The notes under the pieces are model-generated. The model was not told the DNA's origin. It was given only the letters and a program-made list of their open reading frames with translations, and ran no database searches. DNA of 63,804 nucleotides. Origin: a virus. The translations under genes and the position numbers were made by a program. Of this stretch, positions 1 through 63,804 are shown one piece after another. Numbering within the stretch: position 1 is the stretch's first letter; every line of letters begins with the position of its first letter. Location: the IMG/VR virus record IMGVR_UViG_3300043570_002464, positions 1-63,804 of that record. One strand, 5' to 3'.

Positions 1-616
1 CAATTTGATTTATACCTTTGATTGGTCCCAATGTGTTCCAATCAATCCAATTGATGCCACCATATTGTTGAAATCCACCACGGTCCCAACCAGCACCAAA
101 CAATTCAACATTGTTGTTTAGATATGCCTGTTCTAGCGCATCTTTTGATTCTTCACGCAACACATGATCAAAAAATTCAAGTTTTGAATCAAACTTTGTT
201 TCATCAAATTTCAATGAATATTTTTTCCAAAGTTTGTTGGTCAAGCCAGCATGACTAAACACATGATTTTGATCAATATGATATACACCAAATTTTGATT
301 TATCTTCATTGGTCAATACATCATTTATAGCAATACTTTTGGCTTGGGTATACCCCGAGCACCTAAAATGTATATTGTCGCTCCAGATATATGAACTATC
401 ATGATTTCCAATCAAAGCAACTGCGTTTGGATTATAAAGAATTTTCTCTTTGAGCCAAACAGCAGTAGCTCTGGCATATTCCGCTGCGTATGCACCTTCA
501 CCATGATTATCAAAATAATCACCTGTGAGCACAAGTTTATCATGCTGCACTTTATCTATAATAGATTGTGCTCGTATAATACGATTGTGAATATCAGGAA
601 TAACCAATGTGCGCAT
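1..616 (-). CDS. Metallophosphoesterase (PPP/calcineurin-like), cut at its 3' end by the window edge
   Basis: The reading frame opens with ATG at 616 (MRTLVIPDIHNR) and stays open to the left edge, so the C-terminus is missing. The metallophosphoesterase metal-binding blocks appear in order: PDIHNR (D-x-H) near residue 8, GDYFDNH near 33, GNHDSS near 70 and FSHAGL in the second half. This layout matches the PPP-like phosphatases that many large phages carry. Such enzymes hydrolyse phosphomonoesters or diesters using a two-metal centre; the substrate is unknown. A TTGACT box lies just upstream inside the end of the next gene. A second, unrelated-length metallophosphoesterase is at 48835. Confidence 0.85.
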   Translation of the reverse strand, partial: MRTLVIPDIHNRIIRAQSIIDKVQHDKLVLTGDYFDNHGEGAYAAEYARATAVWLKEKILYNPNAVALIGNHDSSYIWSDNIHFRCSGYTQAKSIAINDVLTNEDKSKFGVYHIDQNHVFSHAGLTNKLWKKYSLKFDETKFDSKLEFFDHVLREESKDALEQAYLNNNVELFGAGWDRGGFQQYGGINWIDWNTLGPIKGINQI

Positions 617-624
617 TCATATAC

Positions 625-652
625 AATATCACAAATGTTCTATAAAAGTCAA
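625..652 (-). promoter_or_regulatory. Sigma70-like promoter of the first metallophosphoesterase gene
   Basis: On the minus strand TTGACT (652-647) is followed after 16 nt by GATATT (630-625). Only 8 nt separate the -10 box from the ATG at 616, so the transcript would start almost at the start codon. The box overlaps the end of the neighbouring HNH gene. Confidence 0.45.
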
Positions 653-1017
653 TACTTTTTCTTGTTGCACAAATATTTGCTATTCATGAAATTATCAGCA
701 TTCATATTTGATTTCTTTTTGTTGCAAGCATTGCAGCACACCACAAAATTGTTTTGATCAAATGCATCACCACCAATGGACTTTGCTTTATAATGGTCCA
801 CAGTTGCTTGGTCGTTTCTATGCAAAGATTTATATTTCAGTTGTTTTTCACAATAAAAACAAATCAACTTATTTTTATTTTCCAGTTCTTCTTTGAGAAA
901 ATCATTGCGTGATGTTGCCCAACGCTTGCGCTCCATTTGAGCATACAAGCGTTGCAGCAACACAAGATTAGCATAACTACTGATATGCACATCATCCATA
1001 TGGACGATATGTTTCAT
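649..1017 (-). CDS. HNH endonuclease
   Basis: 122 residues. A Cys pair CFYC near residue 54, then TVDHYKAKSIGGD (the D-H of the HNH core) and CCNACNKKKSN make a compact zinc-ribbon HNH nuclease fold. These cut DNA with a single metal ion. The N-terminal 45 residues are helical and basic. It follows the neighbour at 1018 without a gap, so the two are probably co-translated. It could be a free-standing homing endonuclease or a phage-specific nuclease; the sequence does not decide between them. Confidence 0.8.
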   Translation of the reverse strand: MKHIVHMDDVHISSYANLVLLQRLYAQMERKRWATSRNDFLKEELENKNKLICFYCEKQLKYKSLHRNDQATVDHYKAKSIGGDAFDQNNFVVCCNACNKKKSNMNADNFMNSKYLCNKKKY

Positions 1018-1338
1018 TTAGCCACCCATGTCATCTTTGGTCCATTCATAGTCATCATCACTTTTACTCATAATGTCGCAAAGCAGTTGCTTTTTCTTTG
1101 GTGGCGTAGGTCTTGTATTTGATTTTGTTGACTCCCAAACAATCTTGACACTATCCATATGCTTTTCTGGAATATGAACTATTCTAATGCCGTTGTGGGC
1201 AAGTAGGTTTACAAGCTCTTCAAGCTTCATACCCTTCCATTTTGCTAGATTATCAACACCACCAGCTTGTAGCACAGCATTTCGCATCATAAGATAGAAG
1301 TCATCTTGGCATAGTTTTACTTTTATATCGTTGTTCAT
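1018..1338 (-). CDS. Hypothetical phage protein
   Basis: 106 residues, no family recognised. The N-terminal half is predicted mixed alpha/beta (KVKLCQDDFYLMMRNAVLQ), the middle contains IRIVHIPEKH, and the C-terminus is charged and acidic. The stop codon abuts the start of the HNH gene and the start lies 9 nt after the 263-residue gene, so it sits inside an operon of unknown-function genes. Confidence 0.6.
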   Translation of the reverse strand: MNNDIKVKLCQDDFYLMMRNAVLQAGGVDNLAKWKGMKLEELVNLLAHNGIRIVHIPEKHMDSVKIVWESTKSNTRPTPPKKKQLLCDIMSKSDDDYEWTKDDMGG

Positions 1339-1347
1339 AAATTTATT

Positions 1348-2139
1348 TTAAGTCCAAAAGAAATCACGGTTGGTTACAATCCAAACCAAATATTTTGTAT
1401 CTTCTTTGCTGATGAGCACTTCTAACCGATTGAGTTCAGCATAATCAACTGCATATACACCAGTCATCGTTTCTTCGTCTGGATATGAACCATCATGTTG
1501 CTTTTGTAGAACCGGACGACGATTTTTGATATAGTCATAGCAATCCTTCAAATCGTTGGCAAACTTTGCATGATTTTCACCAGATGCTTCATAGTCGGTG
1601 TTGTCAAAGCATTTTTCACCATCAACAAAATGAACAACCATAGCAAAATTGAGTTCAGTAATAAGCCAAACCTTGTCGCTCCAATCATCTGGAATCTGTT
1701 TTTTGAGCCATTTCTGACGAGGATTCAATTTATAACGCAGCCAATCATATGCTCTACCCATCTTGCATTTCAAGCTAAATCCATTTTCACGCAGCCAATA
1801 TTGAAAAGGAAAATTATATTCGTGGAAGTTGTCAATAGCATCTCGTTCAGACTTTCTGCCAAGTAATGTCTTGGCATCGTGTATGATGGCATCCAAATAC
1901 CAGAAATATAAATATGTACGCTTTTTACGTGGCATATCCATATATTCATCTGCGCTCTTTACATATACATATTTTGTAAATGGATTGTTGTCATCGAGCC
2001 AATAACAGAAGTTATAATACATATGACGAAATGTAGTTGTGTCTGTCTCTGGCATTTTTACAGCACGATTATGCTTGCTGAAAATTTCAGCGGCTTCTTT
2101 CATAGATTCTGTGGGTTCTTTATCGTTTAGATTGCTCAT
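1348..2139 (-). CDS. Hypothetical phage protein
   Basis: 263 residues, rich in Trp, Tyr and charged residues (for example YFWYLDAIIHDAKTLLGRKS). No signal peptide, membrane helix or catalytic motif is visible. The gene overlaps its upstream neighbour at 2136 by 4 nt (ATGA), which points to translational coupling. Function not recognised. Confidence 0.65.
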   Translation of the reverse strand: MSNLNDKEPTESMKEAAEIFSKHNRAVKMPETDTTTFRHMYYNFCYWLDDNNPFTKYVYVKSADEYMDMPRKKRTYLYFWYLDAIIHDAKTLLGRKSERDAIDNFHEYNFPFQYWLRENGFSLKCKMGRAYDWLRYKLNPRQKWLKKQIPDDWSDKVWLITELNFAMVVHFVDGEKCFDNTDYEASGENHAKFANDLKDCYDYIKNRRPVLQKQHDGSYPDEETMTGVYAVDYAELNRLEVLISKEDTKYLVWIVTNRDFFWT

Positions 2140-2429
2140 AGTGTATCTTTTGGTTTAAAATTTTTCATGTCTTCCCAGCCCGGCCAAGTTCCATCGAGTT
2201 TGGCATTTGCCACACCAAGGTCATCCGATTGATTTCCCCAATGATTTGCAAGTTCTTCCAATAGCTCTATACCTTTATCATCGAGTTGAGATCTGATATG
2301 TTCAAACAATGGATTCCAATGCTGGCAAAGATCACAGCCACACTCTGTGTGTGTTTCATCAGTCCATCGCGGGGCTTTGTCGCCAAGCAATGGACGAATA
2401 ACAGGTAGAGGTGTGGTTGTGTCGCTCAT
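2136..2429 (-). CDS. Hypothetical protein with a Cys pair
   Basis: 97 residues. A segment CGCDLCQHW near residue 30 suggests a small metal-binding knuckle; the rest is helical and acidic and ends in WPGWEDMKNFKPKDTL. It is coupled by 4-nt overlaps to the RNase Z-like gene before it and the 263-residue gene after it. No family recognised. Confidence 0.6.
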   Translation of the reverse strand: MSDTTTPLPVIRPLLGDKAPRWTDETHTECGCDLCQHWNPLFEHIRSQLDDKGIELLEELANHWGNQSDDLGVANAKLDGTWPGWEDMKNFKPKDTL

Positions 2430-3268
2430 AGATGATTTACTTTATAAGGATTGATAAATGTGATGTCTGGATAGTTTTTGGCTACTTCATTATAGTCATA
2501 GCGTCCTGAAAGATGTGCAGCATACATTTTTTTAACACCAGCATCTTTGCATAATTTAATAGCCTCGTCAATAGTAAAATGAGTAGTATCATCACGATCT
2601 TCTGCATTCACAAAAGTACAATCCATAATAACATCTTTGCAGCCAGTTAGTTGATATGCATCTGGGATGTCGTATGCATCAAGACAATAAGCAAACAAAT
2701 TGGCACGATAAGACTCATTGATAGCGTCTTTGCTCAAACCATTCTTTAGCAGTTCTGGGATGTTCTTGCCCAAAAACTCTGGTTTGAGACGATTGCGATT
2801 TTCATAAATCACATAACCAAGAGTGCTTACATTCTTTTGATGACTCATGTTAAACGCACGAACATATTGCTTGTTGCCAAGATCAAGCTCAAAGCCAGCT
2901 TCAATAGGAACAAATGTTATTTTGTAGCGCAGATAGTTTGAGTTACGACCCATTACAAAATCAAACAATGCGTTGAGATGTGTATTATCTTTTGGATAAT
3001 AGATAGTCAATGGCTTGTTGTGGTCTTGAGTATCTTTGTTGCGAGAAATGCCGCGACCAGAGTTGCGACAACCAACAACAGAAGGTAGTCCAAGAGTATG
3101 ATCGCCGTGATTGTGCCCAATGAAAATTCTCTCTATGTTGGCAAGACTATTGCCAATAGCTGTCGCAGCACCTTCACCACAATCAAAAAGGATTTTGTGT
3201 TGCGGTACATAACACCAAGAGCTATAAAGTGCCTTGCTAAAAATAGAAATGTATAGTTCGTTATTCAC
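2426..3268 (-). CDS. RNase Z-like metallo-beta-lactamase-fold nuclease
   Basis: 280 residues, near the usual length of the family. Residues 28-36 read FDCGEGAAT and 51-57 read GHNHGDH, which is the H-x-H-x-D-H metal site with the preceding FDCGEG loop typical of tRNase Z. A later Asp (MDCTF) and His (AAHLSGRY) supply the remaining zinc ligands. tRNase Z trims tRNA 3' ends. The phage tRNAs here already encode CCA, so the role could be processing of polycistronic tRNA transcripts, or a different phosphodiesterase activity. The start codon is GTG at 3268. A TTGACA box with a poor -10 lies just upstream. Confidence 0.75.
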   Translation of the reverse strand: MNNELYISIFSKALYSSWCYVPQHKILFDCGEGAATAIGNSLANIERIFIGHNHGDHTLGLPSVVGCRNSGRGISRNKDTQDHNKPLTIYYPKDNTHLNALFDFVMGRNSNYLRYKITFVPIEAGFELDLGNKQYVRAFNMSHQKNVSTLGYVIYENRNRLKPEFLGKNIPELLKNGLSKDAINESYRANLFAYCLDAYDIPDAYQLTGCKDVIMDCTFVNAEDRDDTTHFTIDEAIKLCKDAGVKKMYAAHLSGRYDYNEVAKNYPDITFINPYKVNHL

Positions 3269-3307
3269 AAACTATACATTGTTCTACTTTTTATAGAATG
3301 TCAAGGA

Positions 3308-3706
3308 TTATATCACTTTATATGTTATTTTTCCTGTGCTTGGATCAAATGACAGTCCTTCAACATTTAACAGCTCCGAGTATTTTTCTAAATCATATCC
3401 CGCATCGCGTGCTTTACGCAATCTAGCGCCAATCTTTCCAGCATCAAACTTTTCACTTTTTAGATTTGCGTTTTCTGTTAGATCTTCATTCTTGTCGGCG
3501 TTGAGCACAAACACAACATCTGATTTAGATTTGATTATCCAACCATCTTCAAGTTTAAGATCATCAAATACATTTGTGTCTCTTACATTACATACAGCAA
3601 CTTCAAATCTCTTAAATAATGCATTTCGCACTTCTTTAGAGATTCTATTGTCTGGGCTATATGGAGCCTTGTTCCATTCTACTTTTGGTGTTGTTTCTAG
3701 TTTCAT
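3308..3706 (-). CDS. Hypothetical phage protein
   Basis: 132 residues, soluble, no recognised domain. The C-terminal third (GARLRKARDAGYDLEKYSEL) is helical and followed by a short beta segment. The start is preceded by an A/T-rich stretch with no Shine-Dalgarno sequence. It lies directly downstream of the giant RCC1 gene, so it may be a partner or chaperone of that protein; this is inference from position only. Confidence 0.55.
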   Translation of the reverse strand: MKLETTPKVEWNKAPYSPDNRISKEVRNALFKRFEVAVCNVRDTNVFDDLKLEDGWIIKSKSDVVFVLNADKNEDLTENANLKSEKFDAGKIGARLRKARDAGYDLEKYSELLNVEGLSFDPSTGKITYKVI

Positions 3707-3725
3707 AATTTTTATTTTTAAGAGT

Positions 3726-6700
3726 TTAGCCGATATTCAGTTTTACTTTTGGATTTACATCATTTTGCCATCCACCAGACAACAATACATATTTTCCATC
3801 GCCATATGCAAGTGCTCCCCAATTCTGGTTATATCCAGTCGTTGAAGCCGTCCAATTTACAGCGTCGGTGGATGTAAAGATATTATATCCATCATCTGTG
3901 TAATAACTACTTGCCACAAACTTGGTTCCGTCATATATCACTTTGCTCAATGATACATAAGAACTTGTTGTTACATAACTGCTTGTCCAATTGATGGCAT
4001 CTGTGGAAGATATCACGAAACTATCATCATCGGATACCATAACAAACTTGTTGTTTCCAAATGCAACATCGTTATAATAATAATCTGGTACTGAAGCTGT
4101 GTGCCAAGTGGTTGCATCAGTTGAGTACATTACTTTGTCAGCTGTGTTTGTAATACCCAAAACATTATAGTTATTGTCACCAGTAGCCAGCACAGTTCCA
4201 TCATTTTTGATGATATATGTGAAGTCTTCTCCGCAAGATACTTTGCTTACATTAGTTGTTGATATAGTTGGAACATCATAACTTGTATAATCGCCAGTTC
4301 CAAGTTGTCCATTGCCATTATATCCCATGCCATATAATGTGCCGTCTAGTGCAACAAACAACGCAAAATTATTTTCAGCAGAAACTTGCGCGCTCCCAGT
4401 AGCAATCATAAATGGCGTGGTTTGGTCGGTAGTATTTCCCGTTCCCAATTGTCCATATTCGTTGTATCCCATGCCATATAATGTATTATCATTTTTGATA
4501 TAGTATGAGGTATAGTCGCTTACAGCACAAGATACAACATTTGTATCTATAAGATATGATGATGTATATGATCCAGTGTCACCAGTTCCAAGTTGTCCAT
4601 AGTTGTTATATCCAATTCCATATAAATTTCCGTTGCTCTTGATATACAATATATGATAGTCACTAATTGCCGCTTGTACAACATTTGTGTCCAATTGAAT
4701 TGATGCTGTTACATATGTACCAATAACAGATCCAGTAAGTTGACCATATCCGTTATATCCCATACCCCACAATGTGTTGTCGTTCTTAATATATGTTGTA
4801 CAATTGCTCGTTTCTGATGAGACAAATGATTGTGATACATTTGTGTCTATTTGAACAGGCGAGTATCTTTCGACACGAGTTCCGTCTCCAAGTTGTCCGT
4901 TATAATTGGCTCCCATACCCCACAATGTATTGTCATTTTTTACAAAGGTTACGTGATCTCGACCAGATGCTACATTTCTAACATTAGACACTATTGGAAC
5001 AAACTTTATGAATTCTCCCAATGAACTGTCTTTTCCAAGTTGACCATCATAATTTCCTCCAACACCATATAATGTATCATCTTTTAGAACCATAACATGA
5101 TCCTCTCCAGCTGATACATAACTTGCGGTGTTATTATCAAATGTTTGTGTGAATGTATTTCTTTCATCGTAACTACTACTGTAATCTCCGTTACCATTTG
5201 ATATTACATATTTTCCATTGCCGTATGCAACGCTTGTGTTGTAAGCATCAAATGATCCAGTTTGTTCTGCCCAATCTGTTCCATTTGACGATGTTACTAT
5301 TCTATCTTCGCCAACAGCAATAAATTTTCCGTTGACATATCTTACTCGATTTAGTTCGTTATAGTTTGTGTTGTTTAGAGAACCTGTTGTCCAAGTAATA
5401 CCATCACTTGATGTGAATGCTTCTGGTCTGCCGTCGTTGTATCCATCTGATACACTTGAAACAGCGACATATGTATTAGTCCCGTTGTATGCAATACCAG
5501 AAATTCCACCTTCTACATTTGTAATAGAACCACTTGACCAATTTTTACCATTTGAAGAATATTTTATTAGAGTATTTCCTTCGCCGCCGCCAGCAATAAA
5601 TTTACCATCGGCATAAATAACATCGCGCCAGTAAATTTCATCCGTGTCATAATCATCCGTGAAGATAAATTCATCTGTGCCTTCTGTGGTCCATCCTGTT
5701 GCGTCTGTATAATACATACTGAATGGAAGTGCATATTTGCCCAATTGCCATTGATGGTTGTATCCCATTCCGTATAATGTTTTATCCGATTTGATATATA
5801 GTCCATGCTGATTTCCACCCACTGCATATGTTACATCTGTGTCAATCAATGTTGGCTCAATGACATCATCCTCATCATTCTCAAATCTATCGGACAATTG
5901 CCCATCTCCATTATATCCCATGCCATATAATGTATTATTATTCTTGATATAGTATGTGAAATTGTCACCACCACCAACAAACTTTACATCTGTGTCAATC
6001 AGTTGTGGTTCAGACACATCAAAGTCATCATATCCATATGATGTACCAAGTTGTCCACTGCCGTTATTACCAAATGTAAATAAATTACCACTTGTGTCAA
6101 TATATGCACTGTGGTATCCCATTGCTGCACATGATTCTACACTTGATGCAATTTGGTATGGATTGTCCCAATCAAATGAAGAACTTGCCTCAGTGCCCAA
6201 TTGATAATCATTATTATTTCCAATACCCCACAATGTATTATCATTCTTGACAAACAATAGGTGATAGCCGCCACCAGAAATAGATTTAATACTGCTTGTG
6301 ATTTGAGTAAAGGTAGATGCTGATAGTCCAAATATTTCATCGGTTGATACCCACAATGTATCATCTTCCATAAGCAATGCACTGTAATTTTCGCCAGTTA
6401 CAAGATTTGTTATTGCTCCAGATGCAGTGATGGCACCTTCCAAAACAGTTTGTGTCCATGTATCATAATCACTAAATCCATCATTTCCAAATGATCCATT
6501 ACCGCCTTCTCCTGTAAACCAAAGAGTGTTGTCATTCTTGACTGCGCCAGCAAAATATCCTTCACAACTTGATGCTGCTAGTTTTACATCTGTTAATACA
6601 AGACTCGCAGTTCCACGATAATCAGTATTTCCAATTCCCAATTGACCATCGTCATTTTCTCCAGTGGCCCATAGTTCATTGCTTGAGTTTAGTATATAAC

Positions 6701-7067
6701 TACTATTATAGCCAGCCCAAGCACCAATGATATTTCCCAATAATATAGGAACATTATTTGCAATAACTCTTGTAAATAAATTGTATGATCCAACGCTGAC
6801 CCAGCCTATTTTATTGTTTCCCTCACCTCGCTTGATCCATGTTTCGCTTGGTTTTGAAAACGAGATATATTCTTCTTTTAAAGTTGTAAATCCGGCATTT
6901 ATATATGATCCATAAACAAATGCCTTCTTTGAAATATTCAATTTCTGCAAGTTTCCTCTAACATCAAGGAAGAAATCATCACCATTTCTACAGAATTTTG
7001 CGCCTCGTGGGGCTTTTACAACGCCTTCTGGGCTGGATTGATCGAATTGACTAAATATATTGCTCAT
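3726..7067 (-). CDS. Giant RCC1-repeat / Asp-box beta-propeller protein, probable virion or adhesion protein
   Basis: 1113 residues built almost entirely of repeats. About 13 RCC1-type units are visible, with cores such as GMGYNGDGQL, GMGANYNGQLG and GIGYNNYGQLG. Between and after them are Asp-box/BNR-like units of the form KFIAVG...TSSNGTDW. The order appears to be six RCC1 units, four Asp-box units, seven RCC1 units, three Asp-box units, as if a two-propeller module had been duplicated. The first 90 residues (SNIFSQFDQSSPE...) are non-repetitive and could attach the protein to the virion. RCC1 and Asp-box propellers bind proteins or glycans. No signal peptide is present, which fits a tail-associated receptor-binding protein better than a secreted one. 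The motif TATATTTAT lies 23 nt before the ATG. Confidence 0.8.
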   Translation of the reverse strand: MSNIFSQFDQSSPEGVVKAPRGAKFCRNGDDFFLDVRGNLQKLNISKKAFVYGSYINAGFTTLKEEYISFSKPSETWIKRGEGNNKIGWVSVGSYNLFTRVIANNVPILLGNIIGAWAGYNSSYILNSSNELWATGENDDGQLGIGNTDYRGTASLVLTDVKLAASSCEGYFAGAVKNDNTLWFTGEGGNGSFGNDGFSDYDTWTQTVLEGAITASGAITNLVTGENYSALLMEDDTLWVSTDEIFGLSASTFTQITSSIKSISGGGYHLLFVKNDNTLWGIGNNNDYQLGTEASSSFDWDNPYQIASSVESCAAMGYHSAYIDTSGNLFTFGNNGSGQLGTSYGYDDFDVSEPQLIDTDVKFVGGGDNFTYYIKNNNTLYGMGYNGDGQLSDRFENDEDDVIEPTLIDTDVTYAVGGNQHGLYIKSDKTLYGMGYNHQWQLGKYALPFSMYYTDATGWTTEGTDEFIFTDDYDTDEIYWRDVIYADGKFIAGGGEGNTLIKYSSNGKNWSSGSITNVEGGISGIAYNGTNTYVAVSSVSDGYNDGRPEAFTSSDGITWTTGSLNNTNYNELNRVRYVNGKFIAVGEDRIVTSSNGTDWAEQTGSFDAYNTSVAYGNGKYVISNGNGDYSSSYDERNTFTQTFDNNTASYVSAGEDHVMVLKDDTLYGVGGNYDGQLGKDSSLGEFIKFVPIVSNVRNVASGRDHVTFVKNDNTLWGMGANYNGQLGDGTRVERYSPVQIDTNVSQSFVSSETSNCTTYIKNDNTLWGMGYNGYGQLTGSVIGTYVTASIQLDTNVVQAAISDYHILYIKSNGNLYGIGYNNYGQLGTGDTGSYTSSYLIDTNVVSCAVSDYTSYYIKNDNTLYGMGYNEYGQLGTGNTTDQTTPFMIATGSAQVSAENNFALFVALDGTLYGMGYNGNGQLGTGDYTSYDVPTISTTNVSKVSCGEDFTYIIKNDGTVLATGDNNYNVLGITNTADKVMYSTDATTWHTASVPDYYYNDVAFGNNKFVMVSDDDSFVISSTDAINWTSSYVTTSSYVSLSKVIYDGTKFVASSYYTDDGYNIFTSTDAVNWTASTTGYNQNWGALAYGDGKYVLLSGGWQNDVNPKVKLNIG

Positions 7068-7090
7068 AGGTTATAATAATGTTGATATAT

Positions 7091-7099
7091 TATAAATAT
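7091..7099 (-). promoter_or_regulatory. TATAYTTAT motif (putative late promoter element)
   Basis: TATATTTAT on the minus strand, 23 nt before the RCC1 gene start. The same 9-mer (Y = C or T) recurs before many starts in this window and is the best candidate for a phage-specific -10-type element. Confidence 0.4.
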
Positions 7100-7119
7100 A
7101 AGAGACTATCAATACGCAG

Positions 7120-7380
7120 TCACTTTTTCACTAATTGTTCATCAATATATTGTTTCAATTCTATTAGATCTTTATTTTCAAGTATAACTTCATCTCCATA
7201 TGGTCTGCCATGTTTCAATATATACCATATATTTTTTAGTTTATATCTCCAACCAGTGTCTGTTGTATAACCGCGCTGCCAAAATGAAACATACCACATA
7301 TCATCCTCATGATCTTTTTCAATATGCAGTTCATGAGTATGACATGAACATGTTAAGTGTAACTCATTTTCTTTTTTCAT
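7120..7380 (-). CDS. Hypothetical small protein
   Basis: 86 residues. The N-terminal part HLTCSCHTHELHIEKDHEDD has alternating Cys and His that could bind a metal. The middle is WYVSFWQRGY and the C-terminus is an amphipathic helix. No family recognised. It sits alone between the RCC1 gene and a coiled-coil gene. Confidence 0.55.
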   Translation of the reverse strand: MKKENELHLTCSCHTHELHIEKDHEDDMWYVSFWQRGYTTDTGWRYKLKNIWYILKHGRPYGDEVILENKDLIELKQYIDEQLVKK

Positions 7381-7431
7381 ATTATTTCAAATCTCATATA
7401 TAATGGAATATCGCCTTTGATTTACAATAAC

Positions 7432-7734
7432 CTACGAAGGTGGAAGTTTTGACAAGTTTTCTATCTCTTTAACAATTTCCGCCAGAACTTTTTTACGAGA
7501 ATTGGCAGACATTTCAATTTTTTTAATTTTTTTCATCTGCACACCCAGTATCTTGTCGAATTTTTCTCGTTTCTTTTTATAAAATTGAAATATCTTGTCT
7601 TTTTGGGCGTCGTATTCTATCACTTCGTTTTGGACTTTATCTTTCCATTGATTTAACAATATAATCTTTTTTTCTTCCGTTATTTCTTCATTTGGATCTA
7701 TACGAATTTGTTGATTTGAATTATCATCGCTCAT
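7432..7734 (-). CDS. Hypothetical coiled-coil protein
   Basis: 100 residues, highly charged, with heptad-like leucine/isoleucine spacing from about residue 20 to 95 (KIFQFYKKKREKFDKIL...). It overlaps the upstream HTH/HNH-like gene by 4 nt. No enzymatic motif. Function unknown. Confidence 0.55.
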   Translation of the reverse strand: MSDDNSNQQIRIDPNEEITEEKKIILLNQWKDKVQNEVIEYDAQKDKIFQFYKKKREKFDKILGVQMKKIKKIEMSANSRKKVLAEIVKEIENLSKLPPS

Positions 7735-8336
7735 AAATTTTGTGTGTTTTCGTTTTTTATTTCTTCATGAACTTGGATCTTTAAGGAATCAAGCTCTTGC
7801 TCCGACAATTCGGGTGCTTTTTCCAATTGGGTTGCATCATCTGCTGAAATTTTAAATGTCTTTTTACATCCAAATGGATTGTTTATATATAAAAAATAAC
7901 AGTTGTAACACAATAGCTCAAGATTTTCGCGCTTTTTATTTTTAATATTGGCGTCAATATAATTCAATAACAATGGCACTATGCTGTCAGATATTCTTTT
8001 TTCAAAAAATCCACACTTGTTGCACTTTTGTTCGATTCTATTGCTGCGAATAAGTCGAGCCTTGAGACGAGTTGTGCTATACTTTGGAAACTTACCTTCC
8101 AGTATTTGATTCAGTGGATACTTACCGCTATCTTCGTTCTTTATTGGTTTGCTTATTCCCTTACCAGCAGCATTGGAGACCCTACCATACAATCCATACA
8201 TCTTGGCATATTTGCGATATGTCATAAATGACACACCCAATTTTCTAGCAACATCTGCCTCGGTCTTGCTGATACTTTGTGCTGCTAGGATTTCACTTTC
8301 CAGCAACATTCTTTTTGGTCTTCCGTTTAGTAGCAT
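7731..8336 (-). CDS. HTH protein with a degenerate HNH domain
   Basis: 201 residues. Residues 1-55 form a helix-turn-helix of the type seen in homing endonucleases (DVARKLGVSFMTYRKYAKMYGLYG). Residues 80-160 follow the HNH scaffold: CNKCG, then NYIDANIKNKKRENL and LLCYNCY. The catalytic positions are changed: the usual H-H-I-D reads NYID and the final N-C-H reads NCY. The zinc cysteines remain. It is therefore probably a DNA-binding protein that came from an HNH homing endonuclease and lost cleavage. The intact relative at 57834 has VDHIDENWRNN and PNCH. Confidence 0.7.
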   Translation of the reverse strand: MLLNGRPKRMLLESEILAAQSISKTEADVARKLGVSFMTYRKYAKMYGLYGRVSNAAGKGISKPIKNEDSGKYPLNQILEGKFPKYSTTRLKARLIRSNRIEQKCNKCGFFEKRISDSIVPLLLNYIDANIKNKKRENLELLCYNCYFLYINNPFGCKKTFKISADDATQLEKAPELSEQELDSLKIQVHEEIKNENTQNL

Positions 8337-8340
8337 ATGT

Positions 8341-8601
8341 TTATGTAACCTTCTTTAGATTTACCATTGTTTCTGTGTTCTTTGGTATGAGCACAAAATC
8401 ATTCATCTCTTTTTTACTGATTAAAAAATTTTCTTCAATTGTCCAGATAAAAGTGTATCCTTCACACTCATAATAAGCACAATTTTTGAATGTCTTTGTT
8501 CCTATGTTGTTTATGCTGATATACAAGTCTTCGCAATAATCATCATGTGTGAGATTCTTGCCAAGGTCTATCATCAATCGTTGTGCTTGTGTTTTTGTCA
8601 T
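8341..8601 (-). CDS. Hypothetical small protein
   Basis: 86 residues, alpha/beta character, no recognised motif (YYECEGYTFIWTIEENFLIS in the middle). It overlaps the preceding gene by 4 nt and ends 5 nt before the HTH/HNH-like gene. Probably part of a four-gene operon from 8945 to 7432. Confidence 0.55.
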   Translation of the reverse strand: MTKTQAQRLMIDLGKNLTHDDYCEDLYISINNIGTKTFKNCAYYECEGYTFIWTIEENFLISKKEMNDFVLIPKNTETMVNLKKVT

Positions 8602-8945
8602 TCGTATGAATATCCATTTTTGTCTTGTGACAAATCTTGACCTGAACTTTTCTTAAAGTTTTCTCTTAGATTTTCGGCCAATACATATTGACCAATATTA
8701 ACCAAGCATAAGAAAGCATTTACCATTGCTTCTTTCTTGGCAGCTTTGCTTTTTCGCACCAACAATATTGGACCAAGATTAAGTTCGTCAGACTCTTTCA
8801 TTTGTTTTTCTACAGCAAGAGTTGCGGCTTCAAACATTTGGGATCGTTCGTCGTCAAATAACTCAGGATTGAGGAATACAGTATGTCCCCAATCTGGTCC
8901 TTCTACATAAAAACTCAACATTTTTATTTTACTCATCTTATTCAT
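8598..8945 (-). CDS. Hypothetical protein
   Basis: 115 residues; internal Met4 (MSKIKMLSF) is an alternative start. The N-terminal half resembles a small alpha/beta domain and the C-terminal tail is polar (SGQDLSQDKNGYSYE). No motif recognised. The region between its start and the homing endonuclease stop is only 5 nt. Confidence 0.5.
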   Translation of the reverse strand: MNKMSKIKMLSFYVEGPDWGHTVFLNPELFDDERSQMFEAATLAVEKQMKESDELNLGPILLVRKSKAAKKEAMVNAFLCLVNIGQYVLAENLRENFKKSSGQDLSQDKNGYSYE

Positions 8946-8950
8946 ATATA

Positions 8951-9862
8951 TTAGTTAAAATCTGCATTCTGTCTATTATGGCATGATGTTAGCATAGAGT
9001 CAATAGATGATGAGTTATATAATCTCAACTCGTCGGTCTTCTGATTATATCTGTAGAACTGACTTCCAGTCTTGTTGATTATTTCATTCATACGAATGAC
9101 ATCTTTCTGTTTTAGATTTCCCTTAACGTCATAATGGCGAGGCTCATCATATTCCACCACAATATTTCTCTTACAATCATACGCATCTAAATAATAACAC
9201 AAAATACGAGTCTCTCCACCATTCATGGCATGCGTTAGCTCCCATCCATTTTTTCTATTGAGTTCCTCAAAATAATCACATGCGATTGGATTATAGTTCG
9301 GTCTTGGTACGATTCCAAGTTTTTCTATTCTATCAAACATAGCGGACTTGGCTTTAACCGACAAAAGCCTGCGGGTTTCTTGTGTTATTTCTCTTGGATT
9401 TTCTAGTTGGGTCTTTGATATTTTTTCTCTAACTTCTTGCCGTTTCGCTGGATTTTTATCTCCCATCTTTGATATTGACAGTTTTTGTTTTGTTTTTTCG
9501 GAAAGTTTCTTACCTATGTTACTTTTTGATATTTTTTGCTTCACCGTGTCCGAAAGTGTTCTTCCCACCATCCATTTACCAACGCCATTTTTTAAGTTGG
9601 AGCGTCTTATTTTATCCTTGTGTTCATCCGACATTGGACCAAACACAATACCGTCTCTTGAGCATTTTCGGCACAACTGATTTTTCTTCGTTGATTTATT
9701 CAAGCACTTTTTATTTTTATAATGTATTGAGGTATTACACTTAGGGCAGTTTCTTTTCCACACTTGTTTCATATCTTCGCATTCTATCTTGTTTGATTCG
9801 TTCTCTGTTTCGTTGGTAATACAGTCTGTTGTCTCTTTGTTTGGCGAGTTTTTGTTGTTCAT
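8951..9862 (-). CDS. Homing endonuclease with NUMOD3-type repeats
   Basis: 303 residues from ATG 9862. An upstream in-frame ATG at 9925 exists, but the TATATTTAT motif lies inside that extension at 9897-9905, so the shorter start is preferred. A four-Cys zinc finger (CPKCN...CRKCS) is followed by several NUMOD3-like DNA-binding repeats (KIRRSNLKNG, KISKSNIGKKLSEKTK, KLSISKMG). The C-terminal 110 residues hold a nuclease-like domain with ETRILCYYLDAYD and NIVVEYDEPRHYD, resembling Vsr/EDxHD-type nucleases. It probably mobilises itself into homologous phage genomes. Confidence 0.75.
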   Translation of the reverse strand: MNNKNSPNKETTDCITNETENESNKIECEDMKQVWKRNCPKCNTSIHYKNKKCLNKSTKKNQLCRKCSRDGIVFGPMSDEHKDKIRRSNLKNGVGKWMVGRTLSDTVKQKISKSNIGKKLSEKTKQKLSISKMGDKNPAKRQEVREKISKTQLENPREITQETRRLLSVKAKSAMFDRIEKLGIVPRPNYNPIACDYFEELNRKNGWELTHAMNGGETRILCYYLDAYDCKRNIVVEYDEPRHYDVKGNLKQKDVIRMNEIINKTGSQFYRYNQKTDELRLYNSSSIDSMLTSCHNRQNADFN

Positions 9863-9896
9863 AGGTGATGTATTTTTTATTTCTTCCCATACATCA

Positions 9897-9905
9897 ATAA
9901 ATATA
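9897..9905 (-). promoter_or_regulatory. TATAYTTAT motif (putative late promoter element)
   Basis: TATATTTAT on the minus strand, 34 nt before ATG 9862 of the homing endonuclease. It argues against the longer start at 9925, which would place the motif inside the coding region. Confidence 0.35.
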
Positions 9906-9934
9906 AACCACTGAACATAAAACACTGAATATTT

Positions 9935-11587
9935 TCATATTTCGTCAAATATTTCTACATTGGACTGAAGATCGCCATCATTTATCAAATCTAAATTTGT
10001 TAGTTTCATTTTGAGTTTTTCACAAACTTCCTCTTCTACTGTATTTGCGCAGAACACAATGCGTTGAAGACTTTTTGTCTTTCCACCTTGTCTCCATACT
10101 CTTCCCAAGCATTGTCTCAATATTACCGCAGATGGATGTGGTGATATAATAGACATTCTTGGGCAGTTTCCGTTCAGATCGTGAAGACTTACTCCGGTTC
10201 CACCTGCCGCGCTGTTTAATATTATTATTCTCTTTTTATCGGATTGGAACTCTTCTATGTGTCTGTCCCTCTCATTGCCTTTATTTTCTCCCCATACTAC
10301 ACAGTTTGTATTTAGTCGTGTTGAAAGAGCCCTGACCGTGGCGCTGAAGTTTACAAACAACGCAACACTCATACCATCTTCTATAGCATCTTCTACCATT
10401 TCAACAAATAATGGGACTTTGATAAGTTCCGCTTTTTCACGCGCTCTCAACATGATCACCATACTATTTATTTGATACTCTTTGGTGTTCTTGCATTGAG
10501 CTTGTAGATACTTCAGTTCCTTTTCCATTTCTTCATACACTTCTTTCAACTCTTTCTGTGACTTTTCATCTATGTTATATGCTTCAGCAATAACTTCACT
10601 GTCTGGAAATCCTTTGATGTCGTCGCGTCTTACTCTTACTCCTCTGTCCAAAAATAAATCGGCGTGTAATTTTTTTAACACATCTTTGTCGCCGCTAAAT
10701 TCCCAACCAAATCTTCCTTGTTCACATCCATGTTCTCGTAAAAAAGCCAACCACTTGCCTGTTTTATACAATCCTGTAATAAGTCCCACACATTTTAGTT
10801 CTATGGGATTTATTGCATTGGTGGCACTACAACATAATATTTTATAACCTTGTTTCTTGGCTGCAATTGCAATTTCACTGTTTTGAGTGCCATGACCTTT
10901 TAGTCTATGACTTTCATCAAAAACAAGCAGAGTGTTCTTTGGAATGTTCCATGTAAATACTTCTCGTGTACTTATTTTACTCACAGACTTCCATACTCCA
11001 ATATCTTTATATTTACCAGTTTTAACAGACTCATAATTTAGAACAAATTCTGGCTTCATGCCAAAATGGTCCTTGATTACTTTGTTCCATGAATATATAA
11101 CAGCTTTGGGGCATACTACGGCTATGCCCATATTAAGTTCTCTTGCTACACCAACTGCGGTATATGTTTTTCCAGCACCTGTGTCAGATCCGTCCAATGC
11201 TGCTTTATTTTTTAGTATGGCGGCACATAATTTAGCTACACTTGGTATTTGGAATTCTTTCAATCCTTTGACATTTTTTACAGTGTATGATTGAAGTGTG
11301 CTTTCTTTTTGTATAATTAATGGTTCAACTTTATTATCTTTTCCAAAGTCTTCTCTGAAATCTGCTTTATTTGTTTGCCATTCATTGAGTGTCCATTGAC
11401 CCAGTTTATTTTTACTTATGCTATAACCTTGTGCTTTTAGTTTTATTTTGCTGTTGTTCCAAAATACAAAAAAGCCTTCTAGATAATCTTTTGGTATGAC
11501 CCAATACCTCATCCACTTGGAACCATATTTGGTTTGTACCTTGTTGGTTTCAGACCAGTTTATAAAAAGCTTTGAGTCTCCGCCCAT
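9935..11587 (-). CDS. SF2 helicase / translocase, SNF2-like
   Basis: 550 residues. Residues 133-141 read GSDTGAGKT (motif I), 224-227 DESH (motif II), then LCCSATN (motif III), LNSAAGGTGVSLHD (motif V) and LRQCLGRVWRQGG (motif VI with two arginines). The DESH box and the Q-rich C-lobe point to the SNF2-like branch of superfamily 2. Phage members act in replication or recombination fork remodelling, like T4 UvsW in role, though the sequence family may differ. About 110 N-terminal residues precede the helicase core and may bind DNA. Confidence 0.85.
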   Translation of the reverse strand: MGGDSKLFINWSETNKVQTKYGSKWMRYWVIPKDYLEGFFVFWNNSKIKLKAQGYSISKNKLGQWTLNEWQTNKADFREDFGKDNKVEPLIIQKESTLQSYTVKNVKGLKEFQIPSVAKLCAAILKNKAALDGSDTGAGKTYTAVGVARELNMGIAVVCPKAVIYSWNKVIKDHFGMKPEFVLNYESVKTGKYKDIGVWKSVSKISTREVFTWNIPKNTLLVFDESHRLKGHGTQNSEIAIAAKKQGYKILCCSATNAINPIELKCVGLITGLYKTGKWLAFLREHGCEQGRFGWEFSGDKDVLKKLHADLFLDRGVRVRRDDIKGFPDSEVIAEAYNIDEKSQKELKEVYEEMEKELKYLQAQCKNTKEYQINSMVIMLRAREKAELIKVPLFVEMVEDAIEDGMSVALFVNFSATVRALSTRLNTNCVVWGENKGNERDRHIEEFQSDKKRIIILNSAAGGTGVSLHDLNGNCPRMSIISPHPSAVILRQCLGRVWRQGGKTKSLQRIVFCANTVEEEVCEKLKMKLTNLDLINDGDLQSNVEIFDEI

Positions 11588-11598
11588 TATATATACTT

Positions 11599-11916
11599 TT
11601 AGTTGCCGTGTGCGTCTTTGCCCTTTAGAAACTCAGAGGCTTGAAATATATTTGTTTTGACTGGACTGTTGCCGTTGCGAATGACACCAATATTGAAATA
11701 TTGTTCCATCAAATCATAAAAAGCACGACCTGTTCTTTCATCTGCACTGTGTCCAATGCTTTCTGCATTGTTCATATAGTCAGTTCGGCTTTGCTTAAAT
11801 TGGCGTTCGCACATGCCTTCAAGATATTTTAACACACCATCAGTTGTTTCAAAAAGAACCACGGGGTTTTTATTACCTTGTTTCTTTGTAGAGTCTATCA
11901 CATAATATTTTGACAT
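11599..11916 (-). CDS. Hypothetical protein
   Basis: 105 residues, soluble, helical C-terminal half (AFYDLMEQYFNIGVIRNG). No family recognised. It is immediately upstream of the SNF2-like helicase (11-nt gap), so it may be transcribed with it. A TATACTTAT motif lies 27 nt before the start. Confidence 0.55.
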   Translation of the reverse strand: MSKYYVIDSTKKQGNKNPVVLFETTDGVLKYLEGMCERQFKQSRTDYMNNAESIGHSADERTGRAFYDLMEQYFNIGVIRNGNSPVKTNIFQASEFLKGKDAHGN

Positions 11917-11943
11917 ATAACCTTTATTTTTATTGTTGTATAT

Positions 11944-11952
11944 ATAAGTATA
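11944..11952 (-). promoter_or_regulatory. TATAYTTAT motif (putative late promoter element)
   Basis: TATACTTAT on the minus strand, 27 nt upstream of the ATG at 11916. Confidence 0.4.
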
Positions 11953-12047
11953 TAACAGCTTTGATATTCGCTTTCAGTTGTTGATAATATTAACCATGTT
12001 GATACACAGTATCAACCATGTTATCTAATATGTCAATCTATAACAAC

Positions 12048-12398
12048 TTACTTCCAAGGACCATCACCTTGAAATTTTATTCCCAACACCTCTTCAATAA
12101 AATTCCACGCGGCTTTTGTTTTGTTGTTGTTCATCAAGTTCAACAATTTGTCTTCTTGTTCTGGCGTAGCAACCTTGAAAAACTTAGCAATCTCCATGAC
12201 ACCAGCATTGTTGTCGTATATCAACTCAGTCAATGCTGGTGTTTCTTTTTTATTTTTCTTGCTTGTATCAAACGCACCAACAGTCCAACGACCAGTCATA
12301 TCACTTGTTATACCAGCATTTGGTTCAGTGATCTTTGATCCACCTTCATTCAACAATTGAATGGCTGAACAGAAATGGTCTATATGGTCGCTGTTCAT
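12048..12398 (-). CDS. Hypothetical protein
   Basis: 116 residues. The sequence is mixed polar with a helical central part (NNAGVMEIAKFFKVATPEQED) and ends DGPWK. No signal peptide or transmembrane segment. It lies 9 nt after the DUF5661-like gene and could be a structural or assembly protein by position. Confidence 0.5.
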   Translation of the reverse strand: MNSDHIDHFCSAIQLLNEGGSKITEPNAGITSDMTGRWTVGAFDTSKKNKKETPALTELIYDNNAGVMEIAKFFKVATPEQEDKLLNLMNNNKTKAAWNFIEEVLGIKFQGDGPWK

Positions 12399-12407
12399 TG
12401 TTTATTA

Positions 12408-13037
12408 TTATCTTCCCATGTGTGGAGTATCAATGTCTGGGTCATCTGGACCACCACGTTCGTCGCCTTGTGGCTTGATTTTCTTTGCGCCACCGTAATT
12501 TGGTTTGAATGGAGCGTCGGCATCATCATCACCATAGTCTCCGTTTGGATTATCCACGCCAGCCATGTTTGCAAACTTTTTGTATTTGTATTGATACTGA
12601 CCAGTTTCTTTTACTATCATACCGCAATAATGATCAAGTGGATCAGCATTTCCAGACATGGTTGGAGTTTTGCCCACGACAATTTTATTTGCACCGACTT
12701 TTGCTTTTTCGGAAGGTGCTTTGATATTGGATGTTTTCAGTGGTGTTGCAATTCCACCTTTTCCCAATCCAGAACTGTTCAATGAAGTTTGACCAACTGG
12801 TTCGGCAGATACTTGAATAATTGCAACCGATGGTATATCATATCCACATTCATCCATACCCGATTCAAGCGGTGTCATTGCGCCTTCTTGCTCAAGACCG
12901 GCTTTATTCAGTTTGGTATAATAATGATGATCGTCCTTGAGATGGTCCATGGCAATTTTACGTGCCAATGCATCATCTTTTGTATGCTCATGTTCATGTT
13001 TTGTTCCCAGTTCAATTTCTTTTGGATCTATGCTCAT
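12408..13037 (-). CDS. DUF5661-like phage protein, low-complexity C-terminus
   Basis: 209 residues. The N-terminal 45 residues follow the pattern E-x-x-x-G-x-x-x-E-x-x-H-T...A-x-x-I-A-x-D-H-L...Y-Y-T-x-L (DPKEIELGTKHEHEHTK, DHLKDDHHYYTKL), which I associate with DUF5661, a short helical domain common in large phages. The rest is low-complexity, rich in Gly, Pro and Asp. A related motif closes the 692-residue gene next door, so both may dock on the same partner, perhaps in the virion. That is inference. Confidence 0.6.
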   Translation of the reverse strand: MSIDPKEIELGTKHEHEHTKDDALARKIAMDHLKDDHHYYTKLNKAGLEQEGAMTPLESGMDECGYDIPSVAIIQVSAEPVGQTSLNSSGLGKGGIATPLKTSNIKAPSEKAKVGANKIVVGKTPTMSGNADPLDHYCGMIVKETGQYQYKYKKFANMAGVDNPNGDYGDDDADAPFKPNYGGAKKIKPQGDERGGPDDPDIDTPHMGR

Positions 13038-13056
13038 AGTGTGTATTTCTTGTTTG

Positions 13057-15135
13057 TTAAATTTTATCCGATTGAAAGTACATTTCCAAGTCGCTATAAT
13101 ATTTTGGATTTTTGTGAAGATTTTTCAATACTGTTGGTTTGGCTACATCTTTGTCTGGATATTCCATTCGTTTCATTTCATAACGCAGTCCAGTAAGAAT
13201 TTCATCTTTGCTAAAGTTTGGATCTATCAAATCATCGTCTGTGAGAGTATCATATAATGGACTACCAATAACAGTATTGCCCTGAGTATATGTATATTTG
13301 CGTTGGGCTGGATAGTTTTGTAAGCGGCGTGATGTTTGATTGCTAGAGAATGTACCTGCCCAATTGTTTGCTGCGACACCTCCGCCAGCCATTGCTCCAC
13401 CACCATAGCCACCGGATTGACCAACATAATATTCTTTCATTGGTACAGCATGATTCAGTTCTCTAATGCCGTTGCTATACATAAATGTCTCAAACATAAC
13501 TTTCATACCTTCAAATGTTTTATTACCAACATATTCATTACATGTTCCTTTTTTGACATATGCCAGAGTGACATGAGGATTGTATTGTGGCCATTTATAG
13601 TTGTTGTCAAAGTTCTTGCGAATCATTTCATGTATCTTGCTCAAATGAGGACTTTTCACTTCAATCTTCAATACATCATATGGAGCATCTGCGTTAGAAA
13701 ACTTACTGATTTTTCCCAGTTCTGCCACAATCTTTTTTGGTACTTTATTCAATAGTTCTTTGACTCTGTTTTCTTCTATTGGACTCAAGCCATACATAAC
13801 TGTGACATGTGGGTTGGCTTCTTTGCCATAATTTTCACCAACTTCTTCATATACACATTCATTTGGAATCTTCTTGATGAACTCAAGCATAGATTCTTTT
13901 TGTGGCATATCAGCCATAATACAATGACCTTCGGTAATCAGGTCTGTATAAAAACTGTAGTATTGTGGTATTTTATCCATATTGTTCTCTTTTTGTATAA
14001 ATATCTCACTTACCTCGCCTTTCATGGCTTTTTGTATGTCTTCTTTTGAAAATTTTGTTGGATTGTTATTGCAGTAAAAACCACGACTAACTTCCTTTGG
14101 TGCACCAGTCAATGAAGTTAGTTGATTGTATCTGCAAATAAAATCACCATCAACTTTTACCGGCGATCCAACAAGTGAAGTTAGTTGATTGTGATTGCAG
14201 TAAAAACTACCACCAACTTTTACCGGCGCTCCAACAAGTGAAGTTAGTTGATTGTTATTGCAGTAAAAACCACGACTAACTTCCTTTGGTGCACCAGTCA
14301 ATGAAGTTAGTTGATTGTGATTGCAGTAAAAACTACCACCAACTTTTACCGGCGCTCCAACAAGTGAAGTTAGTTGATTGATATCGCAAACAAAACTACC
14401 ACCAACTTCAATTTTTGAAAAATCAAAAATGTCTGTTATCTTTTTTAAGTTTTTATTTCTGATATTCACGTCGCCCTTTATAACATCGCCAACTATTCGG
14501 CTTTGCATGTCTTTACTAAAATTTTTTTGAAGTAGTTTATTTTTTTCTTCGGATGATATAGTTTTGTTTGAAATTTCTTCTAAACTTACGTTGAAAATTT
14601 TTAATATTTTTGAAAATTTTATAAACCCATCTTCTTCATCAAATGATTGATTGTGACACATTTCTTTTGCATCTTTTTGATTCTTTTTATCATAAAAAAT
14701 AGCATATTTTGATTTATTTATTTTGTCTATGAAATATACCAAAGTATAGTAGCCAAAGTAATTATTAAATTGATTTTCGGCTGGGTCTGAATATGTTGTA
14801 CACCATTTTGTGTTGGCACCATATTTTAATGATGCTGCCATAGAAAGCGGCTCAACAATCATCATTTTTTCATTATCAATTATGATGTTTGCTTCACTGG
14901 TTTTGATACTCTTTTCAACTTCTTTACCAGACTTTGTTTCCAACGCCGATGTTAAATCTTTTAACGAAGCATACTTGAATATATCTTTAATAGTTAATCT
15001 AGATTGTTGTTTAGTAAAACGATCAAATATATTTTTGAGTTGTTCATCAGGCACATTCTCTTTATATTTGGCTTTGAACATTTCAAAGTTTTTAGCAGTG
15101 GCAGCTATTTCGTATAGTTTTATATGATTAACCAT
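13057..15135 (-). CDS. Chimeric protein: N-terminal domain, 21-residue LRR-like repeats, 2H phosphoesterase, DUF5661-like tail
   Basis: 692 residues with four regions. Residues 1-240 carry GANTKWCTTY near 106, a segment I have seen in phage proteins of unknown role. Residues 245-362 hold five complete and one partial 21-residue repeats (GGSFYCNHNQLTSL plus GAPVKV). Residues about 440-530 contain two H-V-T motifs, NPHVTVMYGL (His443) and NPHVTLAYV (His521), the signature of 2H phosphoesterases, which hydrolyse 2'-5' or cyclic phosphodiester bonds in RNA or dinucleotides. The last 60 residues end KNLHKNPKYYSDLEMY, like the DUF5661-like domain of the next gene. Met386 could be an ancestral start of the 2H part. 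Confidence 0.8.
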   Translation of the reverse strand: MVNHIKLYEIAATAKNFEMFKAKYKENVPDEQLKNIFDRFTKQQSRLTIKDIFKYASLKDLTSALETKSGKEVEKSIKTSEANIIIDNEKMMIVEPLSMAASLKYGANTKWCTTYSDPAENQFNNYFGYYTLVYFIDKINKSKYAIFYDKKNQKDAKEMCHNQSFDEEDGFIKFSKILKIFNVSLEEISNKTISSEEKNKLLQKNFSKDMQSRIVGDVIKGDVNIRNKNLKKITDIFDFSKIEVGGSFVCDINQLTSLVGAPVKVGGSFYCNHNQLTSLTGAPKEVSRGFYCNNNQLTSLVGAPVKVGGSFYCNHNQLTSLVGSPVKVDGDFICRYNQLTSLTGAPKEVSRGFYCNNNPTKFSKEDIQKAMKGEVSEIFIQKENNMDKIPQYYSFYTDLITEGHCIMADMPQKESMLEFIKKIPNECVYEEVGENYGKEANPHVTVMYGLSPIEENRVKELLNKVPKKIVAELGKISKFSNADAPYDVLKIEVKSPHLSKIHEMIRKNFDNNYKWPQYNPHVTLAYVKKGTCNEYVGNKTFEGMKVMFETFMYSNGIRELNHAVPMKEYYVGQSGGYGGGAMAGGGVAANNWAGTFSSNQTSRRLQNYPAQRKYTYTQGNTVIGSPLYDTLTDDDLIDPNFSKDEILTGLRYEMKRMEYPDKDVAKPTVLKNLHKNPKYYSDLEMYFQSDKI
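14050..14403 (-). repeat. 63-bp tandem coding repeat (five full copies plus one partial)
   Basis: The repeats encode the 21-residue LRR-like units of the 692-residue protein. Copies alternate between two subtypes, one with GAPKEVSRG and one with GAPVKVGGS, and several are nearly identical at the DNA level. This suggests recent unequal recombination or slippage within the gene. Confidence 0.85.
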
Positions 15136-15463
15136 TTAGTAATCCTTTTTTAGTTTCATTGATAGATGTTCTGTCACCCATTCTGGCTTTGAGCATTTTC
15201 AAAATTGATTTTGGATCGCGACCATTGAAATTTACACCAAGTATACCACGCTTTGAGCAATAATCTTGTAGTTCTTGCATATCAGCATTATTATAATCTG
15301 GAATACTTGGATTCATTTCAAATGGTCTGTCTTCTTGTTGTTTCTGATGACCAAATGAACGACCACGCAACAATGATTGTATGTCAGCACTACTTACAGA
15401 GTCATTACTATGACCTCTTGTCATCATTGCTGATATATTCATTGTTGTATATTGCTCGTTCAT
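15128..15463 (-). CDS. Hypothetical protein with SAP/HeH-like C-terminus
   Basis: 111 residues. The first 70 are polar and probably flexible. Residues 72-102 (ELQDYCSKRGILGVNFNG, then DPKSILKMLKARMG) resemble a helix-extension-helix fold related to SAP motifs, which bind nucleic acids or proteins. It overlaps the start of the chimeric 2H gene by 8 nt. Function unknown. Confidence 0.5.
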   Translation of the reverse strand: MNEQYTTMNISAMMTRGHSNDSVSSADIQSLLRGRSFGHQKQQEDRPFEMNPSIPDYNNADMQELQDYCSKRGILGVNFNGRDPKSILKMLKARMGDRTSINETKKGLLNG

Positions 15464-15470
15464 ATACGAT

Positions 15471-15998
15471 TTATACCAATCCTTTCAATAATTGGCTTAC
15501 CCAAATTTGTTTTTTGTGATCGACCACTGACCTCATTTTTCCTTGTTCCATATCATATGTTTCAACTTTCACTGTTACAATACGGTCATCTTTTCCAAAT
15601 CTCTTTTGAATTGGGAGCATTTCAAGAACTGTGCTTACATATACCCACGTAATATTTCCGAAACTATGAATATCCTTGCCAACATATTTGTCACCAACTT
15701 TTACATCAATATATGATGGATTTATTGCCGGTTCATTCGCGGCAATTTCATTCATTTCATTGTCATCCACGATTACATCAGTGATATTGATTTTTGAATC
15801 GTTGTGTGTTTTCCAAAATTCTTCTATTGCCTTGATTTGTGCGTCATGATCATTGGCTGCTTTTACATTGATGTCTATATCGCCGTTGTTACGACGATCA
15901 TATATATCCACAAATCTTATATTGATTTTGTATTCATGCCCTCCAGTGACTTCTTCAATAACTTCTCTTATCAATGCTTTTAGTTCAGATTTTTTCAT
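15471..15998 (-). CDS. Leader-motif protein (MKKSELKALIREVIEE family)
   Basis: 175 residues. The first 16 residues, MKKSELKALIREVIEE, are nearly identical to those of two neighbouring genes and of the gene at 60467, whereas the remaining sequence is unrelated. The body is alpha/beta with a C-terminal segment GKDDRIVTVKVETYDMEQGK that looks like a small beta barrel. It overlaps the next gene by 4 nt. A shared amphipathic N-terminal helix on different bodies suggests a targeting or docking tag, for example capsid packaging as with T4 internal proteins. Confidence 0.6.
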   Translation of the reverse strand: MKKSELKALIREVIEEVTGGHEYKINIRFVDIYDRRNNGDIDINVKAANDHDAQIKAIEEFWKTHNDSKINITDVIVDDNEMNEIAANEPAINPSYIDVKVGDKYVGKDIHSFGNITWVYVSTVLEMLPIQKRFGKDDRIVTVKVETYDMEQGKMRSVVDHKKQIWVSQLLKGLV

Positions 15999-16474
15999 AA
16001 ATTTTTATCCAGTGATACACCAAATTTATTTTCTCCCTTGGCGTCAATCTCAAGCCGAGAACCATCTTTGAATGTTATAACTATATATCCTCCACCCGCT
16101 ATAAATGCCGAAGATACAGTTTTTCCTTTTATTAGAGATAAACGTTGGTCTATTGGCTGATTGGTATTTGTTAGTGACTCTTCAATCACTTCTTTGATCA
16201 ATGCTTTTAGTTCTGATTTTTTCATAGATTCTTTTATATTTTTCTTGCTCATATAACTAATGGCGTCGAGCAAAACATTCATTATTATTGTAAGTCTTTC
16301 TTTGGTAATTTTACTCTCTTCCGGAAAATGTTGCGCACTGTGCCAATCTTTTAGCTCATTTGTGTATAAATTGAGACCCAGATTCCAAAACTCATCTTGA
16401 CCATATTCGGTCTTGTATAGTTTGATTCTGCGAACAAACTCATCAACAAGTTTTGAAATGTCTTCATTTTTCAT
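15995..16474 (-). CDS. Hypothetical protein with an internal leader motif
   Basis: 159 residues. The first 83 residues are a helical domain (LVDEFVRRIKLYKTEYGQDEF). At residue 84 the sequence MKKSELKALIKEVIEE begins, identical to the start of neighbouring proteins, followed by a small beta-rich domain (AGGGYIVITFKDGSRLEID). Either the second half was once a separate gene with its own ATG near 16225 and is now fused, or that ATG is used as an internal start. No Shine-Dalgarno is visible there. Confidence 0.55.
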   Translation of the reverse strand: MKNEDISKLVDEFVRRIKLYKTEYGQDEFWNLGLNLYTNELKDWHSAQHFPEESKITKERLTIIMNVLLDAISYMSKKNIKESMKKSELKALIKEVIEESLTNTNQPIDQRLSLIKGKTVSSAFIAGGGYIVITFKDGSRLEIDAKGENKFGVSLDKNL

Positions 16475-16475
16475 T

Positions 16476-16646
16476 TTACGATTGTTGATTGAGAAATTTT
16501 CTCATTGCATACAACGCCGCCAATCCTTTATCATTTGGATTTTTTCTTAATTCCGTTTCCAATTTTTTTTCATCTGCAATCTTTCGCATATTGGAAACTT
16601 CTTCCACGGCTTCTTTGATCAATGCTTTTAGTTCTGATTTTTTCAT
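16476..16646 (-). CDS. Small leader-motif protein
   Basis: 56 residues from ATG 16646 to TAA 16476. It starts MKKSELKALIKEAVEEV and continues as a charged helix ending MRKFLNQQS. It is the shortest member of the leader-motif set. The stop lies 2 nt before the next start. The TATATTTAT motif is 15 nt upstream of its ATG and could drive the three leader genes as one unit. Confidence 0.6.
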   Translation of the reverse strand: MKKSELKALIKEAVEEVSNMRKIADEKKLETELRKNPNDKGLAALYAMRKFLNQQS

Positions 16647-16661
16647 ATATATGCTACTACT

Positions 16662-16670
16662 ATAAATATA
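16662..16670 (-). promoter_or_regulatory. TATAYTTAT motif (putative late promoter element)
   Basis: TATATTTAT on the minus strand 15 nt before ATG 16646, at the head of the three-gene leader-motif cluster. Confidence 0.4.
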
Positions 16671-16705
16671 ACGACATCACAGAATGAAGTCAATATATAT
16701 ACTTT

Positions 16706-17701
16706 TTATGCAGCCTTTCGTTTTATCCAAGCAATTTTCATATTGTCTCTAGTTTCTTGTGATTTGGGCCTGCCGCTCATAGCAATTGATAATTTCAGTT
16801 TTGTTTCTTTAGAATGTCCATGTTTGTTCGGTCCCCGTATTTTCCCAGATTGCCGGATAGATACATCTCGCTTGACTTCTTCTGACCGTATTTTTCCCGT
16901 ATTTCCAATTGATATTTTATGCTTCGATTCTTCCGAATGTGGAGTACCAATTTTTCCATATTTCCATCCAATAGGCAATTCAGCCGTTCCTTTTACAAAT
17001 TTATTGGAAATTCCGTCGGTTATCCATCTTCTACCAAAGCATGGGTTTTTTTCACCATCATACATTCCTTTATTGGAAATGGACATTTTCATTCGCGTTT
17101 CTATTGATACATTCCGGTTTGATAGTTTCCTCTTCGTTTCTTCGGATACAATCCTCCCAATATTCCCAAGCCGAATTTTTTCCTTGGTCTCTATTGATTT
17201 TGGTCCATATTTCTTTCCAGTCAAAGATTTACGCATCCTCTCCACCGTTTCCGCCGTCCGCTTCCTTCCCGTCTGCCAAGCCGACATTTTTCGCTTGGTT
17301 TCCTCCGAATGTTTTCTTCCTTTGAATGAAATTCCGACACCACCGCCTTCTGCGATATTGTACCCATTTTTTACAGAATCATATTTTCGTATCCAATACA
17401 TCTCTCTATAATCCATCGTCCAACTTACTGTCGGCATATCTTCTATTATTATCCTATCAAAATCATCATAACCGTATTTCAACAATGCGTGATATATTTT
17501 TGTTTGATTTTTACACCGAACCATTTGGTAATCCCTCCACCGCTCAAATATATCGGTACTTTGACCTATATACCATTTACCCGTTGTTTTGCTGCGGAGT
17601 CCGTATATCCCGCTTACGATAGTAGGCTTCTCGTCCGGCTGCTCGTTCTTTTTCAACGCGCTTCCAATAACTCCGCATTCGGTATTCTCTGTTGCGTTCA
17701 T
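16706..17701 (-). CDS. GIY-YIG homing endonuclease with NUMOD3-type repeats
   Basis: 331 residues. The GIY-YIG core is at the N-terminus: GIYGLR near 32 and KWYIGQS near 43, with Arg (ERWRDY) and a later Glu as expected catalytic residues. Residues 125-320 contain about eight NUMOD3-like DNA-binding repeats (GRKHSEETKRKMSA, GIVSEET-type). It stands alone between the leader-motif genes and the metalloprotease, a typical free-standing homing endonuclease position. It shares the repeat type, but not the nuclease domain, with the gene at 8951. Confidence 0.88.
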   Translation of the reverse strand: MNATENTECGVIGSALKKNEQPDEKPTIVSGIYGLRSKTTGKWYIGQSTDIFERWRDYQMVRCKNQTKIYHALLKYGYDDFDRIIIEDMPTVSWTMDYREMYWIRKYDSVKNGYNIAEGGGVGISFKGRKHSEETKRKMSAWQTGRKRTAETVERMRKSLTGKKYGPKSIETKEKIRLGNIGRIVSEETKRKLSNRNVSIETRMKMSISNKGMYDGEKNPCFGRRWITDGISNKFVKGTAELPIGWKYGKIGTPHSEESKHKISIGNTGKIRSEEVKRDVSIRQSGKIRGPNKHGHSKETKLKLSIAMSGRPKSQETRDNMKIAWIKRKAA

Positions 17702-17755
17702 CTTTTTGTTCCTTTGTTAGATTGTGCGATTTTCTACCCATATATAACCTTTCAT

Positions 17756-17764
17756 ATAAGTATA
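17756..17764 (-). promoter_or_regulatory. TATAYTTAT motif (putative late promoter element)
   Basis: TATACTTAT on the minus strand 54 nt before the GIY-YIG gene start. Confidence 0.3.
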
Positions 17765-17803
17765 AGGAACAAATATAAAACTTACTAAAATCTTACAAAA
17801 ATA

Positions 17804-18235
17804 CTAATTATAATTTCCGAGACCAAGATACTTTTTGTCATCGGGTGTTAGTATCGTTTTTATAAATTTTTTCATCACGATTCCCGCAATTACGTTTGCC
17901 TCATTTTCAATTTCTCCACCAATCTCTTGTTCATTGCCATTTATTCTATTATCAACATCTTGTTTCATATGAGTTAATTCATGAGCAATTGTGCGACAAT
18001 AATCAATCATATGCCTACCATCACATATAGTAGATATAGTTTTGTTTTGAGGTGAATAACAGCCAGTTGTGATAGGTTCATTTGGTGACTTGCCCAATAG
18101 TCGTATCTTCACTTCAACATCTTGCAACTTCAATTCATTAATAGCATACTTCAAAAATTTGACCAACAAAGCAAGAGTTTGTTTGTCCAAATCTGGACAG
18201 CCCGCACCTTTAAACACTCTTAGATTTTTTGCCAT
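17804..18235 (-). CDS. Zinc metalloprotease-like protein (HELTH)
   Basis: 143 residues. Residues 85-89 read HELTH, the HExxH zinc site, in the context CRTIAHELTHMKQD. A downstream Glu-rich helix (EIGGEIENEANVIAG) offers the third ligand. This resembles small phage and bacterial zincin domains. Substrate unknown; prohead maturation or host protein cleavage are possible. The TATATTTAT motif sits 6 nt before its ATG, so the message may be leaderless. Confidence 0.7.
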   Translation of the reverse strand: MAKNLRVFKGAGCPDLDKQTLALLVKFLKYAINELKLQDVEVKIRLLGKSPNEPITTGCYSPQNKTISTICDGRHMIDYCRTIAHELTHMKQDVDNRINGNEQEIGGEIENEANVIAGIVMKKFIKTILTPDDKKYLGLGNYN

Positions 18236-18241
18236 ATGCTA

Positions 18242-18250
18242 ATAAATATA
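18242..18250 (-). promoter_or_regulatory. TATAYTTAT motif 6 nt from a start codon
   Basis: TATATTTAT on the minus strand, 6 nt upstream of the metalloprotease ATG at 18235. It lies back to back with the plus-strand GMP reductase promoter. Confidence 0.4.
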
Positions 18251-18266
18251 TACCACTTATTACAAA

Positions 18267-18294
18267 TTGACACTTTTTTGGATGTGTGTAGTAT
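18267..18294 (+). promoter_or_regulatory. Sigma70-like promoter of the GMP reductase gene
   Basis: TTGACA (18267-18272), 16-nt spacer, TAGTAT (18289-18294). The -10 box ends 8 nt before the ATG at 18303, implying a leaderless or nearly leaderless transcript. No Shine-Dalgarno sequence is present. Confidence 0.6.
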
Positions 18295-18302
18295 GAATTC
18301 AT

Positions 18303-19328
18303 ATGTCAAAAACCTATTATTCTTATTCCGAAGTGTTTCTAAAGCCTCGTTATAGCGAGTTTCATTCTCGAAGTGAAGCAGATACTTCTATAAAACTCGG
18401 TAATAAAACATTTAAATTACCAGTTGTTCCAGCCAATATGGAATGTACCATGAATGTTGATAAAGCAAAGTATATGAGTGAACATGAATATTTTTATATC
18501 ATGCATCGCTTCAACGCAGACAAAACCGCACCTGCCAACACAGATAATAAAAAGTTCATTGAAGTTGCAAACAAAGAAAATTGGAAAACTATTAGTATCA
18601 GTATTGGTGTGAAAGAAGAGGATGTGGAATTGATTCATTATTGCATCTTAAAAAATCTTCGCATAGATTTTCTAACTATTGATATTGCGCACGCACACAG
18701 CGTAAGAATGAAAGAAATGCTTGAGTTCTTACATAGTGTTTATAAAAGAGGAGTATATGAACGACCATTCATCATTGCTGGAAATGTTGCTTCGGCGGGT
18801 GCGGTTGTTGACTTGGAGAATTGGGGTGCAGACGCAGTAAAATGTGGAATTGCTCAAGGTGATGCTTGTACTTCATATGGTCAAACTGGATTTGGAGTGC
18901 CCATGTTCACTTGTATTCAAGAATGTGCTGATATTGCAACCAAACCAATTATAGCAGATGGTGGAATTCGCACCAATGGTGATTTTGCTAAAGCAATTGT
19001 GGCGGGTGGAACTATGGTTATGGCAGGAAGCATCTTTGCGGCTTGTATTGATTCTCCAGCCGAAACTGTGTATAGAGAAATTATAACAAATGAACTGTCC
19101 GGCAAAGGCACTGGTAAAATAATTGTCAAACCATATAAAGTATATTATGGCAGTGCTTCAGTAAAGAATAAAGGAACCAATGTTCATGTTGAAGGTCGTG
19201 CTGTTGAACTTGAATGCAACAAGATGATATATGCGGAAAAACTACATGAAATAACTGAAAGCTTGCAGAGCAGTATATCATATGCTGGTGGCGATTTCAC
19301 TGAAGTAGAATATGGTATCAGGAACTAA
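18303..19328 (+). CDS. guaC: GMP reductase / IMP dehydrogenase family enzyme
   Basis: 341 residues, close to GMP reductase length (about 345), with no CBS insert, which favours GMP reductase over IMP dehydrogenase. Seen: VVPANMECTM near 41, DIAHAH at 127-132, the catalytic loop GIAQGDACT with Cys189 followed by YGQTGFG, and ADGGIR at 218-223 for phosphate binding. GMP reductase converts GMP to IMP with NADPH and would shift host purine pools during infection. It is one of few plus-strand genes and has its own promoter and a downstream hairpin terminator. IMPDH-like activity cannot be excluded. Confidence 0.85.
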   Translation: MSKTYYSYSEVFLKPRYSEFHSRSEADTSIKLGNKTFKLPVVPANMECTMNVDKAKYMSEHEYFYIMHRFNADKTAPANTDNKKFIEVANKENWKTISISIGVKEEDVELIHYCILKNLRIDFLTIDIAHAHSVRMKEMLEFLHSVYKRGVYERPFIIAGNVASAGAVVDLENWGADAVKCGIAQGDACTSYGQTGFGVPMFTCIQECADIATKPIIADGGIRTNGDFAKAIVAGGTMVMAGSIFAACIDSPAETVYREIITNELSGKGTGKIIVKPYKVYYGSASVKNKGTNVHVEGRAVELECNKMIYAEKLHEITESLQSSISYAGGDFTEVEYGIRN

Positions 19329-19504
19329 CCTATCAACTTACGCAAAAAATCTAAATGGTGAACGCCTTCATACTTCGCCAAATAATAACAAAACGCCGCA
19401 GTTGTTGCGGCGTCTTCTTTTTGTAGTTCTTCTGACAATTTTATATAAAGTCCATCTCTGAACATTTCCAAATAAAAGACACACTTGTCATCAGTGGTGC
19501 TCAT
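19325..19504 (-). CDS. Small hypothetical protein
   Basis: 59 residues from ATG 19504 to TAG 19325 (MSTTDDKCVFYLEMFRDG at the start). It is convergent with GMP reductase and the two stop codons overlap by a few bases. A GC-rich hairpin within it (19393-19413) also serves as the likely terminator for GMP reductase. Function unknown. Confidence 0.5.
   Translation of the reverse strand: MSTTDDKCVFYLEMFRDGLYIKLSEELQKEDAATTAAFCYYLAKYEGVHHLDFLRKLIG
19393..19413 (+). terminator. Hairpin terminator of GMP reductase inside a minus-strand gene
   Basis: ACGCCGCA-GTTGT-TGCGGCGT, an 8-bp GC-rich stem followed by CTTCTTTTTG on the plus strand. It lies 65 nt after the guaC stop and within the coding sequence of the convergent small gene. 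Confidence 0.65.
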
Positions 19505-19510
19505 AAAAAC

Positions 19511-19544
19511 AAAAAGACGCCGATATTACTCGTCGTCTTTTTTT
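19511..19544. terminator. Bidirectional hairpin terminator
   Basis: AAAAAGACG ... CGTCTTTTT with an A-run on one side and a T-run on the other, between two minus-strand genes. It would stop transcription from the dUTPase side before the 59-residue gene. Confidence 0.55.
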
Positions 19545-19687
19545 ATACTATTGTCTTTTGATTTACCCTTGATGTTCTTTTTATTTTTTGGACGAAACTT
19601 CTCAAATTTCTCTGTGTCTATTTCTTCCAATTGTTCAATGTCTATTGTTGAATAATCTTCTTTGTATCTATCGTGATTTTTACTCAT
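19526..19687 (-). CDS. Small basic/acidic hypothetical protein
   Basis: 53 residues from ATG 19687 (MSKNHDRYKEDYSTIDIEQL). The longer in-frame reading that starts at 19837 lies inside dUTPase and is not supported; a TATATTTAT motif 8 nt before ATG 19687 supports the short form. The C-terminus is lysine-rich. Function unknown. Confidence 0.5.
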   Translation of the reverse strand: MSKNHDRYKEDYSTIDIEQLEEIDTEKFEKFRPKNKKNIKGKSKDNSIKKDDE

Positions 19688-19695
19688 ATCACATA

Positions 19696-19704
19696 ATAAA
19701 TATA
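19696..19704 (-). promoter_or_regulatory. TATAYTTAT motif 8 nt from a start codon
   Basis: TATATTTAT on the minus strand, 8 nt before ATG 19687. Confidence 0.4.
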
Positions 19705-19724
19705 CTTTAAAAAAAAGAAAATGA

Positions 19725-20279
19725 TCACTTTCCTGTAGATCCAAATCCACCACCGCGATCATTATTGTCCAATATATCCACTGGATGAAACTCAATATCG
19801 TGTGTTTCCATAGGTAGTAGTTGACAAATCTTATCACCCATATTGTATAATTTGCTCAAATTAGGTGTACCTAAAATTAGGTCATCTATAATAGAATAAT
19901 CTTCTGGTTGCCAAATATATTTGAAGCGAACCAATATTTGATTTCTATATCCACGATCAATAAGACCAACAGAATTAGCAAGCACAATATTATATTTACT
20001 TATTGAACTGCGCGGTCTCAAATCTGTGTGACAATTATAAATAGAATATGAACTTTGGCAAGAATCAATTGCTTCGGTAGCTGGATGAGTATATAAATTG
20101 GTTTCATACTCAATATAATCTATGCGTTTGTAATAATTTTTACCACTACTACTGTTCCAAGTTTGTCCTATAATATTAGCGGGACTTGTTGATATAATAT
20201 CATAACCAGCGTCAGTTTTATTTGCTCGCGCTGGAAAAACAAGTCCTTTTACATTTTTGATATAATATTTTACTTTCAT
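19725..20279 (-). CDS. dut: dUTPase
   Basis: 184 residues with all five trimeric dUTPase motifs: DAGYDI near 22 (motif 1), RPRSSIS near 92 (motif 2), NSVGLIDRGYRNQ near 106 (motif 3), KICQLLP near 150 (motif 4) and RGGGFGSTGK at the C-terminus (motif 5). A 45-residue insertion between motifs 1 and 2 makes it longer than the usual 140-150 residues. The enzyme hydrolyses dUTP to dUMP and pyrophosphate, keeping uracil out of phage DNA. It is coupled by 4 nt to the gene upstream. Confidence 0.93.
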   Translation of the reverse strand: MKVKYYIKNVKGLVFPARANKTDAGYDIISTSPANIIGQTWNSSSGKNYYKRIDYIEYETNLYTHPATEAIDSCQSSYSIYNCHTDLRPRSSISKYNIVLANSVGLIDRGYRNQILVRFKYIWQPEDYSIIDDLILGTPNLSKLYNMGDKICQLLPMETHDIEFHPVDILDNNDRGGGFGSTGK

Positions 20280-20545
20280 AAATTTAATTGTCTGTTGTGT
20301 TCTGCTACCATTTTGCTCAATTCAAGATACTCAGCATGAATTTTCATATACTCATTGCCTGTGGTATCAGATATCTTCATCAACCCATGATTACGATCAT
20401 ATGTTGAAATACGACACAGTTGAACAGCATCTACACGATCAATTCCAAATGTTTTCATGTATGCTTCTACATTATTTTCTGATGGAAGTTCTGGTAATAT
20501 TTTATCTAACCTAGCATCAATATCTTCCATTGATAATAATTTCAT
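20276..20545 (-). CDS. Hypothetical protein
   Basis: 89 residues, largely helical (MEDIDARLDKILPELPSEN, EYLELSKMVAEHNRQLNL). No motif recognised. Its stop overlaps the dUTPase start, so the pair is probably translationally coupled. Confidence 0.5.
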   Translation of the reverse strand: MKLLSMEDIDARLDKILPELPSENNVEAYMKTFGIDRVDAVQLCRISTYDRNHGLMKISDTTGNEYMKIHAEYLELSKMVAEHNRQLNL

Positions 20546-20548
20546 ATA

Positions 20549-20857
20549 TTATGCTACACTAACAACAACATCATCATGAGTCAATCCATAATCATCTTTC
20601 CAACCAGCTTCACTCAATCCAAACACAATATGTTCTTCTGAACCATCTGTGCGATATACAACCATATTGGGATGATCTGCTGAAGTTTCTTTAGTAAATT
20701 TCATGAGTGCGGCTATTTCTTCTCTGGATAGAAAGGCATCAAACATATTAGTGATTTCTTCCAATGTTGTTTTGCGTGTAATAACAACTCCGCGACCTTT
20801 GCCGCCAAGTTGTTTTACATGTGTAACAACAAAAGTGAATAAGTTATCGTAGTTCAT
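20549..20857 (-). CDS. Hypothetical protein
   Basis: 102 residues. An alpha/beta protein with GGKGRGVVITRKTTLEE near residue 18 and a C-terminal HDDVVVSVA. No family recognised. It follows the first glycosyltransferase by a 4-nt overlap. Confidence 0.5.
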   Translation of the reverse strand: MNYDNLFTFVVTHVKQLGGKGRGVVITRKTTLEEITNMFDAFLSREEIAALMKFTKETSADHPNMVVYRTDGSEEHIVFGLSEAGWKDDYGLTHDDVVVSVA

Positions 20858-22032
20858 ATTTTTATAAGTGATTTGCTAATGTCTTTTACAATCTTTGTTT
20901 TCAATTTGAATATACCCAGTTCCATTTCAGCATTGTCTTCTACACCTTCTGATATAATATCAGTGAGTTTAGTTATGATTGCTGAGTTTTCATTACCATT
21001 GAGCATAAAGTCCTTCTGACTGAAATACAAAAGAATGTCATTATTGATTTGTTCTATATAGCCATGATTATATATGCGAGCCTTCAAATCAATCTTTGTG
21101 GTTGGTTGTTCTTTTGCTATGTATCTATTACCGGAAATAGTATTATCAATAAATATATTTGAAGCCCACGGCTCAACAAAATGAATAAAGTCTTCGGTGG
21201 TTACATCGGTTAGTACAAATCCAATATTATATTTTTTTGGAATTATGGGATGTTGATATTCATCATTCTTGATCCAACTCTGCCATTTTCTGATATAATA
21301 TCTACCGGATCTGTTTCGCATTTCATGAAACTTTGGATCAACTGTCTGCTTTTCAACGCCATCTTGGAACTGACCACCTCGACATGTAAAGTGATATACA
21401 AGTGCATCCCATGCTTGAACCATCGTGCATCCGTTCAAAATCATTCTTTGGAACAAGTCCGAGTCTTCATAATATGAATGAAGAGTTTCGTCGTGCATTC
21501 CAATGTCAGTCAGGTTTTTCTTATATGTCATCCAAGGTGCAAAAATTCCACTGGTTGTAACGTCTGTGTTTTTAACCTTGGCATCTTCAACATAATCATC
21601 AAACGCTTTCTTATTGAAGTCTTCTGGGTACATGCCAAATGGCATAACAATCTTTTCTTTTCCCACCGGGTGCAACGGTGGTTCTATTCTTGTTGCCGCA
21701 ACAACCGTATTGGGTTTAAGATGCTTGATCAGATTAGTGTCAAATCCCTTACCCATATACATATCGGCGTGAAATACACATATGACATCACCGGTGGCAT
21801 TCTCTATACAGCGATTGTATCCATGTGCTATGCCCTTGTATTCGTATGATGTGTTCTTTGTATATTTTACTTCGGGTGCGTTCTTTTTCAGCCATTCTTC
21901 CGTACCATCGCTGTTGGAGTCAATAAATACCACAATCTCGTATGGCAAAGAAGAATTCTCTTTGATTGATTTAATAGAGCCCTTCAAGTATCGAAGATTG
22001 TTTTTCGACGGAATACAGTATGAGATTTTCAT
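20854..22032 (-). CDS. GT-A glycosyltransferase (family 2-like)
   Basis: 392 residues. MKISYCIPSKNNLRYLKGSI at the N-terminus and EIVVFIDSNSDGTEEWL are the nucleotide-binding half of a family 2 fold. FHADMYMGKGF supplies the D-x-D-like metal site near residue 90, and YYEDSDLFQRM near 190 matches the ED acceptor-site motif. The last 150 residues are an extra domain. It transfers a sugar from a nucleotide sugar to an unknown acceptor. This is the most distal gene of the long glycan region. Confidence 0.85.
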   Translation of the reverse strand: MKISYCIPSKNNLRYLKGSIKSIKENSSLPYEIVVFIDSNSDGTEEWLKKNAPEVKYTKNTSYEYKGIAHGYNRCIENATGDVICVFHADMYMGKGFDTNLIKHLKPNTVVAATRIEPPLHPVGKEKIVMPFGMYPEDFNKKAFDDYVEDAKVKNTDVTTSGIFAPWMTYKKNLTDIGMHDETLHSYYEDSDLFQRMILNGCTMVQAWDALVYHFTCRGGQFQDGVEKQTVDPKFHEMRNRSGRYYIRKWQSWIKNDEYQHPIIPKKYNIGFVLTDVTTEDFIHFVEPWASNIFIDNTISGNRYIAKEQPTTKIDLKARIYNHGYIEQINNDILLYFSQKDFMLNGNENSAIITKLTDIISEGVEDNAEMELGIFKLKTKIVKDISKSLIKI

Positions 22033-22038
22033 AAGTCT

Positions 22039-22066
22039 TTTATATCCTTTTTACCCACAATGTCAA
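22039..22066 (-). promoter_or_regulatory. Sigma70-like promoter of the 392-residue glycosyltransferase gene
   Basis: TTGACA (22066-22061), 16-nt spacer, TATAAA (22044-22039); 6 nt then separate the -10 box from the ATG at 22032. Predicted transcript is leaderless. Confidence 0.5.
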
Positions 22067-22075
22067 TAAATTCTT

Positions 22076-22258
22076 TCATATCTTGTCGTGTTCTATTCCT
22101 ACAATGTGTATCAACTGCTTTTCTTTTTCGGTCATATTATTATAATACTCTATTATATCCTGTCGCAGTTTGTTGGATTTTTCTTGTATAGTATTTTCAT
22201 CAATACAGCGTTGTATTTTATAATACAACTCAAAATATTTACGAGCGTGCTCTGTCAT
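22076..22258 (-). CDS. Small hypothetical helical protein
   Basis: 60 residues from ATG 22258 (MTEHARKYFELYYKIQRC). A longer form beginning with TTG at 22285 would overlap the upstream gene and is less likely. Strongly helical and charged. Function unknown. Confidence 0.5.
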   Translation of the reverse strand: MTEHARKYFELYYKIQRCIDENTIQEKSNKLRQDIIEYYNNMTEKEKQLIHIVGIEHDKI

Positions 22259-22260
22259 AG

Positions 22261-22854
22261 TTAAACGCTTTTGGAAGGCATCCAATAAGTTCCAATTGGA
22301 TATTTCTCTCTTACAGTTTCGTAAATCTTCTTAATAGCATCAGTATTGTCATATTCTGCCTTATATAGCATTTCAGCGAGTGCCTCAAACACTTTAGTGC
22401 GTTCAACATTATAACGCAATGACTCTAAAGTTTTGCCGTGAGATAATTTCATATGCTCTTTTTCTTCTTTCCAAGATTCATTTAACGATCTAAAAGCTGC
22501 ATCAATAATAGCATCAGGTGGATGATTCTCAAATGTGCCTCCAGTACTACAAAAAATCTGTTTTCCGATAAGGCGAATATCTTTCACCAAATCTTCATAC
22601 TTTTCTTTATACTTTATTGCTCTATCTGCTTCACGCAACGCTCTTTCACGCTCTTCATCCCAAGAAGCTATAGCAGCATTGTGACGTTGAATGAGTTCTT
22701 CATTGTTTTTCTTAAAAGCAGCAAGTTCGGTTTCGAGGATGTTGGTGTGCTCTCTCCAAACTTGGTGATCGGTCTTTATATAGTCGGTTCGTGTGCGAAT
22801 ATATGTATCAATCGCATCTGTTCTTGGCGTGCTAAATTTTAGTTCTCTATTCAT
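22261..22854 (-). CDS. Hypothetical coiled-coil protein
   Basis: 197 residues with a long central coiled coil (about residues 35-110, for example ELAAFKKNNEELIQRHNAA). The C-terminal 50 residues are a separate helical segment ending in MPSKSV. No catalytic motif. Its own promoter is embedded in the end of the upstream gene. Confidence 0.55.
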   Translation of the reverse strand: MNRELKFSTPRTDAIDTYIRTRTDYIKTDHQVWREHTNILETELAAFKKNNEELIQRHNAAIASWDEERERALREADRAIKYKEKYEDLVKDIRLIGKQIFCSTGGTFENHPPDAIIDAAFRSLNESWKEEKEHMKLSHGKTLESLRYNVERTKVFEALAEMLYKAEYDNTDAIKKIYETVREKYPIGTYWMPSKSV

Positions 22855-23150
22855 ACATCCTTTATGACACTAGTGTAATCACCTGTCAAGTATTTTCCGC
22901 CTTTAACAACTCTTACAGAGTCCATAGAAAAATAATCATCCAAATGATCACAATGTAAAAAATGATATGCCGGATATTTTCTTCCATTCCACTCAATAAA
23001 CATTTCTCCGTTTTCTTCAATAACCTCTGCTATGTTACAGTACATATGCATATATCCATCTTCATCCACTCCGGACCATTGAAAGTCCAATGTATCAAAA
23101 TGCTCCGCCTCGAACTCAGGAGAAAATTTTGGTTTAAATTTGATTTTCAT
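22851..23150 (-). CDS. Hypothetical protein with C-terminus KYLTGDYTSVIKDV
   Basis: 99 residues, beta-rich with several Asp/Glu/Trp (DFQWSGVDEDGYMHMYCNI). Its C-terminal 11 residues match those of the next glycosyltransferase (KYLTGDYSSVI). The shared stretch coincides with a duplicated promoter sequence, so the similarity may reflect regulation rather than protein function. Confidence 0.5.
   Translation of the reverse strand: MKIKFKPKFSPEFEAEHFDTLDFQWSGVDEDGYMHMYCNIAEVIEENGEMFIEWNGRKYPAYHFLHCDHLDDYFSMDSVRVVKGGKYLTGDYTSVIKDV
22862..22889 (-). promoter_or_regulatory. Promoter embedded in the end of the upstream gene
   Basis: TTGACA (22889-22884), 16-nt spacer, TCATAA (22867-22862), 7 nt before ATG 22854. 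The box codes for part of the C-terminus KYLTGDYTSVI of the 99-residue gene. Confidence 0.45.
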
Positions 23151-23154
23151 ATCA

Positions 23155-24069
23155 CTACATTATTACACTACTATAGTCACCTGTCAAGTATTTATCTCTG
23201 TTCTTGTTATATATTTCACGCATTTTATCGGTTACTTTGATAAAACCTACTTCGTCATACGACGGTGGCTCTCCCCATATCTTCAACCACTTTTGATAGT
23301 TACGAGCTTCACCTTGTTTTTGTCTATCAGATGTGCCAGTAAGTTTGTCGTGCTGTCCAAGAAAATGACTACTGCGTGCTCCAAAGTGCCAAGTTAGTGC
23401 TTTTCCAGACACAACAAAATTATATCCTTCTAATTGCATTCTAACACTTTGGTCATGATCTTCGTATGATGTAGGTTTATACGCATCCGAGTTTGGTATA
23501 AAATACTTTGTTCGCATCATATATGACACGCCTTCTACTTTTCTAAATGTCGGTGCACTCGAAGATACAAATGCGTGATCAGCCCAATCCAAGAATTCAT
23601 TTTTTCTAAAGTCGTGATGATATGTTCCAAATCCATCTGTCGTATTTGGTGGTGAAAATATTGTACCAAATCTATCTGTGTTGTTGAATATGTTTGGTTC
23701 AAGCCGCCACGCACCTGCTACTAGTGGCTTTTCTGAGCTAGATACAAGATCAAACAATGGCTTGTCATAGTTTTTGCTTATATAAAAATCACTATGTATA
23801 AGAGAAAAGTATTCTGTTTTTACACGCTCTATTGCTTTGTTTACTCCACCACCAATACCAACAGGAACAACATTTTCTTCATAGATAGTTTCTATGTCTG
23901 GCTGTTGTGCTAACCAATCTCGTGTGTCTGTGTCATTTTCGCAATACACAAGAATGGGTTGATTTTTGTAATAAGCATTCTCACGAATAGACTCAATCGC
24001 AAGCCGCAAATACGGAGTGCTTTTGTAAGTATTTATAATCCAAGTGAATAAAGGCTCGTTCACATTCAT
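23155..24069 (-). CDS. GT-A glycosyltransferase (family 2-like)
   Basis: 304 residues from ATG 24069; the in-frame GTG at 24078 is an alternative. TWIINTYKSTPYLRLAIESI and QPILVYCENDTDTRDWL form the N-terminal fold, SLIHSDFYISKNYD is the D-x-D-like site, and PTSYEDHDQSVRMQLEGY is the acceptor-site ED motif. The ATG overlaps the stop of the gene upstream by 4 nt. Donor and acceptor unknown. Confidence 0.83.
   Translation of the reverse strand: MNVNEPLFTWIINTYKSTPYLRLAIESIRENAYYKNQPILVYCENDTDTRDWLAQQPDIETIYEENVVPVGIGGGVNKAIERVKTEYFSLIHSDFYISKNYDKPLFDLVSSSEKPLVAGAWRLEPNIFNNTDRFGTIFSPPNTTDGFGTYHHDFRKNEFLDWADHAFVSSSAPTFRKVEGVSYMMRTKYFIPNSDAYKPTSYEDHDQSVRMQLEGYNFVVSGKALTWHFGARSSHFLGQHDKLTGTSDRQKQGEARNYQKWLKIWGEPPSYDEVGFIKVTDKMREIYNKNRDKYLTGDYSSVIM
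23160..23187 (-). promoter_or_regulatory. Promoter embedded in the end of a glycosyltransferase gene
   Basis: TTGACA (23187-23182), 16-nt spacer, TAATAA (23165-23160), 9 nt before ATG 23150. It closely resembles the element at 22862-22889, including the TTGACAGGTGA core. Confidence 0.5.
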
Positions 24070-24359
24070 GATTTCCACTCTGTATTATTTTTCTTTTGGT
24101 CAACCAATGTGCCTTGAGTGTGCTTTTTTATAATACAATCAACGAATCTTTGAGCACTTTCATCAACACTGCCGCTAAACTTCATTGTGCCATCATTCCA
24201 ATCCAACTTGCCAATCACATTTTTACCATCATAAAAAGTCATGGTCAAATCGGCCTTAAAGGTAGTAGTTAAATAACTATCTTTATTTAGCCAATCAAAT
24301 GTCAGTTGTGCCGGTGCAAAAAAGTCAAACTGTAATTGTGTTTCAGTTGTTGTATTCAT
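24066..24359 (-). CDS. Hypothetical protein
   Basis: 97 residues from ATG 24359 (MNTTTETQLQFDFFAPAQL); the TTG at 24386 is an in-frame alternative. Beta-rich and resembling a small lipocalin-like or steroid-transfer-type sheet, without a clear family. It sits between two glycosyltransferases. Confidence 0.45.
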   Translation of the reverse strand: MNTTTETQLQFDFFAPAQLTFDWLNKDSYLTTTFKADLTMTFYDGKNVIGKLDWNDGTMKFSGSVDESAQRFVDCIIKKHTQGTLVDQKKNNTEWKS

Positions 24360-25137
24360 AATTTTGTGCTTTGGTTCGTAGTTCAATATATTCTGTCCAC
24401 AAATTTTTCTTTATAAAGAAGTTTTTCATACCTTCTTCTGCCAATCTACAATATGTTGGTATATCCAAACCAGCTACACCTCGTTTCACAGTTAGAGAGT
24501 TGTGATGTAATATACAGCATCTATCAACTACTCCAAGATTATATCCCAGTTTTTTTGCTATAAGAGCAAAGTAAAAATCCGGTCCCCAACCGTACTTCAG
24601 ATCTATATCAATCTCTTTTACTTCTTCAAGTAATCTACGAGAAATCAAAGGACATTGAAAATCAACATAATCAACTTTTCTTGTTTCTTTAGAGTTGCGA
24701 CTATGCATGCATTTCCAATGACATTGTTGATTTGGTTCTATGTTATAGAATGTTGGAGCAACAATATCATATTTGATTTCTCTATTTACCCACTTTCCTG
24801 CAAGCACATCATCAAACACATCCTCAAACATTTCTTCTCGCATTGTTGATATATAATTATATGGATGAATTGTAAGATCATTGCTCAAGAACATCATACT
24901 ATCATACTGCTTGTTTTCAAGTGTATATTGCATGGCAGCATTTAAGCCACCACCGAAATAAACATTCTCTTCCAACTCAAATGAAGTATGCTTGCTCTTT
25001 CCTTCAGTTGATGAAGCATTGTCTATAACAAACAAGTCATAGTATGTTCGCTCATATGGCTTTAGCGACTCATACAACATGTCTGTATAGTCAGGTAGAT
25101 TGTGATTTAATATAAACGCCGCTGTTTTGGTTTTCAT
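24343..25137 (-). CDS. GT-A glycosyltransferase (family 2-like)
   Basis: 264 residues. AAFILNHNLPDYTDMLYESL then YYDLFVIDNASSTEGKS open the fold; FLSNDLTIHPYN carries the D-x-D-equivalent, and KYGWGPDFYFALIAKKLGY the late acidic motif. A Cys-His pair CHWKCMHS near residue 130 is unusual. Part of the glycan operon. Confidence 0.83.
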   Translation of the reverse strand: MKTKTAAFILNHNLPDYTDMLYESLKPYERTYYDLFVIDNASSTEGKSKHTSFELEENVYFGGGLNAAMQYTLENKQYDSMMFLSNDLTIHPYNYISTMREEMFEDVFDDVLAGKWVNREIKYDIVAPTFYNIEPNQQCHWKCMHSRNSKETRKVDYVDFQCPLISRRLLEEVKEIDIDLKYGWGPDFYFALIAKKLGYNLGVVDRCCILHHNSLTVKRGVAGLDIPTYCRLAEEGMKNFFIKKNLWTEYIELRTKAQNYEYNN

Positions 25138-25568
25138 TTGTCGCCCTCCACGTCTTCTTTATCTCCGTTGAATACTTTCATTTGAATACTTTTACCAGTC
25201 ATTTCTGCCTCTTCAATATAAATCTTTTTGGTTGGTTCAGTAACCTCAAAGAAGTGTTCTAGTTCTTCTGTGCTATCAGCAAACATCATAAATGCGTCTT
25301 CTTTGCCACTTTCTTTACATTTGAATAGTTTATATTCAGTGGTTGTTATGATAGTATATCCAGCATCATGTCTGAATACTTCTCCCAACCAAATCATTTC
25401 TATGAGAATCATAATAGAATTTGATGCGGTCTTTAACATGTCAGACCATAGCGTTTCATTCATCCATTGTGCTTTTAGTGCAAGCAATCCGCTCAATGCA
25501 AGTGGAAAGCCAATAATGGCAAAAGCGCACATCAGATAATAATACCAACCTTTTTTCTGTGTAGTCAT
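25134..25568 (-). CDS. Small membrane protein
   Basis: 144 residues. Two hydrophobic segments, YLMCAFAIIGFPLALSGLL near residue 11 and SIMILIEMIWLGEVF near 50, are followed by a soluble acidic C-terminal half. Probably in the host inner membrane. Its start overlaps no gene but its stop couples to the glycosyltransferase downstream. Function unknown. Confidence 0.6.
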   Translation of the reverse strand: MTTQKKGWYYYLMCAFAIIGFPLALSGLLALKAQWMNETLWSDMLKTASNSIMILIEMIWLGEVFRHDAGYTIITTTEYKLFKCKESGKEDAFMMFADSTEELEHFFEVTEPTKKIYIEEAEMTGKSIQMKVFNGDKEDVEGDK

Positions 25569-25574
25569 AATTTA

Positions 25575-26927
25575 TCAATCCTCATCAACAAAGAACTCTA
25601 TCTCTTTTTCATCAATTTGCGAGTTATAAAAATCTAAACACTTTTTATTTGTTTTTATTTTGTGTGGAGAAAAACTGAGTATTTTTAGTGAAGCCAAGTT
25701 ACGCACTCTGCTCAATGCCACATACACTTGTCCAGCCGCAAATGCTTCGCTCACATCAATTTCTGCTCTATCAAGTGTACTGCCCTGACTTTTGTGAATT
25801 GTTATTGCCCACGCAAGTTTCAGTGGCAGTTGTGAGCGCGAAGCCAATACAATCTTTTTCATATTACCAGTCAATGCATCATACTCGTTTTGCTTTATTT
25901 CCCATTTATATGTTTCAATAATTTGAGCACCACAAGCAAATTTTATATCAACATATGTATCATATACCTCGGTCACTGTGCCAACACTGCCATTGACCAA
26001 TCCAAGTTTTGTATCCAGATTGACCAGCAAAATAACTTGAGCACCTTTACGCAATTCTAGTGTAGTTGGTGCTGGACAATTCTTATCAAAAAATTGACGC
26101 CACATATCACCGCCCGAATCAGATGAATGATAAAACTTACTTTGATTTTTTATCTTATACAACTCATCGTGGTTATATTTGCTTACATCAATATTTTTAC
26201 AAAACAGCTTTACTGGTTTGATGCCATCATCTGGAAACTTTCTGTTTATACAATCTGTAAGTAGTGTATAATCTTTAGCTTTCCCCATTCGTATTTCATT
26301 TAGTAACTTAGCAAAGTCCGGTTCGTCATGCTGTCTTACAATTTCAGTCAAATGAATTGTTTTTACTTTAGCATCGCGCCATGCTTGAGAATCAAAAGCA
26401 AACTTTTCTTCATCAAAGTTCTTGAATACGGGTGGTAATTGCATGAAATCACCCACAAACACAACTTGAATACCACCAAAAGGTTTGTCTTTGTTTCTGA
26501 TATATTGACAAACAATGTCCAGTTTATCAACCAAATCACTCTTGGCCATTGATATTTCATCTATGATGAGCACTTTGCTGTGCTTGATACGATTGACTGC
26601 CTTGTTATTTTCAGACACTTTATCAAGCAGTTCCATACCATGTTCTTCGGCCAATCCCATACCAGACCATGAATGCAAAGTTACTCCACCTATATTTAGG
26701 GCAGCTACACCAGTTGTTGCAGTTTTCGCATAAAAAATTCCATTCAAATCGAGGAACTTGAATAAGAGACTGGCGCAATACGACTTTCCAACACCGGCGG
26801 CACCAGTCAAGAATATATTTCTTCCGGAGAAAAAATCCTTGAAGAACTTCTTTTGAAGAGTCGTCAAGTTTTTATACTCATTCAGTTCTTTGAAACTGGT
26901 GAACAGGGCGTTGGTTATTTTTGCCAT
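25575..26927 (-). CDS. SF1B helicase, Pif1/Dda/RecD-like
   Basis: 450 residues, near the 439 of T4 Dda. Residues 42-49 read GAAGVGKS (Walker A), then LIIDEISM (motif II), VFVGDFMQLPPV (motif III) and AITIHKSQGSTLD with VYVALSRVRN at the C-terminus (motifs V and VI). The Pif1-like signature KSQGSTLD is clear. 5'-3' helicases of this type start replication and remove proteins ahead of the fork in phages. Confidence 0.92.
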   Translation of the reverse strand: MAKITNALFTSFKELNEYKNLTTLQKKFFKDFFSGRNIFLTGAAGVGKSYCASLLFKFLDLNGIFYAKTATTGVAALNIGGVTLHSWSGMGLAEEHGMELLDKVSENNKAVNRIKHSKVLIIDEISMAKSDLVDKLDIVCQYIRNKDKPFGGIQVVFVGDFMQLPPVFKNFDEEKFAFDSQAWRDAKVKTIHLTEIVRQHDEPDFAKLLNEIRMGKAKDYTLLTDCINRKFPDDGIKPVKLFCKNIDVSKYNHDELYKIKNQSKFYHSSDSGGDMWRQFFDKNCPAPTTLELRKGAQVILLVNLDTKLGLVNGSVGTVTEVYDTYVDIKFACGAQIIETYKWEIKQNEYDALTGNMKKIVLASRSQLPLKLAWAITIHKSQGSTLDRAEIDVSEAFAAGQVYVALSRVRNLASLKILSFSPHKIKTNKKCLDFYNSQIDEKEIEFFVDED

Positions 26928-26938
26928 AGTAGAAAAGA

Positions 26939-26967
26939 TACTATGAACATTTTTACCAAACAGTCAA
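26939..26967 (-). promoter_or_regulatory. Sigma70-like promoter of the Pif1/Dda-like helicase gene
   Basis: TTGACT (26967-26962), 17-nt spacer, ATAGTA (26944-26939), 11 nt before ATG 26927. Confidence 0.5.
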
Positions 26968-27030
26968 ACTATAATAAGTTTTGACTTTCAAACTTCTCAT
27001 ATAAACAGAATAACATTTTAACTATATCAA

Positions 27031-27897
27031 TTAAGTTATTATACCTATGATCTGGTCGGCTCGTTTTTCTGCTCTGTGATATAAATTAATTTTTTTATAG
27101 ATATTTTCAGATAAAACATTTCTTATATACTCGTTGTTTATCAAATATTTAATTTTTTCCGCAGCATCTTGTTCCGTATCATAATACAGTATGTCTTTAC
27201 CATCAACAAACATGTCATATATTCCAGTTGCGGTGGATATGCGGTTTGTCACAACTGCCAGTTTACATCCACCCGCCTCAAATATTCTTCTAGTTATTTC
27301 ATCCCATCTTGCGTATTGAAATGCAATAGTACCGCCATTGTAAAATTCGTTGTTTTCTTCAGCCAATGTTTTACGGTATATAAAATTCGAACCAAGGGCC
27401 GATGAAAGATATTTGGTGTATTTCTCGACACCGCAAGTAGTCACGCATATGTTTGATCTTGGTATAGTGCTATTGTGTTCAAACAGATATTCATCCCCCC
27501 AATGAGTTATCCAATGTGCATTTATTCCCATTTCAATATATTTCTTTTGGCACCTTATGTCCGGAGTATATATAGCGTCTGCAATTTTAGCTCGTTCAAT
27601 TCCTTGACCAAATGTTTGCGGTTCATCGCCCATCTCAAGTACAATCTTTTTGTGACTGATTGTTCTCAATTTTTTCAACTGTTCATCAAGTGATTTTGAA
27701 TTCCATGGCCAACTCACCCATATGAAATCGTAATTATTTGATACTATAAAAAATTTTTCCAGATCGCAATTCGCAGCATCGAATTTGAATACATCAACAC
27801 TGTGTCCAAGTCTTTTAAAAGCAAACGATAATCCAAGGGGGCAATTCCAATATTCTTCCACCGTTGAATCGCCATGCCATAACATTGCTATTTTCAT
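27031..27897 (-). CDS. CgeB/GT4-like glycosyltransferase
   Basis: 288 residues. MKIAMLWHGDSTVEEYW opens a GT-B N-lobe; the C-lobe has TIAFQYARWDEITRRIFEAG and DMFVDGKDILYYDT, matching the CgeB/YkvP-like glycosyltransferases in which a Glu/Asp and the F-V-x-G-x-D loop bind the nucleotide sugar. The protein is shorter than bacterial CgeB (about 310-350). It overlaps the epimerase gene by 4 nt. Confidence 0.75.
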   Translation of the reverse strand: MKIAMLWHGDSTVEEYWNCPLGLSFAFKRLGHSVDVFKFDAANCDLEKFFIVSNNYDFIWVSWPWNSKSLDEQLKKLRTISHKKIVLEMGDEPQTFGQGIERAKIADAIYTPDIRCQKKYIEMGINAHWITHWGDEYLFEHNSTIPRSNICVTTCGVEKYTKYLSSALGSNFIYRKTLAEENNEFYNGGTIAFQYARWDEITRRIFEAGGCKLAVVTNRISTATGIYDMFVDGKDILYYDTEQDAAEKIKYLINNEYIRNVLSENIYKKINLYHRAEKRADQIIGIIT

Positions 27898-28718
27898 AAA
27901 TTTTCAATTATTTTGTCCACAGCTTGAAAAGTAGTATATTTTTGTTTAAATCCCAAATTTCTTAATTTCTCACTGTCCATAAAAAAATTTGGGCATTGTA
28001 CTATTTGATGAAACTCGGGAGCATCAATGTATGTTATCTTGGTATTAGAATTTGTTTTTCTGCGAACATAATCAACAATGTCATTTATACTAGTACTTTC
28101 TTCTCCTCCAATATTATATATTTCATTAAGTTTACCCTTCTTAATTACCATATTGGTGGCGGTACACACGTCTTCCACATGAAGAAAATTTCTATAATTA
28201 TCTCCGTGGTATAAATTAATTGGCTCTCCGCGCACAACATTTCCAACTAGATACTCCAATGCATTTTTTTTGGTTCCGGCTTTGGCATCTCCTCCAATAA
28301 CATTGCACAATCTTAATATGCGATAATTCTTTTTAAAAGTTTTACAATAAGATTCTACAAGATCTTCCGCTGTCTTTTTTGTTATAGAATAAAATCCCTT
28401 TGGATTGCAATAATCCGTTTCTTTGGCCGGATTATATTTTCCATATCCACTCCCGTAAACGAACCAACTTGATACAAAGTTGAATGTTCCATTTACATTT
28501 GGTAATACATCCACCAATTTATTGAGATTGGTATTTATATCCTTGTGAAGATCATCTAGAACATGATAATTATGAGTAGTACTGATTAGATACAACACAT
28601 CTTTCATATCCTCGATTTTGTTTTCCTCTCTTGGTATAATTACAGTCTTATTTGGATACATTCTTGCGAAATTTCCACCAACAAATCCACTTCCTCCAAA
28701 TATGCTTAGTTTTTCCAT
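27894..28718 (-). CDS. NAD-dependent nucleotide-sugar epimerase/dehydratase
   Basis: 274 residues. IFGGSGFVGGNFARM at residue 6 is the glycine-rich NAD loop; SSWFVYG and GFYSITKKTAED (Y-x-x-x-K) form the extended-SDR active site. VCTATNMVI and YNIGGEESTSIND match the later substrate region. It probably acts on a CDP- or dTDP-linked deoxyhexose together with the dehydratase that precedes it (12-nt overlap). Confidence 0.85.
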   Translation of the reverse strand: MEKLSIFGGSGFVGGNFARMYPNKTVIIPREENKIEDMKDVLYLISTTHNYHVLDDLHKDINTNLNKLVDVLPNVNGTFNFVSSWFVYGSGYGKYNPAKETDYCNPKGFYSITKKTAEDLVESYCKTFKKNYRILRLCNVIGGDAKAGTKKNALEYLVGNVVRGEPINLYHGDNYRNFLHVEDVCTATNMVIKKGKLNEIYNIGGEESTSINDIVDYVRRKTNSNTKITYIDAPEFHQIVQCPNFFMDSEKLRNLGFKQKYTTFQAVDKIIENL

Positions 28719-30016
28719 GTTGACATTATATTGTTGATATGATCAAGATTTTCCGCAGATATGGTTGGCGCACATCCGACAAAGAATACCAAATCCAATA
28801 CTTTATTGGCGTCTGGATATTTACGATAGTCATCCAAATGCTTGTATCCATTATGCATCAACAGATTTCCCGCAAAATAGTTTCTAGTTTGAATACCGTT
28901 GGATTCTAGAAAAGTCACAAGCCTATGTTTAATTTCTCGGTTTTTGCAAATAACTGGTACGCCAAATGGAACCCACGTCGTTTCAGAATATACTGCCGGA
29001 AAGCTCAAATCGTTTACATATGTTTGAAGTATGTTTTGTATCATTATGCGATTGTCATTTCTCAATTGGCATATACTATCAAGCTTTTTAAGCTGCTCCA
29101 ATCCAATCGCAGCCTGCAAGTCTAATGGCTTTAAATTCCAACCAATACGATTGAATACATACTTATGATCAATGATCAATTCTGGAAACTCGGGAATCCA
29201 ATTTGAAAATCTCTTGTTGCATGTACCATTGCATAAAAGATTGGCAGCACCTACGCAATAACAGTCTCTTCCCCAAGTTCCAAAGCTTCTTGCCAAATCG
29301 ACGATTTCTTGAATGTCCGAGGATACCATACCACCTTCCAATGTTGTGATTTCATGCGCTGGATAAAAGGAACAACTGGATACAACTGCGTACTCATTAA
29401 GATATTTGCCTCTCCACTTAGTTCCCAAAGAATCGCAGTTATCCAACAACAGTTTGATATTATGTTTCTTTGTGATTGCAATCAATTCATCCATATTTGG
29501 AGGATTGCCAAGAACGGGACTGAGGAATATAGCTTTAGTTTTATCTGTTATTTTTTCTTCAATTTTTGATAGATCAAAGTTCAATGTTGACCACTCAATA
29601 TCAACGAATGAAGGTTTTAAGTCATTATGTACGATTGCAGATACTGTGGTTGGAAATCCGACCGATGATACAATAATTTCGTCCCCATCCTGCCATCCAA
29701 AATATTCTCTACAAGCTGCTATCAGCAAAAGATTGGCACTTGATCCGCTGTTACAAAAAAAGGAAAACTTATTATTGATATGTTTTCCAAATTCTCTTTC
29801 AAAACGAGCGCATACTTCTCCCGAAGAAGACCATTTACCAAATAGCAAGGTGTGAATTGCCGCGACTATTTCGGTATTATCAAAGTAAGGTCCGGAATAA
29901 TACACTTTTTTCTTATCCTTGGCTGCAAGGTTGTGTGCGAACTTTGGAATATGGCCATGCTTTTTTGCCATTTCCTCCACGAATTTAGATATTTCTATGC
30001 GTTGATCATTGTCCAT
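28706..30016 (-). CDS. rfbH: CDP-4-keto-6-deoxyglucose 3-dehydratase (E1, RfbH-like)
   Basis: 436 residues, equal to the family norm (about 437). The fold is DegT/DnrJ aminotransferase, but the PLP lysine is replaced by His221 in SFYPAHEITTLEGGM, the hallmark of E1-type 3-dehydratases. Four cysteines follow (C252, C254, C262, C266 in GRDCYC...LCNGTCNKRF), corresponding to the [2Fe-2S] ligands of E1, and the motif YDHKY-equivalent IDHKYVFNRIGWNLK is present. E1 needs a reductase (E3), which is not in the window. The product would be a 3,6-dideoxyhexose for a surface glycan. Confidence 0.88.
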   Translation of the reverse strand: MDNDQRIEISKFVEEMAKKHGHIPKFAHNLAAKDKKKVYYSGPYFDNTEIVAAIHTLLFGKWSSSGEVCARFEREFGKHINNKFSFFCNSGSSANLLLIAACREYFGWQDGDEIIVSSVGFPTTVSAIVHNDLKPSFVDIEWSTLNFDLSKIEEKITDKTKAIFLSPVLGNPPNMDELIAITKKHNIKLLLDNCDSLGTKWRGKYLNEYAVVSSCSFYPAHEITTLEGGMVSSDIQEIVDLARSFGTWGRDCYCVGAANLLCNGTCNKRFSNWIPEFPELIIDHKYVFNRIGWNLKPLDLQAAIGLEQLKKLDSICQLRNDNRIMIQNILQTYVNDLSFPAVYSETTWVPFGVPVICKNREIKHRLVTFLESNGIQTRNYFAGNLLMHNGYKHLDDYRKYPDANKVLDLVFFVGCAPTISAENLDHINNIMSTWKN

Positions 30017-30018
30017 AA

Positions 30019-30747
30019 TTAATTGTAATTGCAGGTTTTATTGAATATTTCTTCCCAATTTATCACCGGACTCATATATTGAGGCTCGCAGTGTGTAGAA
30101 TAACCAGGTAAAGGATTTATCAGTGTTCTACCTTCAGTCGCAAATTTAGCGAATTTATCGAAGTCTCTTGTAAGTCCACCCACAACATCGCAGTATTTAA
30201 CGTGAGTCGAATAATCTCGTCGCAGCGTCTTGCCAAGACACGCATATGTGTTCGTTGTGTTAGGAATTGTCTTCCAGTGAACGCTTGGCGTAACCCCAAC
30301 TTTGGCTAATAGTTCCTCGTACATGGGAAAAAAATATTTATCATTGTGATCATATAGCGTTATATAGTCTACGTCAATAAATTTAAATCCCTCTTTTAAG
30401 ATTTTTGCCCATCCGATATTATGAAGATAGTCATCTTCAACAAAATATATTATGTCATCATCAGCAAAGTTTGATTCTGTCACGGTTTTTAGTAAATTAA
30501 GAAAACTCTTGCCATCGTTGCCACCATCTTTTTCTACGAGCTTGAACTTACCATTATACTTTTGGTTTTCTAAAAAATGTCCGCTACCGGATACAATGCC
30601 ATCAAAACACACCGTGAGTTCACAGTCTTCATCCATTGTATTGAGGAAACTGTTGAAACATCCTTCTCTGGTAAAAAATGATGGTCTCGGTTTATTGGCC
30701 GAATTGCTGGAAAACTTACAGTGTCTTGCGAATATCTTAATTTTCAT
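30019..30747 (-). CDS. Putative GT-A fold glycosyltransferase
   Basis: 242 residues. The core IIYFVEDDYLHNIGW near residue 100 has the acidic metal-binding cluster of GT-A enzymes, and the preceding VCFDGIVSGSG resembles a nucleotide-sugar loop. Otherwise it is divergent and I cannot place it in a CAZy family. It overlaps the next gene by 4 nt. Confidence 0.65.
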   Translation of the reverse strand: MKIKIFARHCKFSSNSANKPRPSFFTREGCFNSFLNTMDEDCELTVCFDGIVSGSGHFLENQKYNGKFKLVEKDGGNDGKSFLNLLKTVTESNFADDDIIYFVEDDYLHNIGWAKILKEGFKFIDVDYITLYDHNDKYFFPMYEELLAKVGVTPSVHWKTIPNTTNTYACLGKTLRRDYSTHVKYCDVVGGLTRDFDKFAKFATEGRTLINPLPGYSTHCEPQYMSPVINWEEIFNKTCNYN

Positions 30748-31505
30748 TCTATTTTAATATTCAAATATGGATATACGGTTTTGTATTCAAATTTAAATAT
30801 CATATCCTTGCCACGAAATGGTTCACTAAACTCTTTTTCAACTAGTGAAGACCAATCCTGATCCTTGTTGTGACTCCAGCAGCTTACTTTCTTCAACATA
30901 GCTTCTTTGGAACGAACCCAAGAATAATGATGTATGAATGGCTTACCGTTATATGTGACATTTCTGGCACGAAGATGGGATGGCACATAATCAAACACAC
31001 CAGAACGTTCGTGTGGATGCATTATGAATTGGTCGTCAGTGAATGTTCCTTTTTGTACTAGCGCAATTGAATCCTGCCATTCATTGCATTGATATTTGAA
31101 ATCCCTGAAATAAAAGTAATTTGACAGCTTATAGCTCACCAATGGATTGATTTGTTGTTCTGTCCACCACGCATTAAATTCATTTGGTACAATGATTTCA
31201 TCAGTATCCAAGAACATAAAATAATCGGTCTCTTCTGGTGCAAGCATTGTGCCAATCTTTCTTGAAATATTGCAATGCCATCTGGATGATTCATTTTTAT
31301 TATATTCAAATTCAACAAACTCGGCTTTTGAATTTTCACTAGCGGACTTCAATAATAACTCTTGATCTTGTTCAGTTCCATCGTGAAAATGTGTGCAAAA
31401 TGGTACAATTACTTTGTGCGAAACTTTCAACGCAGCATCAATGCACGGCTTAAGAAACATATAGTCATTTGTGCAATAATTGATTACCGTTGTGATATTT
31501 TTCAT
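30744..31505 (-). CDS. GT-A glycosyltransferase (family 2/92-like)
   Basis: 253 residues. VINYCTNDYMFLKPCIDAAL opens the fold; YFMFLDTDEIIVPNEF holds the D-x-D metal site, and HHYSWVRSKEAMLKKVSCWSH the C-terminal acceptor region. W/H-rich, like GT92/DUF23-type enzymes. Coupled by 4-nt overlaps on both sides. Confidence 0.78.
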   Translation of the reverse strand: MKNITTVINYCTNDYMFLKPCIDAALKVSHKVIVPFCTHFHDGTEQDQELLLKSASENSKAEFVEFEYNKNESSRWHCNISRKIGTMLAPEETDYFMFLDTDEIIVPNEFNAWWTEQQINPLVSYKLSNYFYFRDFKYQCNEWQDSIALVQKGTFTDDQFIMHPHERSGVFDYVPSHLRARNVTYNGKPFIHHYSWVRSKEAMLKKVSCWSHNKDQDWSSLVEKEFSEPFRGKDMIFKFEYKTVYPYLNIKIE

Positions 31506-32443
31506 TTAATGAATACTTCTTTAAATTTGTTTATAACATTCTTTGGTGAGAACTTGATTGAATAACAGTCCCACTCTACATCCTTTACATACGGTTTGTC
31601 AATTTGTAATAAATAAGAAAGTAGTTCTTCTTTATTTTTATATTTCAAAGCCTTGTCACCAAGCATATCAATGTGTGCTCGCATATACCACCAATATGGT
31701 GCGTCATATGTGAATACAGGTTTGTTGAATGATGAAAATTCTCCAATCGCCAATCCAAAAGTTTCTCCGTCCGAACGTGCGTGTATCATAGCATCGCACG
31801 TGTTGATAAACTTGCTTTTATATGACAGTTCCGGTTGAAATGGTATGAACTTGGCACGAGGGTGATCAACGAATGGCTTTGTGTTCAAGAATATAGCCCA
31901 CAAGTCCGACCGCTTGTTCAATGCTTCAATCACAGCCGCTTGAGCATCCGGTACATCAAATTGTTCATATCCACCCAATCTTCCGATCACAAACGCATTT
32001 TTAGGTACACCTAAATCATTATGCAGAGTTTCATTTGTTTTTGGCAGATTTATGATATGAGGAACCCACAGTTCCTTTTTGAAATATTTTGATAACCATT
32101 CACTCACACCAGCATACACATCTCCATGTGGTTCATGCATCTGAAACACACAATGAATACCCGTTTTACAATTTGTTGGCGTCAGCTTATCGTCTGTGCC
32201 ATACTTTATCATATAAAACAAATCTATCTTTTCTTTGTCTATGATGTATGGAATTTCGGATGTTTCTTCATACAAAAAACAACCAAACTCACCATATTTG
32301 TCCATTGGATGTGTGGACTTTTTTTTGGAACTCACAATAAACGGTTCATGACCAAGAATATCTCGCAAAGCCAATGAATAGTCATATGGCACAGTGCCAC
32401 AACCTCTATGATCCAATTGATCTACATGTATTCCAATCTTCAT
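31502..32443 (-). CDS. GT-B glycosyltransferase (family 4-like)
   Basis: 313 residues. GIHVDQLDHRGCGTVPYDY resembles the N-terminal loop of family 4; FVIGRLGGYEQFD is the central beta strand and DAMIHARSDGETFGLAIGEF contains the E-x(7)-E nucleotide-sugar motif. Shorter than typical family 4 enzymes. Part of the glycan operon. Confidence 0.8.
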   Translation of the reverse strand: MKIGIHVDQLDHRGCGTVPYDYSLALRDILGHEPFIVSSKKKSTHPMDKYGEFGCFLYEETSEIPYIIDKEKIDLFYMIKYGTDDKLTPTNCKTGIHCVFQMHEPHGDVYAGVSEWLSKYFKKELWVPHIINLPKTNETLHNDLGVPKNAFVIGRLGGYEQFDVPDAQAAVIEALNKRSDLWAIFLNTKPFVDHPRAKFIPFQPELSYKSKFINTCDAMIHARSDGETFGLAIGEFSSFNKPVFTYDAPYWWYMRAHIDMLGDKALKYKNKEELLSYLLQIDKPYVKDVEWDCYSIKFSPKNVINKFKEVFIK

Positions 32444-33183
32444 AATACATTCCTTCGTAGTTTATATATTTCATCAGGCATTGTTGCTTTATCAAGTTTT
32501 TCCCAATCGTCCCATATAGCACTGATGAATCTACCAGATATTCCATCACTCTTTTCAGACAACAACCATTCAATCAAATTTAGCATACGAGATGGGTCGT
32601 CTCCTTGCGTAGACTGCTTTAGTGCTTTGTTGTACTCATCTTCACCAATCACACTCGGTCCTGCTTTGAGTGCTCCATCAATGATGTTTGTTTTTATTGC
32701 ACCCGGTGCCACCGCATTTATATCTAAGTTTTGTTCTTCCAATGACATGCTTTCGACCAAACGAACCACCGCCGTCTTTGCTGCTGCATAAGCAGAGAAA
32801 TATGGTCGACCATTGGCAGAACCTCCGCCAGCCAAACATACAATCTTTGCTCTGTGAGATTTGTCCATGATGGGATAAAACGCACGAATGGCATTATATG
32901 TTCCATTTAGATTCACTGATATAGTTTCTGCCCAAGCTTCTGCATCCGTTTTAGATGTTTTTCCAACTTCACCCTGCGTTCCTGCACATGTTATTAGTGC
33001 ATGTATATTTATATCGGCATCAAGAAAATATCTGGCCCAATCTTCAACTTGTTCATAGTTGGTTACATCACATTTATACTCCGAAGAACGCGATAATCCA
33101 TACACAACATGTCCATTGGACACAAGTCTGTCTGTCAACATCTTGCCAATACCTGCACTATTACCAGTTATTACGATGTTCAT
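32440..33183 (-). CDS. Short-chain dehydrogenase/reductase
   Basis: 247 residues. VITGNSAGIGKML at residue 4 (T-G-x-x-x-G-I-G), LITCAG near 75 and SAYAAAKTAVVRL near 150 (Y-x-x-x-K) make a classical SDR. NAVAPGAIKT follows. The neighbours suggest reduction of a keto sugar, but fatty-acid or other substrates are possible. Overlaps the upstream Ugd-like gene by 23 nt. Confidence 0.88.
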   Translation of the reverse strand: MNIVITGNSAGIGKMLTDRLVSNGHVVYGLSRSSEYKCDVTNYEQVEDWARYFLDADINIHALITCAGTQGEVGKTSKTDAEAWAETISVNLNGTYNAIRAFYPIMDKSHRAKIVCLAGGGSANGRPYFSAYAAAKTAVVRLVESMSLEEQNLDINAVAPGAIKTNIIDGALKAGPSVIGEDEYNKALKQSTQGDDPSRMLNLIEWLLSEKSDGISGRFISAIWDDWEKLDKATMPDEIYKLRRNVL

Positions 33184-33949
33184 CGTTTGATTTCTTGATT
33201 GATGGAATTAGATTTAATCCTAAATTAAATTTTTTGTCAAGTTCAATTAATGTATGAATTTCTCTGCCCAGTGTATCATTTGTATATGGACCGCCCGGTT
33301 TTAGATACGACAACTGTCCAATGCGTTTATCTGATTGTAGTCCCATTGACACTTCATTTTTGTCTGCGTGTGCTGCCTCACATACCTCGGCAATTTCATT
33401 GATAAAAGTGATGCTCAAAGCCAAAAAAGAATTTATGGCGTGCTTGATCATTTCCGCTGACTCCAAACCAACAAAAATAACTGGCTTGTTCAATGGAGCA
33501 AACAAATCTTCTATGGTCGCCAGTCCATAATTCTTTCTGTCGTCTGCTTGAGTTAAAGCACTTCCATCCAAACCAACAATGATGCGATCTGGGTTCATAA
33601 AGTCGTTGATTGCTTTGCCGCGACGAAGATTTTCTGGCGAACAAGCAATTCGTAATTTTGGAAATGCATAAACAAGTTCTCGACATGTGCCAACTGGAAT
33701 TTGAGATGACACCAGTACAATTGTACCTTCACTGGTATTTGGTAAAATGTTTCTCAATCTGTCAACAACAACTTGTGAGCTTGGCTTTCCATCGGCATCA
33801 ACAGGAGTATCATAACATATCCAAACAATCTTCGACGCTTGCAGCTTCTCAATGTCAGTTTCATCAACATTCACTTTATGAAATTGTTCCATACACGCTG
33901 CCGTGATATATGCCAAATGACCATGGCCAACAATTGTTATATTCATCAT
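33161..33949 (-). CDS. UDP-glucose dehydrogenase-like protein, truncated and without the catalytic cysteine
   Basis: 262 residues against about 400-450 for Ugd/WecC. NITIVGHGHLAYITA is a Rossmann loop; TIVLVSSQIPVGT and SPENLRRGKAINDFMNPDRI are the family-specific E-x-L-R-x-G blocks; MIKHAINSFLALSITFINEI contains the catalytic-lysine helix. Where the family has GGSCFPKD, this protein has PGGPYTNDTLG with no Cys, and the C-terminal UDP-binding domain is absent. It may have lost the oxidation step and act in another way. The Rossmann loop GHGHLA is also unusual. Confidence 0.75.
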   Translation of the reverse strand: MMNITIVGHGHLAYITAACMEQFHKVNVDETDIEKLQASKIVWICYDTPVDADGKPSSQVVVDRLRNILPNTSEGTIVLVSSQIPVGTCRELVYAFPKLRIACSPENLRRGKAINDFMNPDRIIVGLDGSALTQADDRKNYGLATIEDLFAPLNKPVIFVGLESAEMIKHAINSFLALSITFINEIAEVCEAAHADKNEVSMGLQSDKRIGQLSYLKPGGPYTNDTLGREIHTLIELDKKFNLGLNLIPSIKKSNDEHRNNW

Positions 33950-33950
33950 A

Positions 33951-34631
33951 TTATCCTTGTCCCATATTGGCTTTTATTGACCAATTTTTGTTGTAGAATT
34001 CATTTTGTGCTCTCTGCCTGTCAATCGTTTTGTCATGAATAATAGACCACTCAACTTCTTTAGGAAGATGTGCCACAATAGATGCTCCCACAATTGTTTC
34101 GTGTAATGGTTTTTGCCATTGTATTCTTAAACTATTTTTATAAATACGAGATTGATAATCTCCATTGCCCCAATTTATAATAGGCAAGTCACCAAACTCC
34201 GATAATTTTGATATATGCCATCCCCAGTTTCTGGCATCATTGTCTGTGGCACCTCGTACAATATTGACTCGTGGAACTCTATACAATTCAACCGTTGGAT
34301 TTGACTCTAGCAACTCGTGCATATTATTCAATAGTGCCGGATACAAATATTCGTCGGCGTCACATTGTACAATATAATCACCCACACAACGCTTGCTGCC
34401 ATAGTTCTTGTGCTCTGCAAAGTTTTTGTTTAGTGCATGTTGAACTACGGCGAACCCATAACTTTTTGCTTTGGCAAGAATTTTCTTTGTATCTTCGTTG
34501 TTTGAAAAATCGTCCAGTATAACAACTTCATCGTTTGGGGCAACAAAGTCTATATGAGTCTTGAGCTTCTCAATCAGTTGCAGAAGCTCAAGTGTCTCAT
34601 TCTTGCAAGTTACTAAATAACTTATTTTCAT
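33951..34631 (-). CDS. GT-A glycosyltransferase (family 2)
   Basis: 226 residues. MKISYLVTCKNETLELLQLI, DEVVILDDFSNNEDT, YIVQCDADEYLYP (D-x-D) and IHDKTIDRQRAQNEFYNKN match short bacterial LPS core glycosyltransferases of family 2. It precedes the Ugd-like gene by 1 nt. High confidence for the family, none for the sugar. Confidence 0.88.
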   Translation of the reverse strand: MKISYLVTCKNETLELLQLIEKLKTHIDFVAPNDEVVILDDFSNNEDTKKILAKAKSYGFAVVQHALNKNFAEHKNYGSKRCVGDYIVQCDADEYLYPALLNNMHELLESNPTVELYRVPRVNIVRGATDNDARNWGWHISKLSEFGDLPIINWGNGDYQSRIYKNSLRIQWQKPLHETIVGASIVAHLPKEVEWSIIHDKTIDRQRAQNEFYNKNWSIKANMGQG

Positions 34632-35935
34632 CCTGCGACTGGTACTGTTGGTGTAATTTTCTTGAACTTTGGAAGAGTAATTGCCACTTTCTTTTCAAAC
34701 GCTGGCAAATTCTTTTCCAATACTTCAATCAATTTCTTACCGGCTTCTTCGAGATTAAATCTCTCATTATTTTGAATACGCAGCTTTTCTGACTTTGGAA
34801 CATAGTTTATATAATTTTCGTATATATCTTCCAGCTTTTGAGCAGCAATGCTGTAATTGGCGTTGAACCATTGGGATTCTTTGATTAACCAATCATTGCA
34901 TGCACTTGGAGGAATATTGACTAGTGTACCAGGTAGAAGATTTGCCAAATTTTCGGGCAAGAAATCTATGTGTCCACTCCAATTTGTAGTGAGAAGCGGC
35001 TTGCCACTCAAAGTTGCTTCCAACAAAGGACGCCCAAATCCTTCACCATGTGTGAGACTGGCGTGCGCTTTTATTTTTGGATGATTATATAGTCTATTCA
35101 ATTCGACCGGTGTAAGATCACCATGGATCAAATATATGTTTGGTAGATTTCCAGACAATGTAGATCTAATATCATTTATTTTCTTTAATATTTCAGTCTT
35201 ATCTACCTTTGAGAATGTTGCTCCACTTGTTTTGAGTATCAATGCGGGCGGATTATTTTTATTTTTAAACACCTCGCTAAATATCTTTATAAGCATCCCA
35301 ATATCTTTTCTATCCGCGCCAATATCACCTTGCAACCAATGTCCGACGAACAAATAACAAAATGTCTCAGGTATTGACTCAAGTGCCAAATCAATATCTT
35401 TAGATGGCTCTGATGTTTTTTTGTAAATATTGGTATCCACTCCTTCAAATACAACTTCAATTGGTTTGTTCAACTGAAGCTTGTCGTTCATACCTGTTTT
35501 ATCATCTCGTCGATCATATATTGTTTTAATGAAAACCTCTTTAGAAAAAACAGAAGGAACAATGTTAAGATTCATTCTATTTAATCCCTCAATCCATTCC
35601 GCTCTTGGTGCGGTCGATTCTATTCCGGCTGTAATTCCGATGTTATATTTTCCCCGAGGCTGAAATTCGTTGGGTATTGATACCTGAATAAATAATTCCG
35701 GTTGCGATGTAAGGTTGGTAGTAAGTATTTTACTTTTAATTTCTTTAACCATCGGTCGAGTTTCGTCATCAAGCATTGTGTTTGGACAAACCCCCCAACG
35801 CATAGGTACAATTTTGACATCAAACTTGTCCCACTTGATGATGTCGGACACAATTGCAAAACAGTGATCTCCGTAACCACTACGAGATGCCACCGGTCCT
35901 TGGATTACACACACAGGTTTTATTTCATTACTCAT
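34628..35935 (-). CDS. GT-B glycosyltransferase (family 4-like)
   Basis: 435 residues. CVIQGPVASRSGYGDH opens the N-lobe; CYLFVGHWLQGDIGADRKD and LIHGDLTPVELNRLYNH belong to the C-lobe, with ASLTHGEGFGRPLLEATLSG giving the E-x(7)-E motif. It overlaps the next glycosyltransferase start by 4 nt. Confidence 0.85.
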   Translation of the reverse strand: MSNEIKPVCVIQGPVASRSGYGDHCFAIVSDIIKWDKFDVKIVPMRWGVCPNTMLDDETRPMVKEIKSKILTTNLTSQPELFIQVSIPNEFQPRGKYNIGITAGIESTAPRAEWIEGLNRMNLNIVPSVFSKEVFIKTIYDRRDDKTGMNDKLQLNKPIEVVFEGVDTNIYKKTSEPSKDIDLALESIPETFCYLFVGHWLQGDIGADRKDIGMLIKIFSEVFKNKNNPPALILKTSGATFSKVDKTEILKKINDIRSTLSGNLPNIYLIHGDLTPVELNRLYNHPKIKAHASLTHGEGFGRPLLEATLSGKPLLTTNWSGHIDFLPENLANLLPGTLVNIPPSACNDWLIKESQWFNANYSIAAQKLEDIYENYINYVPKSEKLRIQNNERFNLEEAGKKLIEVLEKNLPAFEKKVAITLPKFKKITPTVPVAG

Positions 35936-35961
35936 AGTTTTATATAACCTTTATTTTATTA

Positions 35962-36153
35962 TTACGGAGTTGTTCCAGCCGTATTCTGGGCTTCTTGTTC
36001 ATCAATGATTGCTTCAATTTCATTTTCCACGTCATTGATGCGATCCTTAAAATCAACATTTGCCGATTTTTTCTCCTTGCGGATTTCAGCGAGCTGTTTT
36101 GTTAGCTCGTAAACTTTTGTCTTTGCTTCGTCTTTTGTTAGTGCTTTTGCCAT
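35962..36153 (-). CDS. Small coiled-coil protein
   Basis: 63 residues from ATG 36153 (MAKALTKDEAKTKVYELTKQ). A longer in-frame reading to 36336 overlaps the 491-residue glycosyltransferase and is rejected. Charged and helical, with a short unstructured end (AQNTAGTTP). Unknown function within the glycan operon. Confidence 0.55.
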   Translation of the reverse strand: MAKALTKDEAKTKVYELTKQLAEIRKEKKSANVDFKDRINDVENEIEAIIDEQEAQNTAGTTP

Positions 36154-36166
36154 AATATTTTTTAGT

Positions 36167-37642
36167 TTAGTTGAATTTGTTTTTTGCTTCTGCTCTGTCA
36201 ATCTTTGGTATAATGAAACCAAGGCTTTTGTTTGGCATGTTGTGCCCAACATATTCATCATGACGATGAATGTTGAAGCGTTCTCTGCCCTTCCAATTTG
36301 ATAACATGTTGTCAATTCCAACTGCCATAGTTTCACACATTCTCTCGGAACTCAATCCTTCTGAACTCATGAGCCATTCACGTCCCTTTGATCCGCGATC
36401 TTTGCGATTGTCGCGACCAACTTCATACCAGTGCATCATTGCTACAGCAGCATCTTCCCAACGAGCATAATCTGCGAGAATATATGGTGTAGGAATACTT
36501 CCCTGTACCATTCTTGCACCGGGAAATATTGGTGTAACCCAAGTACCGTGATTCTTGTATCTACCATCCGCATTGGTTCCCCAGTTTGTATCAAACTCCA
36601 CAGGATTACCATTTTCATCTGTAAATCCACATTGATCTTGCAAACCACCGGTTACTGTTACGATAATGGGTGTGCCAGCGGCGATACTTTCCGCCGTTCC
36701 AAGTCCAAATCCCTCATTATCAGAAAGATTGATTGTAACATCGGAAATATTATAGTACTGATTTAGACGATCTGGCATGATCTTGTCAGTACTGAAAACG
36801 ACATCATAATCGGGACAGAAAGCGGTCTTACATGCCAACAAGTCGGTACCCGCATCATCCAGTGGAGGAGTATGCATAAACAATACACATTTGGATGCTT
36901 CTTCTTTGGTTAAATTATCACAGAAGTTTCTATAAGCAAGCATGATTGTGCTGGTTTGCTTGCGACGAATGTTACGATTGTTATAAAAAATAACATAGTT
37001 ATAATCTTTCTTGAATAATTGCTTTTTTACCACATTCAGTTCTTTTAGTTCAGACTCACTTGTCAATGGTCTAAATGTCTTGGTGTTGATGCCATGTGGC
37101 ACATAAGACACCGTGGTTGGCTTGTTTAATACAGAACCCAAGACCCCGTCAACAATATTCTTGGTTTGTTTGCTGATGCAACCAATCCAATCGCAGCTTT
37201 CATAAAACGCACGATTATACATTGGATACGGTAAATCATCCCAAATACTATAATAACCAATTGGCATCTTTTGACGAAGTTCACGTTCCATCTGATACAA
37301 CCAACCCCAAAAACGAGGATCGGTGAAATGCATCAAAGCGTCCGGCTTTTCAAGCTTGATGATTTCATTTAGAATTTCCGGATTGCCATAGCCATCAACT
37401 GGATATAAACGAACATATGCATCGCTGATACCCGCGCCGATATTTACTGCACTGTCCAAATTCATTATCTTTCCCTTTTCAGGATGTTGAACAGAGCCAG
37501 CGATTTGAACCCAATTATACTTGCCAGCAAGTCCAGTTACAAACTCTCTTGCCATAGTGGCAATACCAGAATGCATTCTCAAGTCGTCGCAAAGTAGTAT
37601 AATTTTCTTTCTGTCCTTTTGAGGAATATAACCATTATTCAT
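36167..37642 (-). CDS. GT-B glycosyltransferase (family 4-like)
   Basis: 491 residues. IILLCDDLRMHSGIATMAREF and YVPHGINTKTFRP define the N-lobe and hinge; YNYVIFYNNRNIRRKQ the first C-lobe strand; VTINLSDNEGFGLGTAESIAAG contains the E-x(7)-E motif. It is the first gene of the glycan operon and has its own promoter. The largest GT of the set. Confidence 0.87.
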   Translation of the reverse strand: MNNGYIPQKDRKKIILLCDDLRMHSGIATMAREFVTGLAGKYNWVQIAGSVQHPEKGKIMNLDSAVNIGAGISDAYVRLYPVDGYGNPEILNEIIKLEKPDALMHFTDPRFWGWLYQMERELRQKMPIGYYSIWDDLPYPMYNRAFYESCDWIGCISKQTKNIVDGVLGSVLNKPTTVSYVPHGINTKTFRPLTSESELKELNVVKKQLFKKDYNYVIFYNNRNIRRKQTSTIMLAYRNFCDNLTKEEASKCVLFMHTPPLDDAGTDLLACKTAFCPDYDVVFSTDKIMPDRLNQYYNISDVTINLSDNEGFGLGTAESIAAGTPIIVTVTGGLQDQCGFTDENGNPVEFDTNWGTNADGRYKNHGTWVTPIFPGARMVQGSIPTPYILADYARWEDAAVAMMHWYEVGRDNRKDRGSKGREWLMSSEGLSSERMCETMAVGIDNMLSNWKGRERFNIHRHDEYVGHNMPNKSLGFIIPKIDRAEAKNKFN

Positions 37643-37652
37643 ATATAAAATT

Positions 37653-37681
37653 TAGTATGTTTTAAATTTGACTATTGTCAA
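37653..37681 (-). promoter_or_regulatory. Sigma70-like promoter of the glycan operon
   Basis: TTGACA (37681-37676), 17-nt spacer, ATACTA (37658-37653), 10 nt before ATG 37642. It would drive the operon running left through the glycosyltransferases. Confidence 0.5.
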
Positions 37682-37685
37682 ATTA

Positions 37686-37895
37686 TTAAAATGCACTGCC
37701 GCTAATTTGTAAAGAATTTGTGTCGTCAATTTTCTTTTTGAAATCAGCATCGTTGGTGTATAGATATACACAACGATTGACTAACTTTTGCAGTGTCATG
37801 CCGCTACTTACACCAGCTTCTTTGAATGAAGTATATTTGTCTTTAAAAATGTGAATACTGGTAAAAGATGTTTCGTGATTTGATTTTAGTTTCAT
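37686..37895 (-). CDS. Small hypothetical protein, possibly ribbon-helix-helix
   Basis: 69 residues. A beta strand (SFTSIHIFKD) followed by two helices (KYTSFKEAGVSSGMTLQKLV, NRCVYLYTND) is compatible with a ribbon-helix-helix DNA-binding protein. Not recognised with certainty. It lies between the nuclease gene and the glycan operon promoter. Confidence 0.45.
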   Translation of the reverse strand: MKLKSNHETSFTSIHIFKDKYTSFKEAGVSSGMTLQKLVNRCVYLYTNDADFKKKIDDTNSLQISGSAF

Positions 37896-37980
37896 ATGTT
37901 GTTGTTTTTCCTATATACATATATATGAAAACAACATTCCGTATATATAAGAAATCAAATTAATATATAAAAACTACTTA

Positions 37981-38988
37981 TCAAGTTTCTTTTCCGTCAC
38001 AATATAACTTTCCTTCAGAGTTCTTCAGTTCTTTAAAGATACAATATTTGCAATTCTTCTTGGCTTTGCCGGGTTGCTTAGGAAACACACCGTCTTTATT
38101 ATATTCACCGGCAGCATCAAATCCAGCATTGATAAACTCCAAGAATGATGTTTCAACTTGTTTCATGCTAATTTTACCATCGGGTGGAGAAATACGTTGA
38201 ATGCGTTGTTGTGGAAAAGCTACATCCTCGTATAGTTTGCGTTTTACAACAAAGAATTCAATTTCGATGTCAGTCATCGGAACCTTGAACATTTGATTAT
38301 AAAACCGCTTATACAACAACAGTTGATCAATCTTGGTTCTGTCTGCCTTCTGATATTTATTCCAACCATTGGTTGATGTCTTGAAATCTAAAATAAGTAC
38401 CTTCTTGGTCAGTTTGTCTTTTAGCACAATGTCAAGAAAGCCTTTGTATAATATTGTGCCACCTTTTAATGGAATTTCCAATGGCAGTTCAATACCAACA
38501 AGTTCATATTTTTTACTTGGAAAATGCTTGCTGCGTTGAGCATATGCTAGTGTATGATCCATAATAACTTTACCATCGTTCTCAAACTCTTTGACTGTAT
38601 CTTGAGTGATCAAGCCCAATATATCTCTTTCATCTTCAGTCAACTTGAGCTGTTCATCTGTAGCAATCTTGAGGTCTTTTAAGCCTTCTTCATATTCTTT
38701 CTTGAACAAACCAAATGCATCCAAAGCATCTGCTTCGGCAGTTCCTACTGTATATAACAAACGAAGATATTCTTGTAATGCGGCATGAATAGCTGTACCA
38801 AATGTGGTATGAATGCTTGCTTCATATGGAGCCAACTTGTCAATATAAGAAAGTTTCCAATCCATTGGACATTTTAACCATTTGCTATATTGACTGAAAC
38901 TCACATTCTTGAGTTTTTTTACTGGCTGAGTGGGTTCGGTTATAACCGGCACAGGATCGGGAGTTTCTACAAGAAATTGATTGGACAT
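37981..38988 (-). CDS. PD-(D/E)XK nuclease of the Cas4/RecB-like family
   Basis: 335 residues. VSFSQYSKWLKCPMDWKL near 28, TFGTAIHAALQEYL near 62 (the conserved His), VLILDFKTSTNGWNKYQ near 195 (D...D-x-K) and YDLLLYKR-type QLLLYKRFY follow the RecB nuclease order. Cys in KCPMDW plus CKYCIF and YCDG at the C-terminus could hold an Fe-S cluster as in Cas4/AddB. There is no CRISPR array or cas gene nearby, so a role in DNA end processing is likelier. Confidence 0.85.
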   Translation of the reverse strand: MSNQFLVETPDPVPVITEPTQPVKKLKNVSFSQYSKWLKCPMDWKLSYIDKLAPYEASIHTTFGTAIHAALQEYLRLLYTVGTAEADALDAFGLFKKEYEEGLKDLKIATDEQLKLTEDERDILGLITQDTVKEFENDGKVIMDHTLAYAQRSKHFPSKKYELVGIELPLEIPLKGGTILYKGFLDIVLKDKLTKKVLILDFKTSTNGWNKYQKADRTKIDQLLLYKRFYNQMFKVPMTDIEIEFFVVKRKLYEDVAFPQQRIQRISPPDGKISMKQVETSFLEFINAGFDAAGEYNKDGVFPKQPGKAKKNCKYCIFKELKNSEGKLYCDGKET

Positions 38989-38996
38989 ATACTACT

Positions 38997-39024
38997 ACTA
39001 TACATAAAAAAAACTATCTGTCAA
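38997..39024 (-). promoter_or_regulatory. Sigma70-like promoter of the Cas4/RecB-like nuclease gene
   Basis: TTGACA (39024-39019), 16-nt spacer, TATAGT (39002-38997), then 8 nt to ATG 38988. One of the clearest promoters in the window; the transcript is predicted to start within about 2 nt of the ATG. Confidence 0.65.
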
Positions 39025-39036
39025 TGTTAATGACTG

Positions 39037-39045
39037 TATATTTAT
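39037..39045 (+). promoter_or_regulatory. TATAYTTAT motif on the plus strand
   Basis: TATATTTAT ending 8 nt before ATG 39054. It shows that the motif is oriented with the gene, since this is a plus-strand gene. Confidence 0.45.
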
Positions 39046-39053
39046 TAATAACG

Positions 39054-39533
39054 ATGCAAAATAAATCTTTCACGCACATATTACAAAAAACGGGTGTGCT
39101 AAAAACATTCACAGTTGCAAAAATTGTCAAGAAACAAGACATTGACGAGCTAAAAGCACTAATAAAAAGTGTGGCATCGGATGATGCCGAATATAAAAAA
39201 ATGTTGAAAGAAGAAATGTCTAAAATCTCCGACATGCACAATAAACGCAACCCAATACCTGGCATCATTTATCCCACGCCAGAAAATGACATAAAAAAAT
39301 TATTGGTTGCCATTACTAAAAAATTTTGTAAAGGAATAAAATCACAAAAATTTAGCAAACGAGAACTTGCTTTCTTGGTATCAGCAATCATAAACGATCT
39401 TGGTTTGACACAAGAAGATTTTGTTAAACTAAAAGAAGAGCTTGAAAGTCAGATTCGGGATGATGATGAAGAAGATGAAGATGATGAAGAAGATGATGAA
39501 GAAGATGATGAAGAAGAAAGTCAGAGCTTCTGA
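39054..39533 (+). CDS. Hypothetical protein with an acidic tail
   Basis: 159 residues from ATG 39054 (MQNKSFTHILQKTGVL); the in-frame ATG at 39024 would place the TATATTTAT motif inside the gene. The body is helical and the last 25 residues are almost only Asp and Glu. Its 3' end overlaps the stop of the convergent dNMP kinase gene. Acidic tails are typical of DNA mimics or binding partners of basic proteins. Function unknown. Confidence 0.6.
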   Translation: MQNKSFTHILQKTGVLKTFTVAKIVKKQDIDELKALIKSVASDDAEYKKMLKEEMSKISDMHNKRNPIPGIIYPTPENDIKKLLVAITKKFCKGIKSQKFSKRELAFLVSAIINDLGLTQEDFVKLKEELESQIRDDDEEDEDDEEDDEEDDEEESQSF

Positions 39534-40150
39534 ATCCAAATATTCATAAACTTGTCTACGTGAGCATTTAGTTGAGTGTCAAGTAATAAATCTTCTGGTA
39601 GTTTGCATTCTACATGTTCCCATTTAATGGAATGATGTGCAGCAGCGTCAATCTTTGGATCATTTTCTTTTTCATGTTCATTTGCTGGCTGAATAAATAC
39701 TTTGTGTCCCCATTGAATATCCCAAGTAAATTTGCTGATATGACACAATACTCCATTCACTTCATTTTTTAGAAAGTATAGCTCGTCTTTTTCATATGCA
39801 TCATAGCGAATATCTGTTATGATATAATAATCATAATTGGTTTCATCAATGGTCTTCTTGGCAATATCAATCCAATATCTACCATCTGTGCGCTTGCGTT
39901 GAGCATCGCCATACCATACAAGCATGGGACGAATAATCAACTTTTCTTCTGGAATAGTTGTGAAGGCAGAAATGCCAAGATTCTCCATCAAGAAATTATC
40001 AACATCTGCTTTTAATGGATCAGCCAGTGCAATTCTTTTTACAGATTTACCTGCCTGTTGAAGTTTATATGCAAGAATGGAAGCGAATGTATCTTTACCA
40101 CTGCGAGCGCAACCGCCAATACCCACTACTTTTTTATTTGATGTTTGCAT
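39521..40150 (-). CDS. Deoxynucleoside monophosphate kinase (T4 gp1-like)
   Basis: 209 residues. VVGIGGCARSGKDTFASIL is the P-loop with G-x-x-x-x-G-K-D-T as in T4 gp1-type kinases. ALADPLKADVDNFL and a long central insertion with WYGDAQRKRTDGRYW match the nucleotide-binding and lid regions; YYIITDIRYDAYEKDE is the D-x-R strand. It phosphorylates dNMPs for phage DNA synthesis. Confidence 0.85.
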   Translation of the reverse strand: MQTSNKKVVGIGGCARSGKDTFASILAYKLQQAGKSVKRIALADPLKADVDNFLMENLGISAFTTIPEEKLIIRPMLVWYGDAQRKRTDGRYWIDIAKKTIDETNYDYYIITDIRYDAYEKDELYFLKNEVNGVLCHISKFTWDIQWGHKVFIQPANEHEKENDPKIDAAAHHSIKWEHVECKLPEDLLLDTQLNAHVDKFMNIWIQKL

Positions 40151-40153
40151 ATT

Positions 40154-40627
40154 TTATCGTTTACTCTTTTCCAACAACTCTTCAATTTGATCTGTGTCAT
40201 ATCCATAATTTTGCACAATGCTGCGAATATCATCATTGGTCATGATACTCATATATTCAACAACATTGCGTTCACTATCCTTGAAATGCATACATAACAA
40301 AGTCAATAAAGTTTTATTATATTTCTCTCCGCTGTTTTTTATATATGGCACAAATACCTTTGCTTTTGGTACAATGTCAATACAAACTCTATAAAACTGC
40401 TCTGGAGTTAGTTTGTCTTGATAATATTGTAAATCATTGATGCTGTCAACAAAGTCCATCTGCATACTCAAAAATCTACACACCATATAATTACTCCAAG
40501 TCTTTTTATCCGCATCAGACAATGTATCAAAGTATTTAGGATTTTTTCCCACACGCACTTCATTGAGGTGGTCAAATAAACTTTTATTCTTTGGCTTTTT
40601 ATCAACTTCGTTTTTTATTTTTGCCAT
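40154..40627 (-). CDS. Putative clamp-loader small subunit (T4 gp62-like)
   Basis: 157 residues from ATG 40627 (MAKIKNEVDKK). KSLFDHLNEVRVGKNPKYF, YMVCRFLSMQMDFVDSINDL and IVPKAKVFVPYIK follow the block order I associate with T4-type gp62 subunits, which join gp44 to load the sliding clamp. The match is to the general pattern only. The gp44 and gp45 partners are not in this window. Promoter TTGACA/TATAGT lies just upstream. Confidence 0.45.
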   Translation of the reverse strand: MAKIKNEVDKKPKNKSLFDHLNEVRVGKNPKYFDTLSDADKKTWSNYMVCRFLSMQMDFVDSINDLQYYQDKLTPEQFYRVCIDIVPKAKVFVPYIKNSGEKYNKTLLTLLCMHFKDSERNVVEYMSIMTNDDIRSIVQNYGYDTDQIEELLEKSKR

Positions 40628-40638
40628 GTTATTTATCA

Positions 40639-40666
40639 ACTATACAATAGTTCGGATATATGTCAA
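40639..40666 (-). promoter_or_regulatory. Sigma70-like promoter of the gp62-like gene
   Basis: TTGACA (40666-40661), 16-nt spacer, TATAGT (40644-40639), 11 nt before ATG 40627. Confidence 0.6.
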
Positions 40667-40671
40667 CAACA

Positions 40672-40878
40672 TCACACAATTTTAATAAACCCATCGGTTA
40701 TGCGATTTTTTAAAATAATGTTGGCGGCTTTTTCTAAAGCTTCTTCTTTAATTTTCAAGTAATCTTCCACAGTGGCAGTTGAAGCATACTCCATTATCAT
40801 ATGATTATCATATGCTTGTTGAGCTTCTTCAAATGTTGATTTGTCTAAATCAAGTTGCGTTACGCCTATTTGCTTCAT
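40672..40878 (-). CDS. Small hypothetical protein
   Basis: 68 residues from ATG 40878 (MKQIGVTQLDLDKSTFEEAQ). A longer GTG-started form would overlap the upstream gene. Helical, no known domain. Located 5 nt after the 91-residue gene stop. Confidence 0.5.
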   Translation of the reverse strand: MKQIGVTQLDLDKSTFEEAQQAYDNHMIMEYASTATVEDYLKIKEEALEKAANIILKNRITDGFIKIV

Positions 40879-40883
40879 AAATT

Positions 40884-41159
40884 TTAATCCCACTTTCTGT
40901 GGGTTTCTGCCACCCACTCATTACCATCATACTCTTCAATCTGCCATTGAACATCATCGGGAATCTCTACAACTTTAAGTTCAGCATGACCACCATCGGC
41001 AGATTCTCCTAGTTGCTCTACAATTTCTACTAGAATAGGATTGTTGCGCTCGATATCACGTTCGTATGTAATTGTTGTACCAGATCGTTCATTAAACAGA
41101 GCAAGAGCTTCTTCAGAAAGCCCAAAGCCACCATAACAAGTATTGATTATAATTTTCAT
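40884..41159 (-). CDS. Conserved phage protein (NTCYGGFGLS family)
   Basis: 91 residues from ATG 41159 (MKIIINTCYGGFGLSEEAL). The opening resembles a widespread phage/bacterial small protein whose role is unknown. Acidic, alpha/beta, with KVVEIPDDVQWQIEEYDG near the end. Its start overlaps the upstream gene stop by 4 nt. Confidence 0.6.
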   Translation of the reverse strand: MKIIINTCYGGFGLSEEALALFNERSGTTITYERDIERNNPILVEIVEQLGESADGGHAELKVVEIPDDVQWQIEEYDGNEWVAETHRKWD

Positions 41160-41455
41160 TTTTTTATAGATAAGAGAACATTCAATGCAGAAGCACAAGG
41201 AAATTGTTCCCCAATTTTGAACTTAAATGCATTTAAGCTAAATGGTTTGAGCACTCTGTCGCCATTGACCCAACTTCTTTCTGTGCTAATATAGTCTTGT
41301 TGTTCCAACATATCACGCAACTTTGTGAACTCTGGGTGATCAATTGTACCATGTGACATTCCAGATATGGTAGAACCATCATACATATTCAATGTCATGT
41401 ATTTGGTGTCTGCTATATCAGAAATATATTCACGTTTTAGCACAAACTTTTTCAT
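41156..41455 (-). CDS. Hypothetical protein
   Basis: 99 residues from ATG 41455 (MKKFVLKREYISDIADT). An upstream in-frame extension to 41539 runs through the neighbouring gene and is rejected. The second half (TKLRDMLEQQDYISTERSW and NAFKFKIGEQFPCASALNV) is alpha/beta. Not recognised. Confidence 0.5.
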   Translation of the reverse strand: MKKFVLKREYISDIADTKYMTLNMYDGSTISGMSHGTIDHPEFTKLRDMLEQQDYISTERSWVNGDRVLKPFSLNAFKFKIGEQFPCASALNVLLSIKK

Positions 41456-41456
41456 T

Positions 41457-41672
41457 TTATTTCTTCCATACCCTTTTGTCGTATTGTACAAATGTAACAA
41501 GACCAAATGCGTTCTTTGCATTTGACCATTTGCCTTCATTGTTCTTTTGGCTGACTATTTTTGTGTATGCAGCGTTTTCAGTTAGTATATCTGGGTTTCC
41601 AAGAAAAAACTTGTTTCCAAGTTCCAACTTACCAAATTCTACCATACGCGGTCCTTCATTATTTGTTTTCAT
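41457..41672 (-). CDS. Small hypothetical protein
   Basis: 71 residues. Beta-rich, starting MKTNNEGPRMVEFGKLELGN and ending FVQYDKRVWKK. Length and composition resemble a small SH3-like phage protein, but no family is assigned. It overlaps the upstream coiled-coil gene by 14 nt. Confidence 0.5.
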   Translation of the reverse strand: MKTNNEGPRMVEFGKLELGNKFFLGNPDILTENAAYTKIVSQKNNEGKWSNAKNAFGLVTFVQYDKRVWKK

Positions 41673-41991
41673 TTTCTTCCGTGGATTGTAAATTTATCTT
41701 TTGTTTTAAACCGTCTTTCATAGATCGGTTCATATTTTGCTCTAAACGATGTATTCTTGAGTTATATTCCGTCAATTTACCGTTTATTTTACTGTGGTCT
41801 GAGTTATTTTTCTTTAGTTGCTCAAATGCAACTTTTAGTGTATCTGCGATTGCATTTCCTGCTGTTGCAAGTGCTCTTTTATGACTTTCATTTTGTTCAA
41901 GGAGTTGCTTATTCAGTTTCTTTATTTGATAATAAGAACGAGTAGAATATGCAAGCAGTAAAACGCATAATGTTAGTGTGAAATATTCCAT
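41659..41991 (-). CDS. Membrane-anchored coiled-coil protein
   Basis: 110 residues from ATG 41991 (MEYFTLTLCVLLLAYSTRSY). One N-terminal membrane helix is followed by a long charged coiled coil (about residues 25-100). A longer form starting at 42039 would include the terminator hairpin of the HNH gene. This single-pass anchor plus coiled coil resembles a spanin-like or scaffolding layout, but a role is not established. Confidence 0.6.
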   Translation of the reverse strand: MEYFTLTLCVLLLAYSTRSYYQIKKLNKQLLEQNESHKRALATAGNAIADTLKVAFEQLKKNNSDHSKINGKLTEYNSRIHRLEQNMNRSMKDGLKQKINLQSTEENENK

Positions 41992-41999
41992 GAATAAAA

Positions 42000-42028
42000 A
42001 AGGATGTATCAGATTATGATACATCCTT
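42000..42028 (-). terminator. Hairpin terminator of the HNH gene
   Basis: AAGGATGTATC-ATAATCT-GATACATCCTT on the minus strand, an 11-bp perfect stem followed by TTTTTAT. It separates the HNH gene from the membrane coiled-coil gene. Confidence 0.7.
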
Positions 42029-42046
42029 GGATTTGTCAATATTTTT

Positions 42047-42703
42047 TTATGCTACAACTTCTTTCACATGCGTAACATGGTCTAAGAAATGAACCCAACT
42101 TGGATGATGTGCCACATTGATTGTGGAACTTATGGGCAAAGACTTGGGAGCAAATGGCTTACGAATAAGTGTCAAACCTGCTTGCTTTGGCGTCTTGTCT
42201 GCCTTTTTGCTGTTGATGTCTTTGTGACACCATACCATGTTTTCAAACGTGTTTCTGCCGCCTTGAGAACGTGGAGTAACATGATCAATGTTGCCGTCTT
42301 TCCAAGTTAGAACTTCGCCAGTATATTGACAAATACCACCATCACGCTTTCTGATTGCTTCCTTGGTTGGACGAGGCTGTACAGTTGGCATTTTGCTATA
42401 GTTGGGTTGAATAATAACGCGTGGAGCACGAATCTCCATGTTGGAGGTGTGAATAGCCAAGTCATATTCACGAACTGGAAGCTTTCGCCATTCGTCCCAG
42501 CCAACAGGTTGGGTATATTCGGGGTTGTTCCAATCAACATTGCCGTCAGCATCAATTGGAAATACCATGTCAATAGCCATAGCAGCAGGAGAATTTCCCT
42601 TTTCGCCTCCTAGCATGGCAATGAGAGCTTCTTTGACCGTTTTGGTGCCCAAAGCTTGCCAAACGCCATTTAAACATAATACCGGTTGATTGATAACATT
42701 CAT
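42047..42703 (-). CDS. HNH endonuclease
   Basis: 218 residues. The HNH core reads RDGGICQYTGEVL, GNIDHVTPRSQGGRN (D-H) and ENMVWCHKDINSKKADK near residues 115-170. The N-terminal 100 residues carry FPIDADGNVDWNNPEY and AIHTSNMEIRAPRVII, a domain I associate with bacterial and phage HNH proteins of unknown target. It has its own promoter and terminator. Both homing and non-homing functions are possible. Confidence 0.85.
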   Translation of the reverse strand: MNVINQPVLCLNGVWQALGTKTVKEALIAMLGGEKGNSPAAMAIDMVFPIDADGNVDWNNPEYTQPVGWDEWRKLPVREYDLAIHTSNMEIRAPRVIIQPNYSKMPTVQPRPTKEAIRKRDGGICQYTGEVLTWKDGNIDHVTPRSQGGRNTFENMVWCHKDINSKKADKTPKQAGLTLIRKPFAPKSLPISSTINVAHHPSWVHFLDHVTHVKEVVA

Positions 42704-42718
42704 TTTTATATACCCATA

Positions 42719-42747
42719 ACTATGATGGCATTTTTATAAAAAGTCAA
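42719..42747 (-). promoter_or_regulatory. Sigma70-like promoter of the HNH gene
   Basis: TTGACT (42747-42742), 17-nt spacer with a TTTTATAAAAA tract, CATAGT (42724-42719), 15 nt before ATG 42703. Confidence 0.55.
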
Positions 42748-42938
42748 GATGTTTGTTCAGATATTTTTACTTTTAGTAAATCTTCTCGGATACATCTCAA
42801 CTCACCAATATTGATTCTAAGAACTTCTGTAATAACAGAACCGGATGCGTTATTTGGATGATTAGTCAATACATCAAGCAATTCTTGTTTACCTGATATA
42901 GTATTGTTTAGATTATCTATAACATTTTTCAGTGTCAT
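42744..42938 (-). CDS. Small hypothetical protein
   Basis: 64 residues, mainly helical (LKNVIDNLNNTISGKQELLD, NIGELRCIREDLLKVKI). Its 3' end overlaps the promoter of the HNH gene. It overlaps the next gene by 4 nt. Confidence 0.5.
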   Translation of the reverse strand: MTLKNVIDNLNNTISGKQELLDVLTNHPNNASGSVITEVLRINIGELRCIREDLLKVKISEQTS

Positions 42939-43126
42939 TGTAAAACTTTGAGTTGAAGATACGGATCAACATCAACTTCCATATCGCCGTCAAACAGAAT
43001 AATAGTTTTATTTCCTTTATTTATAATCAATGACACTGTTAGTGTTTTGCCCGACGCACTCAACACTTTGTCACCAACCACCAAACGCTTTGCTGCTTTT
43101 TCAATGTAATTTTTTGTTTTTGTCAT
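42935..43126 (-). CDS. Small hypothetical protein with SH3-like/KOW-like sequence
   Basis: 63 residues from ATG 43126 (MTKTKNYIEKAAKRLVVGDK). The segment VGDKVLSASGKTLTVSLIIN with DGDMEVDVDPYLQL looks like a small beta barrel. The longer start at 43177 would lie within the preceding gene. Function unknown. Confidence 0.5.
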   Translation of the reverse strand: MTKTKNYIEKAAKRLVVGDKVLSASGKTLTVSLIINKGNKTIILFDGDMEVDVDPYLQLKVLQ

Positions 43127-43133
43127 ATATTGT

Positions 43134-43643
43134 TTATTTGATAATATCTTCAACTGCGGCGAGTTTTTCTTCTTCACTTCTGTATGTGAACAATGTGGCT
43201 TCTTCCGATCTGGTAATTTTTGTTAGTGTTTCATTCATTAGTGTCAATTTCATGCGATCAATTGATCTAATATTGTCAATCGCAATTACAAATATAGCAT
43301 CTTTGATTTTTTTATGATACTTTGAAGACAATCCTTCAATTGTAATAGTCCCACTATTGTATTCATAATTGACGCGAAAAAATCCTTTCTTTAATGCAGC
43401 AACACGTACAGGCTGTTCTTCATCTGGCAAAGTTTTAACATCCAATCCATACTTCAATGCAATTTTTGGATTGTTTTGCAACCATCTGTAATGCCATTGA
43501 TCCAAAGACACAGGCTTACCGTCTGGTAAAATCCACATCTTGGATGTAAGAAGATCTGTCTTATGTGAAGACACTGACTTCAGTTCAGAAAACAATTTAC
43601 TTTCTCTTAGCAATTCATATTTCTCTCTTAGTAGTTTAATCAT
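43134..43643 (-). CDS. Hypothetical protein
   Basis: 169 residues. MIKLLREKYELLRESKLFSE is an amphipathic helix, followed by KPVSLDQWHYRWLQNNPKIA and a beta-rich C-terminal half. No known motif. Both promoter types precede it: TTGACT/TATACT and a TATACTTAT motif 6 nt before the start. Confidence 0.55.
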   Translation of the reverse strand: MIKLLREKYELLRESKLFSELKSVSSHKTDLLTSKMWILPDGKPVSLDQWHYRWLQNNPKIALKYGLDVKTLPDEEQPVRVAALKKGFFRVNYEYNSGTITIEGLSSKYHKKIKDAIFVIAIDNIRSIDRMKLTLMNETLTKITRSEEATLFTYRSEEEKLAAVEDIIK

Positions 43644-43649
43644 ATATTA

Positions 43650-43658
43650 ATAAGTATA
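43650..43658 (-). promoter_or_regulatory. TATAYTTAT motif 6 nt from a start codon
   Basis: TATACTTAT on the minus strand, 6 nt before ATG 43643; an independent TTGACT/TATACT promoter lies farther upstream. Confidence 0.4.
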
Positions 43659-43673
43659 TTTATAATATGCAAT

Positions 43674-43702
43674 AGTATAGGGCTTGAACTATATAAAGTC
43701 AA
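43674..43702 (-). promoter_or_regulatory. Sigma70-like promoter upstream of the 169-residue gene
   Basis: TTGACT (43702-43697), 17-nt spacer, TATACT (43679-43674), 30 nt before ATG 43643. Confidence 0.6.
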
Positions 43703-43713
43703 GCCTTGTGTTT

Positions 43714-44829
43714 TTACTTCAATACTTGATATAGCAATTTTTTATAATCATCAGTGCCGATGGTCTTGCGGTCTAACATCTTAAAGATGATAGACGAGCG
43801 ACCCGTTGAACCATATGCTTGTAATACTTCCTTTGCGGCAATATTACGAGGAATGTTCATACGAGCAGATGCAAACTCAAACAATGCATTCATAATCTTG
43901 CGAACTTCTTTCATAGCATCGCAGATGCGCGAAGCATGTCCAGTTGCCATTGTAGCAATTTCAAAATCAAACTTCGTAGTTAGATATTCAAAGAATTCTA
44001 CATATCCAGTTGGTTCGTGTGATAATGTGTTACGTGGCATAAACCAATCAATATACACATCAATCATTTTATCTATACTAGAAATTTCACTTTTTGCACG
44101 ATGTAAAAAAAGATATGATGCGGCTTTTACTTTACGAATTTGTTGTTCGTTGTTATAATACACACACAAACCTTCTTGGTCTTTCAACACCTCAACTGCC
44201 GACTTCATTTCTTCAACGGAGTTGTAGGAGAAAGTGCGGGGACGGCGCAGCCCAATATCAGATGCAAAATAGTCCAATTGAGATTGTCGCATCAAGGAAT
44301 AATCATTGTGATTGATTACAGCAGTCAAAACCATGTCAGGTTCGTCGCCATAGTTCAATACAATGCGATTGGTTGGACTCAACCATTCTAGTACAAAAGA
44401 CTCATTGCTAGTTTCTAGCATTTCAAGATATGTAATGAACTTCTTGTACTTTTCACACAAATAGTCTATCTCATGTCCATTTGCTTGCTTATGAGCATCA
44501 ACAGTTCCGCGTGTGCGAATAACAGTGTGCCCCTTATAGCGAGAAAAGATTAAAGTAGAACCGTCCAACTTTTCCATCAACTTCGCATTTTTTAGATCGG
44601 AGGGTGCAGGAAAGATGTCTGGCTTTTCGTCCCAATTAAAGAACTTGGGAAAACTCAACGACACAGGATGTCCGTCTTTATTCCACAATGAAGAGCGATA
44701 AATGAGGTTTTCTTTATTCCAAGTTGCACCAATATGGATTGGTTGCACCAAAAAGCATTCATGCTCACCAACAAAGTGTTGATGAACCATAAAAGACTCT
44801 TTGTCGATAGATTGTAGGTCAATTTTCAC
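43714..44829 (-). CDS. RNA ligase, Rnl1-like (ATP-dependent)
   Basis: 371 residues, close to T4 Rnl1 (374). Motif I is EKLDGS at 86-91 with Lys87 as the adenylated lysine; RTRGTV near 106 follows, SFVLEWLSPTNRIVLNYG matches motif III/IIIa, EGLCVYYNN motif IV and RKVKAASYLFLH motif V. A helical C-terminal domain follows as in Rnl1. Rnl1 repairs tRNA anticodon breaks made by host defence nucleases. The start is GTG at 44829, 6 nt from the promoter. Confidence 0.88.
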   Translation of the reverse strand: MKIDLQSIDKESFMVHQHFVGEHECFLVQPIHIGATWNKENLIYRSSLWNKDGHPVSLSFPKFFNWDEKPDIFPAPSDLKNAKLMEKLDGSTLIFSRYKGHTVIRTRGTVDAHKQANGHEIDYLCEKYKKFITYLEMLETSNESFVLEWLSPTNRIVLNYGDEPDMVLTAVINHNDYSLMRQSQLDYFASDIGLRRPRTFSYNSVEEMKSAVEVLKDQEGLCVYYNNEQQIRKVKAASYLFLHRAKSEISSIDKMIDVYIDWFMPRNTLSHEPTGYVEFFEYLTTKFDFEIATMATGHASRICDAMKEVRKIMNALFEFASARMNIPRNIAAKEVLQAYGSTGRSSIIFKMLDRKTIGTDDYKKLLYQVLK

Positions 44830-44835
44830 TACTTT

Positions 44836-44863
44836 ACTATGACATCTTTTTATAAAATGTCAA
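44836..44863 (-). promoter_or_regulatory. Sigma70-like promoter of the RNA ligase gene
   Basis: TTGACA (44863-44858), 16-nt spacer, CATAGT (44841-44836), then 6 nt to the GTG start at 44829. The spacer holds the same TTTTATAAAAA tract as other promoters in the window. Confidence 0.55.
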
Positions 44864-44870
44864 GGATTAT

Positions 44871-45074
44871 TTACAAATCGAAGTCGTCAACGTTGAGTAT
44901 AACTGAATCGAGGCGTTTATGTATGTCTTTGGCATAAGTATATAGGTCAAATTTAACACCGAAATTTTCAGGCTTCGTCTTGTAATCTTTTAGATATGCA
45001 CATAAACAATTCATTCCTACCCAAGCAGAAATCAAATCTTTACGTTGTTTTTTTGTAAGAGGTTTATTTTTCAT
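44871..45074 (-). CDS. Small hypothetical protein
   Basis: 67 residues from ATG 45074 (MKNKPLTKKQRKDLISAWVG). Basic N-terminus, acidic C-terminus (VILNVDDFDL). The longer form to 45095 would overlap the terminator stem of the upstream gene. Function unknown. Confidence 0.5.
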   Translation of the reverse strand: MKNKPLTKKQRKDLISAWVGMNCLCAYLKDYKTKPENFGVKFDLYTYAKDIHKRLDSVILNVDDFDL

Positions 45075-45080
45075 ATAGAA

Positions 45081-45110
45081 AAAATCCCACGGCAAACACC
45101 GTGGGATTTT
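45081..45110 (-). terminator. Hairpin terminator of the small basic-protein gene
   Basis: AAAATCCCACGG-TGTTTG-CCGTGGGATTTT on the minus strand with a T-run, 26 nt after the 71-residue gene. Confidence 0.75.
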
Positions 45111-45135
45111 GATTTATAACCTTTGATTGCCAATA

Positions 45136-45351
45136 TTACTTGGCAATAACTCGGCGCAATGCAGCAACAGCGCGTCCATCAAGGCGAACCTTGTTGACTT
45201 CACCAGTGGTAGGATTGAATCCCGTAACATTTAGATGAGTGCTTTCGCTCTTGACGCCCTTGACAGGACGAGAAAAAGAAAGTTCATAAGTAGAACCCTT
45301 GACGAGTGTGGAGACCTTGCGGCCATTGTTTGTTTTATTTGTTTTAGTCAT
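45136..45351 (-). CDS. Small basic protein, own promoter and terminator
   Basis: 71 residues, Lys/Arg rich (MTKTNKTNNGRKVSTLVKGS, VRLDGRAVAALRRVIAK). GC content and codon choice look higher than in neighbouring genes. With its own promoter and a strong terminator it is probably well expressed. A nucleic-acid-binding role is plausible from charge alone; no family is recognised. Confidence 0.6.
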   Translation of the reverse strand: MTKTNKTNNGRKVSTLVKGSTYELSFSRPVKGVKSESTHLNVTGFNPTTGEVNKVRLDGRAVAALRRVIAK

Positions 45352-45400
45352 ATTAGTATGATTTAGTTTTTATTTTTTGATGTAATGTTGATTACATAGT

Positions 45401-45429
45401 TAGTATGCCAATTATTTATCAAATGTCAA
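45401..45429 (-). promoter_or_regulatory. Sigma70-like promoter of the small basic-protein gene
   Basis: TTGACA (45429-45424), 17-nt spacer, ATACTA (45406-45401). It lies in the end of the UV-endonuclease gene and leaves a 49-nt interval to ATG 45351, one of the few real 5' leaders. Confidence 0.55.
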
Positions 45430-46365
45430 TAAGTTTTGGCGAGAAATCTTATTTATAGCAGATTCTTTGTGCTTAAACTCAAAATCAAGATGCAAATCTT
45501 TTTTATATATAGAATATACCATAGGTACAAATGTAGGAAAGTCGGCATGAGCACGTGGATTTTTACCAGCAAGTGATTCGCTGAAATGAAACAATGGAAC
45601 AACATCTTTTGGCCAAGTAGATACAGATAAATCAAATGTTTGTTGTTCATCGAGAAGTGTGGATGGATTACATTTATTATGAAGATTGTCGTATGTGATT
45701 GGAATACCTGTGCGTTTATAAAGATGTTCGTGTAGATTATATACAGTCCAACTTTTTAGTTTATCTTCGTTCTCGAAAACAAGCCTACTTGTTACAGATT
45801 TTGACATGCGTTTGAGAACTTTTTCCAATCTATCAATCACCTCACTAAACTTGGCGTCATTATAACAATTCATGTGAATATTGATTGGTGCTTCATATGA
45901 TTGTGGTAGTTGAAGCAAATCCATAATCATAGCATGTTGTTCAAGGTCGCGAATAGAGTTTTCAGCAACACCATTTTTTGGACTTGCAGGAACCACAAAC
46001 TGGTCAGGATGCATACTGCAACGTACTTTATTTTGTTTGATAGTGTCGGCACACAATTTAAATTCGTTATAAATTTCAGCAGCATTATAAAAATCATCTA
46101 TGCCAAATTTCAAATCGGGATGTGTCATCAATGGAAACACATTGCTGCCAATTCTATAATTCCATTTATTTTTGGCACATTCTTTGACTATAACATGAAT
46201 AGTCTTGATATTATTGAGCGAGCGGTCTGCTAGAACCTTCATTGCTGTGTCTTTTCCCAATTTCTTGTATTGAGCATAAGTCATGGTGTTGAATTTAACA
46301 CCTTGGTCTTTTAGACCATTGTGAATACAACAAAGTGAAGGAACTATATTATGTGATAGAATCAT
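45412..46365 (-). CDS. UV-damage endonuclease (UvsE/UvdE-like)
   Basis: 317 residues from ATG 46365 (MILSHNIVPSLCCIHNGLKD); the extension to 46425 overlaps its promoter. Seen: RIGSNVFPLMTHPDLKF near 72, RCSMHPDQFVVPASPK near 115, INIHMNCYNDAKFSEV, RLVFENEDKLKSWT, PITYDNLHNKCNP and PLFHFSES, supplying the His/Asp/Glu metal ligands of the TIM-barrel UVDE family. The enzyme nicks DNA 5' to UV photoproducts. Confidence 0.9.
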   Translation of the reverse strand: MILSHNIVPSLCCIHNGLKDQGVKFNTMTYAQYKKLGKDTAMKVLADRSLNNIKTIHVIVKECAKNKWNYRIGSNVFPLMTHPDLKFGIDDFYNAAEIYNEFKLCADTIKQNKVRCSMHPDQFVVPASPKNGVAENSIRDLEQHAMIMDLLQLPQSYEAPINIHMNCYNDAKFSEVIDRLEKVLKRMSKSVTSRLVFENEDKLKSWTVYNLHEHLYKRTGIPITYDNLHNKCNPSTLLDEQQTFDLSVSTWPKDVVPLFHFSESLAGKNPRAHADFPTFVPMVYSIYKKDLHLDFEFKHKESAINKISRQNLLTFDK

Positions 46366-46372
46366 AATAGTG

Positions 46373-46400
46373 ATATTACACATATGCTGTTGTTTGTCAA
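46373..46400 (-). promoter_or_regulatory. Sigma70-like promoter of the UV endonuclease gene
   Basis: TTGACA (46400-46395), 16-nt spacer, TAATAT (46378-46373), 7 nt before ATG 46365; predicted leaderless. Confidence 0.6.
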
Positions 46401-46412
46401 CAATACAATAAA

Positions 46413-46440
46413 AAAAGGACACCATTTACGGTGTCCTTTT
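46413..46440 (-). terminator. Hairpin terminator of the outer-membrane protein gene
   Basis: AAAAGGACACC-GTAAAT-GGTGTCCTTTT on the minus strand, 11-bp stem with flanking A and T runs, 22 nt after the barrel gene. Confidence 0.78.
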
Positions 46441-46461
46441 TTGATAAAAACTAACTGATTA

Positions 46462-47175
46462 TTAGAACTTTACAGCCAAACCACCAGACACTCCACTGCT
46501 GGTATTTCCAGCAGTAAATAGCGTGTCACGGGATTGATATACACCAATATTCAATGTGGCATATTTTGTGTAATATCCAATACCAACTCCAACCAATGCA
46601 TATTGTTTTGCATTCTTCAATGCAGCAATTGTAGCGGCACCTGGATCATTGAATCCATATCCAATAGAAGGAACAATCTTTAGGTGTTGAAAACCAAAAG
46701 GAAGTCTAACATTTGTTTCTACATTGTTGGTGTGTAGCTTCAGATCAGAACGACCCGTGATATCCCACACACTATTCTTCCACAACTTGCCATCCAGCTT
46801 AACGAATGGTTCGTTTGTGCTGGCAATGTTGGAAATGCTCTTGCTATAAGAGGAATAGACAGAACCCAAGGTCAAGTTTGCCAGCGGAGCAGTAAACTTA
46901 TAACCAACGGTTGTATCAATTCGCTTCAGTAGTCCAGAACTTACAATGTTCTTTCCTACGGCATTTGCTTGAATTGTGTTGAAGGTGCTTGCACCCAACA
47001 CAAAACCCGCGACTTCGACATTTACACCAACGACTGCAACGTCATTGTATGCAACAACACCACGGTCCAAAAACTTGGTGTAGTATGTTGCGTCTGCGGT
47101 GACTGTCACAGGCGCGGCGGTTAGTGTGAGTGCGGCACATATTGCCGTAATCATTAATAGTATTTTCTTTGTCAT
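46462..47175 (-). CDS. Secreted outer-membrane beta-barrel-like protein
   Basis: 237 residues. A clear Sec signal peptide occupies residues 1-21 (KKILLMITAICAALTLTAA, cleavage after TAA/AP). The mature part consists of alternating beta strands with aromatic girdles (YTKFLDRGVVAYNDV, TVGYKFTAPLANLTLGS) and ends GGLAVKF, with the terminal Phe expected for BAM recognition. A 10-12 strand barrel is likely. It is flanked by its own promoter and terminator. It may replace or mask a host porin, as with superinfection exclusion; this is inference. Confidence 0.78.
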   Translation of the reverse strand: MTKKILLMITAICAALTLTAAPVTVTADATYYTKFLDRGVVAYNDVAVVGVNVEVAGFVLGASTFNTIQANAVGKNIVSSGLLKRIDTTVGYKFTAPLANLTLGSVYSSYSKSISNIASTNEPFVKLDGKLWKNSVWDITGRSDLKLHTNNVETNVRLPFGFQHLKIVPSIGYGFNDPGAATIAALKNAKQYALVGVGIGYYTKYATLNIGVYQSRDTLFTAGNTSSGVSGGLAVKF

Positions 47176-47225
47176 ATATATTATATATTATTGTTTAATT
47201 TTTACACGATTGTAAAGCAAACATA

Positions 47226-47253
47226 AGTATATACAGGAAAATCATTTCGTCAA
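47226..47253 (-). promoter_or_regulatory. Strong sigma70-like promoter of the outer-membrane protein gene
   Basis: TTGACG (47253-47248), 16-nt spacer, TATACT (47231-47226). A 50-nt leader follows to ATG 47175. The -10 region is also an exact TATACTTAT motif, so the two motif classes coincide here. Confidence 0.6.
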
Positions 47254-47286
47254 GAAAATTTCCTACATATATATATGTAATAAAAA

Positions 47287-47678
47287 TGGTGGACGTGCGG
47301 GGAGTTGAACCCACGGTGCTATATAACATACATCTAAACATATACAAGCTTATCTCTTATAATACATCAATGTTTGGTAGAGCACCACATTGAAGTTGAA
47401 GTTTAGTATTTGATTTGTGCTACCATCTTCTATCTCGCACAAACGGCCAGATGATGAACGTTGTTGACTTGTTATCTGTGTCACAAGGACAACGGACAGC
47501 CTATTTTATTAGGCTGCGACAAGTGTCTCGGCTCCGCTGTTCTTGCGAACAGAAAGAAAAGACACCTTTGCAAGATTTCTCTTAGCATTTATGTTTTCCA
47601 ACGGGTATTATACAGAGACATTAGACTCTGTGCTTGCGGCTTAAACCTACATTATAAAGTAGAATCCAGAACACGCCC
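47287..47678 (-). ncRNA. ssrA: tmRNA
   Basis: 392 nt with encoded CCA. The 5' end reads GGGCGTGTTCTGGATTC and pairs with the 3' end (acceptor GGGCGTG with CACGTCC); the T-arm is GTGGGTTCAACTCCCCGC. The 5' TGGATTC block and the T-arm are diagnostic. Between them an open frame starts at the probable resume codon GCA and ends GCC-TAA: A-K-V-S-F-L-S-V-R-K-N-S-G-A-E-T-L-V-A-A, a 20-residue tag ending in the proteolysis-type LVAA. The stop is followed by a hairpin (CAGCCTAATAAAATAGGCTG). tmRNA rescues stalled ribosomes with SmpB; no smpB is visible here, so host SmpB would be used. Confidence 0.93.
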
Positions 47679-47689
47679 ATGAAAAGAAA

Positions 47690-47857
47690 ACATGTAGGGA
47701 CCAGAGTTCGGGCATCTGATACCGGAGTTCCATTCGGGGAATTCGTCCTATCTTCACGACTTCGGCTTTTAAACAAGAAACTTGATGCCTACTATGTTGT
47801 CTTGGAAGAATGACCGCGAGTTTCCTAAACAGCGGTCCTTTAAACTACCCTACATGT
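47690..47857 (-). ncRNA. Unidentified structured RNA directly upstream of tmRNA
   Basis: 168 nt enclosed by a perfect 10-bp helix (minus strand ACATGTAGGG at the 5' side, CCCTACATGT at the 3' side). Inside are GACCGC/GCGGTC, GGCATC/GATGCC, CAAG/CTTG and GAATTCC/GGAACTC helices. A U-rich run (TTTTCTTTT) follows the closing helix, and the element ends 11 nt before the tmRNA. It has no convincing open frame. It is not a tRNA, RNase P, 6S or hammerhead by the motifs I know. Strand is chosen from the promoter and U-rich end. Confidence 0.6.
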
Positions 47858-47887
47858 TTCAAAATTGATATCAAAGAACTGCTACTA

Positions 47888-47915
47888 TAAGTATCACATT
47901 ATATGCTGTTGTCAA
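47888..47915 (-). promoter_or_regulatory. Candidate promoter of the structured RNA and tmRNA
   Basis: TTGACA (47915-47910) with TACTTA 16 nt downstream (47893-47888). Predicted start near 47880, about 20 nt before the structured RNA. The -10 box is weak and other alignments (for example GATACT at a shorter spacing) are possible. Confidence 0.4.
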
Positions 47916-47957
47916 TGTTTTTTATTTTAAACAATTTTTAAAAAATGTCTTTTTCAC

Positions 47958-47985
47958 TTGACTTTTTATATACTTACTCTAATAT
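47958..47985 (+). promoter_or_regulatory. Sigma70-like promoter of the zinc-ribbon gene
   Basis: TTGACT (47958-47963), 16-nt spacer, TAATAT (47980-47985), 9 nt before ATG 47995. Divergent from the tmRNA promoter. Confidence 0.6.
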
Positions 47986-47994
47986 TTTCGGTAT

Positions 47995-48273
47995 ATGAAT
48001 GGTTTTACTCTATATAAAAATCCTTGCAGTTGCTGCTCTGAATCCATTGAGGATGCACGAGCCGAACTTGGTTTGCGTGTTTGCCTACGTTGTGCAAAGC
48101 GTGGTGTATCACAATCAAAATATATGGGTGCTCAAGTATATGAGCACAAAACGGCTGGATTTCTGCAAGTTATGTTGCCAGACACATTTGCCGATTTTAA
48201 AGCCAAGACTAGTCGCAAAGGACAGTCCAGCACACTCAGAAATGTATTGGTTGGTGGAGGAAGATTACAATGA
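47995..48273 (+). CDS. Zinc-ribbon protein
   Basis: 92 residues. NPCSCCSESIEDARAELGLR with CLRCAKRG gives four to five Cys in a short N-terminal zinc ribbon. The rest is basic (FKAKTSRKGQSSTLRNVLVG). It may bind nucleic acid or protein. It overlaps the next small gene by 4 nt and is not otherwise recognised. Confidence 0.65.
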   Translation: MNGFTLYKNPCSCCSESIEDARAELGLRVCLRCAKRGVSQSKYMGAQVYEHKTAGFLQVMLPDTFADFKAKTSRKGQSSTLRNVLVGGGRLQ

Positions 48274-48440
48274 AAACAGATAACACTATATCTTATACCA
48301 AAGAACAAATCAAAAAAGATTTGGAATATTGGAGTAAAAAGAAAGAGCACTTTGAGAAGACCAATAATAAAGCTGGTACAAGAGTAGCAAATTTGATGAT
48401 AGACAAATACTTGGATAGTTACAACAACGCAATCATATAA
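48270..48440 (+). CDS. Small hypothetical helical protein
   Basis: 56 residues from ATG 48270 (MKTDNTISYTKEQIKKDLEY) to TAA 48440. Lys-rich amphipathic helix. Its ATG overlaps the zinc-ribbon stop (ATGA). Function unknown. Confidence 0.55.
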   Translation: MKTDNTISYTKEQIKKDLEYWSKKKEHFEKTNNKAGTRVANLMIDKYLDSYNNAII

Positions 48441-48444
48441 ACTC

Positions 48445-48472
48445 TTGACATTGTATATAATTTAGATATCAT
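48445..48472 (+). promoter_or_regulatory. Sigma70-like promoter of the cREC gene
   Basis: TTGACA (48445-48450), 16-nt spacer, TATCAT (48467-48472), 3-6 nt before the two consecutive ATGs at 48476 and 48479; predicted leaderless. Confidence 0.5.
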
Positions 48473-48475
48473 GAA

Positions 48476-48838
48476 ATGATGTATAAATTATTTCTTGATG
48501 ATGAACGCCTGCCAAAAAATGTTAATTGGGTAGAAATGCCGCTTGGTCCTTGGATTATAGCAAGAAATTATGATGATTTTGTAAAATATATCATGCAACA
48601 TGGTTTGCCATCGTTTGTTTCATTTGATCACGATTTGGGACTTGAACATTATATCGTTGGTGCTCCAAAATATAACGAATATAAAGAAAAGACTGGTTAT
48701 GATTGCTGCAAATGGATTGTTGAATATTGTATGAACAATAATCTGGAATTTCCTGATTATCAAGTTCACAGTATGAATCCTATCGGCAGAGCGAACATTC
48801 GTAGTTATATTGAATCATACAAGAAAAACAGAAAATGA
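48476..48838 (+). CDS. Cyclic-phosphate-processing receiver-like (cREC) protein
   Basis: 120 residues; ATG 48479 is an equally good start. KLFLDDERLPK near the N-terminus, FVSFDHDLGLEHY in the middle and YQVHSMNPIGRANIRSY at the end are the conserved blocks of the cREC domain, a receiver-fold protein predicted in RNA-repair contexts to process cyclic phosphates. It is followed with 4-nt overlap by a metallophosphoesterase, which fits a shared nucleic-acid end-processing role. Confidence 0.75.
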   Translation: MMYKLFLDDERLPKNVNWVEMPLGPWIIARNYDDFVKYIMQHGLPSFVSFDHDLGLEHYIVGAPKYNEYKEKTGYDCCKWIVEYCMNNNLEFPDYQVHSMNPIGRANIRSYIESYKKNRK

Positions 48839-49485
48839 AGAAAATTAGTTTAAAATCAGCCGACCAAAAAATTTGGTTTGTAAGTGATTTACATTTGGCA
48901 CACAACAAACCATTCATATTGGGACCAAGAGGTTATTCAAATATAGAAGAAGCACTGAAGCATCAGTGGCAAATGTTGAGCGAGCATATTGGACCAAATG
49001 ATATTCTATTTAATCTTGGCGACATGGTTATTGGTGCTGGTGCAAATTCTATGGAATATGCTAAACGCATTGTATATCTACCCTGCAAGCATCAATATTT
49101 TATTTGGGGTAATCATAACGCAGGTATTCAACAAATGTATGATGAATGTCGCGGCGAAGTTGGTTTGCTTGCTGATGATATTGAAATATATCCATTGAAT
49201 TATCCAAATAGTCCATTTACATTTCTTGGTCATTATGCCGAAGTGACCATAGATGGTAGAGTAGTTGTGTTGACTCATTATCCAATTGCTTCGTGGAATC
49301 ATATCAGCAAAGGTGCATATCATATTCACGGACACTGCCACCGCAATCTAAAAGAAGATACAACCCTACAAAGATTGGATGTTGGTTGGGAGTGGAAACG
49401 TCGTCCAGTTGAATGGAATGAAATTATCCGAGAATTGAGTCCGCGCAACACAGTTGCACCAGACCATCACGGCAAAGACGCATAA
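48835..49485 (+). CDS. Metallophosphoesterase
   Basis: 216 residues. KIWFVSDLHLAHNKPF (D-x-H), DILFNLGDMVIG (G-D), YFIWGNHNAG (G-N-H-N), VVLTHYPIASW and YHIHGHCHRNL (G-H-x-H) are the complete calcineurin-like metal site. This is the MPE class with GNHN in place of GNHD. Coupled to cREC; probable substrate a nucleic-acid or nucleotide phosphodiester. Ends at a bidirectional terminator. Confidence 0.88.
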   Translation: MKKISLKSADQKIWFVSDLHLAHNKPFILGPRGYSNIEEALKHQWQMLSEHIGPNDILFNLGDMVIGAGANSMEYAKRIVYLPCKHQYFIWGNHNAGIQQMYDECRGEVGLLADDIEIYPLNYPNSPFTFLGHYAEVTIDGRVVVLTHYPIASWNHISKGAYHIHGHCHRNLKEDTTLQRLDVGWEWKRRPVEWNEIIRELSPRNTVAPDHHGKDA

Positions 49486-49488
49486 AAG

Positions 49489-49514
49489 AAAACCCACCGA
49501 AAGGTGGGTTTTTT
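49489..49514. terminator. Bidirectional hairpin terminator
   Basis: AAAACCCACC-GAAA-GGTGGGTTTTTT between convergent genes (metallophosphoesterase and the 150-residue gene). The stem has the same CCCACC sequence as the terminator at 53642. Confidence 0.82.
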
Positions 49515-49515
49515 G

Positions 49516-49968
49516 TTATACTCGACTTAGTTCAGTCAAGATAAAGTTTGGGCTAGAAGATTCTCCGAAATCGGTGTTTCCGCCAGCCATTTCATTTACT
49601 TTCATGTAATATGTATATGTACCAGCTGAAACTGGATCTATGCAACTGATGTTATATGGAACATTTTCGTTTGCATCGGAGCTTTCATATTGAATCGTCT
49701 GGCATAATGCGGTTGTGCCTCTGTATAATTGAAGAACACCCCAAGTGCCATCTGTCAATGGATTTGCGTCTCCAGAACACATAATCAATACAGGATTGCC
49801 GTATGTAGTAATGCTACCACTCACAACAGTCTTTGGAAATGTGCCTCCGGTAGCTATTGTTTTTTTACCTTGTGTACCTTGATAATAGTTTGCAGTGCTG
49901 CCATAAGCAGGTGCGATTGATGCTGTTATCATTTCATTGTTTGGGCCGGGTATCATTGTCATATACAT
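49516..49968 (-). CDS. Hypothetical beta-rich, fibre- or decoration-like protein
   Basis: 150 residues; ATG at 49968, with Met3 and Met5 as alternatives. Rich in Thr, Ser, Gly, Tyr with alternating beta strands (VSGSITTYGNPVLIMCSGDA, GTYTYYMKVNEMAGGN). The composition is like phage fibre or capsid decoration domains. No signal peptide. A monocistronic unit ended by the terminator at 49489. Confidence 0.55.
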   Translation of the reverse strand: MYMTMIPGPNNEMITASIAPAYGSTANYYQGTQGKKTIATGGTFPKTVVSGSITTYGNPVLIMCSGDANPLTDGTWGVLQLYRGTTALCQTIQYESSDANENVPYNISCIDPVSAGTYTYYMKVNEMAGGNTDFGESSSPNFILTELSRV

Positions 49969-50010
49969 ATAAATATTATAAAATCTAACAAAAGTGCTAT
50001 AAAATAAGTC

Positions 50011-50038
50011 TTGACTTTTTTATTTTTTTAGCAAGAAT
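50011..50038 (+). promoter_or_regulatory. Candidate promoter of the macro-domain gene
   Basis: TTGACT (50011-50016) followed at 16 nt by AAGAAT (50033-50038), 6 nt before ATG 50045. The -10 box is weak, but position and -35 match other leaderless-type promoters. Confidence 0.35.
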
Positions 50039-50044
50039 GTTGTA

Positions 50045-50551
50045 ATGAAAAAACTCATTTATAAAGAAGGTAATCTATTGCTTGCTAAAGATGTTGTAGT
50101 AATTGGACATCAAGCAAATTGTCAAAATACATTTGGCAGTGGCATTGCTCGCACCATTCGAGAAATGTATCCTGATGCTTATGCTGTAGATACATTGTGT
50201 GCTTCAAAGAAATCAAACATTCTTGGTAATTTTAGCATGGCATATATTCCAGAGGAACAATCTAAGAAGCATAACACGCAAATCAAAAAGATTTTCAATC
50301 TATATGGTCAAAATCTATATGGTAAAGGCACAAGACAAACTAACTATGATGCATTATATAATGCCCTTGAAGGTATGTCTAAATATTTGACAGAAAATGA
50401 TATGGACCTTCCTGTTCCATCTGTTGGATTTCCATATCAAATGGGCAGTTTTCGCGGAGGTGGAAGCTGGGACATTGTTTCTAGACTCATTGAAGTAGCA
50501 TTTGATGATTATGCAAACGATGTAATGATATATCGCCTTGATATGAACTAA
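50045..50551 (+). CDS. Macro-domain protein (ADP-ribose derivative hydrolase-like)
   Basis: 168 residues. VVVIGHQANCQNTFGSGIA holds the macro-domain adenine/ribose loop (A-N-C...G-S-G-I-A), and VPSVGFPYQMGSFRGGGSW the second phosphate loop. The size is that of single macro domains such as ADP-ribose 1''-phosphatases. Such enzymes clear a by-product of tRNA splicing-type ligation or remove ADP-ribose from proteins or DNA. Single gene with its own terminator. Confidence 0.83.
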   Translation: MKKLIYKEGNLLLAKDVVVIGHQANCQNTFGSGIARTIREMYPDAYAVDTLCASKKSNILGNFSMAYIPEEQSKKHNTQIKKIFNLYGQNLYGKGTRQTNYDALYNALEGMSKYLTENDMDLPVPSVGFPYQMGSFRGGGSWDIVSRLIEVAFDDYANDVMIYRLDMN

Positions 50552-50556
50552 AAAAG

Positions 50557-50583
50557 AAACCCCTCGATTTCGAGGGGTTTTTT
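50557..50583. terminator. Bidirectional terminator, left flank of the tyrosinase gene
   Basis: AAACCCCTCGA-TT-TCGAGGGGTTT with A and T runs. The same stem occurs at 52123-52146 on the other side of the tyrosinase gene. Confidence 0.85.
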
Positions 50584-50586
50584 GTT

Positions 50587-52077
50587 TTATCTCATTACAC
50601 TGAACTTTAGGTTTCTTATCAAAACGTCTTGGTCTATTCCATAAGCATAAAAATTCACATCGAATTTATACGCAACTGGAATTGCCTCGGAAATCTTACC
50701 CAATTGTCCAAGTGTCATCACAAATGTATGCGAAGCGTCTGGATTTGTTGTGCTTGGATCTCCGTCCATTATCTTGATTCTTCCTATATATTTTTTACCA
50801 ATATAAACTTTGATCGTGGCGCGGCCAGCATGAGATATTGGTCCGGTTTCAATTTCAAGCATTGATGTACCAGACTCAAGACCTTTATTGATCAAGTTTT
50901 TCAGGCTTACAGAAGGCTCAATTGAAACACTCAACCCTGCTTTAGATACCGTCGATTTGTTTACAGGAATCGTAACAGACGCAGCATTCTTTAATGCTTT
51001 AGATGCACCTAGCTTCGCTTTGCTTGTTTGCGGTGCTTGATATGATACCGTTTGAGTCCATAGCATAATATCTTTGACCGATACGCTTACGGGCGAACCA
51101 TTCAAATCAGGGAACACATATCTTTGTTGACCCCATGGTCCATTTATATCTGGGATTGGATTCTTATACAACGAGAATATTCTATCCAAGTTGCAGTGGT
51201 GCATAAAGAAAATAGGATCGTCTGCGGCATAGCGCAGCGTACCCATTGTTCTGTTGCATCCATATCTTGTTCCAACCCAGTCGTGACCGTCATTGTGGGC
51301 ACCGGCTTCAACCAATCCTTGACCAGTCTTACGATCAATACCGGGCTTTCCTCCAAATTGCTCCCAAGGAGTAGTCAGCATCAAGTCAACATACTCTTTG
51401 CTCATATAACCAAGGCATTCGGCGACGTGATCTTTAGAATCTTGCCGCGTTTCGTTAGCGGGGTCTATTTTACTCTTTTCAAGTGTAGGACCACGGTTTC
51501 CATCGTATAATGCAAGATTATCAAAACCAAGATTGTCGCCAGCCACCATATTTTGTTGTGTTAGGTCATAGCCAAACAATGGACTTCCTAGCCCCTTCAA
51601 CTCACGGAATTTTGTATTTGGCATTTCCTTGTGGTTGATCCAATCCCAATATGGAAAAGCAAACTTGTTACCATCAAGACCCAGTTGATTCAAAGAATTT
51701 CCCAACAAGCGTTCGAGGAAAAATAAATAACCACGGTGCCAAGGAAGAAAATGATCACCCCAATGAACTTGTGGATGGTCAGCATCAAACGCAGTGCAGT
51801 GTTTATAGTGTATGCGAGTAAATGTCTCCCAACTTGTTGGCGCTTCACGCGGAAGCTTGTTACGCATATAATCTACAGCCTTGCATAAAGTCTGTAATTC
51901 TTCGTCGGTTAAATCATAGAAACTCTTGCGAGTTCTCATTGGTTCATTGCCAAATACAAATTGTGGCACGTCGTTTGGATTGCAAAATTCAACAGGCTTT
52001 TTTTCAGCCCCTTGCATGTTCAATCCAAGTAATCCCATTGCTCCTAAGCCTATAAAGCTTCTTCTTGATTGTTTCAT
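50587..52077 (-). CDS. Tat-exported tyrosinase / polyphenol oxidase
   Basis: 496 residues. The N-terminus SRRSFIGLGAMGLLGLN is a twin-arginine signal. The CuA site has His90/93, His105 and His114 in HWGDHFLPWHRGYLFFLE (the 9-residue His-His spacing of tyrosinases); FPYWDW follows. CuB has His261 and His265 (HNDGHDW) and the pair His293-His294 in DPIFFMHHCNLDR. A C-terminal 170-residue beta domain resembles the polyphenol oxidase tail. The enzyme oxidises phenols to quinones with O2 in the periplasm or outside. I know of no such gene in typical phages; it looks like acquired cargo. Confidence 0.9.
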   Translation of the reverse strand: MKQSRRSFIGLGAMGLLGLNMQGAEKKPVEFCNPNDVPQFVFGNEPMRTRKSFYDLTDEELQTLCKAVDYMRNKLPREAPTSWETFTRIHYKHCTAFDADHPQVHWGDHFLPWHRGYLFFLERLLGNSLNQLGLDGNKFAFPYWDWINHKEMPNTKFRELKGLGSPLFGYDLTQQNMVAGDNLGFDNLALYDGNRGPTLEKSKIDPANETRQDSKDHVAECLGYMSKEYVDLMLTTPWEQFGGKPGIDRKTGQGLVEAGAHNDGHDWVGTRYGCNRTMGTLRYAADDPIFFMHHCNLDRIFSLYKNPIPDINGPWGQQRYVFPDLNGSPVSVSVKDIMLWTQTVSYQAPQTSKAKLGASKALKNAASVTIPVNKSTVSKAGLSVSIEPSVSLKNLINKGLESGTSMLEIETGPISHAGRATIKVYIGKKYIGRIKIMDGDPSTTNPDASHTFVMTLGQLGKISEAIPVAYKFDVNFYAYGIDQDVLIRNLKFSVMR

Positions 52078-52122
52078 AATGTGTATAATCTTTGGTTCAA
52101 TTTATAACTATATTTATAATAA

Positions 52123-52146
52123 AAAACCCCTCGATTTCGAGGGGTT
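52123..52146. terminator. Terminator, right flank of the tyrosinase gene
   Basis: AAACCCCTCGA-TT-TCGAGGGGTTT, identical stem to the hairpin at 50557. It lies 46 nt upstream of the tyrosinase start and ends the glycine-rich gene transcript. Confidence 0.8.
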
Positions 52147-52173
52147 TTGTTTGTCTAAAACTATAAGGTTTTA

Positions 52174-52839
52174 TTAGTATGTTAGATACAACACACCATC
52201 GCCACCAGCAGCTTCGGTTTCTGCGCCGTAGTCGTATGCGCCGCCGCCACCACCGCCTGGGTATGAGCCGGTTTCTGGTTGGAATACTCCATTAACATTA
52301 GCACCGGCGTAATAGAATCCACCGTTGCCACCATTACCTGTGCCGTCGCCGTTGATCCAAGAACCTGTTCCGCCCAATGACGCGGAAACGGCTGTAGAAA
52401 AGAATGCGCTTTGGCCGTCTTGACCATTACCACCGTTACCAGCCCCGCCGCCGCCGCCGGAGCCATTATAACTGGCATATCCGGTATAGTCTGGGCATCC
52501 GATTCCACCGTAATACTTGGTGCTACCAGTTGCTTGTGGCAATTGCCATGCGATTGTACCGTCTTGTCTTCCGCCGCCAGCTTGACAAATAATTACGTTC
52601 AAACTACCAGATTTGAACCATGTGTCGCCGCCGTTGCCATATCCGTTATAGTCGTTTTTACCAACCCCGATTAGGTATGAGCCAGAACCAAGTGTTTTTG
52701 TTACTGCGGAATAAGCGCCACCTGAACCACCGTTACCGGTTTTAGAGCCGCGACCACCCGCACCAAAGCATTCGATGAGCACAGACTTACTAGAAGTCAA
52801 GTTTAATGTCGTTGAGGACGTGAATTTGTATAGAGCCAT
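52174..52839 (-). CDS. Glycine-rich fibre/adhesin-like protein
   Basis: 221 residues, about one third Gly. After ALYKFTSSTTLNLTSSKSVL come many glycine-rich loops (GGGGGAGNGGNGQDGQSAFF). This matches glycine-rich domains of phage receptor-binding tips (T4 gp38-like sandwich of polyglycine helices). No signal peptide. Likely a tail-fibre adhesin; GC content is raised by glycine codons. Confidence 0.7.
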   Translation of the reverse strand: MALYKFTSSTTLNLTSSKSVLIECFGAGGRGSKTGNGGSGGAYSAVTKTLGSGSYLIGVGKNDYNGYGNGGDTWFKSGSLNVIICQAGGGRQDGTIAWQLPQATGSTKYYGGIGCPDYTGYASYNGSGGGGGAGNGGNGQDGQSAFFSTAVSASLGGTGSWINGDGTGNGGNGGFYYAGANVNGVFQPETGSYPGGGGGGAYDYGAETEAAGGDGVLYLTY

Positions 52840-52867
52840 AATTTTATAATATCAAAGGTTTACGAAT

Positions 52868-52876
52868 ATAAGTATA
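52868..52876 (-). promoter_or_regulatory. TATAYTTAT motif (putative late promoter element)
   Basis: TATACTTAT on the minus strand, 28 nt before the glycine-rich gene start. Confidence 0.4.
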
Positions 52877-52884
52877 AAATAACC

Positions 52885-52913
52885 TTGACAAAAATGCATT
52901 TTTATTCATCGTA
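52885..52913 (+). promoter_or_regulatory. Candidate promoter of the RlaP-like gene
   Basis: TTGACA (52885-52890) followed at 17 nt by ATCGTA (52908-52913), 9 nt before ATG 52923. The -35 is perfect, the -10 is weak. Confidence 0.4.
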
Positions 52914-52922
52914 TATACACAA

Positions 52923-53636
52923 ATGAAAATGCTAGTAAAAGCTTTAGGAGGCAGCACAGCATATGGACTCAACACTCCTGAGTCTGATCTTGATTATAGA
53001 GGTGTGTTCATAAATACAGATCCATCCAAAATACTTGGTTTGGAGCGTATGGATCATATACAAAAGCAAGAAACAGATGACATAGTTTATTATGAAGTTC
53101 GTAAGTTTTTTGAGCTTCTTCGTAATGGTAATACAGGTGCGCTTGAAATACTATTCTCTGACAACTTGCTTGAAACAAGTGATATATTTGAAGAAATACA
53201 AACAAACAAGTTAAAGTTTGTTGACACAGACAAGATGTTTAGATGCTTGCTTGGTTATATGCAGGGTGAACGGCGTCTTGCCAACGGAGAACGCACAGGT
53301 CAACTTGGCAGCAAACGCAAGGCTCACCTTGATAAGTATGGTTTTAGTCCAAAGAACTTCACACAGCTTTTTAGACTAGCCAGCTGCGGCAAAGCATTGT
53401 TTGAAAAAGGTTATTTTCCTGTCAATATGAAGCAATATGACACAAATGTTCATACTTTTCTTATGAGAGTAAAAACTCAACCAGAAAAATACACAGTGGA
53501 ACAGCTAAATTTTCTTGCCGACAATTATGAAATAGAATTGAAGAAAGCATATGAAGATCGTAAATTCAAATATGAATTTGATCATACATATGCCAATGAT
53601 GTGTTGAGACGGGCATATCTGCCGTATCTAATGTAA
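52923..53636 (+). CDS. Nucleotidyltransferase, RlaP-like
   Basis: 237 residues. ALGGSTAYGLNTPESDLDYRG gives the G-S-x-A-Y-G-L...S-D-x-D catalytic signature of the RlaP branch of the DNA polymerase beta superfamily; RKFFELLRNGNTGALEIL and the C-terminal EDRKFKYEF follow. RlaP genes occur with RNA ligase and repair genes in bacteria and phages. Reaction not established; nucleotide addition to RNA ends is suspected. Own promoter and terminator. Confidence 0.8.
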   Translation: MKMLVKALGGSTAYGLNTPESDLDYRGVFINTDPSKILGLERMDHIQKQETDDIVYYEVRKFFELLRNGNTGALEILFSDNLLETSDIFEEIQTNKLKFVDTDKMFRCLLGYMQGERRLANGERTGQLGSKRKAHLDKYGFSPKNFTQLFRLASCGKALFEKGYFPVNMKQYDTNVHTFLMRVKTQPEKYTVEQLNFLADNYEIELKKAYEDRKFKYEFDHTYANDVLRRAYLPYLM

Positions 53637-53641
53637 AAAAC

Positions 53642-53667
53642 AAAACCCACCTTTCGGTGGGTTTTTT
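53642..53667. terminator. Bidirectional hairpin terminator
   Basis: AAAACCCACC-TTTC-GGTGGGTTTTTT between convergent genes; stem as at 49489. Confidence 0.82.
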
Positions 53668-53688
53668 ATTGAAATCAATTGGTTGTTA

Positions 53689-54027
53689 TTACCAAGGTGG
53701 AGCTAGTTGTTGTGTCGTTGGATTTATCATTGCATATATTGATGTATCAATGCTGGATGTTAGTTGACCATATCTTTCACCCATTGCACCAATAACCCAA
53801 CCGGTGACGGTTTCTTTGGTCAGTTGATTATATGCTATAAAAGAACCACTGTCTGGACTATATGGCGCAACAGATTGCATGCCATATAATTCTATAGAAT
53901 GTGATGATGTTTGATCTACTCCGTTTAGACGCCAGTGAATAGTGTAAACTACGTCTGTATAATCGCCTTGTTGTTTTGTTACTTCCAATGCTGGAAACTG
54001 CCATGTGTATGTATTGTTATTAGCCAT
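53689..54027 (-). CDS. Hypothetical phage protein
   Basis: 112 residues, beta-rich (NNTYTWQFPALEVTKQQGDY, VVYTIHWRLNGVDQT), ending NPTTQQLAPPW. Small proteins like this occur in many large phages, probably near the virion tail. No catalytic motif. Confidence 0.6.
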   Translation of the reverse strand: MANNNTYTWQFPALEVTKQQGDYTDVVYTIHWRLNGVDQTSSHSIELYGMQSVAPYSPDSGSFIAYNQLTKETVTGWVIGAMGERYGQLTSSIDTSIYAMINPTTQQLAPPW

Positions 54028-54044
54028 AATATTTATATTTATAT

Positions 54045-54899
54045 TTAGAATTTTGATTTACGAAATCTTTTTGCTGCTGGTGATATATATTTTTTAATAT
54101 CTGTTGTTGAGTTTGCTTTCAGAAATTCAATCATTTTTTGAAGCACTTGCATAAGCATTTTTACATCTTCTTTGGCATCATGCCAACCATCAACTTTGAC
54201 TCCCAACACTGCACCAAGTTTTCCAAGACTTGAACTATAACTTTTATATTTTGTCTTGGCAAGTAAACCATCCAATATAATTTTAACTTCTGGTATTGTT
54301 TCAAGTGCTTGCATTGCTGGTATAAAGAAAAATCGCGATATGTTTACTGTGTCTAATACCGGATATCTTTTTGTTGGCGGCAATCCATTTAATTTTCTAC
54401 GAGCCTCAATGAATTTCATATCAAATGTAGCATTGTGAGCAAGTATCACAACATTATCAAATTGACTCAAAAATTTTTCAAATTGAATCAATGCTTCTTT
54501 TTCATCCAACTTTTCTGCATTTGGATTTTCATAACCAGTCATTTTTAATGCATCTCTTGGGTGCAAGTCTGGCTTGCCATATTTTTTCAATCTTCTATTC
54601 ATTTCTTTATCCAACTGCTTTGCTTCTGTACTATTTGGATCATTCAATGCATTGTTCAAAGCGGAACCAATATTTACCTTTTTGGAAAACTCTCCAATTT
54701 CTTTTAGTGAAGAACCTTCATATGCAATTGCAGCAATATGTGTAAGTTGAATATATGAAGTGTTTGGTTCTAATCCAACAGTTTCTGTATCAAACAATAT
54801 CATTGTTTTTCCATCAAACTGTAGAAACTTATCTAATACTTCTTTTATAGAATAAGAGTATAGTTTGGCTTCTGCTAATATGTCTTTCAGTTTGATCAC
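54045..54899 (-). CDS. DEDDh 3'-5' exonuclease (DnaQ-like)
   Basis: 284 residues from GTG 54899. MILFDTETVGLEP (Exo I, D-x-E), VVILAHNATFDMKFIE (Exo II) and GWHDAKEDVKML (Exo III, H-D-A-x-x-D) are all present. The first 25 residues, MIKLKDILAEAKLYSYS, form a leader of the KLKDIL type seen on many phage proteins. An RNase T- or proofreading-like role is possible. A TATATTTAT motif lies 4 nt before the start. Confidence 0.87.
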   Translation of the reverse strand: MIKLKDILAEAKLYSYSIKEVLDKFLQFDGKTMILFDTETVGLEPNTSYIQLTHIAAIAYEGSSLKEIGEFSKKVNIGSALNNALNDPNSTEAKQLDKEMNRRLKKYGKPDLHPRDALKMTGYENPNAEKLDEKEALIQFEKFLSQFDNVVILAHNATFDMKFIEARRKLNGLPPTKRYPVLDTVNISRFFFIPAMQALETIPEVKIILDGLLAKTKYKSYSSSLGKLGAVLGVKVDGWHDAKEDVKMLMQVLQKMIEFLKANSTTDIKKYISPAAKRFRKSKF

Positions 54900-54903
54900 A
54901 CTT

Positions 54904-54912
54904 ATAAATATA
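54904..54912 (-). promoter_or_regulatory. TATAYTTAT motif 4 nt from a start codon
   Basis: TATATTTAT on the minus strand, 4 nt before the GTG start of the exonuclease. This leaves no room for an RBS. Confidence 0.4.
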
Positions 54913-54923
54913 CGAGCACAAAA

Positions 54924-54950
54924 AAAGAGGGTGGAATTTCCACCCTCTTT
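54924..54950 (-). terminator. Hairpin terminator after the small membrane-protein gene
   Basis: AAAGAGGGTGG-AAATT-CCACCCTCTTT on the minus strand, an 11-bp stem with A/T runs. It separates the 24-residue gene from the exonuclease. Confidence 0.8.
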
Positions 54951-54962
54951 ATGATTTTCTGT

Positions 54963-55037
54963 TTATTTTCTGTTATAATCGCCGTCCGCAATGACAATCA
55001 AGCCAAGAACAGCGTAACATGCTATAGCAATGAGCAT
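54963..55037 (-). CDS. Tiny membrane protein
   Basis: 24 residues (MLIAIACYAVLGLIVIADGD, then YNRK). One hydrophobic helix with a charged C-terminus. It has a promoter (TATAGT box at 55108), a Shine-Dalgarno-like AAAGGA 8 nt before the ATG, and a strong terminator. Its isolation between signals supports a real gene, although short ORFs of this kind can occur by chance. Function unknown. Confidence 0.6.
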   Translation of the reverse strand: MLIAIACYAVLGLIVIADGDYNRK

Positions 55038-55107
55038 AGTATGTATCCTTTCATATAAAAGTCACAGACCCGTAGGTTATATGACTATTCTAACCCTAAC
55101 AGACATA

Positions 55108-55136
55108 ACTATATGCTCGTTTTTATAAAAAGTCAA
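55108..55136 (-). promoter_or_regulatory. Sigma70-like promoter of the tiny membrane-protein gene
   Basis: TTGACT (55136-55131), 17-nt spacer with a TTTTATAAAAA tract, TATAGT (55113-55108). A 70-nt leader follows, with AAAGGA before the ATG, which contrasts with the leaderless genes. Confidence 0.65.
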
Positions 55137-55186
55137 GTGTCTGGTAGTAAATACTTATTATATAATGTTTTTATAAAGTTGAAGAA

Positions 55187-55263
55187 TGGTGCATCTGGTC
55201 AGATTCGAACTGACACTAAATGTGGGTAGAAACCACGTTGACTGTCCAATTGCCGACAGATGC
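55187..55263 (-). tRNA. tRNA-Arg (TCT)
   Basis: Acceptor GCATCTG/CAGATGC, T-arm GTCAGTTCGAATCTGAC, anticodon loop TTTCTAC, encoded CCA. One mismatch at the base of the anticodon stem. Reads AGA, a codon common in AT-rich phages. Confidence 0.9.
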
Positions 55264-55265
55264 AT

Positions 55266-56285
55266 TTATATATTACAAACAAACTCTTCAAATTTTCCTT
55301 CTGGAAAAGATTCTACAAATTCTATTTTTAAATTGAATGGATGATTGAGTCTTTTCAATACCAATTTCTTTACATCTTCAATTTTATCTTCTGGTACATT
55401 TCCTTGAATCTTCAATGTAATATCCGAATATGACTCTTGCACACATTGAAATCTTTTTATTGTATCACATGCATTTCTTATGGTATTGCTGCCAAACAGT
55501 GGCCACGCAGTTGTGCCATCTTGATACTTTATCATATTACGAATTCTACCAAGAACATTACGATTTATGGTTTGTAATTTTCTTCCACAACTGCAAGTAG
55601 CAAACTCTCCTTTATCTCCAATTTTGTATCTCTTTATATATGGATGTGTGAGGTCTGTAACGAGGATGTCATTGTCATCTACGATTTCTATAACAATGTT
55701 CTCCATGATATGATATACATCCGGATTGTCTGGGCATTCTAATCCAATTGTACCAACTTCTTCTGAACTATAATTGGTTCCGCCTCTTTCACTTGTTGAT
55801 TTTACATCTTTTAGTTTAGATGTATCAAGTGTGGCTATAATAGATGGATATGTATGCAAATAATCTGGTTGTATTCTATATAGCCAACCTTGCAAGTCTC
55901 CGCGCGTTGGATGCATATAACACTTTCCAACTCCTTTTGTAAATAGATATGGATTTGTCGGCCAAGGTGTAATCTTTTCTTCTGTTACAGGCGCATTGAT
56001 TACAGCCAAATTTAATGATGTATCCCACTTTCTCCAAATTAGTTCACGCATATTGGTTGCCCAATACCATATATGCTGTGCCATATACTTTTGAACAAAT
56101 ACTGGTTGACCGGTTGCTCCACTGGTGGATGAAAATGGTTTGGATTGGTCTATAGGTATTTTCTGCAACTCTTCTCTTGTCAATATATTAAGTTTTGGTA
56201 TCAATAACGATACATCACGCTCTTTGTATTGGTTTTCTTCCAATGCAGTTACTAACTTGTAAACTTCCAGATGAAAATCGGACAT
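55266..56285 (-). CDS. Adenylate-forming enzyme, PaaK/CapK-like (short)
   Basis: 339 residues, about 100 shorter than bacterial PaaK. FSSTSGATGQPVFVQKY is the phosphate-binding loop (A3); NYSSEEVGTIGLECPDN matches the A5 region (S-S-E-x-x-G); RYKIGDKGEFATCSCGRK holds the Y-x-x-G-D block with a CSCG knuckle; RNVLGRIRNMIKYQDG the hinge. Such enzymes activate carboxylates as acyl-AMP. It overlaps the upstream methyltransferase-like gene by 34 nt. Substrate unknown; surface-polymer modification or small-molecule synthesis are possibilities. Confidence 0.8.
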   Translation of the reverse strand: MSDFHLEVYKLVTALEENQYKERDVSLLIPKLNILTREELQKIPIDQSKPFSSTSGATGQPVFVQKYMAQHIWYWATNMRELIWRKWDTSLNLAVINAPVTEEKITPWPTNPYLFTKGVGKCYMHPTRGDLQGWLYRIQPDYLHTYPSIIATLDTSKLKDVKSTSERGGTNYSSEEVGTIGLECPDNPDVYHIMENIVIEIVDDNDILVTDLTHPYIKRYKIGDKGEFATCSCGRKLQTINRNVLGRIRNMIKYQDGTTAWPLFGSNTIRNACDTIKRFQCVQESYSDITLKIQGNVPEDKIEDVKKLVLKRLNHPFNLKIEFVESFPEGKFEEFVCNI

Positions 56286-56704
56286 GATTCATTTATTTCT
56301 GCTATTTTGATTGCGTTATGAAAATCTTTATAAAAAAATGTAGCGTATTTCATATACGAGAATTTTCTAGAAAATACTCTGCTTATGAATCTATGGCACT
56401 TGGGACGAAGATTTTCAATTATCTTTTCTCCTTCTAAATTTAGAACTCCGTCTCCAATAATATTATCATAAAATTTTTCTATGTTATTCCAATCTCCCTT
56501 GATTATTTTTGGATCTTGTATTCTTGGAGTCAAGTCAATTGCTTCATCACACAAAGGTAATAAAGGAACTGTAGAACCAAGTAGCAATGTAGTTCCAGTC
56601 AATAGATGTTGTTGATACATTTTTACTTCAGTATCATTTGGCTTCAATGGATATGGAGCATTTATCCAATGATTACCGCTTTCAATATAAATCTCTTTAG
56701 TCAT
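56252..56704 (-). CDS. Methyltransferase-like protein
   Basis: 150 residues. GTTLLLGSTVPLLPLCDEAI, DLTPRIQDPKIIKGDWNNI and FYDNIIGDGVLNLEGEK recall the motif order of a small SAM-dependent Rossmann fold (LLG-T-P... D-x-x... GDW... D-x-I-I-G-D), with a helical C-terminal part. Divergent, so SAM binding is not certain. Coupled to the CapK-like gene; the two probably act together. Confidence 0.5.
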   Translation of the reverse strand: MTKEIYIESGNHWINAPYPLKPNDTEVKMYQQHLLTGTTLLLGSTVPLLPLCDEAIDLTPRIQDPKIIKGDWNNIEKFYDNIIGDGVLNLEGEKIIENLRPKCHRFISRVFSRKFSYMKYATFFYKDFHNAIKIAEINESCPIFIWKFTS

Positions 56705-56861
56705 TCCAATGCTTTATTACTCCCGCGACAATGAATATGTTTGTAATAACATAACAAAGCACAATGAGTGTGCGAACAAGTGCAACACGATCTGCTTCAC
56801 AGTCATTTTCACTTGCTTTTTCTCCAAGGGCTTTTGCCCATATTCTCCATAATGTTTTCAT
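56697..56861 (-). CDS. Small conserved membrane protein
   Basis: 54 residues from ATG 56861 (MKTLWRIWAKALGEKASEND). A longer reading to 56930 runs through the tRNA-Leu gene and is rejected. The C-terminal half is a membrane helix (TLIVLCYVITNIFIVAGVI). I recall similar proteins in T4-like phages of aquatic bacteria, but no function. Confidence 0.65.
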   Translation of the reverse strand: MKTLWRIWAKALGEKASENDCEADRVALVRTLIVLCYVITNIFIVAGVIKHWND

Positions 56862-56870
56862 ATTATAAAT

Positions 56871-56958
56871 TGGTAGCCGCAGAGGGATTTGAACCCTCAA
56901 TCCCTTACGGGCGTTGGATTTTAAGTCCAAAATGTATATCCAGTTCCATCATACGGCC
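56871..56958 (-). tRNA. tRNA-Leu (TAA)
   Basis: Class II tRNA with a long variable arm (CGCCCGTAAGGGATT), anticodon loop CTTAAAA in the stem TTGGA/TCCAA, T-arm GAGGGTTCAAATCCCTC, acceptor GGCCGTA/TGCGGCT, encoded CCA. Confidence 0.92.
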
Positions 56959-56964
56959 ATAAAA

Positions 56965-57141
56965 TTATTTTTGTTTCAACTCAGCAATCCATCTTTTTGC
57001 AACAACATCAGCTTTTTCACCGATAGTTTGATTTAGTTCAATCATATGTTGCATCTTCATTCGCTTTAATTCTTTACGCATTGCTTCTCGCTTTGCAATT
57101 TTTCCAGCATCATAGTTTGTTGTAATAGTTTGAGTATCCAT
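56965..57141 (-). CDS. Small hypothetical helical protein
   Basis: 58 residues from ATG 57141 (MDTQTITTNYDAGKIAKREA) to TAA 56965. Lys/Arg/Met rich helix. It lies between two tRNA-Leu genes with another small gene. Function unknown. Confidence 0.55.
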   Translation of the reverse strand: MDTQTITTNYDAGKIAKREAMRKELKRMKMQHMIELNQTIGEKADVVAKRWIAELKQK

Positions 57142-57145
57142 AAAA

Positions 57146-57325
57146 TTATTCGTGTCTAAAGCATCCTTTGAAATTTTCCATCAAAACTTCATATGTGTAT
57201 TCATTATACAAATGATTGGGGAATTCTTGTTTCATCATTTCAAGCGAATATGTTCCATTTTCATTAAATGAAAATACTTCACCGTCATCAATACGAATGA
57301 TTTGTTTTGGTAGTTTAGTTTTCAT
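57146..57325 (-). CDS. Small hypothetical protein
   Basis: 59 residues from ATG 57325 (MKTKLPKQIIRIDDGEVFSF). Acidic, alpha/beta, ending NFKGCFRHE. Four bases separate it from the 58-residue gene, so they form a pair. Function unknown. Confidence 0.55.
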   Translation of the reverse strand: MKTKLPKQIIRIDDGEVFSFNENGTYSLEMMKQEFPNHLYNEYTYEVLMENFKGCFRHE

Positions 57326-57329
57326 AAAT

Positions 57330-57415
57330 TGGTAGCCGCAGAGGGACTTGAACCCCCACGCCCGTTAGAGCACTTGATTTTGAGTCAAGGTTGTCTACCA
57401 TTCCAACATGCGGCC
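57330..57415 (-). tRNA. tRNA-Leu (CAA)
   Basis: Class II tRNA, anticodon loop CTCAAAA in CTTGA/TCAAG, acceptor GGCCGCA/TGCGGCT, encoded CCA. The 3' half is nearly identical to tRNA-Leu (TAA) at 56871, so the two arose by duplication. Confidence 0.92.
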
Positions 57416-57423
57416 ATAAAGTG

Positions 57424-57499
57424 AAGTGCTGGCGGTAGTGACCTGCGTCTCCGCGCCATTGGTTCATCAGCAGGTGAGTCATCCCCAATGTCAGCACTT
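57424..57499. ncRNA. Compact three-helix RNA element with loop-loop complementarity
   Basis: 76 nt closed by AAGTGCTG/CAGCACTT (8 bp). Inside are two hairpins: GCGG/CCGC (57432-57435 with 57451-57454) and CATTGG/CCAATG (57457-57462 with 57485-57490). The loop of the first contains ACCTGC (57441-57446) and that of the second GCAGGT (57470-57475), which are fully complementary and could form a 6-bp kissing pair. A T8 run follows on the plus strand. No tRNA cloverleaf fits. Strand undecided. Confidence 0.5.
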
Positions 57500-57511
57500 A
57501 TTTTTTTTCTG

Positions 57512-57719
57512 ACTGCGCGTTGGGTTGGTCATCCCAAGGTATGGCACCGCAGTTATGCTCCCCTTCGATATACAATCAAGTCATTACCTCAAGGACTCTA
57601 ATCTAACTATTATATCAGACCCGCGTGTCGGAAGTCGTTTCATTTCAATCAATAATAACCACGATTTTGTCATTGTATATCAGCCAGTAAATGAGGCGAC
57701 GAACCTCAAAGAATTTACT
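57512..57719. ncRNA. Structured non-coding region between two tRNA-Leu genes
   Basis: About 210 nt with ACTGCG/CGCAGT enclosing TTGGG/CCCAA (57512-57553), a long-range perfect 10-bp helix GATATACAAT/ATTGTATATC (57567-57576 with 57672-57681), and AGTAAAT/ATTTACT enclosing GAGG/CCTC (57686-57719). An open frame on the plus strand crosses it but runs on through the antisense of a tRNA and has no start signals. Confidence 0.45.
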
Positions 57720-57740
57720 ACCAGAAAAAAGTATTTAAAT

Positions 57741-57826
57741 TGGTGGGCGAGGTGGGATTCGAACCCACACGCCTTTCGGCACAAGTTCCTAAGACTTGCG
57801 TGTATATCCAGTTCCACCACTCGCCC
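57741..57826 (-). tRNA. tRNA-Leu (TAG)
   Basis: Class II tRNA, anticodon loop CTTAGGA in CAAGT/ACTTG, T-arm GTGGGTTCGAATCCCAC, acceptor GGGCGAG/CTCGCCC, encoded CCA. Third leucine isoacceptor of the island. Confidence 0.92.
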
Positions 57827-57833
57827 ACATAAA

Positions 57834-58295
57834 TTATTTTCGTTGAGAATGACAATTTGGACACAAGAATTGGAGATTTTCTTTCTTATTGTTTCTCCAA
57901 TTTTCGTCAATATGGTCCACTTCAAGTGTAATGGGTAATCCATTATATTCTTTACCTATTCCACATTTAACACACGTATATTCCTCTCCCGACTCTATCA
58001 ACGCACGTGTCATCATTTTTCCTTTCAATCTATATTCGGGGGAAAGATTGAATACTTCATCACACGTCTTCCGGGTCTTGAACGCTCTTTCTCTCGCAGC
58101 ACTTCTAAATGATTCTAGATTGACCTCAAAGTGAGAAGTATCAATTCCGAACTTTTTGATTTGACGCTTTATATGCGCGTGATTTCCACCGGACATTTTC
58201 ATTCCAAGGTAACGCATTACATCAGCATAAGACTTGGACTTGCCAACGGTGTCTTCTAAAATTTCTTTAGTATATTTGTATTTGATGTTTGCCAT
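57834..58295 (-). CDS. HNH homing endonuclease
   Basis: 153 residues from ATG 58295; the TTG at 58301 is not needed. The N-terminal 50 residues (SYADVMRYLGMKMSGGNHAH) form a DNA-binding helix-turn-helix. TCVKCG, then TLEVDHIDENWRNNKKEN and FLCPNCHSQRK give an intact HNH motif with zinc cysteines. A typical free-standing homing endonuclease, placed next to a tRNA gene. Confidence 0.87.
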   Translation of the reverse strand: MANIKYKYTKEILEDTVGKSKSYADVMRYLGMKMSGGNHAHIKRQIKKFGIDTSHFEVNLESFRSAARERAFKTRKTCDEVFNLSPEYRLKGKMMTRALIESGEEYTCVKCGIGKEYNGLPITLEVDHIDENWRNNKKENLQFLCPNCHSQRK

Positions 58296-58300
58296 ATACA

Positions 58301-58309
58301 ATAAATATA
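58301..58309 (-). promoter_or_regulatory. TATAYTTAT motif 5 nt from a start codon
   Basis: TATATTTAT on the minus strand, 5 nt before ATG 58295 of the HNH gene. Confidence 0.4.
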
Positions 58310-58432
58310 AAGAACTTTAGTCAAAAAGCATACAGAGTGGATTTTTTTCTCTTATTATTGCCATTTCAACTATCTTTATCAAAGAACAAACATAACTATA
58401 CACATTATATTGTTCTCGTCAACTACAAACTA

Positions 58433-59089
58433 TCAAATCTTATCTAATTTAGAAACAATGTCACCCATTTCCATTTGTTTTAATTTCAATCCAATTGCTG
58501 CTGCCGCTGGACCACCCAATGCCATAACTTGATCTGGAATATAACTTGCAATTTGATCTGCAATATCATGTAAATTCATTGGAAGTATACTATGTGAATT
58601 TTTTACAAGCAACACCAATCCAACTGCTGCCATCAATATAAATTCTTTTGATTTTAATATATTGAGTTTACGAACTGTGTCTTTGCATCTTTCATTGTGT
58701 ATATTCATCATTGTTACAGGAATACATGGATGCATAACAGATAATTTATCAAATCCATTTTGATCAAATACAGCAAGTTTAACACTGCTATTTGCTACAA
58801 TACTTGCATTTCTTGGTGATCTACTAACCAATGCACCTTCTCCCAAAAATACACCTTGTCCAAGTGTGGCTAATTTCATCTTCTTTGGTCCTTTTAATAC
58901 ATCCACTTGACCATCAAGTATAATAAACATAAAGTCTCCTTTTTCACCTTCATTTATTATAAATGAACCAGCACTATACTCTTTTACTTCACAAAAAGTA
59001 GCCGCTTTTTTTACAAATTTTGGCGGCACTCCAGCAAACAAAGGACTATTTATTATATCAGTTGGTTTAACTTTGATCTTTTTAGCCAT
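58433..59089 (-). CDS. Cyclic-nucleotide-binding domain protein
   Basis: 218 residues. Residues 15-130 are a CNB domain: FAGVPPKFVKKAATFCEVKE, IINEGEKGDFMFIILDGQVD and the phosphate-binding cassette FLGEGALVSRSPRNASIVA with the expected Glu and Arg. There is no DNA-binding HTH as in CRP; the C-terminal 80 residues contain a hydrophobic segment (FILMAAVGLVLLV) and a Gly/Ala-rich stretch (VMALGGPAAAAIGLKL). It may sense a cyclic (di/oligo)nucleotide, for example a defence signal, or anchor to the membrane. Unusual in phages. Confidence 0.78.
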   Translation of the reverse strand: MAKKIKVKPTDIINSPLFAGVPPKFVKKAATFCEVKEYSAGSFIINEGEKGDFMFIILDGQVDVLKGPKKMKLATLGQGVFLGEGALVSRSPRNASIVANSSVKLAVFDQNGFDKLSVMHPCIPVTMMNIHNERCKDTVRKLNILKSKEFILMAAVGLVLLVKNSHSILPMNLHDIADQIASYIPDQVMALGGPAAAAIGLKLKQMEMGDIVSKLDKI

Positions 59090-59142
59090 ATATTATATAG
59101 AAATATATATAATATATATGACCAAAAGATATAATATATCAA

Positions 59143-59568
59143 TTAGTGTGCTTGCAGTTCGTCAACAATCAACAAAGCCCAAAATTTTGGAGATCCATAT
59201 TCATTGACTATCATATCAAAATTTTCTGGTGGATGAAACAATTTATTGGTGTCTTCATATCTACTAACCTTTGTTCTATCAACCCAAACAACATATGTAT
59301 CTTGTGTTATAAATGCTTCCTGCGCTTCTTTTGTTGGACACACAAAATCTGCTATAGCATAATTTCCAGACCTGACAACTATATCACATAGCACTTTCAT
59401 ACGACGTGCTTGTTCTATTCTATCTTCTATACTAAACGTCAAGTCTTTATTTATTTCTTTACGAATTTCGTCTGCATTGAAGTGTACTGCATTTAATGTA
59501 CTTGCTAACTCAGTTGCCAGTGTTGTTTTTCCTGCGCCGGGCAGTCCCATTATTAATATTTTTTTCAT
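59143..59568 (-). CDS. P-loop kinase (AAA_33/polynucleotide-kinase-like)
   Basis: 141 residues from ATG 59568 (MKKILIMGLPGAGKTTLATE); the TTG at 59580 is not needed. Walker A is GLPGAGKT at 8-15. FNADEIRKEINKDLTFSIED and ADFVCPTKEAQEAF resemble APS-kinase-like and polynucleotide-kinase-like small P-loop enzymes, and VVWVDRTKVSRYEDTNKLF the lid region. Possible 5'-OH nucleic-acid or small-molecule kinase. There is no phosphatase domain. Confidence 0.75.
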   Translation of the reverse strand: MKKILIMGLPGAGKTTLATELASTLNAVHFNADEIRKEINKDLTFSIEDRIEQARRMKVLCDIVVRSGNYAIADFVCPTKEAQEAFITQDTYVVWVDRTKVSRYEDTNKLFHPPENFDMIVNEYGSPKFWALLIVDELQAH

Positions 59569-59674
59569 TCTGTTTTTCAAGTATCTTTATTAGATCACGT
59601 ATCTGTATACACTTTCCTTTATATTCGGTAAATTGTTCCTTTGGAAGAATTCTTAGTAGATCAATTTCACTCAT
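59510..59674 (-). CDS. Small hypothetical protein overlapping the kinase start
   Basis: 54 residues from ATG 59674 (MSEIDLLRILPKEQFTEYKG). The last 19 codons overlap the kinase gene in another frame. The first 35 residues look like a genuine helical protein; the C-terminal part (RRRKNNTGN) is the antecedent frame of the kinase P-loop region. Possibly translationally coupled. Moderate support only. Confidence 0.4.
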   Translation of the reverse strand: MSEIDLLRILPKEQFTEYKGKCIQIRDLIKILEKQNEKNINNGTARRRKNNTGN

Positions 59675-59727
59675 TTTTAATATTGCAATTATTACTCAAT
59701 AATACATATATGTCAATATACAATAAT

Positions 59728-59803
59728 TGGAGCCACCGGTTGGAATCGGACCAACTTCTTATTCATTACCAATGAATTGTTCACCCATATGAACTTCGGC
59801 GGC
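59728..59803 (-). tRNA. tRNA-Thr (GGT)
   Basis: Acceptor GCCGCCG/CGGTGGC, D-stem GTTC/GAAC, anticodon arm ATTCA-TTGGTAA-TGAAT, T-arm GTTGG-TCCGATT-CCAAC, encoded CCA. The T-loop starts TC instead of TTC. Confidence 0.85.
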
Positions 59804-59811
59804 ACTAAAAA

Positions 59812-59887
59812 TGGAAGTAGCGGTGGGAATTGAACCCACATAGAACGGCTTATGAAACCGCTGCCTTAACCAATCGACCTCGCTACC
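59812..59887 (-). tRNA. tRNA-Met or tRNA-Ile2 (CAT)
   Basis: Acceptor GGTAGCG/CGCTACT, anticodon loop TTCATAA, T-arm GTGGG-TTCAATT-CCCAC, encoded CCA. The G1:U72 pair argues against an initiator tRNA; elongator Met and lysidine-modified Ile cannot be told apart by sequence alone. Confidence 0.85.
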
Positions 59888-60247
59888 ATAAATAGCCGAG
59901 TAAACTAGTTCACACAATATTTTGGCTTGGTTTGGAATCAAGTTGAATATTATACTAGTTACTCTTTGCTAAAAATCTAATAAAATATTTGAGAATACCT
60001 AGTTGCTAACCTAGAATGATGATGCTACAGTAGGTGTCTATCAACCGCCAGACATTCTACCTCTTGGCTGTGCTGAAACTCTGCTATTATACGATGTGCT
60101 TGTACATCTACATCTAAGATGAGCATTACCTCGTAGTTAGACGACCAATCCTTTTGGACTGACGCAGCTTGCTTACTAAGTTCCCTCTAGCGAGGTTGCA
60201 AGCGTCACAATTATCATCGGGCCAAGTGCCTTTTTTATTCTCAAAAT
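59888..60247. other. Non-coding hairpin-rich interval of 360 nt between tRNA-Met and tRNA-Ile
   Basis: No credible open frame. Seen: a long imperfect hairpin 59898-59964 (GAGT-A-AACTAGT with ACTAGTTACTC, enclosing AATATT/AATATT and CTTG/CAAG); a CTAG-based stem near 60003-60018; AGAATG/CATTCT around 60016-60063; GATGT/ACATC near 60099; and a strong bulged stem 60160-60207. Any of these may be parts of longer processed RNAs or relics of tRNA genes. Confidence 0.5.
60160..60207. ncRNA. Strong bulged hairpin element
   Basis: TGACGC/GCGTCA plus CTTGC/GCAAG stacked with one bulged base form an 11-bp stem around an inner CCTC/GAGG hairpin. Lies 40 nt from tRNA-Ile. No protein or tRNA model fits. 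Confidence 0.4.
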
Positions 60248-60322
60248 TGGTCCTCCCGGTAGGACTCGAACCCACAACCATGCCCCTATAAAGAGCCAGC
60301 TCTACCATTAAGCTACGAGAGG
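60248..60322 (-). tRNA. tRNA-Ile (TAT), anticodon arm imperfect
   Basis: Acceptor CCTCTCG/CGGGAGG, D-arm GCTT/GAGC, T-arm GTGGG-TTCGAGT-CCTAC, encoded CCA. The anticodon arm GGCTC-TTTATAG-GGGCA has one mismatch; with T33 fixed the anticodon reads TAT (ATA codon). Isotype is less certain than the tRNA itself. Confidence 0.75.
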
Positions 60323-60336
60323 AAAATATCAAAGAA

Positions 60337-60414
60337 CGAGGAAGACACATATTGCGGTTCGTGTCCTTCGGAGGAAAGCCTACCCGTTACCTCCGTGTGA
60401 TCAATTCATCACAC
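60337..60414. ncRNA. Three-hairpin element upstream of tRNA-Ile
   Basis: GACAC/GTGTC (60344-60365), GGAGG/CCTCC (60370-60374 with 60390-60394) and GTGTGAT/ATCACAC (60395-60401 with 60408-60414) occur in direct succession. The region lies between the predicted transcription start near 60423 and the tRNA. It could be the leader of the tRNA transcript or a separate small RNA. Confidence 0.4.
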
Positions 60415-60429
60415 CCTTTTCTTGATTAA

Positions 60430-60458
60430 GATAGTGGCAGAATTTTATCTAAAGTCAA
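60430..60458 (-). promoter_or_regulatory. Candidate promoter of the tRNA/RNA island
   Basis: TTGACT (60458-60453), 17-nt spacer, ACTATC (60435-60430). It faces the RNA elements and tRNA-Ile. Confidence 0.45.
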
Positions 60459-60466
60459 CAACTTTC

Positions 60467-60718
60467 TTAATCTTTTTTATCACCAAACATCAGTTTGTTG
60501 GCAACAGCATCAATGTTGTGATATGCTTGACTGATAAGATCAATCATCCAAGGTTCCAACTTAACATCACTTGATTTCATTATTTCTAGCATTTTTTCAG
60601 ACTTTTGATTCAATCCATTCAACTGTGTAGTTGTCATTTGTTCTTGTTTTTCTGGATTAAGTTCTACTATTTCATCCATCACTTCTTTGATAAGATTTTT
60701 GAGTTCTGATTTCTTCAT
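60467..60718 (-). CDS. Leader-motif protein (MKKSELKNLIKEVMDE)
   Basis: 83 residues. The N-terminus MKKSELKNLIKEVMDEIVEL is the same leader as in the 15.5-16.6 kb genes, 44 kb away. The remainder is a helical protein without similarity to them (MLEIMKSSDVKLEPWMIDLI). It has a TATATTTAT motif 8 nt before the ATG. Role of the leader unknown. Confidence 0.65.
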   Translation of the reverse strand: MKKSELKNLIKEVMDEIVELNPEKQEQMTTTQLNGLNQKSEKMLEIMKSSDVKLEPWMIDLISQAYHNIDAVANKLMFGDKKD

Positions 60719-60726
60719 AAGTTATT

Positions 60727-60735
60727 ATAAATATA
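60727..60735 (-). promoter_or_regulatory. TATAYTTAT motif 8 nt from a start codon
   Basis: TATATTTAT on the minus strand, 8 nt before ATG 60718. Confidence 0.4.
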
Positions 60736-60748
60736 TATGAATATAACA

Positions 60749-60778
60749 AAAAACCCAACCATTTAAGGTTGGGTTTTT
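60749..60778. terminator. Hairpin terminator of the TPS adhesin gene
   Basis: AAAAACCCAACC-ATTTAA-GGTTGGGTTTTT, 12-bp stem with flanking A/T runs, 24 nt after the adhesin stop. Confidence 0.82.
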
Positions 60779-60802
60779 GAAGTATACACTTTATAATATC
60801 TA

Positions 60803-62776
60803 TTATGACTGTGGAGCCTTGTATCCTTTGGCAATGATGCTTGGACTCTTGTTATTCAAGTTTGTGATCAAACTCAAATTACTCAAGTCAACATTTCCAC
60901 CAGACAATACTGTAACAGCATTAACAGCGCGGAAGTTTGCAGCAGGAACAAAATCCCCACCAACAACAACATTGAATGTATCAGCGACTACTGGCAATAT
61001 ACCAGTTGTAATAACATCGAATGTACTTTTTACGGTTGCATTAGCAGCGCGAAGAGAAACAAGGTTTAAAGTTGTTTCTTCGGTGATTGTGGCAGTACCG
61101 GCAGTACCAACATCAACTGTGATGCCACCAAAGCCGTTGCCAGCATTTGATAGCGTCAATCCAGTTCCAACAAAGTTTGATGCACCCAAGGCATATACCT
61201 TTGTGTCAACCGCTTGAGCGATTGCTCCAGCAGAAGTAACTGTTAGTGTGCCACCCGTGGTTGTTGAGCCGAGAGTCACTGCGCCCGTTGATGCAACAGA
61301 AGCGTTGCCAGTTGCAGTTGTGGATATAGACAATGCACCGTTGTTGGCAAACACAATATCATTGCCGATGATTGTGTAATTTCCAGCAGAGTTTGTGGCA
61401 GCACCGAGTGTTATATTTCCAGTGCCCACAACAGAAACTAATGAGCTATTAACTACACCAGTTGTCGGAGTTTGAAAAATATAATCAACAGAACGCAATG
61501 TCAACTTTGGTGTGTTAACAACGTTTAGTTGTGTGGCTGCATCTTCAAAGATCAAGGCTTCGCCAGTAGCAGATACGCTAACTGGACCAAAACTGTGTTG
61601 TCCTTTGTCGATAGTAACATTTCCAGCAGTTGCGGTGAAAGATGTTCCGCCATAAACAAAGATTCTGGACGAAGTGTCAGTCACGGCGGCACCAGTAAAA
61701 GAAGCACCAGCCAAACCTTCAACTTGCACCTTGCCCAATGTCAAATTGCCACCAGCAGATACGCTAGTTGCACCAACACCAGAATTGGTGACATTTACGG
61801 CAAGAGATGCGGGAGCGGATATTTGTACTGTGCCATTACCAACTGCGGTAACAGAAGGCGTACCAGCACCAGAACCAACATTAACAGTGACGTTTGTGCC
61901 AGTTACGGTTGTGTTGCTTGTGCTGATACGATCGGCTAGAATTGTTCCAGCCGTGACGTTCAGCGTCTTGGCTTGTATTGTGCCAGTAGCAACCGAAGAA
62001 AACGCACTTGTAGAATTTCCATTGACCACTAGGTTATTGGTGATAATTGTGTTGTTGCCAGCAGAACCAATTGTAGTTGTTCCAGTTGGATTATTGATAG
62101 TCAAATTGCCAGCGATATAAGCCATACCAGCAGAACCCACAGTAACATTACCATCGGCATTGAGCACGAGATTTCCTTGAGACAATACACCACCGACCGT
62201 GATATTCTTGGAAACAAGAGTAATATTTTCGCTTACTGCAATGATTGCACCATTGCTGATGGTTGTATTACCAGCTACAGGAACCAGACCGTCTTGGGAC
62301 GGAAGAAATCCATTTTGCTGGAAATAAAAACTAGCAAATGATGTGTTGTCGGATGTGCTCAAGCCCAAACGGTTGACATCAATTCGGGCACTTCCACCAA
62401 TCAAAATGCCATTTGGATTCAGAACATATACATTACCGTTAGAGGAAAGTGTACCGTTGATGGTTGAAGATGCTCCACCAGCAACAATGTTTAGTACGGA
62501 TGCATTATTGGAAGGAAGTGTATAGTTTAGTGCATCTCCAATAGCAATAGTATCCGTGCCACTTCCAAAGTTCTGCCATGTAAGCACAGACTTGTTTGGG
62601 GCGACGATACTAAGAGTAGTACCTGCACCTGTAACTGTTACACCCGATGTTGTTTGTAGGTTTGTGGATGTAATGCCGGGAATGGCAAATACACTGGTCA
62701 CAGTGACCACAAACAGCATCATAGAAGCAAAGAGCTTCACAAGCAGCGAGTTATTTTGTGTGTTATTATATTTCAT
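60803..62776 (-). CDS. Secreted TPS-domain (filamentous haemagglutinin-like) adhesin
   Basis: 657 residues. A signal peptide occupies about residues 1-31 (LFASMMLFVVTVTSVFA). Residues 60-170 form the TPS domain: LTWQNFGSGTDTIAIGDAL, LNGTLSSNGNVYVLNPNGI with the N-P-N-G-I signature, and ARIDVNRLGLSTSD. The rest is beta-helix repeats of Gly/Asn/Thr/Val (NGNVTVGSAG-type). TPS proteins are exported through an Omp85 TpsB pore, which is not in this window, so a host TpsB would be needed. It may be a host-surface adhesin acquired by the phage. Confidence 0.85.
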   Translation of the reverse strand: MKYNNTQNNSLLVKLFASMMLFVVTVTSVFAIPGITSTNLQTTSGVTVTGAGTTLSIVAPNKSVLTWQNFGSGTDTIAIGDALNYTLPSNNASVLNIVAGGASSTINGTLSSNGNVYVLNPNGILIGGSARIDVNRLGLSTSDNTSFASFYFQQNGFLPSQDGLVPVAGNTTISNGAIIAVSENITLVSKNITVGGVLSQGNLVLNADGNVTVGSAGMAYIAGNLTINNPTGTTTIGSAGNNTIITNNLVVNGNSTSAFSSVATGTIQAKTLNVTAGTILADRISTSNTTVTGTNVTVNVGSGAGTPSVTAVGNGTVQISAPASLAVNVTNSGVGATSVSAGGNLTLGKVQVEGLAGASFTGAAVTDTSSRIFVYGGTSFTATAGNVTIDKGQHSFGPVSVSATGEALIFEDAATQLNVVNTPKLTLRSVDYIFQTPTTGVVNSSLVSVVGTGNITLGAATNSAGNYTIIGNDIVFANNGALSISTTATGNASVASTGAVTLGSTTTGGTLTVTSAGAIAQAVDTKVYALGASNFVGTGLTLSNAGNGFGGITVDVGTAGTATITEETTLNLVSLRAANATVKSTFDVITTGILPVVADTFNVVVGGDFVPAANFRAVNAVTVLSGGNVDLSNLSLITNLNNKSPSIIAKGYKAPQS

Positions 62777-62882
62777 ATATTATTATTTAGTTTTCGTCTT
62801 TAGACGTTTGAACCGATAAATATGATACACGCTTACCAATTTGGCAAGATAATTTTTTATATAAAAACTGCGATGTTATGTT

Positions 62883-63557
62883 TTAGTCCAACTCTCTATG
62901 ATCATATACATTCCAACCATCTGGTTTGCGAGTGTCGCCAAACTTGCGATTAAACATCCAATATAATTTGGTTAAAAATGACGGCCAAACCCACATTTTT
63001 GCATGTGTACCAACAAGATTGATAGAATCTTTATCAACATATTTGCCACGAATAATGATTGGTCCACCATCTTTATTTTTGCAATTGATAAAAGTAAAGC
63101 GACGAGCTTTTGGACGATCTTGTTGATCATATATGCTATAATCACCTATTAAAATATCATTGAATATGCAACTATGAAATGTTACATCATGTACACCAGC
63201 TTTTATACCAATGTCGCATTGTTCTGCTATAGTATACTGTGATGCTACAGGCTTGCGTACAGTGTTTTCAAATATACATTCAGTAAATGTAACATTGCCA
63301 CCACGCACCATATCAAATGCTCGTGCAGTGCCATTCTTGAATGTGCATCTATTATATTCAAGACCAAATGTTAATGAGGCTTTGCCTCCCCAGCGTGCAT
63401 CTTGACCATCTATGATACAGTCATTTACTTTAGAATCATCATTTTGACTGAAACAAAGCACAGAAAGACCATCTGTTTGTAGATTTTCTGTGTTTGGATT
63501 GAATGAGTCAGACTTATTAAATGTCTGACCGTTTAGTATTATATTATTAGTAGCCAT
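62883..63557 (-). CDS. Right-handed beta-helix protein (tailspike-like)
   Basis: 224 residues from ATG 63557 (MATNNIILNGQTFNKSDSFN). The longer reading to 63662 overlaps tRNA-Thr. Successive rungs such as VNDCIIDGQDARWGGKAS, NRCTFKNGTARAFD, FTECIFENT and FHSCIFNDIL give a parallel beta helix of pectate-lyase type. No signal peptide, so a virion tailspike is likelier than an exported enzyme. The last 40 residues (MWVWPSFLTKLYWMF) are aromatic. Confidence 0.75.
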   Translation of the reverse strand: MATNNIILNGQTFNKSDSFNPNTENLQTDGLSVLCFSQNDDSKVNDCIIDGQDARWGGKASLTFGLEYNRCTFKNGTARAFDMVRGGNVTFTECIFENTVRKPVASQYTIAEQCDIGIKAGVHDVTFHSCIFNDILIGDYSIYDQQDRPKARRFTFINCKNKDGGPIIIRGKYVDKDSINLVGTHAKMWVWPSFLTKLYWMFNRKFGDTRKPDGWNVYDHRELD

Positions 63558-63565
63558 AGCTACCA

Positions 63566-63574
63566 ATAAGTATA
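63566..63574 (-). promoter_or_regulatory. TATAYTTAT motif 8 nt from a start codon
   Basis: TATACTTAT on the minus strand, 8 nt before ATG 63557 of the beta-helix gene. Confidence 0.4.
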
Positions 63575-63602
63575 GTATATATGAACTTATAATATACCAA
63601 TA

Positions 63603-63677
63603 TGGAGCAGCATCCGAGAATCGAACTCGGTTTTCAAGTTTACGAAACTTGCACATCACCATTTATGTTTATGCTGC
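63603..63677 (-). tRNA. tRNA-Thr (CGT)
   Basis: Acceptor GCAGCAT/ATGCTGC, D-stem ACAT/ATGT, anticodon arm CAAGT-TTCGTAA-ACTTG, T-arm CCGAG-TTCGATT-CTCGG, encoded CCA. Confidence 0.9.
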
Positions 63678-63682
63678 AAAAT

Positions 63683-63774
63683 TGGCGGAAAAAGTAGGAT
63701 TCGAACCCACGGTAGACTTGCGCCTACTTCCGATTTCAAGTCGGACGCCTTAGACCGGACTCAGCCATTTTTCC
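63683..63774 (-). tRNA. tRNA-Ser (TGA)
   Basis: Class II tRNA with a long variable arm, anticodon loop CTTGAAA in CCGA/TCGG, acceptor GGAAAAA/TTTTTCC, discriminator G, encoded CCA. Confidence 0.92.
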
Positions 63775-63804
63775 GTAAATTAATAAATATACATATAATA
63801 AATA

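Follow-up and report, generated by a model that had tools for sequence, protein, structure and literature searches.

Acb1, found in T4 (57B) and Erwinia phage FBB1, is an anti-CBASS nuclease of the 2H phosphoesterase fold. Its catalytic tetrad H44/T46/H113/T115 and the residues that stack on the nucleobases have been described (PMC9117128). The LigT/ThpR RNA 2',3'-cyclic phosphodiesterases have the same fold and HxT motifs. T4 internal proteins carry a capsid-targeting sequence (PMC3012670, PMC9026906); the N-terminus of IPII and IPIII is MKTYQEFIAE, and N-termini of this type are capsid-targeting peptides that are cut by the prohead protease (PMC9026906, PMC5694885). Polyvalent proteins are multidomain phage proteins thought to be injected (Iyer et al. 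2017, PMC5512222); they combine several disparate enzymatic domains and occur in a late or virion context, and 2H fusions to portal and MuF have been published among them (PMC5512222). The locus described here resembles each of these in part.

The window, meaning the whole stretch of DNA analysed, is an entire IMG/VR virus record of 63,804 bases. A single ORF on its minus strand, at 13057..15135, encodes 692 amino acids laid out as WC domain, LRR, 2H domain, glycine linker and DUF5661-like tail; all features given below for this locus are on the same strand. The WC domain (residues 1-215, 14491..15135) has the signature S..YGANTKWCT and belongs to PHROG 17056. It is followed by six LRR units of 21 residues, or 63 bp each (residues 243-368, 14032..14409), the last of which merges into a C-cap. 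Residues 386-403, MDKIPQYYSFYTDLITEG (13927..13980), correspond to the start of the standalone 2H protein of relatives and resemble the T4 capsid-targeting peptide. The 2H domain spans residues about 403-557 (13465..13929), with its first HxT motif, H443/T445, at 13801-13809 and the second, H521/T523, at 13567-13575. The constant C-terminal half consists of a glycine-rich linker, EYYVGQSGGYGGGAMAGG... (13240..13440), and a DUF5661-like helical tail (13057..13239). Thus every part that a preliminary description had assigned to this ORF was found. The "domain of unknown role" of that description is the WC domain, and PHROG 17056 is indeed a family of unknown function with no Pfam counterpart.

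A separate DUF5661 gene (12408..13037; PF18905, 29 bits, cut-off 27) lies adjacent to the fused ORF. On the other side a gene for 111 amino acids without a Pfam match (15128..15463), a conserved upstream neighbour, overlaps the ORF start by 8 bp. Helicase, endonuclease and presumably dUTPase-like genes make up the neighbourhood, with no structural genes nearby. Like polyvalent proteins the window protein has 2H in a multidomain phage protein; unlike them it lies in non-structural surroundings and has one recognised enzymatic domain, the 2H.

Several other features of the region were seen in passing. Genes with unrelated bodies begin with a common peptide, MKKSELKxLIxEV, at 15471-15998, 15995-16474 and 60467-60718 of the window and at 4878-5694 of the relative L004. 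In the second of these the peptide begins at an internal Met (16225). Exact DNA matches place two copies at one locus in the window, one in the relative L003 and three in L004. The gene at 16706-17701, presumably a GIY-YIG-like endonuclease, is 99.7% identical in L004 and unmatched in L003, and an ORF at 50045-50551 is macro-domain-like (Pfam 13 bits vs a cut-off of 22).

The 2H domain is recognised from its two HxT pairs and by Pfam Acb1 (PF23474), which scored 36.3 bits against a cut-off of 27 and covers profile positions 33-113 of 144 only. Pfam 2_5_RNA_ligase2 (PF13563) also passed (32.9 bits, cut-off 27), and PHROG 755 matches the same part with E 2.3e-14. Both HxT motifs are invariant in all eight aligned homologues, among which no mutated His/Thr pair was found. 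In a 24-sequence alignment H58, H136 and T138 are invariant and T60 is present in at least 90%. Compared pairwise, the window, L003 and L004 give a dN/dS of 0.09-0.12 for the 2H-linker-tail and of 0.06-0.10 for the 2H core.

An AlphaFold model of the protein was compared with known structures. The top Foldseek matches were a phosphodiesterase of phage BCSR5 (E 3.3e-7), Acb1 7t26 (9.5e-7) and a poxvirus cGAMP phosphodiesterase (2.9e-6); VIA-align gave Z 13.0 for Acb1 vs 12.5-14.2 for LigT, Usb1 and RNA-ligase-like 2H enzymes. The matches to the predicted model, with E values to 3e-7 and Z up to 14.2, are 2H enzymes, which identifies the fold as 2H, but the VIA-align ranking of the model cannot tell Acb1 from LigT. 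In a low-identity alignment Acb1 residues Y12, W74, F107 and the lid W147 fall on Y392, F479, W515 and M566, leaving three aromatics and no lid tryptophan. The resemblance to Acb1 therefore includes the fold, the HxT/HxT motifs, phage origin and a PF23474 score above cut-off. The differences are an identity of about 20%, the unconserved lid tryptophan, the added linker, tail and WC-LRR, and an activity that is predicted.

Intact HxT/HxT motifs together with Acb1-type affinity in Pfam and Foldseek make an anti-defence nucleotide phosphodiesterase plausible. The anti-defence role proposed in the preliminary description is upheld to that extent; other 2H enzymes fit structurally too. Against it, PADLOC gave no match. 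Another possibility is RNA repair, in which the 2H, as a 2',3'-cyclic phosphodiesterase, would mend broken tRNA or RNA ends to serve the phage's own RNA ligase, with no delivery and no anti-defence function. Such a role has been proposed for jumbo-phage 2H enzymes (PMC7824862). The window encodes an RNA ligase (43714..44829, minus strand, with PF09511 at 44092-44664) and nine tRNAs, a relative (G001) has both PF09511 and PF09414 ligases, and the 2H domain has structural ties to LigT-type enzymes. The presence of the ligase keeps RNA repair a live rival. The ligase, however, is about 30 kb from the 2H ORF and shares no operon with it. Moreover, Acb1 ranks above in Pfam and Foldseek, and NCBIfam 2_5_ligase (TIGR02258, the RNA 2',3'-cyclic phosphodiesterase equivalog) scored 23.7 bits, far under its cut-off of 65.7, which sets the window 2H apart from LigT/ThpR. 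RNA repair is on balance somewhat unlikely, and an Acb1-like enzyme is preferred.

The fused form of the gene is found in the window and not in its two close relatives. L003 and L004 have the same neighbours, and their proteins are 95-96% identical to that of the window over the 2H-linker-tail. In both, the 2H gene has a start codon of its own (protein start MDKIPAYY), and there is an 8-bp overlap with the 111-residue upstream gene. At exactly this ATG the window carries 1,155 additional bases (385 codons, 13981..15135), which encode the WC-LRR, are absent from L003 and L004, and have ATGG at both ends and intact flanks. A more distant syntenic outgroup, L105 (44-68% amino acid identity), also encodes the 2H-linker-tail alone. 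Among 17 related records the WC profile matched one, the window itself. The GC content of the WC part is 27.5% vs 36% for the contig. A standalone WC-LRR gene of 535 amino acids is present in L211/L212, adjoining a tail-sheath gene. Because L003, L004 and L105 have the 2H protein standing alone, the WC-LRR is an insertion and not an ancestral part. We read it as a recent add-on, probably a separate phage module joined in frame where the 2H gene starts; a benefit of the fusion is putative.

The preliminary description had instead suggested that the repeats give the enzyme its target recognition. The two parts do lie in one frame, and LRRs usually bind proteins. The WC-LRR is missing, however, from all three syntenic 2H-bearing relatives, is present in one of 17 records and exists as a free gene without 2H elsewhere. 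An ancestral LRR part of the 2H enzyme was rejected on its absence from L003, L004 and L105, and recognition by the repeats is highly improbable.

The in-frame junction is known from one contig, and a degenerate search of IMG/VR for it elsewhere gave none. It could therefore be argued that the WC-LRR and 2H are two overlapping genes, made into a single ORF near the junction by a sequencing or assembly error or by a change of frame in the very recent past. Read in the alternative frame, the last codons of the insert reach the TAA at which the upstream gene of L003 and L004 stops, and neighbouring genes show an overlap of like kind. Against this, the 385 codons are free of stops, and the junction is clean at the 2H ATG and preceded by a plausible LRR C-cap. 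Such an artefact is possible, though on the improbable side. An SD-like site is missing from 62 of the 74 window ORFs and is therefore no guide to an internal ribosome site for the 2H; no Rfam family was matched within 12000-17000.

The LRR part, whose units begin at residue 243, has a clear periodicity. Self-identity is 0.77 at a period of 63, 0.79 at 126 and 0.87 at 189; 1000 shuffles averaged 0.26 at period 63 and did not exceed 0.35. The 63-nt copies are 52-90% identical pairwise. Thus the repeats reported earlier are real, but the near-identity claimed for the 63-bp copies better suits a higher-order unit of 189 bp. Their LRR-like nature was borne out by a phmmer match to SspH1 (E 8e-4) and by VIA-align matches of the solenoid fold to the bacterial LRR proteins LIC12234 (Z 10.9), InlA (10.6) and IpaH9.8 (10.2); Pfam LRR_4 reached 13.5 bits on the window repeats against a cut-off of 27. 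Long tandem arrays of paralogous LRR genes were seen in three phage contigs, L005, L006 and L008 (records G003, G004 and G006), where the window protein has 29, 27 and 13 matches, respectively. They have the same 21-residue LRR type, with up to 68-72% amino acid identity; unlike the window protein they are LRR-only, with different N- and C-termini. A limited literature search found hardly any mention of LRR proteins of jumbo phages.

The WC domain is a family carried by viruses; its relatives number in the hundreds, and no Pfam entry was found for it. In IMG/VR, two profile scans gave 422 and 417 confirmed relatives, with the best 80 of each retained; a sequence scan of IMG/VR using the window protein alone found nothing. 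In 84,980 bacterial and archaeal genomes there were four pattern matches and none was confirmed. Fold comparison against the PDB, which barely covered this part, gave no WC match. Among 101 non-redundant WC ORFs the C-terminal partners included LHREDGPA-type repeats in three, LRR in one and long unassigned regions, and the L211/L212 architecture is the only one with at least three LRR units. In the two virion-context loci examined, the WC gene has a head-tail adaptor as its neighbour in L021 and a tail sheath in L211. WC was also seen joined to DUF5872 in L079, L081 and L082 (PF19197 in L079), and two cyanophage DUF5661 proteins (L265, L266) have a segment that, judged by eye, looks similar.

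A search with the tail gave an unexpected finding that is worth following. Seventeen loci were found, 16 of which carry the linker-tail, and a 2H head is present in five of these: L004 (L246), L003 (L247), L105 (L258), L155 (L261) and L260. The linker-tail of the other 11 is 75-77% identical to that of the window over 127 amino acids. This constant part runs from residue 566, and identity breaks at EYYVGQSGG. Upstream of it the 11 have unrelated heads, of four residues (L254-L257), 13 residues (MKKSQLKQLIKEV, in L248), 75 residues (L249, L252, L253 and L259) or 240 residues (L250 and L251). The 11 do not count as independent events, since near-copies from different samples are among the contigs several times. 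The linker-tail is thus the constant part of the locus and the N-terminal heads are exchanged. A 2H profile found the enzyme in one of 12 searched contigs, L260. A 2H is present in each of the distant members (L258, L260 and L261), so the enzyme would most simply be ancestral at the locus and have been lost in the 75-77% clade. An acetyltransferase-like assignment of the 240-residue head was dropped; it came from a motif, and Pfam gave only a weak SH3-like row. In L248 the MKKSELKxLIxEV peptide is fused directly to the constant tail.

In 10 of the 16 relatives the tail is fused to the DUF5661 gene, as judged from the N- and C-termini, with PF18905 confirmed in L249, L250 and L255; the two are separate in the window. 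PF18905 itself gave no match to the window tail at E<=1. Profile-profile alignment (hhalign) of the tail with the adjacent true DUF5661 gene gave 85% probability over 45 columns. The name "DUF5661-like" is kept because the tail fails PF18905 yet aligns with the neighbour's domain; the earlier assignment holds as a likeness, not as membership of the Pfam family. A literature search for "DUF5661" found no mention. NUMOD3-containing endonuclease-like genes occur at 8951-9925 of the window and at 6963-7739 of L004; the L004 copy lies between the 2H and DUF5661 genes, so the locus takes up other inserts too.

DUF5661 lies in terminase/capsid clusters in three of four annotated phages examined, the exception being Caulobacter phage Cr30. 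This, together with the persistence of head-less versions, fits a purely structural role, in which the linker-tail would be a minor component of the virion or of a scaffold, with the heads as decoration. A virion role, which the preliminary description raised in this purely structural form as an argument against its own proposal, is thus hinted at. The invariant catalytic residues and purifying selection oppose a purely structural one, which is very unlikely.

A different link to the virion comes from the N-termini of 2H proteins. A motif fixed from the N-terminus of T4 IPII and IPIII is present in 9 of 26 short 2H proteins, compared with 4 of the 259 remaining genes of those loci (Fisher p 6e-8, uncorrected for relatedness), the nine forming about five sequence clusters. 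Rows with shared first 20 residues and the window clade were left out of this count. The test was not blind, because the 2H N-termini had been seen before the motif was fixed. The motif was found in none of 24 long 2H proteins, 4 of 52 WC proteins and none of 20 LRR proteins. Targeting of WC (4/52 vs 7/278) and LRR proteins (0/20) by such a motif was weakened as a candidate. A looser motif was non-discriminating because it is also raised in other genes (78/571). Outside the count, the N-terminal peptide of L003 and L004 fits the motif; the full motif is unmatched in L105, L155 and L260, each of which has hydrophobic-hydrophobic-x-E. A targeting sequence of the T4 type is an N-terminal peptide with hydrophobic-x-E ahead of the mature protein; the similar peptide of the window (residues 394-402) lies inside the ORF and so not at an N-terminus, and the motif matches one of the 74 window ORFs, which is not the fused one. 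Among the long 2H proteins are fusions to portal and MuF proteins (L142, L164, L151). Another N-terminus that looks like a targeting tag, MIKLKDILxEA, is common to genes at 54045-54899 of the window and 334-996 of L021, which we take to be a likely exonuclease and a likely lysozyme.

Virion delivery of the 2H protein is, on this evidence from genes, a supported guess. As in the T4 internal proteins, a constant part is combined with varied cargo, and short 2H relatives have a matching N-terminal peptide. Unlike them, the constant part is a C-terminal tail, the peptide is internal in the window, and packaging is putative. The non-structural neighbourhood of the window ORF counts against delivery.

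The account we favour, tentatively and at slightly less than even confidence, is that a constant tail bears an Acb1-like 2H as its cargo, possibly for delivery with the virion, and that a WC-LRR was recently added. The glycine linker and the DUF5661-like helical tail make up a C-terminal half that stays constant, and the N-terminal cargo is exchangeable. In this phage the cargo is predicted to be an active Acb1-like 2H phosphoesterase. The enzyme would cleave cyclic-oligonucleotide alarm signals through the acid-base chemistry of HxT/HxT. The tail, with the short N-terminal peptide in relatives, may position it inside or on the surface of the particle or of a phage complex for early action, and the WC-LRR would be a separate phage module, not an ancestral recognition domain of the enzyme. 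A bolder and decidedly unlikely version treats the locus as a cargo cassette. The linker-tail would then be a virion-loading or anchoring module on which large phages swap payloads (2H, other heads, WC-LRR), providing pre-packaged counter-defence at injection; the parallel is with T4 internal proteins, except that the address would be C-terminal. In the window, cleavage of the ORF by the prohead protease at ITE|G could give WC-LRR and 2H-tail as two injected products.

If the tail does load cargo, the sequences joined to it would amount to an inventory of uncharacterised phage payloads, for which sequence searches would suffice. In addition, anti-CBASS enzymes could then be tested for delivery with the particle, as opposed to synthesis after infection.
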